DNA of 46,788 bases from Chamaesiphon sp. 336R_metabinner_41 (GTDB taxonomy: Bacteria; Cyanobacteriota; Cyanobacteriia; Cyanobacteriales; Chamaesiphonaceae), in the NCBI GenBank assembly GCA_025359915.1, contig JANYDE010000055.1:1-46788 (forward strand), written 5' to 3'. Every line of letters starts with the position of its first letter. The stretch's first letter is position 1. The notes below the pieces were generated by a model. That model worked only from the letters and a program-made list of their open reading frames with translations. It was not told the DNA's origin and made no database searches. A program made the position numbers and the translations under genes. Positions 1 to 46,788 of this stretch are shown here, piece after piece.

Positions 1-80
1 GACACTTTTTTTGTGATATTTGAGTTTGGATGATTAATAAAAATTATAACTGATGCCGATCGGCTCCTAATTGCTGATGG

Positions 81-106
81 ATTCAATTCGATCGATCGAA
101 TTGAAT
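81..106. repeat. 26-bp perfect palindrome
   Basis: A perfect 26-bp inverted repeat (left arm ATTCAATTCGATC, right arm its exact complement) centred on GATCGATC. It lies in the gene-free stretch downstream of tsf. It has no T-run, so it does not look like a terminator. It could be an extended version of the over-represented CGATCG word or a protein-binding site; the function is unknown. Confidence 0.6.
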
Positions 107-185
107 GCCATTTTATTGACTTATTCAGCAAGCCCTAAATATAGATATTTACAGAATAGATTTATTACTTTAGCATACGAACCTG

Positions 186-219
186 TAAAAAAAGACAGGT
201 CTAAATTTAGACCTGTCTA
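186..219 (-). terminator. Rho-independent terminator of rpsB-tsf
   Basis: On the minus strand the sequence AGACAGGTCTAAA is followed by its exact complement and then a run of seven T. This perfect stem plus U-tract begins about 20 bases after the tsf stop codon. It is a textbook intrinsic terminator. Confidence 0.9.
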
Positions 220-240
220 TATACAATACACCGCTAGAGC

Positions 241-1185
241 TTACATTTTGCCCATTTGAGCTGCAACTTCAGCAGCGAAATCAGACTCTACTTTTTCGAT
301 GCCTTCGCCCAGGATAAAGCGAGTGAAACGGCGAACAGAGACATCTTCACCCAACTGTTTAATCGTTTGTCCGATTAACTCAGTTACCGAGATATTCTGA
401 TCCTTGATGTAAGGTTGGTCCAACAAAGTCATCTCTTTGAGACGTTTGTCGATGCGTCCTTTGACGATTTTTTCCTTCATTTGGTCGGGTTTGTTAGCGA
501 TATCATCGCGTCCCATCTCGATTTCTTTTTCCTTGCTAGCGATCGCTTCAGGAATTTCATCAACGTTGATATACTCAACATTGGGACATGCTGCGATTTG
601 CATTGCCAAGTTCCGCGCTAGATTTTTGAAGTCTTCGTTACCAGACACATTTGCCGATGCACAACCAAGTTCGATTAATACGCCAACTCGTCCACCAGTG
701 TGGATGTAGCAATCAACCGCGCCTTCGGTACCCGCAGCAACTGTGTAGTTAGCTAAACGGCGAACGTTGAGGTTTTCACCAATTTTGGCGATCGATTGGA
801 CGATCGCTTCGGATACTTTGATGCTAGGATCTGCCGTGTAAGGCTGCCCTAATAGTGCCTCAACGGTATCAGCAGAAATCGCTTGGTGAGCCAAACTTTG
901 AACGAGATCTTTGAACGCATCGTTACGCGCTACAAAGTCAGTTTGACAGTTGACTTCTACTAGTACGCCAGTTTTGCCATCAGCTTGAATAAAGTTATCT
1001 ACCAAGCCTTCAGCAGTTACACGGTCGCTTTTTTTACCAGCAGCTACCATGCCTTTTTGACGCAACCATTCCGACGCTTTGGTCAAATCGCCTTCGGTTT
1101 CGCCTAAAGCCTTCTTACAGTCCATCATCCCTGCACCCGTGTTGCGGCGCAGTTCTTGAACCATCTTTGCAGTTATTTCAGCCAT
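241..1185 (-). CDS. tsf: Elongation factor Ts
   Basis: EF-Ts is the guanine-nucleotide exchange factor that recycles EF-Tu-GDP to EF-Tu-GTP in the cytoplasm. The 314-residue protein opens with the typical UBA-like N-terminus ([20 protein letters not shown], then MDCKKAL) and carries the core signature [14 protein letters not shown] near residues 82-95, followed by two dimerisation-type subdomains. The length matches the long cyanobacterial EF-Ts forms. The start is supported by AAAGGA just upstream of the ATG. It lies 193 bp downstream of rpsB on the same strand, the classic rpsB-tsf order, and is followed by a strong terminator. The identification is very secure. Confidence 0.98.
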
Positions 1186-1227
1186 TTTCCTTTATCTGTG
1201 TTCGAGATGGTTGTGGGTGGGTGAATG

Positions 1228-1312
1228 GAAAAAGGGGCAAAGGGTAAGGGGTAAAGAGAAAAGGATCAACTACAAGCATTTATCCTTTTCCCTTTCACCT
1301 TTCCCCTTTACC
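1228..1312. repeat. Purine/pyrimidine inverted repeat between rpsB and tsf
   Basis: The rpsB-tsf spacer holds a purine-rich arm (AAAGGGTAAGGGGTAAAG, then AGAAAAGGAT) and, after a short loop, an imperfect complementary pyrimidine-rich arm (ATCCTTTTCCCTTTC, then ACCTTTCCCCTTTA). The units are heptamer-like (AAGGGGT, CCTTTCC), resembling cyanobacterial short tandem repeats. The transcript could fold into a long imperfect hairpin and attenuate tsf relative to rpsB; that role is inference. Confidence 0.6.
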
Positions 1313-1378
1313 CCAACATCACAATTAACTAAATAATTGGTATCTGAGAGCTAATTTTAAAACACTCAATACCTAATT

Positions 1379-2155
1379 TTAGCCTTCGCCGCCTTCAGCA
1401 GCTTCTTCGCCTTCGTCGTCGTATTCTTCGCCGTCGCCGAAGTCTTCAAACACTTCGCCTTCGCTGTCGAGTTGACCGTGACGACCTTCATAAATCGCAT
1501 CAGCTAGTTTGCCGAGGATTAGTTTGACGGAACGAATTGCATCGTCATTCGCTGGAATAGCTACGTCAACTAAATCAGGATCGCAATTGGTGTCAAGTAA
1601 CGATACGATCGGAATGTTCAGCTTCTTGCATTCCAACATCGCGTTATATTCACGTCGTTGATCGACGACAATGACGATATCAGGAACCTTGCGCATGTTC
1701 TTGATCCCACCCAGATACTTCTGGAGTTTTGCCATTTCCCGTCGTAAAACGGAAGCTTCTTTCTTTGGCAATAAATCCAACGCGCCGCTATTTTCACGAC
1801 GTTCGAGATCTTTCAAGCGTTCGACACGAGTTTTGATCGTCGTCCAGTTGGTGAGCATCCCACCCAACCACCGTTGGTTGATGTAAGCTGCTCCACAACG
1901 GCTTGCTTCTTGAGCAATAATCCCTGCTGCTTGGCGTTTGGTTCCGACAAATAAGAACCGTTTACCTTGTTCGGAAGCTGTCCGCATGTAAACATACGCT
2001 TCTTCCATCAACTGGGCGGTTTGTACCAAGTCGATGATGTGTACGCCGTTGCGCGCAGTGAAGATGTATGGAGCCATTTTAGGGTTCCAACGTCTGGTTT
2101 GGTGTCCAAAGTGAACGCCAGACTCCATCATTTGCGCCAAAGATACTACTGGCAT
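1379..2155 (-). CDS. rpsB: 30S ribosomal protein S2
   Basis: S2 is a structural protein of the small ribosomal subunit. The 258-residue product begins [20 protein letters not shown] and continues RRWNPKM, the diagnostic S2 N-terminus, and contains FVGTKRQA and [12 protein letters not shown] (S2 signature). After the conserved core there is a strongly acidic tail ([20 protein letters not shown]) of the type seen in cyanobacterial S2. A good ribosome binding site (AGGAGAAA) precedes the ATG. It is the first gene of the rpsB-tsf unit; the roughly 180-bp upstream spacer presumably holds the promoter. Identification is secure. Confidence 0.98.
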
Positions 2156-2335
2156 AAAACTTAATTTCTCCTAGATCGGGTTTATCCTCCACTCAGGCTG
2201 TATTTCTGTGACGAAACACCCGAATTCCTGAATGTGCGAATTTTTAGACAACCTTCTCATTGTAGGCTAAATTGCTAGTTTTTGATACCCCTAATTTTTG
2301 AAAATCGGGAGTAAAATTTAAAATCAGCACAATCT

Positions 2336-2902
2336 TTAGGCGTGACTGAATACCGTCAATTGCTGATTAGATGACTCCCCAATATTCGGTAAATCTAACT
2401 TAAAAGCGGGTGTCGCAGGCTCAATACTCAAGCCTCTACTAGCCAGCCTGTCTGTCACAGCGACTAAATCGGATTGCAGGCGGCGATTTTCACTCTGCAA
2501 CGACATAATCTTAGTTTTAATCGGAGCCAATCGCTCGGCAAATTTGCGCGTATAAACCTTGGGTAATTCTCTAATTACTTGCTCCAACATTTGCCCGCGC
2601 TCGCTCAATTCGCGAATAGTTTGGCGCAATTGCTGGATCTCCAAATCGCGGCGATGGAGTTGGTGCTGATAGAACTGAACTTGCTGTTCGACTCCTTGAA
2701 GTTGTTCGCGCAGCAATCTCACTTCAGCTTGATAATCTCCAGCTACTTCTGGTCGAGGTGCGTAAGCAGTATGATCTTTAACTAGCCGAAATAGTTCTTG
2801 GGATAATTGTTGGACGAGTTTATCACGGATGCTCAGTTCTTCACGAAACCTAGCAACTTCGGCTTTTAACGTCGATATACTAGCAGATTGAGTTTGGTTC
2901 AC
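2336..2902 (-). CDS. Conserved coiled-coil protein of unknown function
   Basis: I do not recognise a named family. The 188-residue protein starts with GTG preceded by AGGTGA at good spacing. Residues from about 10 to 145 are almost continuous heptad-patterned helix (LVQQLSQEL, REQLQGVEQQVQF, LRQTIRELSERGQMLEQVI, IMSLQSENRRLQSDL), predicting a long coiled coil, with a break around residues 45-60 (AYAPRPEVAGDY). The last 30 residues are non-helical and proline-containing. There is no signal peptide or membrane segment, so it is probably a cytoplasmic structural or scaffolding protein. It is transcribed divergently from the phosphohexomutase gene. It could be a cyanobacterial cell-shape or division accessory protein, but nothing in the sequence establishes that. 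Confidence 0.8.
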   Translation of the reverse strand: MNQTQSASISTLKAEVARFREELSIRDKLVQQLSQELFRLVKDHTAYAPRPEVAGDYQAEVRLLREQLQGVEQQVQFYQHQLHRRDLEIQQLRQTIRELSERGQMLEQVIRELPKVYTRKFAERLAPIKTKIMSLQSENRRLQSDLVAVTDRLASRGLSIEPATPAFKLDLPNIGESSNQQLTVFSHA

Positions 2903-2983
2903 GGGGTATCACCTAGAATTCGATCAAGGAAATACCATGACTGTATCAGTTTGTTCGACTTGTCGCAACGGGGTACATTTAAA

Positions 2984-3013
2984 CATAGCGACAATTAATG
3001 CGTTGTCGCTATG
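2984..3013. promoter_or_regulatory. 11-bp hairpin in a divergent intergenic region
   Basis: CATAGCGACAA and its exact complement TTGTCGCTATG are separated by 8 bases. They lie between the divergent starts of the coiled-coil gene (2902) and the phosphohexomutase gene (3145). There is no T-run on either side, so an operator or leader hairpin is more likely than a terminator. Confidence 0.4.
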
Positions 3014-3144
3014 CTTGATCGAGGAGAACAGAAAGGCTCTCGGTTACGAACCCCGCTTTGACAGCTATAATACCGATTCCAGATCCCCGATCGTGATAGG
3101 CTAAGAGAACCAGAAATATCAGCGAGAGAGTAGGGCAATCAACG

Positions 3145-4572
3145 ATGAGCGCAGGTAGCAGTACGCATCAAATTAAGTTTGGGACTGATGGATGGCGGGG
3201 AATTATCGCCGAGGATTTTACCTTTGCGAATGTATGTAAGGTGACAAGAGCGATCGCTGCTTATCTTAGCACGGCTTACAGTCAGGATCGTCCGGTGTTA
3301 GTCGCTTACGATCCACGGTTTTTGGCAGATGAGTTTGCCCATACTGCGGCGGAAATTTTGGCAGATTTGGGATGGACGGTGAAAATTGTCGATCGAGATT
3401 GTCCGACTCCAGTTATTGCTTATAATGCTAGGCATCTAAACTCGGCGGGTGCGCTGATGTTTACCGCTAGTCACAATCCTGCTGCTTATTGTGGGATTAA
3501 GTATATCCCCGATTATGCTGGCCCAGCAACGCTCGAAATCACGGATACGATCGTTGGTAATCTCGATGCTGCTAGTGATGCACCACCTGAGAAGAAGAAT
3601 AGTGGCAATATTAGCACCTTCGATCCGCAACCAGAATATTTTAAATTTATCTATACCCTACTCGATGTCGAGCGGATTCGATCGGCAAAACTCAAAGTCA
3701 AATTCGATGCGATGTATTCCACCTCGCGGGGATATTTGGACAAAGTATTGCTCCATTGCGGCTGCGAAACTGAAACCTTCCACATGCAGCGGGATGTATT
3801 ATTCGGCGGTGGAATGCCAGAACCCAAGGCGGAACTCCTGGGCGAATTAATTGCAGCCGTGCAAAAGGATAAAGCCGATCTCGGTGTCGCGACAGATGGC
3901 GACGCAGACAGATTCGGAATCGTCGATGAGCTAGGCAACATGCTCACGCCAAATACCGTCCTGCTGGTGCTTGCCAAGCACTTAATTAAGAATAAGGGGA
4001 AAACTGGTGCGATCGTCCGTACAGTGGCAACTACTCACCTCCTAGACAACTTTGCAGCCAAGCATGGTGTGCCATTAATTGAAACCGCCGTCGGATTCAA
4101 ATATATCGGCGAACAGATGCGAATCATCCCCGTTCTCATCGGCGGTGAAGAATCCGGTGGCTTAAGCGTGATCGGACATATTCCCGAAAAAGATGGTATT
4201 CTCGCTGATATGCTGATTGCAGAAGCGATCGCTTATGAGGGCAAACCGTTGAGCCAAATGGTATCCGAAGTCATCGCTGAAGCTGGTGGACCATTATTTA
4301 ACCGTCGTCTAGATTTACATCTCGACAATGCTCACAAGGAAACGGTAATGAAAACTTACACCGAAAATCCACCAACGAGTATTGCGGGGATTGAAGTCAA
4401 AGAAGTTGGGCGCAAAGATGGGGTCAAATTCTATCTCGCTGATGGTGGTTGGGTGTTGCTGCGCGCTTCTGGTACCGAGCCGTTGATTCGCGTTTATTTG
4501 GAGACTCATTCAGCGGATGAGTTGACTAAACTAGCGACGACAATGGAAACTGCGATCGAGGCTTTGAAGTAA
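3145..4572 (+). CDS. Phosphoglucomutase/phosphomannomutase family protein
   Basis: A member of the alpha-D-phosphohexomutase superfamily, which interconverts 1- and 6-phosphosugars through a phosphoserine intermediate in the cytoplasm. All four active-site loops are visible in the 475 residues: the phosphoserine loop TASHNP with Ser109, the metal loop DGDADR at 251-256, the sugar-binding loop GEESGG at 334-339 and the phosphate-binding loop RASGTEP at 440-446. It opens with FGTDGWRG, typical of this family. The protein is shorter than the roughly 540-residue glycogen-pathway PGM, so it is a PMM/PGM or phosphoglucosamine-mutase-like paralogue; substrate preference cannot be read from sequence. 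A terminator hairpin follows directly. Confidence 0.92.
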   Translation: MSAGSSTHQIKFGTDGWRGIIAEDFTFANVCKVTRAIAAYLSTAYSQDRPVLVAYDPRFLADEFAHTAAEILADLGWTVKIVDRDCPTPVIAYNARHLNSAGALMFTASHNPAAYCGIKYIPDYAGPATLEITDTIVGNLDAASDAPPEKKNSGNISTFDPQPEYFKFIYTLLDVERIRSAKLKVKFDAMYSTSRGYLDKVLLHCGCETETFHMQRDVLFGGGMPEPKAELLGELIAAVQKDKADLGVATDGDADRFGIVDELGNMLTPNTVLLVLAKHLIKNKGKTGAIVRTVATTHLLDNFAAKHGVPLIETAVGFKYIGEQMRIIPVLIGGEESGGLSVIGHIPEKDGILADMLIAEAIAYEGKPLSQMVSEVIAEAGGPLFNRRLDLHLDNAHKETVMKTYTENPPTSIAGIEVKEVGRKDGVKFYLADGGWVLLRASGTEPLIRVYLETHSADELTKLATTMETAIEALK

Positions 4573-4590
4573 GCGGAGATCTACCCACCC

Positions 4591-4635
4591 CGATAGAGCC
4601 TACGGCTCTATCGCCCCTCCCAGGAGGGGATTTTT
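4591..4635 (+). terminator. Double hairpin terminator after the phosphohexomutase
   Basis: A first hairpin (CGATAGAGCC / GGCTCTATCG) is followed at once by CCCCTCC-CA-GGAGGGG and a TTTTT tract. The second stem with its U-run is a convincing intrinsic terminator, separating this gene from the downstream P-loop gene. Confidence 0.8.
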
Positions 4636-4671
4636 CTCTCAGCCTCCTCCAAGTCTCCCCATTTTGAAAAT

Positions 4672-5169
4672 ATGCAGCGCATTTTGGTGATTGGTTGTTG
4701 TGGTGCTGGGAAATCCACTCTGTCTGAAGAGCTGTCTGTTAGACTTAATCTACCGTTGGTGCATCTCGATCGATTATTCTGGAAACCAGGTTGGATCGAA
4801 CAAGAAGAGCTAGTATTTGCAGAGCTGTTACAAGCCGAACTAGAAAGAGACGAATGGATTATTGATGGCAATTATCTGAGAAATTTACCACTTCGGCTCG
4901 AATATGCAGATACGGTAATTTTATTGAATCTAAATCGCTGGATTTGTACTTGGCGTGTACTTAAACGCTGGATATTTCAAGAAGGATACCAAGCTGTCGG
5001 TTGTCCCCAACAAGTTGACTTGACTTTTCTACAGTACGTTTTTTGGGATTATCCCCAACGTGACAGAGCAAAGGCTTTAGAACTAAAAGATCGCTGTCCA
5101 AATTCAGTGAATTGGATCGTACTGGATAATTCAATCGACATAAGGAAGTGGCTGTCAGCCTTGAATTAA
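4672..5169 (+). CDS. FlaR-like / adenylate-kinase-like P-loop protein
   Basis: A small P-loop NTPase of 165 residues. The Walker A motif is GCCGAGKST at residues 8-16, followed by HLDRLFWKPGW at 31-41, a motif of the 'DNA topology modulation protein FlaR'-related kinase-like family. The LNLNRW and RVLKRW segments resemble the lid of small nucleoside kinases. These proteins are annotated as adenylate-kinase-like but substrates are unknown. The ATG at 4672 has no obvious Shine-Dalgarno sequence, but it leaves the P-loop at the usual distance. Its 3' end abuts the LapA-like gene, so the two may be co-transcribed. Confidence 0.85.
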   Translation: MQRILVIGCCGAGKSTLSEELSVRLNLPLVHLDRLFWKPGWIEQEELVFAELLQAELERDEWIIDGNYLRNLPLRLEYADTVILLNLNRWICTWRVLKRWIFQEGYQAVGCPQQVDLTFLQYVFWDYPQRDRAKALELKDRCPNSVNWIVLDNSIDIRKWLSALN

Positions 5170-5177
5170 GCGTAACC

Positions 5178-5396
5178 ATGACAAATTTAATTATTTCATC
5201 GATCGCAGCAACATGGATCGTCCTCATCGCGCTATTATCAGTCCAGAATGCTAGCTTAGTCAGCATAAAATTTGTATTCTGGAGATCGATCGAACTACCC
5301 TGGGGATTAGTATTAGCAGGCGCGGTTGCTATCGGATTCATCATCGGCGGATGCTTACCTCTACTAGGTAGCAACTTCTCCATCAAACGCAAGTAA
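5178..5396 (+). CDS. LapA-domain (DUF1049) small membrane protein
   Basis: A 72-residue protein read from the ATG at 5178. An in-frame GTG at 5148 would overlap the previous gene by 22 bases, and its only GGA is too close to the codon, so the ATG is preferred. It has two hydrophobic helices (about residues 3-21 and 42-62) separated by SVQNASLVSIKFVFW, the pattern of the LapA/DUF1049 family: two-helix inner-membrane proteins with a short basic C-terminus (here SIKRK). In enterobacteria the family member LapA acts with LapB in lipopolysaccharide control; the cyanobacterial role is not established. The start is 8 bases after the upstream stop. Confidence 0.75.
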   Translation: MTNLIISSIAATWIVLIALLSVQNASLVSIKFVFWRSIELPWGLVLAGAVAIGFIIGGCLPLLGSNFSIKRK

Positions 5397-5516
5397 CATC
5401 TCCCAACTCCCAACTCCTAAATGAATCATTACAAATTGTTGCCTTGTTTTCATAATTGCGAACAGACACCCATGTAAGCCTGTTATCGTGAGTAGGATCG
5501 ATCGGAATCAAGCTGC

Positions 5517-6248
5517 ATGTATAAGCCATTTTTGAACCACTTAGAACGCGAACTGACCACTAAGTTTGACTTACAGCCGCGATCGATTCCGACTGGTTTG
5601 GAATTAAATGTCAGCGAGCGCGGTAAAAGTCCAGCAACAATTCAAAGCTGGTGTTATGAGTGTCCACAGTTGCGAAAAATCCGGTATACATACATTGATG
5701 CTGGTGCGAGTTCGCAGATTTTCAATTGTGTGATTTATCCAGATCATCACTATGATTTGCCGTTGTTAGGTTTAGACTTTCTCTCGTTTGGTAAAGTTAA
5801 GAATTTGGTAGTGCTTGACTTTCAGCCACTTTTTCAGGATCAAGCATATCAGAAGAAATATATCGAACCGTTGAAATTTCTGCACGATCGATATCCAGAT
5901 TTGTCCCAAGATTTGGAGATGAAATTCTACGATTCCAATCAATATTTCTCCAAATATTTATTGTTCGCCAAAACAGATCCCGAAACTGTCTCCACTAGAT
6001 TACTTGCAGCATTCAAGGATTATCTAGATCTATATTGGCAGATGATCGACAGGGCTGAACCCCTCACCGATCCCTCCGATATCCAACGCATCGTCAAAGC
6101 CCAAAAAGACTACGATTGCTACAGCGCAGAACGCGACCCCGCTTCAGGACTATTTAGCAGCTACTTCGGACACGAATGGTCAGAGCGATTTCTACATGAA
6201 TTCCTGTTTGAAGACTCCGTACCCTTGGCTGTGAGCGGGAAAGTCTAG
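5517..6248 (+). CDS. pebA: 15,16-dihydrobiliverdin:ferredoxin oxidoreductase
   Basis: PebA reduces biliverdin IXalpha at C15-C16 with electrons from ferredoxin, the first step to phycoerythrobilin. The 243-residue protein matches the ferredoxin-dependent bilin reductase fold and specifically PebA: IQSWCYECPQLRKIRY, DAGASSQIFNCVIYP, QYFSKYLLFAK and the C-terminal block CYSAERDPASGLFSSYFGHE then WSERFLHEFLF. PcyA and PebB lack this exact C-terminal block. The partner gene pebB follows on the same strand, but the spacer is 294 bp because a repeat/MITE complex lies between them; in other cyanobacteria the pair is normally tightly linked. Presence implies phycoerythrin or another PEB-carrying phycobiliprotein. 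Confidence 0.93.
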   Translation: MYKPFLNHLERELTTKFDLQPRSIPTGLELNVSERGKSPATIQSWCYECPQLRKIRYTYIDAGASSQIFNCVIYPDHHYDLPLLGLDFLSFGKVKNLVVLDFQPLFQDQAYQKKYIEPLKFLHDRYPDLSQDLEMKFYDSNQYFSKYLLFAKTDPETVSTRLLAAFKDYLDLYWQMIDRAEPLTDPSDIQRIVKAQKDYDCYSAERDPASGLFSSYFGHEWSERFLHEFLFEDSVPLAVSGKV

Positions 6249-6254
6249 CTTAAA

Positions 6255-6530
6255 TTTACCCCTCCAACCCCCCTTAGAAAGCTACCGTGTATACACAAGT
6301 CGGCTAGACTTCGTTTTCGGTGGGCTTACCCCCCCAACCCCCCCCCTTATAAAGGGGGGGCTTTACTCCCTCCCCTTTATAAGGGGAGGGCTGGGGTGGG
6401 GTAAAGATCTACGCAGCAACTCAAATAACTTGTGTATACACGGTAGCTTAGAAAGGGGGGCTTTTCCGGCTCCCTCCCCTTTACAAGGGGTAGGGCTGGT
6501 GTGGGGTAAAAATCTACGCAGCAAATCAAC
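6255..6530. repeat. Split palindromic repeat carrying a nested copy of itself
   Basis: The outer repeat reads TTTACCCCTCCAACCCCCC up to TTAGAA at 6279 and resumes as AAGGGGGGC near 6453, running on through CTCCCTCCCCTTTACAAGG to TCTACGCAGCAAATCAA. It is interrupted by the element at 6280-6448, which contains a second, closely similar copy (CTTACCCCCCCAACC ... AAGATCTACGCAGCAACTCAA). The same family (CTCCCCTTTnnAAGGGGAGG followed by TGGGGTGGGGTAAAGATCT) recurs at 15275-15316 and 17108-17149. Confidence 0.75.
6280..6448. mobile_element. 169-bp MITE-like element with 21-bp perfect inverted ends
   Basis: The ends are exact 21-bp inverted repeats: the left begins AGCTACCGTGTATACACAAG and the right is its complement. 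The element is flanked by a 5-bp direct duplication TAGAA (6275-6279 and 6449-6453). Removing element plus one TAGAA restores a clean palindrome CCCCCCTTAGAAAGGGGGG, so this is a genuine insertion. There is no coding capacity; it must depend on a transposase elsewhere. It lies between pebA and pebB and will form a long hairpin in any pebAB transcript. Confidence 0.85.
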
Positions 6531-6542
6531 CAAACCCAAAAA

Positions 6543-7280
6543 ATGACACTCTACCAACCCTTCCTAGACTACGGCATTGAATATATCAAATCACGATTAG
6601 ATATCAGTGATTATCCCATTCCCGCTGGATTCGATCGCAACAGCGCGATGACTGGTAAAGGTGAAAAACAGGTAGAAGTCCTCACCACCAGCCATGGCTT
6701 CCAATCTCCCAAATTGCGCCAGATTCGAGCTGCACACGTCCAAGGCGGACAATCCTTGCAAGTGCTCAATTTTGTGATTTTCCCCGCCCTCAACTACGAT
6801 TTACCCTTCTTTGGGGCGGATTTAGTTACCCTTCCAGGTGGACATTTGATTGCGATCGATATGCAGCCATTATTCTGGAATGAGCCAGCCTATCAGGAAC
6901 GTTATACCACGCCGATTTTGCCGATGTTCCAAGAATATCAGACGCATCTTCCCTGGGGTGGTGATTTCCCTGAAGAAGCAAAAGCATTTTTCTCACCAGC
7001 CTTCTTGTGGACTCGTCCTTCCGAGACTGAAGCCGTCGAGACACACGTATTTGGAGCGTTTAAAGATTATCTTACAGCCTATTTGGATTTTGTCGATCGA
7101 GCAGAACCAATTACCGATCCTCACCGCCTAGAAGAGATTAAGCAAGCGCAACTACGGTATGTGCGATATCGCTCTGAAAAAGACCCCGCACGCGGTATGC
7201 TAAAACGATTCTACGGCGAAGAGTGGACAGAAGAATACATCCACGGCTTCTTATTCGACCTAGAACGGAAATTAGCTTAA
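6543..7280 (+). CDS. pebB: Phycoerythrobilin:ferredoxin oxidoreductase
   Basis: PebB takes 15,16-dihydrobiliverdin from PebA and reduces the A-ring diene to give phycoerythrobilin, again using ferredoxin. The 245-residue protein carries PebB-specific blocks: [16 protein letters not shown] at the N-terminus, [65 protein letters not shown] and the C-terminus [20 protein letters not shown] then [13 protein letters not shown]. The start ATG at 6543 follows the repeat complex by only about 12 bases, with no clear Shine-Dalgarno sequence. Expression may therefore depend on read-through of the repeat hairpins or on a promoter within them; this is inference. Confidence 0.94.
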
Positions 7281-7324
7281 AATCGATCGACGATCTCACT
7301 CAATCATTACTAACCACAAACCAT

Positions 7325-7391
7325 CTGTAGGGGCGGGTTTATGCTAATAATTTTGTTCGTTCCAAAGATTTACGCCAAAACCCGCCCTCAC
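7325..7391. repeat. Dispersed GGGCGGGTTT inverted repeat, copy 1
   Basis: CTGTAGGGGCGGGTTTATG opens and AAAACCCGCCCTCACCC closes a 67-bp inverted-repeat unit. A second copy lies in the opposite orientation at about 46574-46639 with the same CTGTAGGGGCGGGTTTAT end. It is a non-coding dispersed repeat. Confidence 0.7.
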
Positions 7392-7440
7392 CCACCAGCT
7401 AGCAGCAAAAGTGGTATCACCCTGACTTCAAGAGCGTCAA

Positions 7441-7569
7441 GGGCGCAAGGTGTTGCAGCGGTTGTTGGAAGTTGGCTTGTTGATTTCAGATACACCTAAA
7501 GGTGCCTTGAGGGTCGGTTTTCCATCTACTTGACTCGATCGATATTTTCCAAGATTGTTTTTGGGTTGA
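7441..7569 (+). pseudogene. Degenerate C-terminal fragment, Fic-like, copy 1
   Basis: Frame +1 reads GRKVLQRLLEVGLLISDTPK, GALRVGFPST, an in-frame TGA, then LDRYFPRLFLG and a stop. The pattern of a winged-helix-like segment, DTPKG, GFP and FPRLF resembles the extreme C-terminus of some Fic-family proteins as I remember them. There is no upstream reading frame, so the gene is gone. A second copy lies at 7984-8061. Confidence 0.5.
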
Positions 7570-7735
7570 ACGCTAGTTCGATCGATCCCACATCTCCATC
7601 AATGTATCAGAGATCGCCAGATTCGATAAGTCATCATGATAAAATGAAATCGACCCCCAAAAGCAACGAGTGGAGATTTATCGACCAGGGCAAGAAGTAG
7701 AGATTTTAGAAGCCCCCAAGTCGATCGACTGTAAT

Positions 7736-7844
7736 AGACCTCCTGCGAAAGTAAAAATAGAATCTTTTTCAGTACCGTTTTCATCTATAGTTCCCCCTAT
7801 TCCCTATTCCCTATTCCCTATTCCCTGACTTTCGCAGGAAGTCT
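7736..7844. mobile_element. 109-bp MITE with 17-bp inverted ends
   Basis: The left end AGACCTCCTGCGAAAGT and right end ACTTTCGCAGGAAGTCT match 16 of 17 as inverted repeats. The element is flanked by AAT on both sides (7733-7735 and 7845-7847), a plausible 3-bp target duplication. It contains the heptamer array CCCTATT repeated about four times. The short TIR and short duplication suggest mobilisation by an IS5-type transposase; there is no transposase here. Confidence 0.7.
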
Positions 7845-7983
7845 AATGAAGTTATGCCAGGATTTGTATTGGATATGAGCCGGATTTGGTAAAAAATCTG
7901 GTTGTTTGATCATGTGAGTTGGATGGCTGATTCCTCCCAATTCTAACTAAGCTCGATACCCAGGAACACTCTCTAACACAGTT

Positions 7984-8061
7984 ATGCCGAAGGGTGTAGT
8001 GAGGGTCGGTTTTCCAGCTACTTTACTCGATCGATATTATCCGCGATTATTCTTGGGTTGA
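7984..8061 (+). pseudogene. Degenerate C-terminal fragment, Fic-like, copy 2
   Basis: Reads MPKGVVRVGFPATLLDRYYP then RLFLG and stop, clearly homologous at DNA level to 7498-7569 (CCTAAAGGTG... against CCGAAGGGTG..., sharing GAGGGTCGGTTTTCCA and CTCGATCGATATT). This copy lacks the premature stop of copy 1, but nothing coding remains upstream. The two copies show that the locus was duplicated before decay. Confidence 0.5.
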
Positions 8062-8183
8062 GCAACTTCTCTTCATAACGTTAACCTGTAGGGGATACGC
8101 TGCTCAAATAGGATCGCTATAGATCAAATTACAGTTCATCTTTCAATCATTCTCAGCACATTTTAGACAACATTAATAGTTAC

Positions 8184-8219
8184 AAAAAAAGCCTCCCAAT
8201 AGATCTTGAGAGGCTTTTC
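8184..8219 (-). terminator. Terminator of the DUF11 gene
   Basis: AAAAAAAGCCTC ... GAGGCTTTTCT forms a stem with poly-A on one side and T on the other. On the minus strand the stem is followed by a run of seven T. It ends transcription from the DUF11 gene about 75 bases after its stop, and may also act weakly in the plus direction. Confidence 0.85.
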
Positions 8220-8291
8220 TAAATTAGATATGTGACCAGATTTCAGAGATCTAGAATGTTAAATTTCAGCTTACACAGCTATTCAAATAGC

Positions 8292-11165
8292 TTATCTGCG
8301 TGAAATCCGAATTTTTTGATCGAAGTTCCAAACTCTTCCGTCGGGCTTTGCCGTTGGTGCGACGGTTTTTCCTCCCTTCACATCATCCACAGTACTAGTT
8401 GTACCTAGATTTTCGATTACTTTGGGTGGAGTTCCTGGTATACGAGCTTCATCTGGGTATGATGTAGTTACTTTGTTGTCATAAATTTTGCCTTCTACTA
8501 CAGTAGTGTTAACTACGGCATTGAAATTGATCTCGACCCCGCCCCCTGGTGGAATTGTAAACCCTGACCAAACTGGTTCTGTTGAATTTACCGTAGGATT
8601 AGGATTCGGTACACTAGTTCGAGTAGCGCCACCTTTCAGAATAACTTCATTATCTATGTTAGTCTTTGGCGCGTAAGCAAAGCCTGGTGGTAGTGTATCC
8701 TTGATATCAACTAATGTTGCACTACCGTTTGGCGCAGTGTTAGTTACTTCTATTTTGTATGTTGCAACCTTACCTTGGACTACTGTTTTTGTAATCGATT
8801 CATTGGCAACACTTAGCTTTGGAGAACAATTAGTAGCATTATTCAGTGAGTTGAAAGGATCTTCGCTATTACTAAAAGCAAGCTTGATTCCATCAGATCC
8901 TGGTGTAGCTCCATGTGGATTCATTGTTTTACCGCTCACCGCTTTGTATGCTTGCTCGGTAGCTGGATCGTCAGTATGACCGCTAGCTCCACCAGTAACA
9001 TAAGCATTGACTGTAGCACCAGGAGCATTGTAGAGCACAACCCCACCGCCACCACCGCCACCTGGCCCGTGAGGGGTATGGCTATAGGGGTAGCCGTCAG
9101 TAGTGTAACCAACAGCCTCACTAGCGTTTTGATTTGCGAGCGTAACTGGAGTCGTCCGATAATTAAAAAAAGCATCTCGCTCGGTACTACCACCATTGCC
9201 ACCTTTGGCTTCAATGGTGATAGTCTTATCAAGACCCACTACAGCATTGCGTGACTGAATCAACACAGTCCCACCAGCACCAGCACCACCAGCACCATCA
9301 GGATTTCCTCCATACGCGCCTCGATCTCCATCTCTGCCATTTGCATAGATACTCCCTGGTCCTTTGATCGTGCCAGCGCGAAGCATTACGATTCCGCCAC
9401 CAGCACCACCAGGGACACCTTGTGGTGAGTCATTTGCTTCACCACCACCGCCACCGCCACCCATGATTAGCTGCCAAGGGACGATAGTCTTGGTTGAGGA
9501 CAAGAATCCAGGACGACCACCAGAATCTTTGGGAACATACGCACTGCCATTCGACCAAGCTAGTCCACCTTGCCCACCAATGCCACCATTACCACCACCA
9601 CCACCACCAGAGTTGTGATAGTTACCGCCACCACCAGCATTTGCTGGAGCACCTCTACCCGTGTCTCCACCTGGATAACCCTCGACAATGTTGTCCAGAG
9701 ATCCACCATTCCAGACGGGACTGCCATCTGCGTTGACGCTGTTTAAAGATTGAGTGGATATAAACCGAGGCGTACCAGCAGTGCCTTCTCCTTTCCCAGA
9801 ACCAGCAGTCTGAGCAGTCGTAATTGCGGTAGGTGCTCCAGAAGCATTAAGACTGACTTTCCCCAAAGTATTTGTCGGATAGATACTTGTCTGGGCAACA
9901 TAAGTGTCAACGGCGGCTAAACCACCATTCTGGAGACCAAAGCCACCCCGAAAACCTGTGCTGTTAGCCGAGATTCGCTGACTGTTAAAATCAAATTGTC
10001 CAAATGTATCGACTGCCAAGATACCCCCAACGTTACCATCCCAAGGTGACGCAAACAGGGTTCCTAGTACTTGTATACTAGAATATTGCGGCACACGAAC
10101 CACCTGAAATCGCTTCTGACCACTACCTAGAATACCAGTACTTGCGGGAATAGCAGCACTACTTATATAGGGATTGATTAGCGGTTTTTTGAGCTTGAGT
10201 GTACTACCGCCACTAGCAGATGAAACATCAGAGGCAGCAATAGCATATTCATATAGCCCAGTATTTCCCATACTAGACTGTCCGCTACCCTGACTGATAG
10301 TAGATCCAGATCCATATATATCTGTGTTTGCTGTGTTGATGCTTGCATCCTGCATTTGGATGATCAATAGCAGATCGCCTGATTTAATATCTTTAGTAGT
10401 ACCTTTGGCAGCACCAGACATAATAGCAATTTCTTTCGATCCAGCGGCTACAGACTGTAAGGCTGGTTGAAAATAGGTATTGATGATGCCAGTGATCCCT
10501 GTCGCAACACCATCGGCACCAGGCGTACCACCACAATAAATTTCGGGCGTAAATTCTTTAGCTGTCTCCGTCTGGACGGCAGTCACTAAAGCTGATAGTT
10601 GTGGAACGGCTTTGATAACGACATTATCGTCTGCACCAGATCCATTATTTGTAACAGCGGTTTGTGCAACCCCCGAACTGTTTTTGTAATTCACAGTAAC
10701 ACTATTGGAAAATGTGCCTACGGTAGCTGAACTAGTGTTTGCGGTGAAAAAGAGAGTGACAATGCCACCCGCTGGAATGTCATAATTGTTCCATTCTAAT
10801 ATGTTGGTATTACTCGTCGATAATGGCTTGATATAGCTCGTGCCAGTACTCGGAACTACTGCTCCTTTGGTGAGGATTGTGAGTTCTTTGTCGTATTTGA
10901 AGCCAGCAGGTAGAGTATCCGTAATCTTGACGTTGCGGGCAGGAAATGTAGAGTTATTCTTGATTGTAACTTGGTAAATAGCGGGACTACCAACTGGAAG
11001 AACCCCTGTTAATGTGATATTTTTGTCAATAGTCAATACAGGATCGTTGGTTCCTGCCATCGCTACTGTCGCAAATGGCAATACTGATGTAGCAATAAAT
11101 ATTAATCCTGTCAAAATACTTGGATATTTGCAGGCTATTAAAGTAATAATGTTTGAAGGTTTCAT
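8292..11165 (-). CDS. Exported DUF11-repeat, glycine-rich surface protein
   Basis: A 957-residue exported protein. Residues 1-37 form a signal peptide (hydrophobic LTGLIFIATSVLPFATVAMA, likely cleavage after AMA). A first DUF11-type beta-sandwich (LTIDKNITLTGVLPVGSPAI, DTLPAGFKYD) spans about 43-170 and a second (ESITKTVVQGKVATYKIEVT, DTLPPGFAYAP) about 785-915. Between them is a block with DLLLIIQMQDASINTANTD, YEYAIAASDVSS, RFQVVRVPQYSSIQVLG and LASPWDG-like segments, followed by very glycine-rich stretches (GGGGNYHNSGGGGGGNGGIG, MGGGGGGGEAND) that probably form a beta-helical or fibrous stalk. DUF11 domains are typical of bacterial outer-surface proteins. No LPXTG or obvious membrane anchor is seen at the basic C-terminus. 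The neighbouring giant pseudopilin gene suggests a shared surface or fibre function; that link is inference. Confidence 0.88.
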   Translation of the reverse strand: MKPSNIITLIACKYPSILTGLIFIATSVLPFATVAMAGTNDPVLTIDKNITLTGVLPVGSPAIYQVTIKNNSTFPARNVKITDTLPAGFKYDKELTILTKGAVVPSTGTSYIKPLSTSNTNILEWNNYDIPAGGIVTLFFTANTSSATVGTFSNSVTVNYKNSSGVAQTAVTNNGSGADDNVVIKAVPQLSALVTAVQTETAKEFTPEIYCGGTPGADGVATGITGIINTYFQPALQSVAAGSKEIAIMSGAAKGTTKDIKSGDLLLIIQMQDASINTANTDIYGSGSTISQGSGQSSMGNTGLYEYAIAASDVSSASGGSTLKLKKPLINPYISSAAIPASTGILGSGQKRFQVVRVPQYSSIQVLGTLFASPWDGNVGGILAVDTFGQFDFNSQRISANSTGFRGGFGLQNGGLAAVDTYVAQTSIYPTNTLGKVSLNASGAPTAITTAQTAGSGKGEGTAGTPRFISTQSLNSVNADGSPVWNGGSLDNIVEGYPGGDTGRGAPANAGGGGNYHNSGGGGGGNGGIGGQGGLAWSNGSAYVPKDSGGRPGFLSSTKTIVPWQLIMGGGGGGGEANDSPQGVPGGAGGGIVMLRAGTIKGPGSIYANGRDGDRGAYGGNPDGAGGAGAGGTVLIQSRNAVVGLDKTITIEAKGGNGGSTERDAFFNYRTTPVTLANQNASEAVGYTTDGYPYSHTPHGPGGGGGGGVVLYNAPGATVNAYVTGGASGHTDDPATEQAYKAVSGKTMNPHGATPGSDGIKLAFSNSEDPFNSLNNATNCSPKLSVANESITKTVVQGKVATYKIEVTNTAPNGSATLVDIKDTLPPGFAYAPKTNIDNEVILKGGATRTSVPNPNPTVNSTEPVWSGFTIPPGGGVEINFNAVVNTTVVEGKIYDNKVTTSYPDEARIPGTPPKVIENLGTTSTVDDVKGGKTVAPTAKPDGRVWNFDQKIRISRR

Positions 11166-11199
11166 GCTGTCGGGGTTTTAGTTGAGTTGAATAGTTATT

Positions 11200-11231
11200 A
11201 AAGATATCTTTTGTTCATCAAAGATATCTTT
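11200..11231. promoter_or_regulatory. Twin 12-bp palindromes upstream of the DUF11 gene
   Basis: AAAGATATCTTT occurs twice (11200-11211 and 11220-11231), each a perfect palindrome, with centres exactly 20 bp apart, i.e. about two helical turns. TTCA follows each a few bases later. They sit 35-66 bases before the DUF11 start codon and 43 bases after the pseudopilin stop. Two phased palindromes next to a start codon look like a cooperative operator. Confidence 0.55.
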
Positions 11232-11274
11232 GGATTTGTTGTTCACCTACGATCTTTATCACACATTAGAAAAA

Positions 11275-14200
11275 TTAATTTGCACGACCAAAACTCCGCT
11301 GAAGAACGTATGATGCTTTTGGAGTTAATGGTGGTATCTTATCCATCTGAGTAAAGAAGGGATCGTAATTAAAGTTTCTGAACGGAACATCATAGTAAGA
11401 GTTACTTAGCCCCCCTCTACGATACGCCCCACTGTATTCTAATGGTGTGCCAAGACTAATCAGCGATCCAGTATAGTTGAGGGAATTACTTCCCCAGTTT
11501 TCTAATAACCGGATATAGTTATTTACCCCGCCACTATAATATGAATTTTCTCCTACCTTCAATGGTCTACCCTGGTTGCCTTTGCTGATATCAGTGTTTG
11601 ACAAAAAAGCAGCATTTATTGCCACCGGAGTAGCAACTGAATCATAGGTAGCTGTATCGCCGTTACCAATGACATCAAAAGATCCAGTAGTCGATCGAGG
11701 CAGCCCACATTTAATTTGACCTCCGGGGACAGCCAGAAAGTTTGTATTGCCTTGACTAGAGTTTTTACTAATACATTCATTCGACAAAACCGTAATTGTA
11801 TCGGCAATTACTGAGGCAGGAAATCTATTTTTACTTGGTACATTTGGAGTACTAAAAGCAGTGGGTTGGGCTGCAATGTCGTTGTTGAAATCACCCTGGA
11901 GATACACAGATTGATCGCTACTCAAAAGCAGGGCACCTGGTAAATAGTTACCACCATTAAAAGCAAAACCAAACGGACTTTGTCTTGCTGCTAGACCTGG
12001 ATATTTTCGATAGTAATCAATGAGAACTCTTTCGTTTGTGCTTGACTCAGGAAGATTTTTGTCTGGAAGAAAGTCGGTACCATCAGAGTTCTTTTTGTAA
12101 ATTGGGTTTGCTGTGTCGAGAGTGACATCATTCGTATCATTACCCGCTGAAATATTAGGAGTAGTGTTTGGTGCTGAAGTATTGCCTAGTACATTAATCG
12201 TTGAATCACCATTGAGGTTGTCACTAACAGAAGCATAGAAAACTAATCCGCCTTCAGTCTTATCGATCGAACCCAATCCTAAAGATTGAAGATTAGCTGG
12301 TAGTTCCGATATTGATGTTTTTTCTGTATCTACCGGAGATCGATCGAACGCAAATCCATTCGCAGAATTCGCACCAGTTCCACTAGCAAAAGCAATGTTT
12401 TTTTTAGCATTGTTTGTTGCGTAAGGAGTGGTAAGCGTAGTGTCATCAACTGCATCATCGACGTACAAACCATCACGATTCCAGACAGACAAACTAGCAA
12501 TATTAGTTTGGAGCATCGAAATCCATCTTTGCTCTCTGCCATCATAAAATCCACTACTACGAAGATTACGAGCTGGATCTGGATTATAAGCAGCAGGACT
12601 ACCTGGAATATCACCTGATGGAGTAGTTGTCTCTACTCGCTGAATGGGGGCTGGAAGAAACCAAGCACCCTGAAGTGCCGCAATCTCATTTGGTGATCTA
12701 AAGCGAAGTATATTGAGATCGGCTTTCTCACTGGTTGTTGTGAAAATACCATCAAGCAGTCGGATGAATTCCAGCTTAAAAGCATTAAGCGATCCGTTAT
12801 TGTATTCTGTATCGTTAAAACGAATATTCAGTTTATCCAACGGAATTGGAGTTGACGTGGAGACTAGTGCCACTTGGAGAGCGCGGAGGATTTTACGACT
12901 CCGTACTGTGTCTTCAGTAGGGCTAAGGGTGCTCAACGTTGGTGGTGTTGGTAACGACGATGGTTTTCCTAGCGTCTCGAATATTTTGTTTTCACTGGCT
13001 ACTAAAGCAGGAATCTGATTGAGACTAGTCAACACGAGGACGGGTTGGCGCAGACTTTGAAGTTGACCTTTGGTGAATTCATGACACTTGAGATTGCTTA
13101 CATTCTCTCGCTTTGGATCGATATAATCTACGGCAGGATCTTTACCTGCTGGTGGCGTTGCACTTGAGCAAGTCTTAGTATTAGGATCTGCAACAGTTTT
13201 GATTGAAATAAAGTTGAAAGGAATAATTGCTTGGTTACGAGTCCAAGGTGTTGTGGTTTTTTTGTTACCAGATAGATCTCGATCTGGTACCATTTCTAAT
13301 CGCATATCAGCTTGAGCATAATATAGCCCAATTGTATTATCACGATAACTACGCTTTCTTGTGAAACCAGGTATTGGCGTCTTTAGTTCAGTGATACCAT
13401 TTTCTACTTTTTTTACATTCTGGAACTTAAAAGTGTCAATTTGACCACTGGTAAGAGCAGCTATCGTGCTGGCACCAGTAGAATCCTGGGGAAGATCTAG
13501 ACAGTTGCTTGGAATATCACAATTAATTCCCGTCAGTAGAACTTTCGTAATTCCGGTGCGACCAATCCCCAGGTTTTCGGCGGGGGACCAAAAAGCATCT
13601 ACTCTGTTGTAAATACTTCCTTTTGCAGTCACTTTGCCCAAAAATGTTGTGACCGAATCGCCTATTTTTCCAGTCTCTCCGGCTGGCTGGACATAGATAT
13701 TGGCATTGGAATGTACCCAACCTTGCAGTTGCATTTGAGAGGTTGAGTTGAATTCGAGATCTCCATTGTAAAAGACACCAAATTGAAATAGAGGTACAAC
13801 TCTATTTACAAAAGTCATGGATAAATCTAAGTTACTACTACTTTTTCCTGATGCTGCTTCTGCTGTTTTTTCTTCTGCGGCAATCTTTTTGCTATTGTAA
13901 GAGGCGACCAAAGCATCATCACCCTGATTTGGACTCTTTGCCTCCTTTCGATTTGCTGCGGCTATTTCCTCTGTCGTATACTCAGGTAAAGTTATACCTT
14001 CTGAATCCACTGGTTTTTTTGCAGTAGCAGATATTTTGTAGGTAAATTCTGCGGCATTTAATCCTTCATAATCATCACCTTTGGGAATTGAGATAAACTG
14101 TGACGATTTCCCACCAGAAATAGCTGTGTAAGCAACATATTTATTCTTATCTTGTCCCTTCTTGTTGTATACGTTGGAATCCAAAGAAGTATTTCCGCCT

Positions 14201-14616
14201 GCGGCTACTTGATATGCATTGTTGCTAGACTCAAAACTATAATTGCGACATTCAAAATCATTTGTTGTTGTTTGACGACTTTTTGACTGCCCAGCAGGGA
14301 TAGGAATCCGAAAACACTCTGCCAAATCATCTACACCTACCCCCCGAACACCAGTATAAGAAGCCGCAAGTTTTGTTTTGAATTCACTCGCTCTTTTATT
14401 CAAGCCTGATTCCGCAACATAAAAAGAACTCATGGTATCTACAAAACCACTAGTTCTAGATTTGGCTAAATTACTAAATGTCATACTAGCCGCGAGGAGC
14501 GAAAGCATCACAATGCTCACCATCGACACCATCGCCATTGCATAGCCTTGTTCTGATGATTTATCGATTTTCTGCGCTTTTAAAAAAAGGCAAAGTAACT
14601 TTGTATTATTACTCAT
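11275..14616 (-). CDS. Giant PilX-like pseudopilin (HpsA-like architecture)
   Basis: Read from the ATG at 14616 (MSNNTKLLCL) this is a 1113-residue protein; an upstream in-frame start at 14766 would add 50 residues without a hydrophobic or conserved feature and is not preferred. Near residue 23 it has EQGYAMAMVSMVSIVMLSLL then AASMTFS, a single hydrophobic helix of PilX/pseudopilin type, followed by FYVAESGLNKRASEF, the AESG motif common in such proteins. The canonical Glu at position +5 of class III signals is absent. The rest is a large Ser/Thr/Asn-rich exported domain (MQLQGWVHSNANIYVQPAGE; YYAQADMRLEMVPDRDLSGN). The layout recalls the cyanobacterial pseudopilin HpsA, but I cannot confirm orthology. 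It could be a minor pilus subunit or a pilus-tip adhesin. It lies upstream of the DUF11 gene, same strand. Confidence 0.8.
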   Translation of the reverse strand: MSNNTKLLCLFLKAQKIDKSSEQGYAMAMVSMVSIVMLSLLAASMTFSNLAKSRTSGFVDTMSSFYVAESGLNKRASEFKTKLAASYTGVRGVGVDDLAECFRIPIPAGQSKSRQTTTNDFECRNYSFESSNNAYQVAAGGNTSLDSNVYNKKGQDKNKYVAYTAISGGKSSQFISIPKGDDYEGLNAAEFTYKISATAKKPVDSEGITLPEYTTEEIAAANRKEAKSPNQGDDALVASYNSKKIAAEEKTAEAASGKSSSNLDLSMTFVNRVVPLFQFGVFYNGDLEFNSTSQMQLQGWVHSNANIYVQPAGETGKIGDSVTTFLGKVTAKGSIYNRVDAFWSPAENLGIGRTGITKVLLTGINCDIPSNCLDLPQDSTGASTIAALTSGQIDTFKFQNVKKVENGITELKTPIPGFTRKRSYRDNTIGLYYAQADMRLEMVPDRDLSGNKKTTTPWTRNQAIIPFNFISIKTVADPNTKTCSSATPPAGKDPAVDYIDPKRENVSNLKCHEFTKGQLQSLRQPVLVLTSLNQIPALVASENKIFETLGKPSSLPTPPTLSTLSPTEDTVRSRKILRALQVALVSTSTPIPLDKLNIRFNDTEYNNGSLNAFKLEFIRLLDGIFTTTSEKADLNILRFRSPNEIAALQGAWFLPAPIQRVETTTPSGDIPGSPAAYNPDPARNLRSSGFYDGREQRWISMLQTNIASLSVWNRDGLYVDDAVDDTTLTTPYATNNAKKNIAFASGTGANSANGFAFDRSPVDTEKTSISELPANLQSLGLGSIDKTEGGLVFYASVSDNLNGDSTINVLGNTSAPNTTPNISAGNDTNDVTLDTANPIYKKNSDGTDFLPDKNLPESSTNERVLIDYYRKYPGLAARQSPFGFAFNGGNYLPGALLLSSDQSVYLQGDFNNDIAAQPTAFSTPNVPSKNRFPASVIADTITVLSNECISKNSSQGNTNFLAVPGGQIKCGLPRSTTGSFDVIGNGDTATYDSVATPVAINAAFLSNTDISKGNQGRPLKVGENSYYSGGVNNYIRLLENWGSNSLNYTGSLISLGTPLEYSGAYRRGGLSNSYYDVPFRNFNYDPFFTQMDKIPPLTPKASYVLQRSFGRAN

Positions 14617-15013
14617 ATAAGTGTCAGGCGTTCGGGTTCGGGGTATGAAAAAGATAGCGGATGCGATGCGCCCTTGATTCCCCGACAATGCACACTCATC
14701 CGGCAGCGGGGAAATATATGATTTGTTACAGAATAGATTGCCATGCCTCTGATATGGCAATGTCAAATTTCGTTGGTATAGCTAGTATTCCCAAAATCGC
14801 AAAAAACATATCAGGTGTTTGAAAGAATATTTTGATGTTTTTTGAGTGATTTAGATCGCAAATAGACTAGTGTGTATGTGATAGGATACCGAAAATATAT
14901 ACCATCGCAAAATAAGAAAAATTACTTCAATTTACACACATCTTGTACCAGAATAAAACTATGATTATTAGGCGTAGATCTTAGAGGCTGTTTGAAAAGT
15001 CTTTTTTGTTACC

Positions 15014-15100
15014 AGTAACCCCCCTAACCCCCCTTAAAAAGCTACCGTGTATGTACGCTGCGTAGTCCTGATACCCCACCCTAACCCTCCCCTTATAAAG
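15014..15100. mobile_element. Truncated relative of the pebA-pebB MITE
   Basis: CCCCCCTAACCCCCCTTAAA is followed at 15040 by AGCTACCGTGTATGTACGC, matching the first 13 bases of the MITE end at 6280 exactly, and it is joined to the same kind of target (CCCCTTaaaa). Inside, the CTCC/GGGGTGGGG repeat runs in the opposite orientation (ATACCCCACCCTAACCCTCC). No matching right end was found before 15442, so this copy is broken or rearranged. Confidence 0.55.
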
Positions 15101-15107
15101 CCGATGC

Positions 15108-15184
15108 GCGCACTGTTCGGGTTCCCCGACAGTGTTAGCGGCGTTTTTATTCGGGGGGAACCCCCGAATAAAAAACGACAAGAC
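15108..15184. repeat. Two adjacent GC-rich hairpins
   Basis: Hairpin one: CACTGTTCGGG-TTC-CCCGACAGTG (15109-15132). Hairpin two: CGTTTTTATTCGGGGG, a 3-base loop, then CCCCCGAATAAAAAACG (15151-15183), a 16-bp stem with one bulged A. Related text TTCCCCGACAATG occurs at about 14676 before the pseudopilin gene. They appear to be REP-like palindromic units. Confidence 0.6.
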
Positions 15185-15274
15185 AGCGCACCAAGCAGGG
15201 GAGGGGACAAGAGTCCCACTTTTCAAGGGGAAATTCATCATATATCAAGTTGAAGATACTCAAAGACAAGTTAG

Positions 15275-15316
15275 CTCCTCCCCTTTCCAAGGGGAGGTTG
15301 GGTGGGGTACAGATCT
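15275..15316. repeat. CTCCCCTTTCCAAGGGGAGG repeat, copy
   Basis: A palindrome CTCCCCTTTCCAAGGGGAGG followed by TTGGGTGGGGTACAGATCT. The same unit is at 17108-17149 (TTGGGTGGGGTAAAGATCT) and, with TTTATAAGG or TTTACAAGG loops, twice at 6370-6520. The two copies at 15.3 and 17.1 kb flank the Hsp70 gene on either side. Confidence 0.75.
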
Positions 15317-15442
15317 CCGCTTGGTAATAGTCTGGATGTATTGTCTTGCGTTGGTGCAAGGCGTGAACAGCTCGACATCAAGTAATGTCATTCGGTCTAT
15401 CATGTTAGGCTAAATAACGAGGATCTCCACACCAACTTAAAT

Positions 15443-17038
15443 ATGGCAATTGCGATCGATTTTGGGACTAGTAATACCGTGATCAGTCGTTGGAATGCAG
15501 CGACACAACAAGCTGAAACGGTGATATTACCTGGATTGTCTCTGGTTGGGGGCATGAATCCACCGTTGATTCCCAGTTTGGTATATGTGGAGGATGGGAG
15601 TACAGATCGAGTCTTATTAGGTCAAATGGTACGAGATCGAGGTCTAGATCTTCAAGCAGATAACCGTTATTTTCGGGGCTTTAAGCGGGGAATTGGGGCG
15701 GAGATTCAGGGATTTTTGCCGGAATTGGATGGGGTGTCGATGACATTCGAGCGGGTGGGGGAGTTGTTCCTGACGGGGATAATTAAGCAGTTGCAACAGT
15801 CGTTAACTGTTGGGGAATCCTTGGTATTGACGGTTCCGGTGGATAGTTTTGAGGTGTATCGCCGCTGGTTGAGTGGGGTATGTGCGACGCTACCTGTGGA
15901 GCAGGTGCGGCTGATAGATGAGCCGACAGCGGCGGCGTTGGGGTATGGGATGACAGCAGCGGAGACGTTGCTGGTGGTCGATTTTGGCGGGGGGACGTTG
16001 GATTTATCCCTGGTGCAGTTGACGAAGCAATTACAGCAGGGTAAAACGCCGTTAGGCTTCTTGTTGAAGTGGGGGGATAAATCGATCGAATCTGCGACTC
16101 AACAGCCCCAGTTGGCGCGGGTAATTGCCAAAGCTGGGCAAAATTTGGGGGGGACGGATATCGATAATTGGGTGGCGCAGGAGTTGGCGCGGGAGCAGGG
16201 GGTAGAAGTAACTTCTTTGATTGCGCGGTTGGCGGAGAAGTTAAAAATTCAGTTATCTTTGCAAACTACGGCGACGGAAGTGTATTTTGACGATCGAACT
16301 TTTGATAGTTATGAGTTTAATCTCACTCGTGATGGATTCGAGCAAATTTTAAGATCTCATCAATTTTTCGACAGGTTGGATGAATCGATGACGCAGGTAC
16401 TCCAACAAGCGCGAAGACAGGGGATCGAAACTAATGATATTAATGGGGTGCTATTAGTCGGCGGTACTGTCCAAATTCCCGCTGTCCAAACTTGGATTCG
16501 GCAGTATTTTGATGAAAGTAAATTGCGCCAATCCAAACCATTTGAAGCGATCGCTCACGGTGCTTTACAATTACTTCAGGGGATCGAAGTCGAAGATTTT
16601 CTCTACCATAGTTATGGCGTTCGCTATTGGGATAAACGCCAAAATGCTCACAATTGGCATCCAATTATTCAGTCGGGACAAGCTTATCCGATGTCCGCAC
16701 CTGTCGAATTGACTCTCGGAGCATCGCGGGAAAATCAACCCAGTATCGAATTAATTGTCGGCGAACTGGGTGCCACAACTGGGGGGACGGAGGTCTATTT
16801 CGATGGAGATCGATTAATTACTCGCTGTCTAACTGGCGGGGTGAAAGATGTCAAACCTTTGAACGATCGCGATGGGGGTCGAAGTATTGCTAAACTCGAA
16901 CCAGCGGGTTATCCTGGGATCGATCGAGTCAAGGTGTTGTTTAATGTCGATCGAGATCGACAGTTACGGATTAGTGTCGAGGATTTACTCACTAATCAAA
17001 CACTGCTAACTGACAGAATTGTTGCAGAATTGAGTTGA
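15443..17038 (+). CDS. Hsp70-family actin-like ATPase
   Basis: A 531-residue Hsp70 homologue, shorter than canonical DnaK (about 610-640). The nucleotide-binding domain is intact: phosphate-1 motif IDFGTSNTVISRW at residues 5-17, DEPTAAALGYG in the middle, phosphate-2 motif VVDFGGGTLDLSL, and the adenosine motif LVGGTVQIPAVQTWI near residue 335. After about residue 390 there is only a reduced beta-rich substrate-binding part (VKVLFNVDRDRQLRISVEDL) and no helical lid or EEVD-like tail. Such short Hsp70s are common in cyanobacteria and their clients are unknown. No dnaJ or grpE gene is nearby. It is flanked by copies of the same palindromic repeat. Confidence 0.9.
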   Translation: MAIAIDFGTSNTVISRWNAATQQAETVILPGLSLVGGMNPPLIPSLVYVEDGSTDRVLLGQMVRDRGLDLQADNRYFRGFKRGIGAEIQGFLPELDGVSMTFERVGELFLTGIIKQLQQSLTVGESLVLTVPVDSFEVYRRWLSGVCATLPVEQVRLIDEPTAAALGYGMTAAETLLVVDFGGGTLDLSLVQLTKQLQQGKTPLGFLLKWGDKSIESATQQPQLARVIAKAGQNLGGTDIDNWVAQELAREQGVEVTSLIARLAEKLKIQLSLQTTATEVYFDDRTFDSYEFNLTRDGFEQILRSHQFFDRLDESMTQVLQQARRQGIETNDINGVLLVGGTVQIPAVQTWIRQYFDESKLRQSKPFEAIAHGALQLLQGIEVEDFLYHSYGVRYWDKRQNAHNWHPIIQSGQAYPMSAPVELTLGASRENQPSIELIVGELGATTGGTEVYFDGDRLITRCLTGGVKDVKPLNDRDGGRSIAKLEPAGYPGIDRVKVLFNVDRDRQLRISVEDLLTNQTLLTDRIVAELS

Positions 17039-17107
17039 CCTATAGCATTCGCCAGGACAGTTAGGATATTTTGTGATACCAAATTAAATTGGCAAATGAC
17101 AGATTGG

Positions 17108-17149
17108 CTCCTCCCCTTTCCAAGGGGAGGTTGGGTGGGGTAAAGATCT
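17108..17149. repeat. CTCCCCTTTCCAAGGGGAGG repeat, second copy
   Basis: Nearly identical over about 42 bases to the unit at 15275-15316, same orientation, directly downstream of the Hsp70 gene. Part of the dispersed family described there. Confidence 0.75.
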
Positions 17150-17181
17150 GTCGCTTTAATTCTTTAAATTGGTATGAGGCT

Positions 17182-17214
17182 AGATCCCCGACTTCTTGGA
17201 GAAATCGGGGATCT
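17182..17214. terminator. Convergent-gene palindrome GATCCCCGACTTCTT, copy 1
   Basis: AGATCCCCGACTTCT-TGGA-GAAATCGGGGATCT, a 15-bp stem with one mismatch, lies between the Hsp70 gene (plus) and the DUF2079 gene (minus). Two further copies (28705-28739, 42942-42974) also lie between convergent genes. A bidirectional transcription stop is the likely role. Confidence 0.65.
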
Positions 17215-17234
17215 GATATGTCCTAACAATAGAT

Positions 17235-18632
17235 CTACTTTTTTACAAATAGCATAACTCCATCCTGTTGATATTCAAGTTTAAAAGCTCCTGAATTTTC
17301 AGCGCGTAGCTTCAATGTTTTAACTAGATCAGTACTACTATTCCAGCCTGGATGCCGCTGATTTAATAATATATACTTAAAACTCTGGAGATCGATCGAT
17401 TCTGTCCCATTAAAAGCCAGCTTGATGTTCGATCGATGAGTCAGATGAGGCGCGATCTCTCCGGTGGTTAAAACGGCACCACGATCGCGAATTTTGTCGA
17501 TCGCGATTGTGGTAGCTTGCCGAGTATCTAGGGATGATAAGTAATCAGACCAAAAATACCCAATCTTACCGAATAGTGCAAATGAAATGACAGCCCAAAT
17601 TAAAATATTTCTTCTAGTCTTCAGCCAGTTTTTATCATTAGCAACTGTACTAATTACGGCTATAAATAGAAAAGGTAAAATTGGGAGAGAATATTGATGA
17701 ACTAAATTTCTTTGGGCAGAAACCGTAGACAAAATATTGATCAGCAGCATCGGAACTGCACTTAACAACGGTGCCAAATGCTTTGGTGACAATCCCCAAA
17801 TAATTGGACAAGTAAGTAAGAAAATATATTCTAAAGTATCAGTTGAAAATATTTTACCGATTATCAAATGAGGTTCGATCAGAATATTTGTGGCGATTTC
17901 GAGCATAGAACTACCCAAATAACTATATCTGGCTGCGGCACCTGTTGCTCCACCCATTGCATTGCCTAGAAAAGTAGGGATGATAAACTGGGTAGCAACC
18001 AGAAACCAGGCTAATCCAGCAGTTACTGCGATCGATCCATATATTTTCTTGTGTTCGCAAAATATCAGCCACAATCCCATTGAGATAACTGTCAATGACA
18101 ATACTGCCTTGCAGCTTAAAATTAAAATTATTGATACACAAAACAAAAATACATTATTTATTCTCGCAGCTAAAACAGCAATAAAAAATCCAGGAATCGC
18201 GATAACTTCTGGATGGAAATCAAATAGAGTTTTATTTAAAACTAATGGGTAGAGTAAATAAGTAATGACGATTGTCTCCGCCCCCTGGCGATCTAGTCCC
18301 GATTTTAATGCAAGATGGTAAAGCGGAAAACCACCAATAGTCAAGGCAATTGCTTGAACCAGAAATAACCAATGAACGTCAGGATAGATCCGATACAGCA
18401 ATGCTAATGGATAAAAAATTATCGCTGCATGATCGCCTAAAATATGAAAATTCAAGAAGGATACAATTGGTTTTTGACCGATACTAATCAGATAAATTGC
18501 TTGGTCGAAAATCCCCAAATCCCAAGCATTCGATCGATAGAGCCAATGACGCAAACTACTGAGCAGAAATAAGCAGACGGTAGCAATACTAATACTCGCA
18601 GTGACTGGGTATGATTTAATTAAGTTCCTCAC
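17235..18632 (-). CDS. DUF2079 polytopic membrane protein
   Basis: A 465-residue integral membrane protein of the DUF2079 family, recognised by RSNAWDLGIFDQAIYLISIG (residues 33-52), FLNFHILGDHAAIIFYPLAL and FHPEVIAIPGF. About ten hydrophobic segments follow, and the C-terminal part (from LTTGEIAPHLTHRSNIKLA) is a soluble lobe ending ...DGVMLFVKK. The family resembles polyprenyl-phosphate-dependent glycosyltransferases in topology, but its activity is not known. The start is a GTG at 18632; no upstream ATG is available before clpP's terminator. It is separated from clpP by that terminator, so it is probably its own unit. Confidence 0.88.
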   Translation of the reverse strand: MRNLIKSYPVTASISIATVCLFLLSSLRHWLYRSNAWDLGIFDQAIYLISIGQKPIVSFLNFHILGDHAAIIFYPLALLYRIYPDVHWLFLVQAIALTIGGFPLYHLALKSGLDRQGAETIVITYLLYPLVLNKTLFDFHPEVIAIPGFFIAVLAARINNVFLFCVSIILILSCKAVLSLTVISMGLWLIFCEHKKIYGSIAVTAGLAWFLVATQFIIPTFLGNAMGGATGAAARYSYLGSSMLEIATNILIEPHLIIGKIFSTDTLEYIFLLTCPIIWGLSPKHLAPLLSAVPMLLINILSTVSAQRNLVHQYSLPILPFLFIAVISTVANDKNWLKTRRNILIWAVISFALFGKIGYFWSDYLSSLDTRQATTIAIDKIRDRGAVLTTGEIAPHLTHRSNIKLAFNGTESIDLQSFKYILLNQRHPGWNSSTDLVKTLKLRAENSGAFKLEYQQDGVMLFVKK

Positions 18633-18644
18633 TTTTTAACCACT

Positions 18645-18684
18645 AAAAAAACAGGGAAGACCTTAGTGTAGACACTATTCCCTG
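18645..18684 (-). terminator. Terminator of clpP
   Basis: On the minus strand CAGGGAA ... TTCCCTG closes a stem and is followed by seven T. Inside, AGTGTCTACACT is itself palindromic. It begins about 30 bases after the clpP stop. Confidence 0.85.
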
Positions 18685-18714
18685 CTTAGTCATCGATCGA
18701 TTAATGATCGCAAA

Positions 18715-19326
18715 TTACTGAACTAGAGCCAGCGGCGGATTGGAAGCACTGACACGTCGATCGATCACCGTATCGATTAAACCATATTCCTTGGCTTCCA
18801 CCGCAGACATATAGAAATCTCGATCGGTATCTTCTTGAATTTTCTCTAAAGGTTGACCAGTATGATCGGCTAATAAGCCGTTTAATTTGCCCTTAATGTA
18901 GAGAATCTCCTTCGCTTGGATCGCAATGTCCGTAGCTTGCCCCTGTGCGCCGCCTAAAGGCTGGTGAATCATGATTCTGGAACTGGGGAGGCTCATCCGT
19001 TTTCCCTTGGCTCCAGCACTCAATAAGAACGCACCCATACTAGCTGCAAATCCCATACAGACGGTACAAACATCGGGGCGAATTTGATTCATCGTATCAA
19101 AAATACCCATTCCCGCCGAAACCGAACCACCAGGGGAATTGATATACACATAGATATCTTTTTCTGGATCTTCTGCTTCCAAAAATAGCAATTGCGCCAC
19201 AATCAAGTTGGCTAAATCTGAATCTACTTGACTACCCAAGAAGATAATTCGATCGCGCAATAGCCGAGAATAAATGTCAAAGGCGCGTTCGCCTCTTCCA
19301 GACTGTTCAATTACGGTAGGTATCAT
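18715..19326 (-). CDS. clpP: ATP-dependent Clp protease proteolytic subunit
   Basis: ClpP forms the tetradecameric serine-protease barrel that degrades proteins unfolded by ClpX or ClpC. The 203-residue sequence holds the full triad: Ser96 in [20 protein letters not shown], His121 in [11 protein letters not shown] and Asp170 in [20 protein letters not shown]. The N-terminus [20 protein letters not shown] and [19 protein letters not shown] are standard. Cyanobacteria carry several clpP paralogues plus an inactive clpR; this one is catalytically complete. No clpX lies next to it. A terminator follows. Confidence 0.96.
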
Positions 19327-19401
19327 AGCTATGCCACTTTATATCGATTCTTCCTATTATTACCCAATCTTGGAGCTAACGGTCTAGGGGTTTCCGTACA
19401 G

Positions 19402-19465
19402 GTAGGGGAAAGGGGGAAGGGGGAAGGGTGTAGGGTGTAGGGTGTGGGGGTGTGGGGGTGTGGGA
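19402..19465. repeat. Heptamer tandem repeats (GGGGGAA, GTGTAGG, GTGTGGG)
   Basis: GGGGAAAGGGGGAAGGGGGA then AGGGTGTAGGGTGTAGGGTG then TGGGGGTGTGGGGGTGTGGG: three successive heptanucleotide arrays between clpP and the next gene. They are typical cyanobacterial short tandemly repeated repetitive (STRR) sequences. Confidence 0.75.
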
Positions 19466-19509
19466 GAAGATGAATTTATTCACTATTCAGTAAACCACTA
19501 AACCACTAT

Positions 19510-20745
19510 TCACCGTCGAGACTTTTTTTGACTGACATACGAATAGACTGGCTCGGCGGATTCGCCCCAGTCGCTGGCGAAGATGACTTTGGAGCCATCA
19601 CGATTGGGGACGCTTTGAGGTTGGCGTTCGTAGGCTTTGCTGAGAGAGTTATGGGGAGGGGTAAATTGCTCTGTGGTGCCACTACCATCGATCTTGAGTG
19701 CAAAGATGCTGTCGGGAGTTTTCTTGGCAGTATCGCCAGAAAATTCGCTGATATATGCCCAGCCAGGGCGTTTTAAATTACGACACGAGACATGGATACT
19801 ATAGCTCGATTTGCCTGCTGGTAATAGGGTGGTCTTTTTGCCAGTCGCGTATTGTACTGAAACGATCGAGCTATTATTATCATCGGTGAGGACGATCGAT
19901 TCAGCTCCTTTGGAATCAACACACGAGTCAAAATGTGTGCCTTTTAGTGGGGAGAGTTGACGGATGAATTTAAAAGATCGATCGAGTAAGTGAATTCCCC
20001 GATGGACTCCTTTCCCTTCCTTGTTATACTGGACGACGACGTACTTACCCGATTGTGACATGCTGATATTATTGACGATCGCACCATCACCGTTGCCAAT
20101 GGTTGTACCTTTATGCTGAGTTTTGCGAGATATTACTCGATCTTTTGCCAGATCGTAGATCAGAAAATCGAATTTTTCGGCTTTGGTACCAACTAATGCG
20201 GCATAACGATCGTTATTACTGAGATTACCCTCCCACGCGCCAAAATTGATCCGATCGTATTCACGGAATGTATGCAGTGTCGTATAATCATCACCCTTGG
20301 CAATGTTCAGTTTTACAAACTGATTGGTATCAGCAACCATCCCATACATCAGCGATGGGTTGATATTCGACCACACACTTTGTGATGGCTGACGCACCCA
20401 CCGGATAAATTTATAGGTACGAGCATCTAATAGAGCGGCAGGGTATCTAAAGTTGAGCAATAAATACGATTCATCAGCATTCCACGGTTGGTTCTTGGAA
20501 TAATTATGTCGCAGCTCTTGCAAATTTGAGCCAAATGCGGTTCGATCTGACACACGAGTAACAGTTGTATCATGCCTTGAGTCTGTGACAGGTTTAAGGT
20601 ACTCTGGTCGTTGACCCAAAGGTGTTGATATTGTCTGAGATCTGACTGGCTGGGATCCGAGCAATTTTTCAACCCAATTGCCGTTAGATCCTATTGTGCC
20701 GATCGATCCTACCAATATCAGTGCAACAAATAGATTCTGACGCAT
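19510..20745 (-). CDS. Exported beta-propeller-like protein of unknown function
   Basis: Read from the ATG at 20745 (411 residues); a GTG 36 bases upstream is possible but puts charged residues before the hydrophobic segment. The N-terminus MRQNLFVALILVGSIGTIGS is a signal peptide. The mature part has repeated blade-like segments (YLLLNFRYPAALLDARTYKF, YAALVGTKAEKFDFLIYDLA, YVVVQYNKEGKGVHRGIHLL, SIVLTDDNNSSIVSVQYA) and ends PNRDGSKVIFASDWGESAEP, reminiscent of TolB/WD40-type propellers. It is probably periplasmic. I do not recognise a specific family. It is divergent from the glycosyltransferase gene with about 125 bp between them. Confidence 0.8.
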   Translation of the reverse strand: MRQNLFVALILVGSIGTIGSNGNWVEKLLGSQPVRSQTISTPLGQRPEYLKPVTDSRHDTTVTRVSDRTAFGSNLQELRHNYSKNQPWNADESYLLLNFRYPAALLDARTYKFIRWVRQPSQSVWSNINPSLMYGMVADTNQFVKLNIAKGDDYTTLHTFREYDRINFGAWEGNLSNNDRYAALVGTKAEKFDFLIYDLAKDRVISRKTQHKGTTIGNGDGAIVNNISMSQSGKYVVVQYNKEGKGVHRGIHLLDRSFKFIRQLSPLKGTHFDSCVDSKGAESIVLTDDNNSSIVSVQYATGKKTTLLPAGKSSYSIHVSCRNLKRPGWAYISEFSGDTAKKTPDSIFALKIDGSGTTEQFTPPHNSLSKAYERQPQSVPNRDGSKVIFASDWGESAEPVYSYVSQKKSRR

Positions 20746-20871
20746 AAGTTTTATGTAAAAAATGCTGGGCACGAATTGCACATAGATAAATTTATATTAC
20801 TAATTTTTGGTATCGATCGATACCGCTATTTGACTGGTTATTGCTACTGTTATTGCTACTTTGGATGATAT

Positions 20872-22017
20872 ATGAATAGACTTTTGATGGTTACAACTGT
20901 TCCCTGCACTCTCGACAGTTTTCTGTTACCGTTTGCCGCTCATTTTCGATCTCAAGGATGGCAAGTAGATGCGATGTCTTGTGGGATTTCTAGCAATCCT
21001 GACTGTGTAGCCGGATTCGATCGAGTTTGGGACGTTGAATGGTCGCGCAACCCTCTCGATCCTCGCAATTTATTGTCTACTCCAGGCGCGATCCGTGAGA
21101 TTGTCATCCGAGAAAAGTACGATATTATCCACGTTCATACTCCAGTCGCCGCGTTTGTGACGCGATATGCCCTAAAGGATTTGCGCGATCGATTGGGATG
21201 TAAAATTGTGTATACTGCACACGGCTTTCATTTCTACAATGGGGGCAATCCTGTCAAAAATACAGCGTTTATCAATTTAGAAAAATTGGCTGGTAATTGG
21301 ACGGATTACTTGGTGACAATCAATCATGAGGACAAGGCGGCAGCACTAAAATATGGATTGATTGCACCAGCCAACACCTATTATATGCCTGGGATTGGAG
21401 TAGATTTAAAATATTACAATCGTGATAGTGTTTCAGCATCAGCCGTAGCCGATGTGCGTCAGGAATTAGGCATCAGTACAGATACGCCCTTGTTCTTATC
21501 CGTGGCAGAATTTACCACTCGCAAACATCATGTCGATGCGATCTCGGCATTTGCCAAACTCGATCGCCAGGATGTACACTTTGCCCTAGCAGGTACTGGC
21601 CCGCTGATGGACAATATGAAACAATTAGCCACAGAGCTAGGTGTCATAGATCGGATCCACTTTCTCGGCAATCGGCTAGATATTCCCGTCTTGATGAAAG
21701 CTGCATCTGCGAATATCCTAGTTTCAGCACAGGAAGGACTACCCCGCAGCGTACTCGAATCCCTAGCACTAGAAGTTCCCACCATCGGTACCAAAATTCG
21801 CGGTACCCAAGATTTACTCGAAGGCGGTTGTGGACTATTAGTTGATGTTGGCGATGTAGATGGATTAGCCGCCGCCATGACTTGGATTCTCGATCGACCC
21901 CAAGCAGCAGCTAACATGGCTAAACTAGCCTACGAGCGGATCGCTACCTACGATTTAGACGTAATTATTCAACTCCACGAGCAATTGTATGAGCAGGCTT
22001 TAGGTCTTAGGCTTTAG
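20872..22017 (+). CDS. GT4-type glycosyltransferase
   Basis: A 381-residue GT-B fold glycosyltransferase of family 4, acting at the cytoplasmic membrane face on exopolysaccharide or lipid-linked sugar synthesis. The N-terminal acceptor domain has LLMVTTVPCTLDSFLLPFAA, HVHTPVAAFVTRYALKDLRD and TAHGFHFYNGG, characteristic of CapM/EpsD-like enzymes. The C-terminal nucleotide-sugar domain has the EX7E motif in SAQEGLPRSVLESLALEVPT, followed by GTKIRGTQDLLEGGCGLLVD. It stands alone, without other polysaccharide genes adjacent, so the product cannot be assigned. The start ATG directly precedes the conserved first beta-strand. Confidence 0.9.
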   Translation: MNRLLMVTTVPCTLDSFLLPFAAHFRSQGWQVDAMSCGISSNPDCVAGFDRVWDVEWSRNPLDPRNLLSTPGAIREIVIREKYDIIHVHTPVAAFVTRYALKDLRDRLGCKIVYTAHGFHFYNGGNPVKNTAFINLEKLAGNWTDYLVTINHEDKAAALKYGLIAPANTYYMPGIGVDLKYYNRDSVSASAVADVRQELGISTDTPLFLSVAEFTTRKHHVDAISAFAKLDRQDVHFALAGTGPLMDNMKQLATELGVIDRIHFLGNRLDIPVLMKAASANILVSAQEGLPRSVLESLALEVPTIGTKIRGTQDLLEGGCGLLVDVGDVDGLAAAMTWILDRPQAAANMAKLAYERIATYDLDVIIQLHEQLYEQALGLRL

Positions 22018-22100
22018 GTTTTAGATATAAATATAGGGTGAGCACTAATGCCCACCCCATATTTAGCTGTCAACTATTTTCCTACGGAAAGGCTATTGCT

Positions 22101-22150
22101 TTTGGCGTTAGCCTGCCTTAGGCACAGGCAAACGCTCCGCTACCGCCAAC
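22101..22150. repeat. Imperfect palindromic GC-rich repeat
   Basis: TTTGGCGTTAGCCTGCC-TTA-GGCACAGGCAAACGC-TCCGC-TACCGCCAA, an imperfect inverted repeat between the convergent glycosyltransferase and gap2 genes. It is followed by heptamer units CAACTGT, CAACTAT, CAACTAA that run into the gap2 stop codon; the same CAACTATCAACTAATTA string ends at the thiC stop codon at 43005. It could stop convergent transcription. Confidence 0.55.
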
Positions 22151-22170
22151 AACTGTCAACTATCAACTAA

Positions 22171-23184
22171 TTATCTGACCCACTTCTCACCAACGATTTC
22201 AGCAAGATCGACAACACGTTGGCTGTAACCCCACTCATTATCATACCAAGCAACGACTTTGACCATATCATCGCCCATAACCATCGTCAGTGCAGCATCG
22301 ATCGTCGAAGAGGCATCAGTACCCTTAAAATCGCTGGAAACTAACGGTAGCTCACAGAAGTCCAAAATACCTTTCATTGGGCCTTCAGCAGCCGCTTTAA
22401 GGGCAGCATTGACTTCTTCGGCGAAGGTTTTCTTCTCAACATTGACGACTAAATCGACAACTGACACGTTCGGAGTAGGTACCCGTAGCGCAATCCCGTT
22501 GAGTTTACCTTTCAATTCTGGCAATACCAAAGACACTGCTTTAGCTGCACCAGTAGAAGTAGGTACGATATTCATCGCCGCCGCCCGTGCGCGACGTAAA
22601 TCACGGTGGGAAGCGTCTAGCAAGCGTTGGTCGCCTGTGTAGCTGTGAGTAGTAGTCATCGTACCTTTGACGATGCCAAAGCTATCATTGAGAACTTTGG
22701 CAAAAGGTGCTAAACAGTTGGTAGTGCAACTAGCGTTACTAATGATGAAATGCTTGTTGTGGTCGTAGTCTTTATCATTGACTCCGACGACGAATGTACC
22801 ATCTTCATCTTTACCAGGTGCTGTAATCAGCACTTTTTTAGCTCCAGCATTGATATGGCGGGAAGCACCAGCATGGCTGATGAAAACACCTGTAGACTCA
22901 ATTACCAAGTCGATTTCCCATTCTTTCCAGGGTAAATTGTCAGGGTTGCGATCGGATACACATTTGATCGTTTTACCATTGACAGTGATGGTGTTGTCAT
23001 CAGCACTGATATCTGCATCGAATTTGCCCAACATGGTGTCATACCGGAGCAAATGAGCATTGGTGCGAGGATCTGAAGTATCGTTGATGCCTACAACTTC
23101 CAAGTGACTATTGGTTCTCCCCAACCAACACCGCATAAAATTCCGTCCGATCCGTCCAAACCCGTTGATCGCTACTCTAATCAC
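22171..23184 (-). CDS. gap2: Glyceraldehyde-3-phosphate dehydrogenase, Calvin-cycle type
   Basis: A 337-residue type I GAPDH. The Rossmann start is [19 protein letters not shown] (residues 3-21), the catalytic Cys153 is in [12 protein letters not shown] and the His180 in [48 protein letters not shown] and [16 protein letters not shown] follow the Gap2 pattern of cyanobacteria, the dual-specificity NAD(P) enzyme used in the Calvin cycle and gluconeogenesis, rather than catabolic Gap1. The length is normal. It is monocistronic; convergent with the glycosyltransferase and divergent from the smtA operator. Confidence 0.95.
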
Positions 23185-23315
23185 AGCCTCTTAACCCTCT
23201 TTTCCTAAATCGAAATATCCACTTATAAGACCAGATCATATCGCAAACCATACACATCTTTGACTTTATCTAGGTGAGAATGGTTACTTTTTTTCAATCT
23301 TGCTCACTAATTAAT

Positions 23316-23335
23316 GCATGAACAGATATTCATGT
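23316..23335. promoter_or_regulatory. SmtB/ArsR-type operator upstream of smtA
   Basis: GCATGAACAGATATTCATGT: arms CATGAA and TTCATG are perfect inverted repeats around a 6-base core, matching the known 12-2-12 SmtB operators (TGAACA ... TGTTCA-like). The 3' edge is 37 bases before the smtA ATG, where it would overlap the promoter. It is the expected site at which SmtB represses smtA-smtB until zinc (or another metal) binds. Confidence 0.8.
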
Positions 23336-23372
23336 GTTATTGTAAAAGAACATCGATCAAAGGTACTAAATT

Positions 23373-23543
23373 ATGACTACTGCAACTCTCATAAAATGTG
23401 CATGTAATTCTTGCCTATGCAACGTTTCCCTCGAATCCGCCGTCCGAAAAGATGGTCAAAGCTACTGTAGCGCAGCCTGTGCGGATGGACACAAAGACGG
23501 ACAGGTTTGTGGACGTTCTGGCTGTACCTGTAATGCGGGTTAG
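23373..23543 (+). CDS. smtA: Bacterial metallothionein SmtA
   Basis: A 56-residue cysteine-rich protein, too short for the usual cutoffs. MTTATLIKCACNSCLCNVSL is the SmtA N-terminus, and cysteines fall at 9, 11, 14, 16, 32, 36, 46, 51 and 53 with His40 in ACADGH. In Synechococcus SmtA nine Cys and His40/His49 bind four zinc ions. Here all nine Cys and His40 are kept, but the His49 position is Arg (CGRSGC) and the C-terminal His55 is Asn, and one residue is missing before Cys46. It sequesters Zn/Cd in the cytoplasm. An SmtB operator precedes it and smtB follows after 40 bases on the same strand. Confidence 0.93.
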   Translation: MTTATLIKCACNSCLCNVSLESAVRKDGQSYCSAACADGHKDGQVCGRSGCTCNAG

Positions 23544-23583
23544 GGTTTAGAGTTAAAATATCTACTACATAGTCTCTAATTTC

Positions 23584-23958
23584 ATGACTGACGTAAATCT
23601 AAATATCCTTGATGAAGAACCACAACTATGTGAATCTTCAGACCGAACCGCTTATCCACCTGCGCTAGCATTAGAAAAAGCGCAGCGGATGGCGGATTTT
23701 TTTGGATTATTAGCTGATGCTAATCGGTTGCGAATTATCTCACTTTTAGCAGATACAGAACTTTGTGTGGGCGATCTATCAATTGCGCTGGAAATGAGTG
23801 ATTCAGCCGTATCTCATCAACTAAAAACACTGCGAGCATTGCGATTAGTTAGGTATCGGAAACAAGGTCGGCATGTATTTTATCAGCTTCTCGATCGACA
23901 TGTTTTCGATCTATATAATACAGTCTTAGAGCATTTGGATGAAAGTGCGATCGAATAG
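23584..23958 (+). CDS. smtB: SmtB, ArsR-family metal-sensing repressor
   Basis: A 124-residue winged-helix repressor. The recognition helix region reads [18 protein letters not shown] followed by the wing [12 protein letters not shown]. The alpha3 metal-site residues are present (ELCVGD, with the Cys and Asp; an extra N-terminal Cys16), and the alpha5 site is complete: Asp and His in DRHVFDLY, and His and Glu in EHLDE, equivalent to D104, H106, H117 and E120 of Synechococcus SmtB. Zinc binding at alpha5 releases DNA. In Synechococcus the genes are divergent; here smtB is downstream of smtA and under the same operator, so it should be autoregulated. Confidence 0.94.
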
Positions 23959-24023
23959 ATCGCAATTAATGCTAGCAACAATTGAGGATAGGGGTAATTC
24001 ATGAATTAGCCCTACCCTCAGTT

Positions 24024-25199
24024 TTATTGAGATACCTTAGCAAGCGACTTTAAGAAAGTTTGGCTCAAAACTACCATACAACTCAGAGCAAAGAAAATTA
24101 GCAAGCCAAAACCGATGGCATAACTACCCGTCTGATCCCGACAAATACCCAAAACTATCGGTGGAAAAAAGCCGCCCAATCCACCCGCAGCACCGACTAA
24201 TCCGGTGACACTTCCTGTCTGTTGAGGGAAATATTGAGGTACGAGTTTAAAGACACCACCGTTACCTAAGCCGAATAATATCGCACAACCGATCGATCCA
24301 ATTGTAAACAACACAATCGACGGCATCGCCATCAACCAACTAATCGCCGCGATGCCCAGAAACACGCCTAGGAGCAGTTTTTGCCCACCGATTTTGTCAC
24401 TCAAAATGCCACCAACAGGGCGAGATAATGTGGCTACCAAGACAAATAATGCTGTTCTTGCACCTGCGTCTGCGGGAGCAAGCGAGAAGACTTCTTTATA
24501 GAGGGTAGGTAGATAAATACTTAGTGCGACGAAACCGCCAAACGTGAGGGCGTAGAAGATACTTAATACCCACGCCAATTTTTCCGTCTTTAATACGGCG
24601 ATATTTTCCGCCAGTGATTTCGATTTGCTGGGCGGCTTGGCATTATTTGCAGTCAGCGCGAAAATCCCACCCCACACCACAGCAGCCGCACTAAATACCA
24701 GAAACGTTGCCGGAATACCAATGATACCCGCTAACACTGGCCCACCAAATACCGCTACGGACTGCCCGATATTTCCCGCACCATAGATCCCCAGCGTCGT
24801 GCCCTGCTGACTCGGTGGAAACCAGCCAGAGACAAAAGCCACGCCTACAGCAAAAGAGGTACCTGCTAGCCCCATCCAGAAGCCCCAGAACAGCAAACTA
24901 GGATAAGAATGATTTAGTGACAGTGCGACAGCGGGGACGATCGTAAATGCTAATAATATACTAAACACGATCCGCCCACCATATCGATCGGTCATCAATC
25001 CTAACGGAATTCTGCCGAGGGAGCCTAACAATACTGGAATCGCAATCATCACACTCGATTGCGTCACTGATAGCCCTAATTCTTTTCGTAATAGCGGTGC
25101 TAATCCTGAGATAATTCCCCAGTTAGCAAACGCCACCGCAAACGCCATCGTCGCTAGAAATAGATTTTTATTAGCAGGTGATCGATCGAAAGTATTCAT
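24024..25199 (-). CDS. NarK-like nitrate/nitrite MFS permease
   Basis: A 12-helix major facilitator of the nitrate/nitrite porter (NarK) family, 391 residues from the ATG at 25199; the upstream TTG at 25223 is a less likely start. Family marks include FANWGIISGLAPLLRKELGL near the N-terminus, GLMTDRYGGR (MFS loop 2-3), SGWFPPSQQGTTLGIYGAGN in helix 5 and GAAGGLGGFFPP in helix 11; the two glycine-rich segments are the nitrate signatures. It may transport nitrate or nitrite, or act in their efflux. It lies 201 bases after the nrtP stop, on the same strand, with hairpins between, so it may be transcribed separately. Confidence 0.82.
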   Translation of the reverse strand: MNTFDRSPANKNLFLATMAFAVAFANWGIISGLAPLLRKELGLSVTQSSVMIAIPVLLGSLGRIPLGLMTDRYGGRIVFSILLAFTIVPAVALSLNHSYPSLLFWGFWMGLAGTSFAVGVAFVSGWFPPSQQGTTLGIYGAGNIGQSVAVFGGPVLAGIIGIPATFLVFSAAAVVWGGIFALTANNAKPPSKSKSLAENIAVLKTEKLAWVLSIFYALTFGGFVALSIYLPTLYKEVFSLAPADAGARTALFVLVATLSRPVGGILSDKIGGQKLLLGVFLGIAAISWLMAMPSIVLFTIGSIGCAILFGLGNGGVFKLVPQYFPQQTGSVTGLVGAAGGLGGFFPPIVLGICRDQTGSYAIGFGLLIFFALSCMVVLSQTFLKSLAKVSQ

Positions 25200-25247
25200 A
25201 AGCACAGACAAAAACGCTGACAATATGATGTCACTAAACCAAGCCGC

Positions 25248-25283
25248 AAAAATGGGATAGACATCAAATATCTATCCCATTTC
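25248..25283 (-). terminator. Hairpin after nrtP with T tract
   Basis: On the minus strand AAATGGGATAG and CTATCCCATTT form a perfect 11-bp stem, continuing into TTTTT. It is placed between nrtP and the NarK-like gene, so it could end or attenuate the nrtP transcript. Confidence 0.65.
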
Positions 25284-25333
25284 TGCATAAGTTAAACTCA
25301 CGTATCGCACCAGAACGCATGTATTTTTACTGC

Positions 25334-25361
25334 CATAACCCGTGGGTACCCACGGGTTATG
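25334..25361. repeat. 28-bp perfect palindrome
   Basis: CATAACCCGTGGGT followed by its exact complement, no loop. It begins about 40 bases past the nrtP stop. There is no U-tract, so it is either an extra transcript-stabilising hairpin or a protein-binding site. Confidence 0.65.
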
Positions 25362-25399
25362 CTTAGTACTATTCTGTATGTATTAGTACAAGATGTGCG

Positions 25400-26887
25400 C
25401 TAACCCAATTCTCCACTAGCACCAACTCCCGCAGCGCGAACATTATCCATCCCAAACGAGTTTTGGGGTTCTTTGAGGAAAAAGGCGCAGAAGAAGGCGC
25501 AGACTAAAGCCCCGATACCCATTGCAGCAAATAATGTAGGTGCATCTGTCAAGCTGAAAATGGTTAGATAGACAACACCACCAAAGTTACCGTAAGCTCC
25601 CACATTACCTGCTATTTGTCCGGTAATTTCCTTCTTGATTAAGGGTACGATCGCATAAGTACCACCACAACCAGCTTGAGCAAATAGTGCCGAGAACATT
25701 GTTACTGCCACTGCGACAGGTAACGCCCAGGTTTTGTCGATTTGATGAGCCATCAGATAACCAATCCCGATTAAGGCAGTTACTACCGTCATCGTCCATT
25801 TTCGACTCCCAAATTTGTCGGAGATAAAGCCACCACTAGGGCGAGAAAATAGATTCAGGAAGGGATAAGTAGCTGCAATCATCGCCGCAGCAGCATGTTC
25901 GAGTCCAAATGTTTTCTCGAAGAAGACAGGTAACATCGAAACCGCCGCAAGCTCGGAACCGAAGTTCGTGATATAAGTGAATTGCAACAGCGCGACTTGA
26001 CTAAATTCATACCGTTCAGATGGCGCGAATTGTTTTCTACCCGTTACAACATCGCGGTTGACTAACCAAGCTTGATAACTTTGATAAGCATATAAAGCAG
26101 CTAATAAGAACCAGACAAAATACATCTGTCCTGCATTGAGGAAGTGTAATTTCTTCTGAGCCAATCTCCATGCTAATAAACCGAGGGCAAAAATCAGCCC
26201 GAAGTTCATAATTAACAAGCTATAGAAATCTCTAGCACTAGTAACTTCCATCGCGCCGTATTTTTTCGGACGCTTATATTCTTTCCCTGGTGGTGTATCA
26301 GTAACGCTATTAAAATAAACAACCCCGTAAATAGCTGAAACTACGCCAGTCAGCACGATTGTAAATCTCCAATTCGCCGTACCACCTGCCATTGAAGCCG
26401 TTGCCATTGCAATAATGGGGAGTGCAAATTCAGCACCAAAAGCTCCGAAGTTTCCCCAACCGCCATAGATACCTTGAGCACTACCGATATCTTTGGGAGG
26501 GAACCATTCCGATACCATCCTAATTCCTAAAACGAAACCAGAACCGACGATTCCCATCAGCAGACGAGCAATCACCATTTGACTAAAGTCTTGAGCTACA
26601 GCCGTCGCGATACAGGGTACGATCGCAAATATCAGCAACAAAGAATAAGTGATACGCGGGCCATACTTGTCGAGTAAAGCACCAATGATAATCCGTGCCG
26701 GAATCGTAATTGCTAAGTTGCAAATTAATAGCGTTTTAATTTGCGCTTCCTCTAGATGCAACTCTTTACCGATGATGGACGCAAAGGGTGCAAAGTTGAA
26801 CCAACAAACAAAAGTCAGGAAAAAAGCAAACCAAGTAAAATGTAACGTTCGATACGGATTTTTGAAAGAAAGTAATCCCTTTAGCAT
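25400..26887 (-). CDS. nrtP: NrtP nitrate/nitrite permease
   Basis: A major facilitator of 495 residues from the ATG at 26887 (the upstream TTG at 26914 is not needed). MLKGLLSFKNPYRTLHFTWF, then AFFLTFVCWFNFAPF, matches cyanobacterial NrtP. The nitrate signatures are GSAQGIYGGWGNFGAFGAE (helix 5) and GNVGAYGNFGGVVYLTIFS (helix 11). A long cytoplasmic loop (residues about 190-300) with extra helices separates the two six-helix halves, as in NrtP of Synechococcus PCC 7002. It takes up nitrate and nitrite across the plasma membrane. An NtcA-activated promoter (26965-27006) precedes it. No nirA or narB is in the window. Confidence 0.9.
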   Translation of the reverse strand: MLKGLLSFKNPYRTLHFTWFAFFLTFVCWFNFAPFASIIGKELHLEEAQIKTLLICNLAITIPARIIIGALLDKYGPRITYSLLLIFAIVPCIATAVAQDFSQMVIARLLMGIVGSGFVLGIRMVSEWFPPKDIGSAQGIYGGWGNFGAFGAEFALPIIAMATASMAGGTANWRFTIVLTGVVSAIYGVVYFNSVTDTPPGKEYKRPKKYGAMEVTSARDFYSLLIMNFGLIFALGLLAWRLAQKKLHFLNAGQMYFVWFLLAALYAYQSYQAWLVNRDVVTGRKQFAPSERYEFSQVALLQFTYITNFGSELAAVSMLPVFFEKTFGLEHAAAAMIAATYPFLNLFSRPSGGFISDKFGSRKWTMTVVTALIGIGYLMAHQIDKTWALPVAVAVTMFSALFAQAGCGGTYAIVPLIKKEITGQIAGNVGAYGNFGGVVYLTIFSLTDAPTLFAAMGIGALVCAFFCAFFLKEPQNSFGMDNVRAAGVGASGELG

Positions 26888-26964
26888 CAGGCTATAGCCC
26901 CAATAAGATAACAACTAAATCGATTAGACAGTTGTTTGAACTGGTAATTGATTTCAGTAACTTC

Positions 26965-27006
26965 AAGTTACGGGAATGCTAACTGTAAATTAGTAGCTTT
27001 TGTTAC
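26965..27006 (-). promoter_or_regulatory. NtcA-activated promoter of nrtP
   Basis: On the minus strand GTAACAAAAGCTAC (27006-26993) matches the NtcA box GTAN8TAC exactly; 22 bases later comes TAACTT (26970-26965), matching the TAN3T -10 box. Spacing 22 is within the known 22-24. The ATG of nrtP is 78 bases further. This predicts activation of nrtP under nitrogen limitation. Confidence 0.85.
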
Positions 27007-27139
27007 GGTTTTTTAACTATTTTTCGATCTGTGCATTTTATGCATCCGTTTTTTGCATGTTGTTACGTTATTTGGAAGTTAAATTCAGGAAATCCTAAAT
27101 GTGATATTAATCAATACATTGTTTTAGGATTGCGATCTC

Positions 27140-28702
27140 ATGGCTAAAACTCCTTTAATTAAGACTTTACAACGTGCTTATCAGATTGCCAGATTTGCCG
27201 AACGCAAGGGCATTTCGGCGGCAACCGCCATGGAACTGTGGGATGTCCGAATTAATCGTCGCCGTTTGTTTCAAGGCTCTCTAGCCGCTGCTGGAGCTAT
27301 TTCTGCCCTGGCATTAGATCGCCAATTCGATCGACACGTAGATGCAGCAACACCGCCAGTATTGATTGTCGGCGCGGGGATTGCTGGATTGACGGCGGCT
27401 TATTATCTAAACCGATCGGGTGTACCAGTCAGCATCGTCGAAGCCAGTAAGCGTGTGGGTGGGCGAATTTTTAGTCAAGCTAAGGCACTCGGCACCGAAA
27501 CTACGGTAGAATTGGGCGGTGAATTTATCGATTCTGGGCATAAAAATATTCGCAAACTAGCCCAGGAATTAGGTTTAGTTGAAGTCGATTTATTGGCTAG
27601 TGATGGTAATTTGACTCATGATATTTACTTTTTCAATAATCGATTAATTAATGAGAAAAAATTAATTGCGGCTTTTATACCATTGGCAAAACAGATCGAT
27701 CGAGATGTCAAAGCAATCGGTGAAGTAAATTATAAATCAACTAATCCTCGCTCTATTAAACTCGATCGTACTTCAATTGCGGAATATCTCGATCGACATT
27801 GCCCCGATCCGACTTTACGTCATTTTATTGAGGTTGCCTACACGAATGAATATGGTTTAGAAGTCAATCTTCAATCCTCAATTAATTTACTATTATTAAT
27901 TGGTAGAGACACAAATAAAATAGAAATATTCGGCAGTAGCGATCAACGCTATCAGATTCGCGGTGGTAATCAACAAATTATCGATAGATTAGCTGCTAAA
28001 TTTAGCGATCGAATCCAAACTAATACTCGTCTAGAATCGATCCGCTCTACGCCTAATGATAGCTATCGCGTGAGCCTACGTCGAGATAATACAAGCAAAG
28101 AATATACATTCGATCGAGTGATTTTAGCTTTACCATTTAGCGTGCTCAGACAACTCGATGTCGGTGTACGATTACCTGATGTAAAACAAGCTGCTATCAA
28201 AGAGTTAGGCTATGGCACAAATACTAAAGTAATCATCAGTTATAACGATAGATTATGGCGTAATCAGTACAAATCTAATGGTCAATCTTTTAGCGATTTA
28301 AATACTCGTGAAACCTGGGAAGCAAGCCGTTATGCTGATACAAAGACAGGTGCAATCGTTAATTTTAGTGGTGGAAATTTAGGTGCAAAAATAGGTCGAG
28401 CAAACCCCGCCGAAGTTGCAAGTAAATTAAGTACTCAATTCGATCTAATTTTTCCAGGTGTTAAAAATTTATCCATCAATAAAGCGATTGTCACCAACTG
28501 GATCGATCTTCCTTATTCGCGAGGTTCTTATGCCTGTTATTTAGTCGGGCAGTGGACTAAATTTGCTGGTGCAGAGGGTGAAAGAGTTGGCAATCTCTTC
28601 TTTGTGGGGGAACATTGTTCCCTTGAAGCTCAAGGATATATGGAAGGTGGCTGTACAACGGGATTGATGGCAGCGCAAGCCATTTTAAAAGAGTTGAAAT
28701 AA
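27140..28702 (+). CDS. Flavin monoamine/L-amino-acid oxidase with Tat-like signal
   Basis: A 520-residue FAD-dependent amine oxidase. The N-terminus includes INRRRLFQGSLAAAGAISAL (residues 38-57), a twin-arginine-like signal that could export the folded flavoprotein to the periplasm. Then come VLIVGAGIAGLTAAYYLNRS (FAD dinucleotide-binding fold, 74-93), EASKRVGGRIFS, ELGGEFIDSGHKNI and the C-terminal FAD motif FFVGEHCSLEAQGYMEGGCT. The enzyme would oxidise an amine or amino acid, releasing ammonia and hydrogen peroxide; the substrate is not fixed by sequence. It lies next to nrtP with a divergent promoter region, in keeping with nitrogen scavenging (inference). Confidence 0.88.
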   Translation: MAKTPLIKTLQRAYQIARFAERKGISAATAMELWDVRINRRRLFQGSLAAAGAISALALDRQFDRHVDAATPPVLIVGAGIAGLTAAYYLNRSGVPVSIVEASKRVGGRIFSQAKALGTETTVELGGEFIDSGHKNIRKLAQELGLVEVDLLASDGNLTHDIYFFNNRLINEKKLIAAFIPLAKQIDRDVKAIGEVNYKSTNPRSIKLDRTSIAEYLDRHCPDPTLRHFIEVAYTNEYGLEVNLQSSINLLLLIGRDTNKIEIFGSSDQRYQIRGGNQQIIDRLAAKFSDRIQTNTRLESIRSTPNDSYRVSLRRDNTSKEYTFDRVILALPFSVLRQLDVGVRLPDVKQAAIKELGYGTNTKVIISYNDRLWRNQYKSNGQSFSDLNTRETWEASRYADTKTGAIVNFSGGNLGAKIGRANPAEVASKLSTQFDLIFPGVKNLSINKAIVTNWIDLPYSRGSYACYLVGQWTKFAGAEGERVGNLFFVGEHCSLEAQGYMEGGCTTGLMAAQAILKELK

Positions 28703-28704
28703 CC

Positions 28705-28739
28705 CAGATCCCCGACTTCTCAAAGAAGTCGGGGATCTG
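28705..28739. terminator. Convergent-gene palindrome GATCCCCGACTTCTT, copy 2
   Basis: CAGATCCCCGACTTCT-CAA-AGAAGTCGGGGATCTG, a perfect 16-bp stem between the convergent amine oxidase and nth genes, only three bases from the oxidase stop and ten from the nth stop. See also copies at 17182 and 42942. Confidence 0.7.
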
Positions 28740-28749
28740 AAATTGTCAG

Positions 28750-29463
28750 TTATTTGCGAATGATAGATTTTGCTTTAGCTTTAGGTGGCTTATGCGCTGA
28801 TGCACATAGTTCTGTTAATTCACATTCAGAACAATTAGGTTTTCTAGCATTGCAAATAGCTCTACCATGATAGATAGTCATAATCGAAAAATTTTCCCAG
28901 TCTACCTTTGGGAGTAACTTCATTAAATCCTGCTCGATTTTAACCGGATCTTGATGAGCTGTTAAACCGATTAAATTAGTCAATCTTTTGACATGGGTAT
29001 CGACAGTCACACCTTGAATATTCCCGAAAGCGTGAGCAGAAACTACATTAGCTGTCTTCCTAGCCACACCTGGTAATGTCAACAACTGTTCCATCAATTG
29101 GGGAACTTCGCCATCAAACTCCTCAACAATCTTCCGACAAGCACCCTGAATATTTTTAGCTTTGTTATGATAAAATCCAGTCGAGCGAACTAATTCTTCG
29201 ATGTCCAAAATGTCTGCATAGGCCATCGATCGAGCATCGGGAAATTTTGCGAATAATGCCGGAGTAACTTTATTCACGCGCTCGTCGGTACACTGCGCCG
29301 AGAGAATAGTTGCGACCAATAGTTGGACGGGAGTTGTATAATCTAAACTGCAAGTTGCATCTGGATAGAGCCGTTTCAATCTGAGCAATACTTCCAATGC
29401 TCTTTTCTTTTTAGATGTCCATTTGCGATTCTCCTTTAGAGACACTTTGTGTTCGATAGTCAT
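28750..29463 (-). CDS. nth: Endonuclease III (DNA glycosylase/AP lyase)
   Basis: Endonuclease III removes oxidised pyrimidines and cleaves the abasic site in base excision repair. The 237-residue protein has the helix-hairpin-helix LPGVARKTANVV with catalytic Lys136, the catalytic Asp155 in VTVDTHVKRL, and the [4Fe-4S] motif Cys204-X6-Cys211-X2-Cys214-X5-Cys220. Residues 1-20 (MTIEHKVSLKENRKWTSKKK) are a basic extension. It is the last gene of a minus-strand run after the MacB-type permease and the aldo/keto reductase; the gap to the reductase is 48 bases, so co-transcription is plausible, though functionally unrelated. Confidence 0.95.
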   Translation of the reverse strand: MTIEHKVSLKENRKWTSKKKRALEVLLRLKRLYPDATCSLDYTTPVQLLVATILSAQCTDERVNKVTPALFAKFPDARSMAYADILDIEELVRSTGFYHNKAKNIQGACRKIVEEFDGEVPQLMEQLLTLPGVARKTANVVSAHAFGNIQGVTVDTHVKRLTNLIGLTAHQDPVKIEQDLMKLLPKVDWENFSIMTIYHGRAICNARKPNCSECELTELCASAHKPPKAKAKSIIRK

Positions 29464-29511
29464 TGATTATTTTCTAGTGAGGACGAAACACGTCTGGGGA
29501 GTGTGATTAAT

Positions 29512-30636
29512 TTAATCCCACAATCTTCTACCCTGACGAGTGTGCAAATTATCATGTGCATCAGCTAATAGCTGCGGAATATTCAACTCTTGTGGACAAC
29601 GCGGCAAACAATCACCACATTCATTACAACGATTGGCTTTCATCCCTGGAAACCAATGTCCAGCATTTTCAAACATCTGATAACGGTATTGTCCATAATC
29701 AGTCATCTCATAGGCAACTGATAGATTTCGCAGCCTTAATACTTCAGGGATATTAATCTGAGCGGGACAAGGTAAACAAGCATAACATTGACTGCAAAGA
29801 TCGGTATCGAGGCTCACTTGTAATTGTCGATCCAATCGATCGATAGTTTCCAGCTCAATCTTCGTCAACGGATAATTATCGTCGGCTACATCTAGTGAGG
29901 GATATAGTTCCGCCGGATTCGCCGCCCCCAAACTGAGCGTACTAATCCGATCGTCTGCCAATAACCACCGATAATTAATAGCTAACGGTGTTAATGGTGC
30001 GCACAATTCAACTAAATTCGATGGCGGCGTGTAGAGTTTACCGCCTTTATCCGCAGGGGAAATAATAAATATCCCCATGTCATATTTACTCGCAAGGGAG
30101 ATCGCCGGAGCCAATCTTTGATAGAAGTAATAATAATGCAGGTTGATAAAATCAAACAATTTTGTCTCGATCGCCGCGAGAATCAGCTCCAAGCTACCGT
30201 GAGTCGAAAAACCGACATGTCTGACCTTCCCAGACTCGATCGCATCGGCAACAGCCGGATAGCAGCCATCTGTCACCCAATCCAAATGCTCTGGGGTATT
30301 AATCCCGTGAATTGCCAGACAGTCAATATAATCGACTTGTAATCGCTCCAACGATTCATCGATCCACTTTGCCATCACTACTCGATCGGGTGTTGGCGAC
30401 AGTTTCGTCGTAATATACAATTGCGATCGATCTACTGGCAATTCGCGCTGGAGAGCCAGTCCTAAATACGTCTCACTTTGTCCATATCCTCGCGCTGTTT
30501 CTAGATGATTGATTCCGACCGAAACAGCTTGATGTATAGTTTGATAAGCTATTTCCGGATCGGCTAAACATCGCATCGTTCCTAACGAGAATGCAGAGAG
30601 TGAGAGATTAGTTTTGCCAAAACGTCGGTAGTGCAA
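29512..30636 (-). CDS. Aldo/keto reductase with C-terminal ferredoxin-like domain
   Basis: A 374-residue protein made of an aldo/keto reductase barrel (YRRFGKTNLSLSAFSLGTMR; NHLETARGYGQSETYLG with the catalytic Tyr; TTKLSP with the Lys) and a C-terminal iron-sulphur part with two Cys groups, C281/284/287/290 (CSQCYACLPC) and C337/340/343/347 (CNECGDCLPRC). This fusion is common in anaerobes and cyanobacteria; the substrate is unknown, and the clusters suggest electron exchange with ferredoxin-type partners. The start is TTG: an in-frame TAA directly precedes it, and the next Met (residue 21) would remove conserved barrel sequence. Between MacB-like permease and nth genes. Confidence 0.88.
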   Translation of the reverse strand: MHYRRFGKTNLSLSAFSLGTMRCLADPEIAYQTIHQAVSVGINHLETARGYGQSETYLGLALQRELPVDRSQLYITTKLSPTPDRVVMAKWIDESLERLQVDYIDCLAIHGINTPEHLDWVTDGCYPAVADAIESGKVRHVGFSTHGSLELILAAIETKLFDFINLHYYYFYQRLAPAISLASKYDMGIFIISPADKGGKLYTPPSNLVELCAPLTPLAINYRWLLADDRISTLSLGAANPAELYPSLDVADDNYPLTKIELETIDRLDRQLQVSLDTDLCSQCYACLPCPAQINIPEVLRLRNLSVAYEMTDYGQYRYQMFENAGHWFPGMKANRCNECGDCLPRCPQELNIPQLLADAHDNLHTRQGRRLWD

Positions 30637-30675
30637 TTAGGGAATAGGGGTTAGGGAATATCGCTTTCAACTAAT

Positions 30676-31899
30676 TTAAACACTTCTCAAAGCTTCGATC
30701 GGATCTAGTCTCGCAGCTTGTCTGGCAGGAACGACACCAAAAAATAGACCAATTGCCCCCGAAACACTGACAGCTAAAACGATCGCAGATGGCGAAACCG
30801 TCGCTGTAGTCATTGGCGTAAAATTTCGCACCAGTACGATCCCACCAATCCCGATCAGAGTCCCAATAATACCACCAACAGTAGAGAGAATAATTGCTTC
30901 GATCGTGAATTGAACTAGGATATCATTTTCAGTTGCACCGATCGCTTTGCGGAGTCCAATTTCTTGGGTGCGTTCGGTGACAGATACGAGCATGATATTC
31001 ATCACACCAATCCCACCGACTAATAGCGATATCCCCGCAATCGCACCTAATAGTAATGTCAGTGCGCTGGTAATAGTGCCCACAATTTGCAGCGCATCTT
31101 TTTGGTTGCGAACAGTAAAATCATCTTCACCGACTATCTTGTGTCTGCGGCGCAGTAGATTAGTGATTTGAAACTCAGCCGCATCCATGCTTTCACTATT
31201 TTTGGCAGACACCGAAATTAATGACAATCGCAGCCCAAATGGTGAGGTTCGCCCAATTACCCGTTTACTCATGGTAGTAATCGGAATAAAGATGGCATCA
31301 TCTTGATTGCTACCAAAAGAAGAACCTTTTGCTTCCATCAACCCCACCACTTCAAAGCTCAAATTATTGATCCGAATTTGCTTGCCTAATGGATTATTGC
31401 CCCCAAATAATCGTTGGGCAATATCTGTACCCACCATCGCGACTTGCTGGTCAGTTTTTACATCCAAACTCGTGACAAATCTTCCTTTGTCAACTGCAAA
31501 ATTACGCACTGTCGGAAAGTCAGCAGTCGTCCCTTGAATAATCGAAGTAGTCGTAATGTTTTGATAGCTAACCACAAAAGAATTCTGTAAAACTGGTGCC
31601 ACACCAGCGATAGAAGGAACTTGTCTGGCGATCGCTCTGGCATCGCTCAAAACTAGTGTCGGCGGCGTTCCACCGCTGCGAATATTTTGAGCTTTAGGAG
31701 AACCAGGTAATATAAATAATGTATTTGGGCCAAGATTTTTGAACTGATCTGTCGCCAGAATTTGAGTACCCTCACCGACACCAATCATCCCAATCACCGA
31801 AGCATTGCCAATCACAATTCCTAGCATTGTCAAACAGCTTCGCATCTTATTCGATACGAGAGTTTGCACCGCCATATTTAAACTTTCAACTAGATTCAT
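30676..31899 (-). CDS. MacB/FtsX-type ABC transporter permease
   Basis: A 407-residue permease with one N-terminal transmembrane helix (about 20-40, NKMRSCLTMLGIVIGNASVI), a large periplasmic MacB_PCD domain (about 45-270) and three C-terminal helices in the FtsX domain (LLLGAIAGISLLVGGIGVMN; MLVSVTERTQEIGLRKAIGA; LFFGVVPARQAARLDPIEAL). These permeases work with a MacB-type ATPase and often a membrane-fusion protein to move peptides, lipoproteins or siderophores across the envelope. Neither partner gene is in the window, so the ATPase must be elsewhere or shared. It heads the minus-strand run of three genes. Confidence 0.9.
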   Translation of the reverse strand: MNLVESLNMAVQTLVSNKMRSCLTMLGIVIGNASVIGMIGVGEGTQILATDQFKNLGPNTLFILPGSPKAQNIRSGGTPPTLVLSDARAIARQVPSIAGVAPVLQNSFVVSYQNITTTSIIQGTTADFPTVRNFAVDKGRFVTSLDVKTDQQVAMVGTDIAQRLFGGNNPLGKQIRINNLSFEVVGLMEAKGSSFGSNQDDAIFIPITTMSKRVIGRTSPFGLRLSLISVSAKNSESMDAAEFQITNLLRRRHKIVGEDDFTVRNQKDALQIVGTITSALTLLLGAIAGISLLVGGIGVMNIMLVSVTERTQEIGLRKAIGATENDILVQFTIEAIILSTVGGIIGTLIGIGGIVLVRNFTPMTTATVSPSAIVLAVSVSGAIGLFFGVVPARQAARLDPIEALRSV

Positions 31900-32178
31900 T
31901 TATAAGAAATCCGATCTATGGCATCAATTACTTGTATTTTAGCACTGCCACGATTTAACAATCGTTCCCAAACAGACACTGTAAGTAACATTTCAGATCT
32001 CATGTGCGGATTTTAGCAGATTTGCCAAGGTGACGATGTGGAACCGATCTCGTTTGCCGGAAAGGAATTTCAATTAAATCAGATCCCAATTTTACCTGCG
32101 ATACATGGTGTTGATGCGTTACGCTGTTACCTGACGGTAGTCTAATTTACACCCGCCTTACCCCCTAACCCATCCCCG

Positions 32179-33231
32179 ATGAGCGATCGATTTCGGAAAT
32201 TCGTCCAAATAATTGGCAGTGGCCCTCATACAGGTAAAAGTCTTACCCGTGAGCAAGCAGCAGAAGCAATGGAACTAATGCTATTGCAGACAGCCACACC
32301 CGCTCAAATTGGTGCATTTCTGATCGCCCATCGGATTAAACGTCCCACAGGTGCAGAATTAGCAGGGATGCTAGATACTTATGCCAAAATCGGCCCGCAA
32401 ATCCAACCAGTTGAGAGCCATTCTCGATCGCCTGTAATCTTTGGCGTAGCTTATGATGGTCGATCTCGTACCACCCCACTCGCCCCAATTATTTCCCTCA
32501 TTATGACAGCAGCGGGAATTCCGGTGATCTTGCACGGTGGCGATCAAATGCCCACCAAATACGGCATTCCGCTAATCGATATTTGGCAAGAATGGGGAGT
32601 AGATTGGACGCAGATTTCACTCGATCGAATTCAGTCGATCTTCGCAGCTACAGGCTTAGGCTTCATTTACACGCCGACTCATTTCCCCCTCGCCGCTGGA
32701 CTTACCCCTTATCGCGATCAGATCGGCAAACGTCCACCACTGGCTACTTTAGAACTAATGTGGTGTCCTTATGCAGGTGATGCCCATCTGATTTTTGGGT
32801 ACGTTCATCCGCCCACCGAACAGATGGCACTAGTCGCCGCCACACTTCGAGATACCCCTCATAAAATCACCACCGTTAAAGGCTTAGAAGGGAGTGTAGA
32901 TCTACCACGCGATCGAACCGTCATTGTTGGCGTTCATCAAACTGGGCAAGAATTAGAGCGAATTTTTCTCCATCACTATGACTACGGATTAAGTAATATT
33001 AATCCCCCCCTCTTATCCACCCCCGAATTAATGTCCGATCTCGCTACCGTGCTGCTCGGCGAACCTTCCGAGCTATTAAATTCAGTGTTGTGGAATGCGG
33101 GATTTTATCTCTGGCATTGTGGTGGAGCCAGTGATATGGCTGCGGGGATGAAATTGGCGGAAGAATTATTGACTAGTCGTGCTGTGAGTGGGCAGTTGGA
33201 TCAGATTAGAAAATGTCTGAACTGTGATTAG
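32179..33231 (+). CDS. TrpD-like protein without the PRPP-binding motifs
   Basis: A 350-residue homologue of anthranilate phosphoribosyltransferase (YbiB/TrpD2 type). The N-terminal helical domain is normal (GKSLTREQAAEAMELMLLQT, ATPAQIGAFLIAHRIKRPTG AELAGM). However, the PRPP-binding loop GTGGD is replaced by GVAYDGRSRTTPLAP, and the KHGNR motif by LHGGDQMPTKYG; the DE metal pair is not recognisable (TVKGLEGSVDLPRDR). It therefore probably does not make phosphoribosyl anthranilate. Related TrpD2 proteins bind nucleic acid instead; whether this one does is unknown. Its last residues CLNCD and stop codon are supplied by a dispersed repeat (33214-33247), suggesting an altered C-terminus. Confidence 0.82.
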   Translation: MSDRFRKFVQIIGSGPHTGKSLTREQAAEAMELMLLQTATPAQIGAFLIAHRIKRPTGAELAGMLDTYAKIGPQIQPVESHSRSPVIFGVAYDGRSRTTPLAPIISLIMTAAGIPVILHGGDQMPTKYGIPLIDIWQEWGVDWTQISLDRIQSIFAATGLGFIYTPTHFPLAAGLTPYRDQIGKRPPLATLELMWCPYAGDAHLIFGYVHPPTEQMALVAATLRDTPHKITTVKGLEGSVDLPRDRTVIVGVHQTGQELERIFLHHYDYGLSNINPPLLSTPELMSDLATVLLGEPSELLNSVLWNAGFYLWHCGGASDMAAGMKLAEELLTSRAVSGQLDQIRKCLNCD

Positions 33232-33247
33232 AATGATTTAATGATCG
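33214..33247. repeat. TGTCTGAACTGTGATTAG repeat, copy 1
   Basis: TGTCTGAACTGTGATTAGAA then TGATTTAATGATCGA. Copy 2 at 34533-34567 has the same text with an extra T and three substitutions. The first copy covers the last codons and the stop codon of the TrpD-like gene; the second lies just after the DUF2555-like gene. Confidence 0.7.
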
Positions 33248-33536
33248 AATTTGAACCGTATCAGTGATCGAACGAACGATACAATTGACCAGAAAATCAA
33301 ATTAGGCGCATTACAGACGACCGCAAAAAACATAGAAATAATAGCACCAGTAACGAGTGAGCCATTCGATCGAATCCCAAACATCCATCACCAAATTCGA
33401 GCTTGATCTGTAGATCTGTAGGTTGGGTTGCGCGGAGCAAAACCCAACATTCACACTATAAATGAAAGCCTAAAAGTATCCTAAACAAGTTTTTTTGCTC
33501 CGTCACGTAATTTTACCCAACCCATCTATTCCCCCG
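33248..33536. other. Gene-free spacer with a GTAGGTTGGGTTG hairpin repeat
   Basis: No gene seen. At 33418-33450 GTAGGTTGGGTTG and AAAACCCAACAT pair around GCGCGGAGC, a short version of the palindromic repeat at 46674-46756. A TTG at 33495 is in frame with the esterase but adds nothing conserved. Confidence 0.55.
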
Positions 33537-34178
33537 ATGACCCCAAACGATACCAATAACCCACTCGACATTATCTTCGTCCCCGCCCGCACCGAAAAAC
33601 CCCTAGGTACGATCGTCCTCCTCCATGGCTGGGGAGCCAACAACGAAGACCTCGGCGATTTAGTCCCCTACTTCAACCTCCCCGAATATCAATTCCTCTT
33701 CCCCAACGGCATCTTCGACCATGAATTTAGCGACACCGGAAAAATGTGGTACTCCTTCACTGGAGCAGGCGAACTCACAGAGCGCAGCCTCACCCAACTA
33801 GCCACCAGCCGCGCAGTTCTCACCGACTGGATTCAATCCCTCCCCGACAGCACCGGAATTCCGATCGATCGCACCTGGATTGCTGGCTTCTCCCAAGGCG
33901 GCGCAATGACCCTGGAAATCGGTCTAGATTTGCCTGTAGCAGGTCTAATGGTGCTCAGTGGTTATCTACATCCCAGAGTCGAACCACCCACGGATACGCC
34001 CCCTGTCCTCGTCGTTCACGGTACCCAAGATGATGTTGTCTCGATCTTGGCTGCTCGCGAAAGCCAGCAACAACTGACAGAGTGGGGCGTTGATGTAGAA
34101 TATCAAGAGTTTGGCATGGGACACTCGATCGTCCCAGAAGTGCTAGATGTAGTCAGAAAGTTTGTGACTAAAAATTAA
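33537..34178 (+). CDS. Alpha/beta hydrolase (carboxylesterase/phospholipase type)
   Basis: A 213-residue cytoplasmic serine hydrolase of the bacterial carboxylesterase (AB hydrolase 2, YpfH-like) family, read from the ATG at 33537. Motifs: TIVLLHGWGANNEDLGDL with the oxyanion HG, LFPNG, WIAGFSQGGAMTLEIGL with the nucleophile Ser in GFSQGG, PPVLVVHGTQDDVV with the catalytic Asp, and EFGMGHSIVPEVL with the catalytic His. The substrate is probably a short acyl ester. It sits alone, between a repeat-bearing spacer and the DUF2555-like gene; the GC content of its first half (CCCCGC..., CTCCTCCATGG) is noticeably higher than its neighbours. Confidence 0.88.
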   Translation: MTPNDTNNPLDIIFVPARTEKPLGTIVLLHGWGANNEDLGDLVPYFNLPEYQFLFPNGIFDHEFSDTGKMWYSFTGAGELTERSLTQLATSRAVLTDWIQSLPDSTGIPIDRTWIAGFSQGGAMTLEIGLDLPVAGLMVLSGYLHPRVEPPTDTPPVLVVHGTQDDVVSILAARESQQQLTEWGVDVEYQEFGMGHSIVPEVLDVVRKFVTKN

Positions 34179-34290
34179 CATTGTGCATAATTTTGTTAAT
34201 ACTGACTCGATCGCGGGGTAATAATAAAATATCAGGCTAAGATTAAACACATCTGCTAAACTTTATCCAAATTGAGAGGAGGTTTGACCT

Positions 34291-34530
34291 ATGACCACGA
34301 ATGCGATCGCAGACAGCAAATCGTTCGAGCTGTCTCAACGGAATACTATCCCCAATTTGACTACAGAGGAAGTAGAAGAACTTGCCATGCGGTTAGAAAG
34401 TGATGATTATCGCAATCCTTTTGATGGCTTAAATGACTGGCATTTCTTGCGGGCGATCGCTTTTCAACGCCCCGATTTAGTCGAACCTTATATTCATCTC
34501 CTCGATCTCGAAGCTTACGACGAAGCGTAA
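34291..34530 (+). CDS. Small conserved cyanobacterial protein (DUF2555-like)
   Basis: A 79-residue soluble protein with a strong ribosome-binding site (AGAGGAGGTTTGACCT before the ATG). The conserved-looking core LTTEEVEELAMRLESDDYRN, then PFDGLNDWHFLRAIAFQRPD, then LVEPYIHLLDLEAYDEA, is one that I associate with the cyanobacterial DUF2555 family; the name is from memory and should be treated with care. No cysteine, signal or membrane segment. The excellent Shine-Dalgarno sequence and the conserved-looking tail suggest a well-expressed protein of unknown function. Confidence 0.75.
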   Translation: MTTNAIADSKSFELSQRNTIPNLTTEEVEELAMRLESDDYRNPFDGLNDWHFLRAIAFQRPDLVEPYIHLLDLEAYDEA

Positions 34531-34532
34531 AT

Positions 34533-34567
34533 TGTCTGAACTGTAATTTAGAATGATTAAATGATGG
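34533..34567. repeat. TGTCTGAACTGTGATTAG repeat, copy 2
   Basis: TGTCTGAACTGTAATTTAGA then ATGATTAAATGATGGA begins three bases after the stop codon of the small DUF2555-like gene. It matches copy 1 at 33214-33247 at about 31 of 34 positions and lies in the same orientation. Confidence 0.7.
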
Positions 34568-34734
34568 ACTATGATTTACTTCTAGAATTAAATGTAGTAG
34601 TCGGGTACTGCCCACCATCTAGTTTTTAGGCAGTAATCAATCTGCTGTGATGTTTTCAAGTATATCGCTATTCATCAATATAGACAATCATCGATATATC
34701 TGAAGACAATCAAAACGATCGACAAATCAAATTC

Positions 34735-35919
34735 ATGCGAGTTTTAATCGGGATTGGTGGGGGAATTGCGGCGTATAAAGTATGCGAGATAATTTCGAGT
34801 CTATTTAAGACGGGAATCGAGGTGAAAGTTATCCTCACCTCTGGGGCTGAACAATTTATTACCCCGCTCACCGTTGCTACCTTATCCAGACATCCAGCAT
34901 ATACAGACAAAGACTTTTGGCAACCGATTCACCATCGCCCCCTCCACATCGAACTAGGAGAATGGGCGGATCTAATCTTAATCGCCCCACTGACGGCGAA
35001 TACTCTGGCTAAATTAGCCTATGGATTGGCTGATAATTTACTTACAAATACGATCTTAGCCTCCACTTGTCCGGTATTACTCGCCCCAGCGATGAATACC
35101 GAAATGTGGGATCAAATATCTGTCCGGCGTAATTGGCTGTTATTGTGTCAAGATTCGCGCTATCATGCTGCTGGCCCTGCGACTGGATTACTTGCTTGCG
35201 ATCGATTAGGCTCAGGTAGAATGTCCGAGCCTGAAACAATTTTACCGTATATTTATTCCCTCCTCCACACTCAGGGAAAACTCGACTTACTGGGAAAAAG
35301 AGTCTTAATTAGTGCGGGGGGAACTCGCGAATTTTTCGATCCGGTGCGGTTTATCGGCAATCCATCTACAGGTAAAATGGGACTAGCACTCGCTCAAGCT
35401 GCGGTTCATCGGGGTGCGATCGTCACCTTAGTTCATAGTACGTTGCCGGATGTCTCGATCGATCGCCGCATTAACAAAATATCTGTAGTCAACAGCTCAG
35501 AAATGCACGCCCAAATGTTGACGCACTTTCCTACCGCAGATTTGGTTATAATGTCAGCAGCAGTTGCCGATGTCAAGCCAGCTAGTTATAGTGTCCGAAA
35601 GTTACCTAAAAAACTCTTGCCAACTGAGCTGAAATTAGCACCTGTACCTGATATAATTGCCGCATTGAGTCAGATCAAACAACCCCATCAAATCTTAATT
35701 GGATTTGCCGCTCAGACTGGTGATATTATTACCCCAGCTCTAGAGAAATTAACACGAAAACAGTTAGATGCGATCGTCACAAATCCAGTCGATTTACCAG
35801 ATAGTGGCTTTGGGAGCGATCGCAATCAAGCCGTAATTCTCAAGAAAAATGGCGAACGTATTGATATTTTGTCCTGCTCGAAACTAGCGATGGCACATCA
35901 GATTCTAGACTGCATTTAG
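34735..35919 (+). CDS. coaBC: Bifunctional phosphopantothenoylcysteine decarboxylase/synthetase
   Basis: CoaBC catalyses two consecutive steps of coenzyme A synthesis: CoaB joins cysteine to 4'-phosphopantothenate, CoaC (N-terminal flavoprotein) decarboxylates the product. The 394 residues begin [20 protein letters not shown] (flavin-binding); [19 protein letters not shown] and APAMNTEMW complete the CoaC half to about residue 180. The CoaB half has [29 protein letters not shown] and LIGFAAQTG. The length is standard. Monocistronic in appearance, about 200 bases after the small gene. Confidence 0.95.
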
Positions 35920-36008
35920 TCCAACATTTGGATCGATCTTTCGGTAATTGATTAAGTTACATAGACTAACTAACTAACCAAATAACACCACCGCTAATCT
36001 TTTTTGCA

Positions 36009-36077
36009 TCTCCCATCTCCCATCTCCCATCTCCCATCTCCCATCTCCCATCTCCCATCTCCCATCTCCCATCTCTC
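36009..36077. repeat. TCCCATC heptamer array
   Basis: About nine tandem copies of TCCCATC directly upstream of the GAF-protein ATG (36081), leaving no room for an ordinary ribosome-binding site. The same heptamer recurs at 37757-37795 and, in the other orientation, at 39904-39938. Confidence 0.85.
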
Positions 36078-36080
36078 CTC

Positions 36081-36575
36081 ATGCCAGATCCATCACTCCA
36101 AAGTATCTTTGACAGGTTATCTAGAGATCTAGCTAGAGATACGTTGATTCAAATCACCACAGATGACTTAAGAAAGAAACTTAATGCCGATCGATTAGTA
36201 TTATATTATTTCTATTATAAATGGGCGGGACGAGTCACCTTTGAATCATTGAGCGATCCTAAATTTTCGATCTTGGGAGACAGTGGCCCTGATGAATGTT
36301 TTAATGGTGAATATGCCAAGCTCTATGAAGACGGACGAGTGCGGGCGATTGCTGATATCGAATCAGAACCGATTCAAACATGTCATCGCGATTTCCTGCG
36401 AGAATTGCACGTAAAAGCTAATTTAGTTGTACCCATTTTAATCGATCGAGGATTATGGGGCTTATTAGTCGCTCATCAGTGTCAAGTTACATATGCTTGG
36501 ACTCCTGTCGAAATTACAGCGATGCAGATAGCCGCAACTACATTATCGTTGGCTTCTAGTATTAAAGATAGTTGA
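36081..36575 (+). CDS. Stand-alone GAF-domain protein
   Basis: A 164-residue protein that is essentially one GAF domain: LSRDLARDTLIQITTDDLRK, LNADRLVLYYFYYKWAGRV, ADIESEPIQTCHRDFLREL, HVKANLVVPILIDRGLWGLL, VAHQCQVTYAWTPVEITAMQ. The layout (V-P-I-L ... LWGLLVAHQC) is the phytochrome-like GAF, but the Cys in VAHQC is not at the usual position of the CxxH bilin ligand in HQC-type cyanobacteriochromes (normally in the helix); the domain has CHRDF instead. It may bind a small ligand or bilin. It has no output domain, so it probably interacts with a partner such as the histidine kinase nearby. It starts right after the heptamer array. Confidence 0.75.
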   Translation: MPDPSLQSIFDRLSRDLARDTLIQITTDDLRKKLNADRLVLYYFYYKWAGRVTFESLSDPKFSILGDSGPDECFNGEYAKLYEDGRVRAIADIESEPIQTCHRDFLRELHVKANLVVPILIDRGLWGLLVAHQCQVTYAWTPVEITAMQIAATTLSLASSIKDS

Positions 36576-36676
36576 TAGTTCAGGAGTTAGCTCGTTGCAA
36601 TTTCGCTTGCATCCATAATATTATGCTATCATAGGAGATGTGGGCGCGATAGTGTTCTTTCATGCGATTGAAGAAT

Positions 36677-36714
36677 AAAACCCAACACACTAAAGATGTG
36701 GGTGTTGGATTTTA
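36677..36714. terminator. Bidirectional hairpin between convergent genes
   Basis: AAAACCCAACAC ... GTGTTGGATTTT forms a stem with A-run on one side and T-run on the other, between the GAF gene (plus) and the DUF362 gene (minus). A bidirectional terminator is likely. Confidence 0.65.
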
Positions 36715-36744
36715 GCACGCGCAACTATGTTTCTTCGACAATTC

Positions 36745-37704
36745 CTATTTCTGATAAGCCGCCATTGGTTCCTTAATCAACCGAATATACAGATGACGGA
36801 AAGTAGATTTAATCACCCGTGGCAGGGCAAAATCGATCGGCATCAGAGCGTCAGGAAGCTTCCAATCGCTACAGCTCAAATCGGCTGGACGCATCAGCGG
36901 AAACTCAATTGCGTCCAATTCTGGAGCTAATCCCAATCTTTTTGCTGCCGCCGCAGTCGGTACCAAATGCGCCTCAACATTCAAAACTTCTAACATCGCC
37001 ACATCCAGCGCGAATACATCCGCAGAGGCACCTAGCACCCCCAGCAATCTGGGTTCGCCGCCACTTGGCCCATTCCCTTCATGTCCAATGATTCCGTCGA
37101 TAATGGTCAAATTTGGACTAATAGCGCGAGCAGTTTCGACCAACATTTCGCCAAATCTGTCAGCACTTTTCCCTGCTTCCATGTGCCACCAGGCTTTCAT
37201 TTTCCCAGGCACACAACCGAACAGATTTTTTACACCCAGCGTCATGGTAAGTTGCATATGAGACTTGACCTTGGGTAAATTAATCACCACATCAGCCTCG
37301 ATCGCTTCCTTGCTCAACAATAAATGGTTAAACTCAGCACTGGCTGTCTCGTAGCGTTTGCCATGAAATTCAACGACGGGTAAATCTAATTCTGCCATCA
37401 TCGGCAAATAACCATTCGATTTAGCCACCCCCATCGCACTGCCAAAAGCTGGACTATCACCGAAAAATGGCTTTCCACCAGCTTCAATTACCAGTTCGGC
37501 GACACATCTAACTAATTCTTGCCGAGTGACACATTCTTTGGTCGGACGCGCACCCGTTAATAGGTTAGGCTTAAGTAAGACTCGATCGCCCACTTTAACA
37601 AAAGCACTAATTCCACCTAGTGGAGCTAGTACCGCTTCGATCGATGATCTAAGTGCTGCTGCTTCATAAGACGTGGCACGAATCAGACTAACAGTTGAGG
37701 TCAT
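36745..37704 (-). CDS. DUF362-family protein
   Basis: A 319-residue DUF362 protein, read from the ATG at 37704 (MTSTVSLIRATSYEAAALRS). An upstream in-frame ATG at 37785 runs through the heptamer repeats (MGDGRWEMG) and is not a real start. Characteristic segments: VGDRVLLKPNLL, GDSPAFGS, DVVINLPKVKSHMQLTMTLG, VKNLFGCVPG and ALDVAMLEVL. DUF362 proteins are found near iron-sulphur proteins and in photosynthetic bacteria; the activity is not established. No cysteine cluster is present in this copy. Convergent with the GAF gene. Confidence 0.85.
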   Translation of the reverse strand: MTSTVSLIRATSYEAAALRSSIEAVLAPLGGISAFVKVGDRVLLKPNLLTGARPTKECVTRQELVRCVAELVIEAGGKPFFGDSPAFGSAMGVAKSNGYLPMMAELDLPVVEFHGKRYETASAEFNHLLLSKEAIEADVVINLPKVKSHMQLTMTLGVKNLFGCVPGKMKAWWHMEAGKSADRFGEMLVETARAISPNLTIIDGIIGHEGNGPSGGEPRLLGVLGASADVFALDVAMLEVLNVEAHLVPTAAAAKRLGLAPELDAIEFPLMRPADLSCSDWKLPDALMPIDFALPRVIKSTFRHLYIRLIKEPMAAYQK

Positions 37705-37756
37705 AATGAGGTATCGGAGAAGATTTGATCTTAATATCTTAATGTTACTGGGTCTA

Positions 37757-37795
37757 GCTCCCATCTCCCATCTCCCATCTCCCATCTCCCATCTC
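37757..37795. repeat. TCCCATC heptamer array, second
   Basis: About five copies of TCCCATC between the DUF362 and histidine-kinase genes. Read on the minus strand they encode MGDGRWE-type peptide repeats, which explains the false upstream start of the DUF362 gene. Confidence 0.8.
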
Positions 37796-37998
37796 GCAGA
37801 AGTAAATAATAATGAAGCTATTGGCTCTAAAAGCCGATCCAGTAACTATTTGCCCTGGTTTTTCTGTAATATAGAAATCGATAAACCCCAGATCAGATTG
37901 TCTTGACTTTAACTAGTTTACTTGAACTGACGATCGCTGACCAACCTTGCCGCAGCTATCGGGGGACATGCTTACCATCAATGGGTGAAGGATAAATA

Positions 37999-39903
37999 GT
38001 GAGCAATCAAGAATCAGTTTTAAGCGAATTACTGCGGCAAATGCCTCAATTGAGATCGCACTTGTATTTTAAATCTTCCCTCACGGCGTTATCCCATGCA
38101 ATGGAAGATCGGGTACTTGCAGGCACAGATCGTCCATTACTGATTGCTAGTTTTCAGCAAGAAAAATTCTACCGTCAGGAAGCTCATCGGTATCGGCGGT
38201 TGGGTGAAATTAGCGATCAAGTCTATGTGGTGGCTGCACCCGATACAGAATTTAGCGATCTGATTGAAGAGTATGAACTAGTACCGTTTCAGCAAAGTGA
38301 TGCCCTAGCGAATGAGTGGCATTTGATCGCCATTGGTGCCCAGTCAGCAGCTTGTCTGATCTGTCGCGAAAAAGTTGGTACACCTTCAGATGTCCCCGTT
38401 TTGCCAGAAATCGATCCGTCGCGACGGTTTGAGGGAATTTGGACATTCGATCGACAAGTAACGATCGCTGCTGCACATATTCTACTCGATCGGATCCAAG
38501 GTTATCGTCCTGAATTGGCAGCTAAAATCGCCCTAGCGAAGCAGGAATACCTAGTGGCTGTTCCGGGTATACCGAACGACCATTCCGCCAGTGCTGATGC
38601 CTTTGTGCAGCGGCTGGTGACATATTTACAAGCGCGGCAATATAAGTTACTCAAGGCGTACAGATCGATCGAGGAAAAGGAGGAACGAGAACGGTTAGTC
38701 AATTCGATTACTGGCGCGATTCGACGTTCGCTCAATTCGGCGGATATTCTCCATGTGGCTGCACTGGAGCTAGGTAAGGCGACTAAAGTCAGTCGGTGTT
38801 TAATTTATCAATATCGTCAAGATGAGCGTACCACAACGATTGCCCATGAATATCTAGCCGATCGACAAGCCACTTCTCTCGTCGGCAAATCCTGGAGTCT
38901 CGCCGACAATCCTATTTTCAAAGCCGTAGTCAAAACTCACGAATCCACCTCCCTCGCCGAGGTAAATATTACCAAAACCTGGCAGCGTACTCTAGATAAA
39001 CTCGGCATTACCGACTGGCTCATCGTTCCAGTTCTCCATCAAGATCGCATCCTGGGGACGATCGAATTACATCAACATCAAATAAATCCCCTACCCTGGT
39101 CGGATGATACCATTACCCTGGTCGAAGCGATCGCCACCCAGATAGGTAGCACCCTAATTCAAGCCGAATCCTATACCAATCTAGAATATCTCAACCAACA
39201 ACTCGAAGCACTCGATCGAACCCGCGCCAATTTAGTCGCCATTACCGGACACGAACTCAGGACACCTCTATCCACCATCCAAGTCTGCCTGGAAAGTCTT
39301 GCCACTGAGCCAGACATGTCCCTCGAACTCCGCCAAGTCATGCTCAATACCGCCCTCGGTGATGCCGAACGGATGCGCAAACTTGTCCAAGACTTTCTCA
39401 CCCTCTCCCAGCTCGAAAGCGGACGGATCCAATGGCATCCCGAACCCCTCTCCCTCGAAGAATGTATCGATCTTGCCCTCAGTGGCTTAAATAGCCGTCG
39501 CTACGATCGAGATTTACCCAAAATTATCGTCAATATCCCCGCTAATCTCCCCTTTGTCCGCGCCGATGGTGAATGGTTAGTCGAAGTATTGACAAAATTG
39601 CTAGATAATGCTTGTAAGTTCACCACAGGCAAAGATCGGATCGGGATTGAAGCCTACAACGTCGAATCAATGCTCGAAGTAGTCGTCGCCGATACCGGAC
39701 GCGGCATCGCCCCCGAACTATTACAGATGGTATTTGAACGCTTCTATCAAGCCGAAGGTTCCCTCCGCCGTACTGCTGGCGGCACAGGTTTAGGACTAGC
39801 CATCTGTCGCCAAATCGTCAACGGCTGGGGTGGCGAAATTTGGGCAGAATCTGCGGGTAAAGACAGTGGTAGTCGCTTTCACTTTACGGTGCCATCGATT
39901 TAG
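37999..39903 (+). CDS. DICT-GAF sensor histidine kinase
   Basis: A 634-residue cytoplasmic histidine kinase with no membrane segment. The start is GTG, with GAAGGA at good distance. Domains: DICT (about 1-190; FKSSLTALSHAMEDRVLA, RPLLIASFQQEKFYRQEAHR), GAF (about 245-395; LIYQYRQDERTTTIAHEYLA), HisKA with His418 in ITGHELRTPLSTIQ, and HATPase (515-632) with N-box LLDNACKFT, G1 DTGRGIAPE and G2 GGTGLGLAIC. DICT is a sensory domain usually seen in cyanobacterial kinases and c-di-GMP proteins. No response regulator lies next to it. It precedes two phosphatase genes, suggesting crosstalk between His and Ser/Thr signalling (inference). Confidence 0.92.
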   Translation: MSNQESVLSELLRQMPQLRSHLYFKSSLTALSHAMEDRVLAGTDRPLLIASFQQEKFYRQEAHRYRRLGEISDQVYVVAAPDTEFSDLIEEYELVPFQQSDALANEWHLIAIGAQSAACLICREKVGTPSDVPVLPEIDPSRRFEGIWTFDRQVTIAAAHILLDRIQGYRPELAAKIALAKQEYLVAVPGIPNDHSASADAFVQRLVTYLQARQYKLLKAYRSIEEKEERERLVNSITGAIRRSLNSADILHVAALELGKATKVSRCLIYQYRQDERTTTIAHEYLADRQATSLVGKSWSLADNPIFKAVVKTHESTSLAEVNITKTWQRTLDKLGITDWLIVPVLHQDRILGTIELHQHQINPLPWSDDTITLVEAIATQIGSTLIQAESYTNLEYLNQQLEALDRTRANLVAITGHELRTPLSTIQVCLESLATEPDMSLELRQVMLNTALGDAERMRKLVQDFLTLSQLESGRIQWHPEPLSLEECIDLALSGLNSRRYDRDLPKIIVNIPANLPFVRADGEWLVEVLTKLLDNACKFTTGKDRIGIEAYNVESMLEVVVADTGRGIAPELLQMVFERFYQAEGSLRRTAGGTGLGLAICRQIVNGWGGEIWAESAGKDSGSRFHFTVPSI

Positions 39904-39968
39904 ATGGGAGATGGGAGATGGGAGATGGGAGATGGGAGAGAAAATTCACTGTTCACTGTTCACTGTTC
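39904..39968. repeat. GATGGGA and CACTGTT heptamer arrays
   Basis: Directly after the kinase stop there are five units of GATGGGA, then three units of CACTGTT (39948-39968). Unlike the arrays at 36.0 and 37.8 kb, the first is in the opposite orientation. Confidence 0.8.
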
Positions 39969-40044
39969 CCTTTCCCCCTTTCCCCTATTCCCTATCCCCT
40001 AATCTAAGGTAAACTACAGACTTAACCCCCCGATTTCCGACAAT

Positions 40045-41859
40045 ATGACTACCGCTCAAGCATTGATGTCTCGCTACCTGTGGGCAGCAGAGCCACAGGC
40101 GACTTGGATCCCGCCAGACAGACTGGTTGAAGATAGATATCATGTAATTACGCCCCAACTGTGGCTAGATACCAAACCCCAAGAACCACCCGACATCCTC
40201 TCACCTCTCCCCCGCCAAGCTCTCGCCTACGCTCATCTCTACCAATACAAGCTCCACCTCCCCCACCTCCACGGTTTCTGTTCGCTCAAAAGATCCGGTG
40301 AAACGATCGAAATACCCCTGCTCGACAATATTCCGGTAGATAGTGATGGTAAATTACTCCCTAGTCTCGTTGAAGCCTGGAGTACCGCCACCCCCCTCAA
40401 TCAGGCATATTGGTTGTGGCAGATAGTCGATCTCTGGGCACCCCTAGCCGGAACCGGAGTACTATCAAGTTTAGTAGCAATGGACAACCTCCGCGTCGAT
40501 GGCTGGTGTCTGCGGTTGTGTGAACTACTTCCCGATTGGAATACCGGAAAAACTAAAGTCACCCTCGCCAAACTTGGCGCGCTGTGGCTCGAAAATCTAC
40601 CCACAGCAGCTCCCGCCGTCGCTGAAAAGTTTCGGGCGATATTTAGCAAAATGGAGGCAGAAAAAGCATCCTTGCGTGATGTTGCTGGCGCACTGAATAA
40701 AATTATCCTCGAACAAACCGCCCAATTACCGTTAGCTTGGCGAATTGCTGGTGGAACTGATGCTGGCGCAGCACACCAGCATAATGAAGACTCTTATTAT
40801 CCAACACCCCTAGAACTAGCTCACGATCCTACTGGTGGGAAGATTGCCATTATTTGTGATGGAGTCGCCGGACACGACGGCGGCGAAGTCGCCAGTCAAA
40901 TGGCTGTCAAACTACTCACAATTCAAACCCAAGAATTATTTGCCGACTTAATGAATAGTCAGCAGATTGTATCTCCCGAACAAATTTGCAATACAATCGC
41001 CGCAATTGTCCGTGTCGTCAACAATACAATCACTGCCGAAAATCACAGCCAGGAACGGGAAGATCTCCGGCGAATGGGAACGACAATGGTGATGGCACTC
41101 CAAGTCAATCAGCGGATGCGAAACATCAAGCGCGTCAGTATTTCTCATGAAATCTATATTGCTCATGTCGGCGATAGTCGGGCTTATTGGATTACCCCCC
41201 AGCGATGTCAATTACTCACCATCGACGATGATATCGCCACTCGTGAAGTCAAACAAGGTCGAGATGTCCCCTGGCATAGTGCCCGTCGTGCCGACGCAAC
41301 AGCCCTCACCCAAGCCTTGGGGATGAAAACTGGCGAGCTGATTAAACCCACTGTTCAGAGATTTTTGGCGATCGAGGACGGGATATTATTATTATGTTCT
41401 GACGGTTTGAGCGATCGTAATTTAGTCGAAAGTTCGTGGCAGGATTACGCCGAGCAGATTCTTCACAGCGATATCCCACTCACTGAAGCAGTTCAATCTT
41501 GGCTAGCCTTAGCCCACGGTCAAAATGGCGACGATAATATATCGCTGGTGCTCATGTCCTGTCAAGTATCATCGAAAAATGCCCCTGTTGACAACAGCCA
41601 ATTAGTTCGTATTGACGATCGATCAACCGCTTTCGACAGTCTACCATCACTCTCAAAATTCCAACTCAACAGAATCATCAACCTGAGCTTATTCGTGACG
41701 GCGGGGATTGGATTCTTGGCGGCGACGACAGTCCTAATTGCTTTTCTCAATCCAGACTGGTTGGAAAGCTGGCGGAAACAGATATTTCCCAATCGTTCTC
41801 CCCAAGCAGAGCTGAATACATCACCAGTCAACGATCTCGCCAATCGAGATCCTCAATGA
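40045..41859 (+). CDS. PP2C-type Ser/Thr phosphatase with C-terminal membrane anchor
   Basis: A 604-residue metal-dependent protein phosphatase. Residues 1-230 form an N-terminal domain (ALAYAHLYQYKLHLPHLHGF) found in cyanobacterial PP2C-like proteins. The PP2C core begins at AGGTDAGAAHQHNEDSYYPT (about 235), with metal ligands in the NED and in IAIICDGVAGHDGGEVAS; AHVGDSRAYWI and LLLCSDGLSDRNLVE complete the fold. After residue 545 there is a single hydrophobic helix (FVTAGIGFLAATTVLIAFL) and a short polar tail, so the phosphatase is anchored with the catalytic part in the cytoplasm. It probably removes phosphate from Ser/Thr of kinases' targets. Confidence 0.9.
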   Translation: MTTAQALMSRYLWAAEPQATWIPPDRLVEDRYHVITPQLWLDTKPQEPPDILSPLPRQALAYAHLYQYKLHLPHLHGFCSLKRSGETIEIPLLDNIPVDSDGKLLPSLVEAWSTATPLNQAYWLWQIVDLWAPLAGTGVLSSLVAMDNLRVDGWCLRLCELLPDWNTGKTKVTLAKLGALWLENLPTAAPAVAEKFRAIFSKMEAEKASLRDVAGALNKIILEQTAQLPLAWRIAGGTDAGAAHQHNEDSYYPTPLELAHDPTGGKIAIICDGVAGHDGGEVASQMAVKLLTIQTQELFADLMNSQQIVSPEQICNTIAAIVRVVNNTITAENHSQEREDLRRMGTTMVMALQVNQRMRNIKRVSISHEIYIAHVGDSRAYWITPQRCQLLTIDDDIATREVKQGRDVPWHSARRADATALTQALGMKTGELIKPTVQRFLAIEDGILLLCSDGLSDRNLVESSWQDYAEQILHSDIPLTEAVQSWLALAHGQNGDDNISLVLMSCQVSSKNAPVDNSQLVRIDDRSTAFDSLPSLSKFQLNRIINLSLFVTAGIGFLAATTVLIAFLNPDWLESWRKQIFPNRSPQAELNTSPVNDLANRDPQ

Positions 41860-41867
41860 TGAGATCC

Positions 41868-41980
41868 TACTCCCTTCCCATCCAGGAAATAGACTACTCA
41901 CTATCACCGTTACACACTAATAACCCATCCACTATTCACTCATTATTCTAAATATCTAATTCGTCACTGGGAAGGGAGTA
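41868..41980. repeat. 13-bp inverted repeat pair around 87 bases
   Basis: TACTCCCTTCCCA (41868-41880) and its exact complement TGGGAAGGGAGTA (41968-41980) enclose 87 bases with no open frame. They lie in the PP2C-phosphatase/metallophosphatase spacer. It could be a small non-autonomous element or an RNA stem; flanking duplication is not obvious. Confidence 0.45.
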
Positions 41981-42143
41981 CGTTAACGAGTAATTGGGCA
42001 AATATTAAAAAAGTCAAGTGACAATGGAGTTATTCACTACCAAACTGTGCATAATAACAATACCCTAATCCCTATAGCCTAACCCCACGGCTGACAGATA
42101 TCCGTCTCCAACCAAATGACACAATCTCTGCATCTACTGCTCT

Positions 42144-42902
42144 ATGTTTAATTTATTTCAAAACAAGCACAGCACCAAACCTCGACAATTCGCAATTGGT
42201 GATGTTCACGGTCATTTTGATGGCTTGTGCCAACTCATCGATTTTTGTAAACCATCCCCAGCAGATAAAGTGTATTTTCTGGGAGATGTGATCGATCGAG
42301 GCCCCAAAAGTGCTGAGGTAGTAAAATGGATTAGGGAGCATAATTATCCCTGTTTAATGGGCAATCATGAGGTGATGCTATTAACCTCATTTAATAATGG
42401 GGATATTGATGAAGTTTCCTTGAGTCATTGGTTGCCCTCTGGTGGGAATACCACCCTTCAGAGCTATGGTGATGAAGGCATTCCCCAAGGCGATCTCGAT
42501 TGGTTTGCCAGTCTACCATCTTATATCGACTTGGGTGATACATTTTTGGTCCATGCTGGAGTCGATCCATTTAAGTCCCTTGACAAGCAAGATAACGATC
42601 AGTTTTGCTGGATTCGCGAAAAGTTTCTCGGCAATCAATTCCCCTATTTTAACGATAAAATAATTATTACTGGACACACAATTACGTTTACATTACCAGG
42701 TGTTCGTCCGGGTGAAATCGCTCAAGGCCCAGGTTGGCTAAATATTGAAACTGGTGCCTATCATCATAAAAGTGGCTGGATGACTGCGCTAGATATTACG
42801 AATGCAATTGTTTATCAAGTTAATGTATTTTCAGGAAAAAAGCGCAAACAGCCACTCGATAAGATCGTCAAAGTCGTCGAACCAACAAGAGTTAAATTTT
42901 AA
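42144..42902 (+). CDS. PPP-type metallophosphoesterase (bacterial Ser/Thr phosphatase)
   Basis: A 252-residue calcineurin-like phosphoesterase with the PPP signature motifs: GDVHGHFDGL (Asp20, His22), GDVIDRGP (Asp48; 47-54) and GNHEVM (Asn74, His75), then the metal-binding His in VHAGVDPF and TGHTITFTL. Members are close to PrpA/PrpB-type phosphatases that remove phosphate from Ser, Thr or Tyr residues. It follows the PP2C gene in the same direction, after 284 bases, and lies before a convergent-gene palindrome. Confidence 0.9.
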   Translation: MFNLFQNKHSTKPRQFAIGDVHGHFDGLCQLIDFCKPSPADKVYFLGDVIDRGPKSAEVVKWIREHNYPCLMGNHEVMLLTSFNNGDIDEVSLSHWLPSGGNTTLQSYGDEGIPQGDLDWFASLPSYIDLGDTFLVHAGVDPFKSLDKQDNDQFCWIREKFLGNQFPYFNDKIIITGHTITFTLPGVRPGEIAQGPGWLNIETGAYHHKSGWMTALDITNAIVYQVNVFSGKKRKQPLDKIVKVVEPTRVKF

Positions 42903-42941
42903 GCAGGAATGTTTGATTAAGTAATAAGGTAAATTAATAAA

Positions 42942-42974
42942 ATATCCCCGACTTCTTTAAGAAGTCGGGGATAT
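42942..42974. terminator. Convergent-gene palindrome GATCCCCGACTTCTT, copy 3
   Basis: ATATCCCCGACTTCTT-A-AAGAAGTCGGGGATAT is a perfect stem between the PPP phosphatase (plus) and thiC (minus). As at 17182 and 28705, it sits exactly between two convergent stop codons. Confidence 0.7.
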
Positions 42975-43002
42975 AGCTCGGCATATATCAACTATCAACT
43001 AA

Positions 43003-44484
<1,482 letters not shown>

Positions 44485-44635
44485 GCTATGGCTATAGATT
44501 CTAACATTTACGCTTGGCTTTGGGTTATGCTTTGTTCTTTTCTACTCACTTCTCCATGTCAAATTAGACGTTTAGAGTGGTTTAGTGGTTTAGTGAATAG
44601 ACAGCCCCCGTCCCCCCATCCGCCCCCTCCTACCT

Positions 44636-45766
44636 CTAACCCACATTCTGCACTTGAGCTAAATAACCTGAAGATTGTCCAGTGGTTGTCGATACCATCG
44701 CTGCGACTAGTTGTTCTGGTACCACCGTAAATGGCAACCGATGTAAATCGGAATCAGGTTTGCAAGCAAGTGTCGCCGCATGGTGTAATTGCGAGATCGT
44801 AATCTCACTCAAACCCAAATCTGCTAAAGTTTTGGGCAAGCCAATTTCAGTATAAAAATCGAGTAACTGCTGTCTGGCTGTTGCGGCTAACTGATTTCCC
44901 TGGAGCATTTCCTCCAATCTCAATTGGACTAAAATCCCATATGCCACTTTTTCGCCATGTAAGGAGTGGTGACTGCCGGAAATATGGGTAAGACCATTAT
45001 GAACAGCGTGGGCGGCTACAGTGCGACACTGGGCACCGCCTAGCCCACCAATCACCCCCGCGAGCAGAACTGTTGCATCTACAACTTCTTGCCAATCTTC
45101 GCCACCAGGATATTCGATCGCTGCTACTGATTTTTGGAATAGAATATCTCGGAGTACCCGCGCCTGTTGAACGGCGGCGATGAGCAAGGTTTGAGATGAA
45201 TCACCACTACTGACTGAAGCTTCATACCATTTAGCGATTGCATCACCGATTCCCGCTACTAGCATTCGTGGTGGTGCTGTAGCGACGATGCCATAATCGA
45301 GGATTAATAAATCTGGACATTTATCTAAGCTGATATCACTCAGAAACGCGCCTGATTCAGCATAAATATTTGATAATGCCGTCCAAGCCGCACAGGTAGC
45401 CGCAGATGTCGGAATTGTCACGACTGGTAATTGACAGCGATGGGCTACTAACTTGGCGGTATCTAAACATTTTCCGCCACCAATCCCGATAATGAGATCG
45501 GATTGATGATTTGTGACTGCCTGGGTTAATCGATCGAGACTAGTCTCACAACAGTCAGGAGTATATCTGATTTTCTCGATCTCTAATTCGGTTCGACCAA
45601 ACAGTACCTGCAATTGACTCAGCTTTAGACTCTCTTCCCCACCAATAATTAACGGACGTTGACCCAATTTGACGATACTCTCAATTGCCTCAACGAGCGC
45701 ATCTTGTCCCCGCAGGACATTCGCTGGCGCAATCATCAAAGAAATCACAGTAGGATTAGTAGTCAT
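44636..45766 (-). CDS. GldA-like iron/zinc-containing dehydrogenase
   Basis: A 376-residue member of the iron-containing alcohol dehydrogenase family, closest to glycerol dehydrogenase (GldA). It has the NAD-binding loop GIGGGKCLDTAKLVAH (residues about 94-109), the sequence TIPTSAATCAAWTALSNIY and metal-binding His residues in AAHAVHNGLTH and HHSLHGEKVAYG. It would oxidise glycerol or a similar polyol using NAD+; the substrate is not certain. A normal ATG is at 45766. It is transcribed towards thiC, but about 250 bases and the riboswitch separate them. Confidence 0.86.
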   Translation of the reverse strand: MTTNPTVISLMIAPANVLRGQDALVEAIESIVKLGQRPLIIGGEESLKLSQLQVLFGRTELEIEKIRYTPDCCETSLDRLTQAVTNHQSDLIIGIGGGKCLDTAKLVAHRCQLPVVTIPTSAATCAAWTALSNIYAESGAFLSDISLDKCPDLLILDYGIVATAPPRMLVAGIGDAIAKWYEASVSSGDSSQTLLIAAVQQARVLRDILFQKSVAAIEYPGGEDWQEVVDATVLLAGVIGGLGGAQCRTVAAHAVHNGLTHISGSHHSLHGEKVAYGILVQLRLEEMLQGNQLAATARQQLLDFYTEIGLPKTLADLGLSEITISQLHHAATLACKPDSDLHRLPFTVVPEQLVAAMVSTTTGQSSGYLAQVQNVG

Positions 45767-45953
45767 AACATCGATCGAGCGTTTGTTCGTTTAATTATTT
45801 GTCTAACACATATAGAATCAGCATAACAAGAAAATATTAACTTAACGCCCCATCTCCTATCTCCCCCTCCCAACTGTTACAGTTCTTGACGAGATGGCGA
45901 TCTGACCCAGACAGAGTGGTACTATTCCCTAAAACCCTACAACGAGCAGTTTT

Positions 45954-46370
45954 ATGGCAGAAAAATTAGCTGGCAAAACACCAATCTTTGGTGGAAGCAC
46001 TGGTGGCTTACTCAGCAAAGCCGACGTAGAAGAAAAATACGCGATTACTTGGACTAGTCCCAAGGAACAAGTATTTGAAATGGTGACTGGCGGCGCAGCG
46101 ACAATGGTATCTGGGGAAAACCTCTTATACATGGCACGCAAAGAGCAATGTCTCGCGCTTGGTACCCAATTGCGTAAATTCAAAATCACTGATTACAAAG
46201 TTTACCGCGTCATGCCCAAAGGTGACATCACCTTACTCCATCCCAATGATGGCGTATTCCCTGAGAAAGTTAACGCTGGACGGGAAGCTGTTGGTAGTGT
46301 TGCTCGGAACATCGGTAGCAATCCCGATCCTTCCAAGATCAAGTTTACTGGCAAAAAAGCTTACGACTAG
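45954..46370 (+). CDS. psaD: Photosystem I subunit II (PsaD)
   Basis: PsaD is a stromal-side extrinsic subunit of photosystem I that forms the docking site for ferredoxin together with PsaC and PsaE. The 138-residue protein starts [20 protein letters not shown] and has [49 protein letters not shown] and [20 protein letters not shown] then [14 protein letters not shown], matching PsaD throughout. Length is standard. Divergent from the GldA-like gene, and followed by a perfect terminator. A single TTACAGTT (HLR1-like half) lies at about 45890 but proves nothing. Confidence 0.98.
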
Positions 46371-46395
46371 ATCCACGTAATCTTTATAAGTATAT

Positions 46396-46436
46396 AAATG
46401 AGGTGCTAACTCTATGTTCTCACCTCATTTGTTTTT
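46396..46436 (+). terminator. Terminator of psaD
   Basis: AAATGAGGTG and its exact complement CACCTCATTT, 15 bases apart, followed by GTTTTT. It lies 26 bases after the psaD stop codon, so transcription of psaD should end here. Confidence 0.85.
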
Positions 46437-46438
46437 GA

Positions 46439-46575
46439 TTAAATTGTGTCTGGATTGATGCCCAATTCTCGCAATTTTTCCGCTAATCGCAGATTTCGAT
46501 CTGCTTCTGTGGCTAACTTCTGCTGGGTTGTCGATAGAGTTTGTAAGAACCTCCGATCTTCAATCTCTAGTGAGT
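46439..46575 (-). pseudogene. Uma2-like C-terminal remnant
   Basis: On the minus strand the last codons read SLEIEDRRFLQTLSTTQQKL, ATEADRNLRLAEKLRELGIN, PDTI and stop. A coiled tail ending KLRELGINPDxI is typical for Uma2-family proteins (PD-(D/E)XK nuclease fold) in cyanobacteria. The reading frame is cut off upstream by the GGGCGGGTTT repeat, so the catalytic part is missing. Confidence 0.6.
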
Positions 46576-46639
46576 GAGGGCGGGTTCAAACTAAATTGCT
46601 GGCTTCGTTTGAGTTAGTAGTATAAACCCGCCCCTACAG
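46574..46639. repeat. Dispersed GGGCGGGTTT inverted repeat, copy 2
   Basis: GTGAGGGCGGGTTCAAAC ... TATAAACCCGCCCCTACAG, the reverse orientation of copy 1 at 7325-7391. It interrupts the Uma2 remnant. Confidence 0.7.
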
Positions 46640-46653
46640 ATCCTGGCCTGATT

Positions 46654-46788
46654 GACGGACAAATCTTTTTCCCGTAGGTTGGGTTGAAGAATGAAACCCA
46701 ACATTTCTAGGCTGTTGGTGTCAAAGTTGGGTTTCGGAAGCCTCAACCCAACCTACTGATTTTCGTTGTTTCAGGAGTTTTGTCCGTC
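46654..46788. mobile_element. MITE-like element with GACGGACAAA ends, at the window edge
   Basis: GACGGACAAA (46654-46663) and its exact complement TTTGTCCGTC, ending at the last base of the window, frame 135 bases. Inside are perfect 14-bp arms GTAGGTTGGGTTGA (46674-46687) and TCAACCCAACCTAC (46743-46756), with further AACCCAAC/GTTGGGTT pairs. The right flank is outside the window, so the target duplication cannot be checked. Confidence 0.6.

Follow-up and report, generated by a model that had tools for sequence, protein, structure and literature searches.

The window (the whole stretch of DNA analysed, 46,788 nt from Chamaesiphon sp. 336R_metabinner_41) encodes a giant minor pilin and, downstream of it, a predicted secreted protein with DUF11 and glycine-rich domains. 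The two genes appear to form one operon. As judged from gene content in the genomes compared, the pair is an operon confined to the genus, with both genes from known families, and not a new fibre system. We see about an even chance that it encodes an alternative type IV pilus tip, in which the DUF11 protein would be a tip cargo that is PilY1-like without being homologous to PilY1.

An earlier note on this DNA had described two adjacent minus-strand ORFs of 957 and 1113 aa, with both products exported and low in Cys. The ORFs exist at those positions (Table 1), and export is predicted for both proteins: the pilin has a class-III-type leader, and the N-terminus of the 957-aa protein reads, by eye, as a Sec signal peptide. 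The description as low in Cys holds only approximately, as the two proteins have 9 and 3 Cys.

Table 1. Coordinates of the pilin and DUF11 genes, their domains and the associated signals in the window.
Feature	Position	Strand	Evidence
Giant PilX/GspK-type minor pilin (Slr2018-like family), 1113 aa	11275..14616	-	ORF, full-length alignment, tree
Class-III-type prepilin leader, residues 1-24, G24 last	14545..14616	-	16-row pilin alignment; predicted cleavage
Hydrophobic N-terminal helix, residues 25-52, M at +5	14461..14544	-	Sequence and 16-row pilin alignment
Inverted repeat AAAGATATCTTT-N8-AAAGATATCTTT in 109-nt spacer	11200..11231	-	Hairpin also in G006 and G003
Predicted secreted DUF11 / Gly-rich (AgmC-like) / DUF11 protein, 957 aa	8292..11165	-	ORF, profile matches
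Putative Sec-type signal peptide, ~residues 1-37	11055..11165	-	Sequence, by eye
First DUF11, residues 55-175	10641..11003	-	PF01345 match
Glycine-rich AgmC_N-like stretch, residues 498-728	8982..9674	-	Profile match, G runs
Second DUF11-type domain, ~residues 791-903	8457..8795	-	Profile matches
Intrinsic terminator after DUF11 gene	8184..8214	-	Conserved in G006 and G003; z -6.2 in window

The pilin ORF extends from 11275 to 14766 (minus strand) and encodes 1163 aa from a TTG. The ATG at 14616, which gives 1113 aa, is favoured because the first residues are the same in the Chamaesiphon relative L056. The leader ends in SSEQG and is followed by YAMAMVSMVSIVML. Its last residue, the -1 glycine, is invariant in 16 of 16 aligned pilins (the window protein and 15 homologues, full-length). 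None of them has Glu at +5, where 14 have a hydrophobic residue and two have Thr. The alignment includes 16 of the 24 rows of the pilin tree (the other eight are partial or close to rows kept), and the window pilin matches positions 6-858 of its 860-position profile with 989 bits, the window copy itself being among the 16 rows. L056, a copy of the N-terminal part of the G005 protein, was omitted from the tree, in which G001_C80 is represented by a partial sequence of 305 aa and G012 is on a long branch. No Pfam family matches the pilin at E <= 1. Profiles of both proteins had no match among the sequences of solved structures, and AlphaFold2 models of the pilin with L056 (pLDDT 26) and of the 957-aa protein on its own (mean pLDDT 32) were unusable. 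Sequence homology places the 1113-aa protein with the large PilX/GspK-like terminal minor pilins that lack Glu5, of which Slr2018 is the Synechocystis member.

Outside Chamaesiphon, the gene lies directly after a PilW-type gene in all 25 genomes that have a close homologue, on the same strand and 7-305 nt away, and the three-pilin set is present in all eight of the loci opened in full. These 25 genomes have strong matches (E <= 1e-72); the pieces of G072 were joined as one row, as were those of G186, and weak matches on longer HpsA-like frames were excluded. In PMC5207764, the first subunit is marked out as a large, Glu5-less member of the minor pilins that is encoded at the cluster's 3' end. 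The window protein resembles such PilX/GspK-type terminal pilins in its size, its leader glycine, its lack of Glu5 and the position of its relatives as last gene of the cluster. It differs from them in its length (~1100 aa) and dispersal, and its tip location is putative. Slr2018 (PilA12) is the last gene of the pilA9-pilA10-pilA11-slr2018 operon of Synechocystis. Primers printed in PMC5924778 give the peptides SGLLVA and AEGALN, both of which are present in the homologue L085, and the Slr2018 primer sequence had no match in the 388 genomes searched. Thus, assignment of the window protein to the Slr2018 family is by two primer-derived peptides and the operon place of its relatives (rather than by full-length comparison).

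Within Chamaesiphon, we found the minor-pilin set in five of nine genomes, each time without a giant PilX gene behind it. The giant PilX genes are dispersed, with four copies in the window's genome (profile scoring considered at most four first-look candidates per genome, so copy numbers from that scoring are lower bounds). A PilW gene adjoins none of the 16 Chamaesiphon giant-PilX rows entered (fragments G003:C137, G004:C178 and G005:C44 excluded). The GspH/PilV/PilW-like set of the window's genome sits at a separate locus, C64, and G004 carries the pilin yet has no PilW match at E <= 1e-20. Genes for pilMNOQ and major-type pilins are present in the window's genome; neither PilB nor PilT was detected in the ~0.77 Mb of it that was read. 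The place behind the GspH/PilV/PilW set is a feature of the operon and not of the protein family, and the terminal pilin of Chamaesiphon has evidently left its usual cluster and multiplied. Unlike Slr2018, the window copy lies outside any minor-pilin operon, is one of four and has a predicted secreted partner encoded downstream.

The 957-aa protein contains two DUF11 stretches and 26% Gly over residues 501-780, in agreement with the earlier description of DUF11 at both ends and a glycine-rich middle. The best DUF11 match (PF01345) scores 53.3 bits (cut-off 24.6), and the AgmC_N match is sub-threshold at 133.8 bits (NF047640 cut-off 275). PF05567, the C-terminal domain of PilY1, has no match in the protein at E <= 1; used to search for PilY1, it matched none of 40 genomes, and the control genomes were silent as well. 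A match to TIGR04226 (isopeptide fimbrial domain) is above the cut-off (43.4 vs 30). The isopeptide Lys, which we take to lie in the first strand, would be the one near residue 48. Since this Lys is not conserved (absent in two of three orthologues), we do not assign the DUF11 domains a bond-forming role.

Outside the pair, the DUF11/Gly-rich protein is encoded by the last gene of an unrelated outer-membrane beta-barrel operon (10 other genomes). The window protein shares a Gly-rich region and C-terminal DUF11 with AgmC (NF047640) and with the last protein of these cyanobacterial operons, but it has an extra N-terminal DUF11, an AgmC score below the cut-off and no barrel gene beside it. The first DUF11 is absent from every outside-genus homologue, whose profile matches start at position 187 or later. 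The window's genome keeps one such barrel, at C129; none was found in G003 or in near-complete G006, two of the three genomes with the pair. The relatives accompany the barrel operon elsewhere, and another route of export or anchoring is therefore possible for the window protein. Literature searches on AgmC with Myxococcus and gliding, on HpsA with hormogonium polysaccharide and pseudopilin, and on type IV pili and genome in Chamaesiphon found nothing.

The 109-nt spacer between the pilin gene and the DUF11/Gly-rich gene lacks a terminator in the window copy. It contains a hairpin that is no stronger than shuffled sequences in the window (z -1.0) and modestly stronger than these in the G006 and G003 relatives (z -2.7 and -2.5). 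The terminator 3' of the second gene is conserved in all three pair genomes; the terminator scan passed over the window's copy because its loop exceeds the permitted length. Candidate promoters are about as frequent as in shuffled sequence (19 against 17.3 expected). The pair order recurs in two of the eight other Chamaesiphon genomes examined (G003 and G006), with a fragment in a third, and the two genes do form a conserved unit. Recurring in genomes whose DUF11 proteins are 52% identical to that of the window, this order is not chance. G005 and G004, which are 99% and 91% complete, both keep a pilin orthologue and lack the partner; thus, the pilin does not need the partner. A terminator directly follows the pilin gene in G005. 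As previously noted, no other pilus or polysaccharide gene was seen immediately beside the pair at the window locus. An Hsp70-like gene adjoins the pilin gene in the window's genome and in G006; it was not seen in the neighbourhoods in G003 and G005, and we assign it no role.

In the tip reading, which we prefer, the leader of the Slr2018 (PilA12)-family terminal pilin would be cut after G24. The Glu5-less helix would then cap a small pilus-starting complex (the GspH-, PilV- and PilW-like proteins from C64), with the large C-terminal part of the pilin standing at the pilus tip. The DUF11/Gly-rich protein would be exported via Sec and retained by this pilin at the tip, in the way that PilX retains PilY1, and may there contact surfaces or neighbours. 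PilX has been placed on top, holding PilY1 (PMC7541494). Strand exchange has been predicted between PilX and PilY1 (PMC13190605); for the present pair, a conserved C-terminal tail that ends in RI(V/S)R(K/R) is of interest in this connection. As in the PilX-PilY1 tip unit (e.g., that of Myxococcus xanthus), a pilin gene is followed by one for a large protein, predicted to be Sec-exported, that is not a pilin; here, however, DUF11 and Gly-rich domains stand in the stead of PF05567. The roles first suggested for the two proteins, the pilin as assembly or tip part and the DUF11 protein as cargo, are therefore plausible. With no gene in the PilX place and several giant PilX genes at scattered loci, a single minor-pilin base could serve for different, interchangeable tips. 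It is possible, although we lean against it, that this base takes any of the dispersed giant PilX proteins, and that at least one of these has its own non-PilY1 adhesin, derived from the barrel operon with an N-terminal DUF11 added.

The DUF11/Gly-rich protein could alternatively be a substrate secreted to the matrix or surface: the pilus machine would push it out, as the tip of a type II secretion pseudopilus (GspK) is proposed to do with its substrates, and it would not stay on the tip. A Glu5-less, GspK-like pilin beside a putatively Sec-exported protein would suit such a role, as would the large and repetitive Gly-rich family, and GspK has been proposed to touch substrates (PMC7541494). 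The relatives of the pilin, however, are linked in PMC6755745 and PMC5924778 to motility and flocculation and not to known substrate secretion, and we consider this route unlikely. A similarly low probability applies to the two genes being mere transcriptional neighbours, with the DUF11 protein keeping an ancestral outer-membrane or sheath job and the pilin serving an ordinary pilus. The barrel operons and the partnerless pilins of G005 and G004 are consistent with this, but gene order, spacer and terminator are retained across lineages at 52-58% protein identity, and the two pair genomes without a detected barrel also argue against it.

The undescribed surface fibre built of both proteins, proposed in the earlier note as a new system, has hardly any probability in our estimate. 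Both proteins are large, predicted to be exported and linked, but each gene routinely has other partners elsewhere (the minor-pilin operon for the pilin, the barrel operon for the DUF11 protein), and the pair is therefore not a new fibre system. In addition, a dedicated assembly gene is absent beside the pair, and ordinary parts of a type IV pilus are encoded in the genome. It is also very unlikely that the pilin is an HpsA-type protein for secretion of motility polysaccharide. The HpsA profile (NF038301) weakly matches the window protein, in its centre and C-terminus, and three paralogues. This sole related NCBIfam match of the window pilin reaches 30.3 bits, far under the cut-off of 400, and neither hps genes nor a glycosyltransferase set adjoin the gene. 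Furthermore, the close family is a ~850-aa minor-pilin type and differs from the 1400-1900-aa open frames that gave weak matches elsewhere.

A 2025 review (PMC12288463) names two open questions for cyanobacterial type IV pili: what their tips contain, and how pilus function depends on different minor-pilin sets. A terminal pilin that is out of its operon and multiplied, with one copy beside a predicted secreted partner, lets tip exchange be studied as a natural experiment; this partner is in turn a candidate substitute for PilY1. Since Chamaesiphon grows as an attached organism on stones and other algae, adhesive tips would fit its habit.

An ORF check of the window confirmed that the giant PilX-like pilin and the DUF11 protein proposed as a pair in the earlier note are both encoded where it placed them (see table). 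The genome (G000) was assembled to 4.23 Mb in 169 contigs, with 100% completeness and 3.42% contamination, the window being its contig C5. Two genes for ferredoxin-dependent bilin reductases (PF05996), probably pebA and pebB, point towards the DUF11 gene, and an Hsp70-like protein is encoded divergently from the pilin. The Hsp70-like neighbor also occurs in G006, one of the nine genomes of our Chamaesiphon set (G000-G008), and was not seen at the G003 or G005 loci. In Nostoc, pilus motors have been linked to a DnaK system (PMC9239167, abstract).

Coordinates of the genes and loci discussed
Feature	Location	Strand	Remark
Bilin reductase gene	window 5517-6248	+	PF05996
Bilin reductase gene	window 6543-7280	+	PF05996
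DUF11 gene (partner)	window 8292-11165	-	957 aa
Giant pilin gene	window 11275-14616	-	1113 aa
Hsp70-like gene	window 15443-17038	+	531 aa
Hsp70-like gene, G006	L057:9949-11544
Giant PilX copy by caspase-like and CheW-like genes, G000 and G005	L011:4726-10614, L071:9218-14825
Orphan Gly-rich/DUF11 gene, G000	L014:65-1522 (C45)		485 aa
Two further minor-pilin sets, G000	L133 (C63:55000-74999)		tandem

The window pilin has no Pfam match. In a profile of 16 full-length homologues, the glycine ahead of the hydrophobic helix is invariant, Glu at +5 is absent (16/16) and conserved blocks reach the C-terminus. Of 195 genomes scanned in the order, 147 carry a match to the profile (E <= 1e-5). Beyond Chamaesiphon, 25 genomes encode close homologues, about 760-1000 aa long; most remaining matches are weak and lie in longer, HpsA-like open frames (mostly 1400-1900 aa), which we infer to be HpsA. 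Each of the 25 close homologues is preceded on its own strand by a PilW-type gene, at a distance of 7-305 nt; outside the genus the PilW profile (E <= 1e-20) matches exactly these 25 genomes. At the eight loci viewed in full (G009, G010, G050, G012, G023, G025, G036 and G045), genes for GspH-like, PilV-like and PilW-like proteins come first and the giant gene follows. This gene plan equals that of the Synechocystis pilA9-pilA10-pilA11-slr2018 operon, required, according to the portions available of the two articles, for motility (PMC5924778) and flocculation (PMC6755745), and called PilA9-12 in a review (PMC12288463, in part). The translations of two slr2018 primers from the available part of PMC5924778, SGLLVA and AEGALN, are both present in the G045 homologue. 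Excerpted accounts describe the first pilus subunit as large, with a hydrophobic residue replacing Glu5 and a gene at the 3' end of its cluster (PMC5207764), and state that both PilX and GspK lack Glu5, with PilX on top, beneath PilY1 (PMC7541494). Given these shared traits, the family bears the marks of a first subunit, as does the window pilin, except for its cluster place.

Within Chamaesiphon, the PilW gene was found by profile in five genomes (G000, G002, G003, G005 and G006; the PilV-type gene of G002 is missing from the ORF-caller listing). The giant PilX is absent behind PilW in all five, where the next gene is short, unrelated and, by eye, Tic20-like, followed in the four loci where the contig continues by an apparent ribosomal protein L21 gene. 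The PilW profile had no match in G001, G004, G007 and G008, which is weak evidence of absence because these genomes are 77-91% complete. The giant genes are dispersed, with four in G000 (C5, C35, C57 and C108) and at least two to three each in G003, G005 and G006. One orthologue group adjoins gltX in G000, G002, G006 and G008, at loci where the contig reaches gltX; another copy lies by genes that appear caspase-like and CheW-like, in the same order in two genomes. In a tree, the window pilin groups with that of G005 (98/97), next with G006 and G003 (100/100), and then with G004 (100/99).

The DUF11 gene also lies downstream of the pilin in G006, with a similar spacer. In G003 it is on C137, whose end carries the last pilin codons; the remainder of the pilin is on C571, so here the link between the two genes spans a contig break and is inferred. 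G001 has a C-terminal fragment of the partner at a contig end. The three DUF11 proteins share 52, 52 and 73% pairwise identity. G005 and G004 have the pilin and lack the partner, which is therefore accessory; in G005 a terminator-like hairpin is visible directly 3' of the pilin. In an alignment of the G000, G006 and G003 spacers, 64 of 118 columns are invariant; each spacer can fold its inverted repeat (z against shuffled sequence -1.0, -2.7 and -2.5), and a terminator follows the DUF11 gene in all three genomes (z -6.2, -2.3 and -4.6).

Run against 388 genomes of the order, a profile built from these three DUF11 proteins has matches in 15 at E <= 1e-10, namely four from Chamaesiphon, G010 (where the match is to the C-terminal DUF11 alone) and ten others. 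Eleven loci were opened from these ten, and the giant-PilX, PilW and PilV profiles matched none of their ORFs; one pilin-motif match, in an ORF reading as GroEL, was dismissed as chance. The N-terminal DUF11 is missing from the DUF11/Gly-rich proteins of these other genomes, whose main matches start at profile positions 187-293. At ten loci a protein of 1170-1520 aa, part Ig-like and part barrel-like, is encoded within two genes upstream of the DUF11/Gly-rich gene; at the eleventh (L124) there is just a 216-aa ORF that by eye looks like the C-terminal end of this protein. A profile built from the ten proteins (A6) matches 147 of 388 genomes, including G000 (C129), G001 and G008, and neither G003 nor G006. 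The C129 barrel gene has one stop inside the match and a DUF11-rich neighborhood, with no Gly-rich homologue of the partner nearby at E <= 1e-3. An orphan Gly-rich/DUF11 protein elsewhere in G000 is related to the middle of the partner. The barrel operon is widespread in cyanobacteria (L121-L131). Besides the Ig/barrel protein it encodes short DUF11 proteins, and in some cases it ends in an OmpA-like or Gly-rich gene. An internal stop is present in several of the barrel genes, and no NCBIfam model matched any of the four barrel proteins that were scanned.

About 0.77 Mb of G000 was surveyed for pilus machinery. A Pfam-confirmed pilM-pilN-pilO-secretin cluster and two major-type pilins were identified, as were two further minor-pilin sets, whose PilX-like proteins measure 483 and 549 aa (DUF7305). 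This portion showed no PilB or PilT motif.

From homology and gene order, with the later steps inferred, we propose that prepilin peptidase would cleave the pilin after G24, that the pilin would join the GspH/PilV/PilW complex encoded on C64 as its outermost subunit, and that its large C-terminal part would project at the pilus tip with the DUF11 protein. Alternatively, the DUF11 protein could be a secreted substrate, or the two genes could be no more than co-transcribed. Counting against the tip reading are the partner's absence from two relatives, the barrel gene still present in G000 itself, the failure to obtain usable structure models and the genome's other minor-pilin sets, any of which could act as base. 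Neither Chamaesiphon pili nor the pilin-DUF11 pair was the subject of any paper in the literature listings. Myxococcus has three minor-pilin/PilY1 sets, thought to yield tips of different property (PMC7541494, in excerpt), and by analogy Chamaesiphon may combine one base with several tips.
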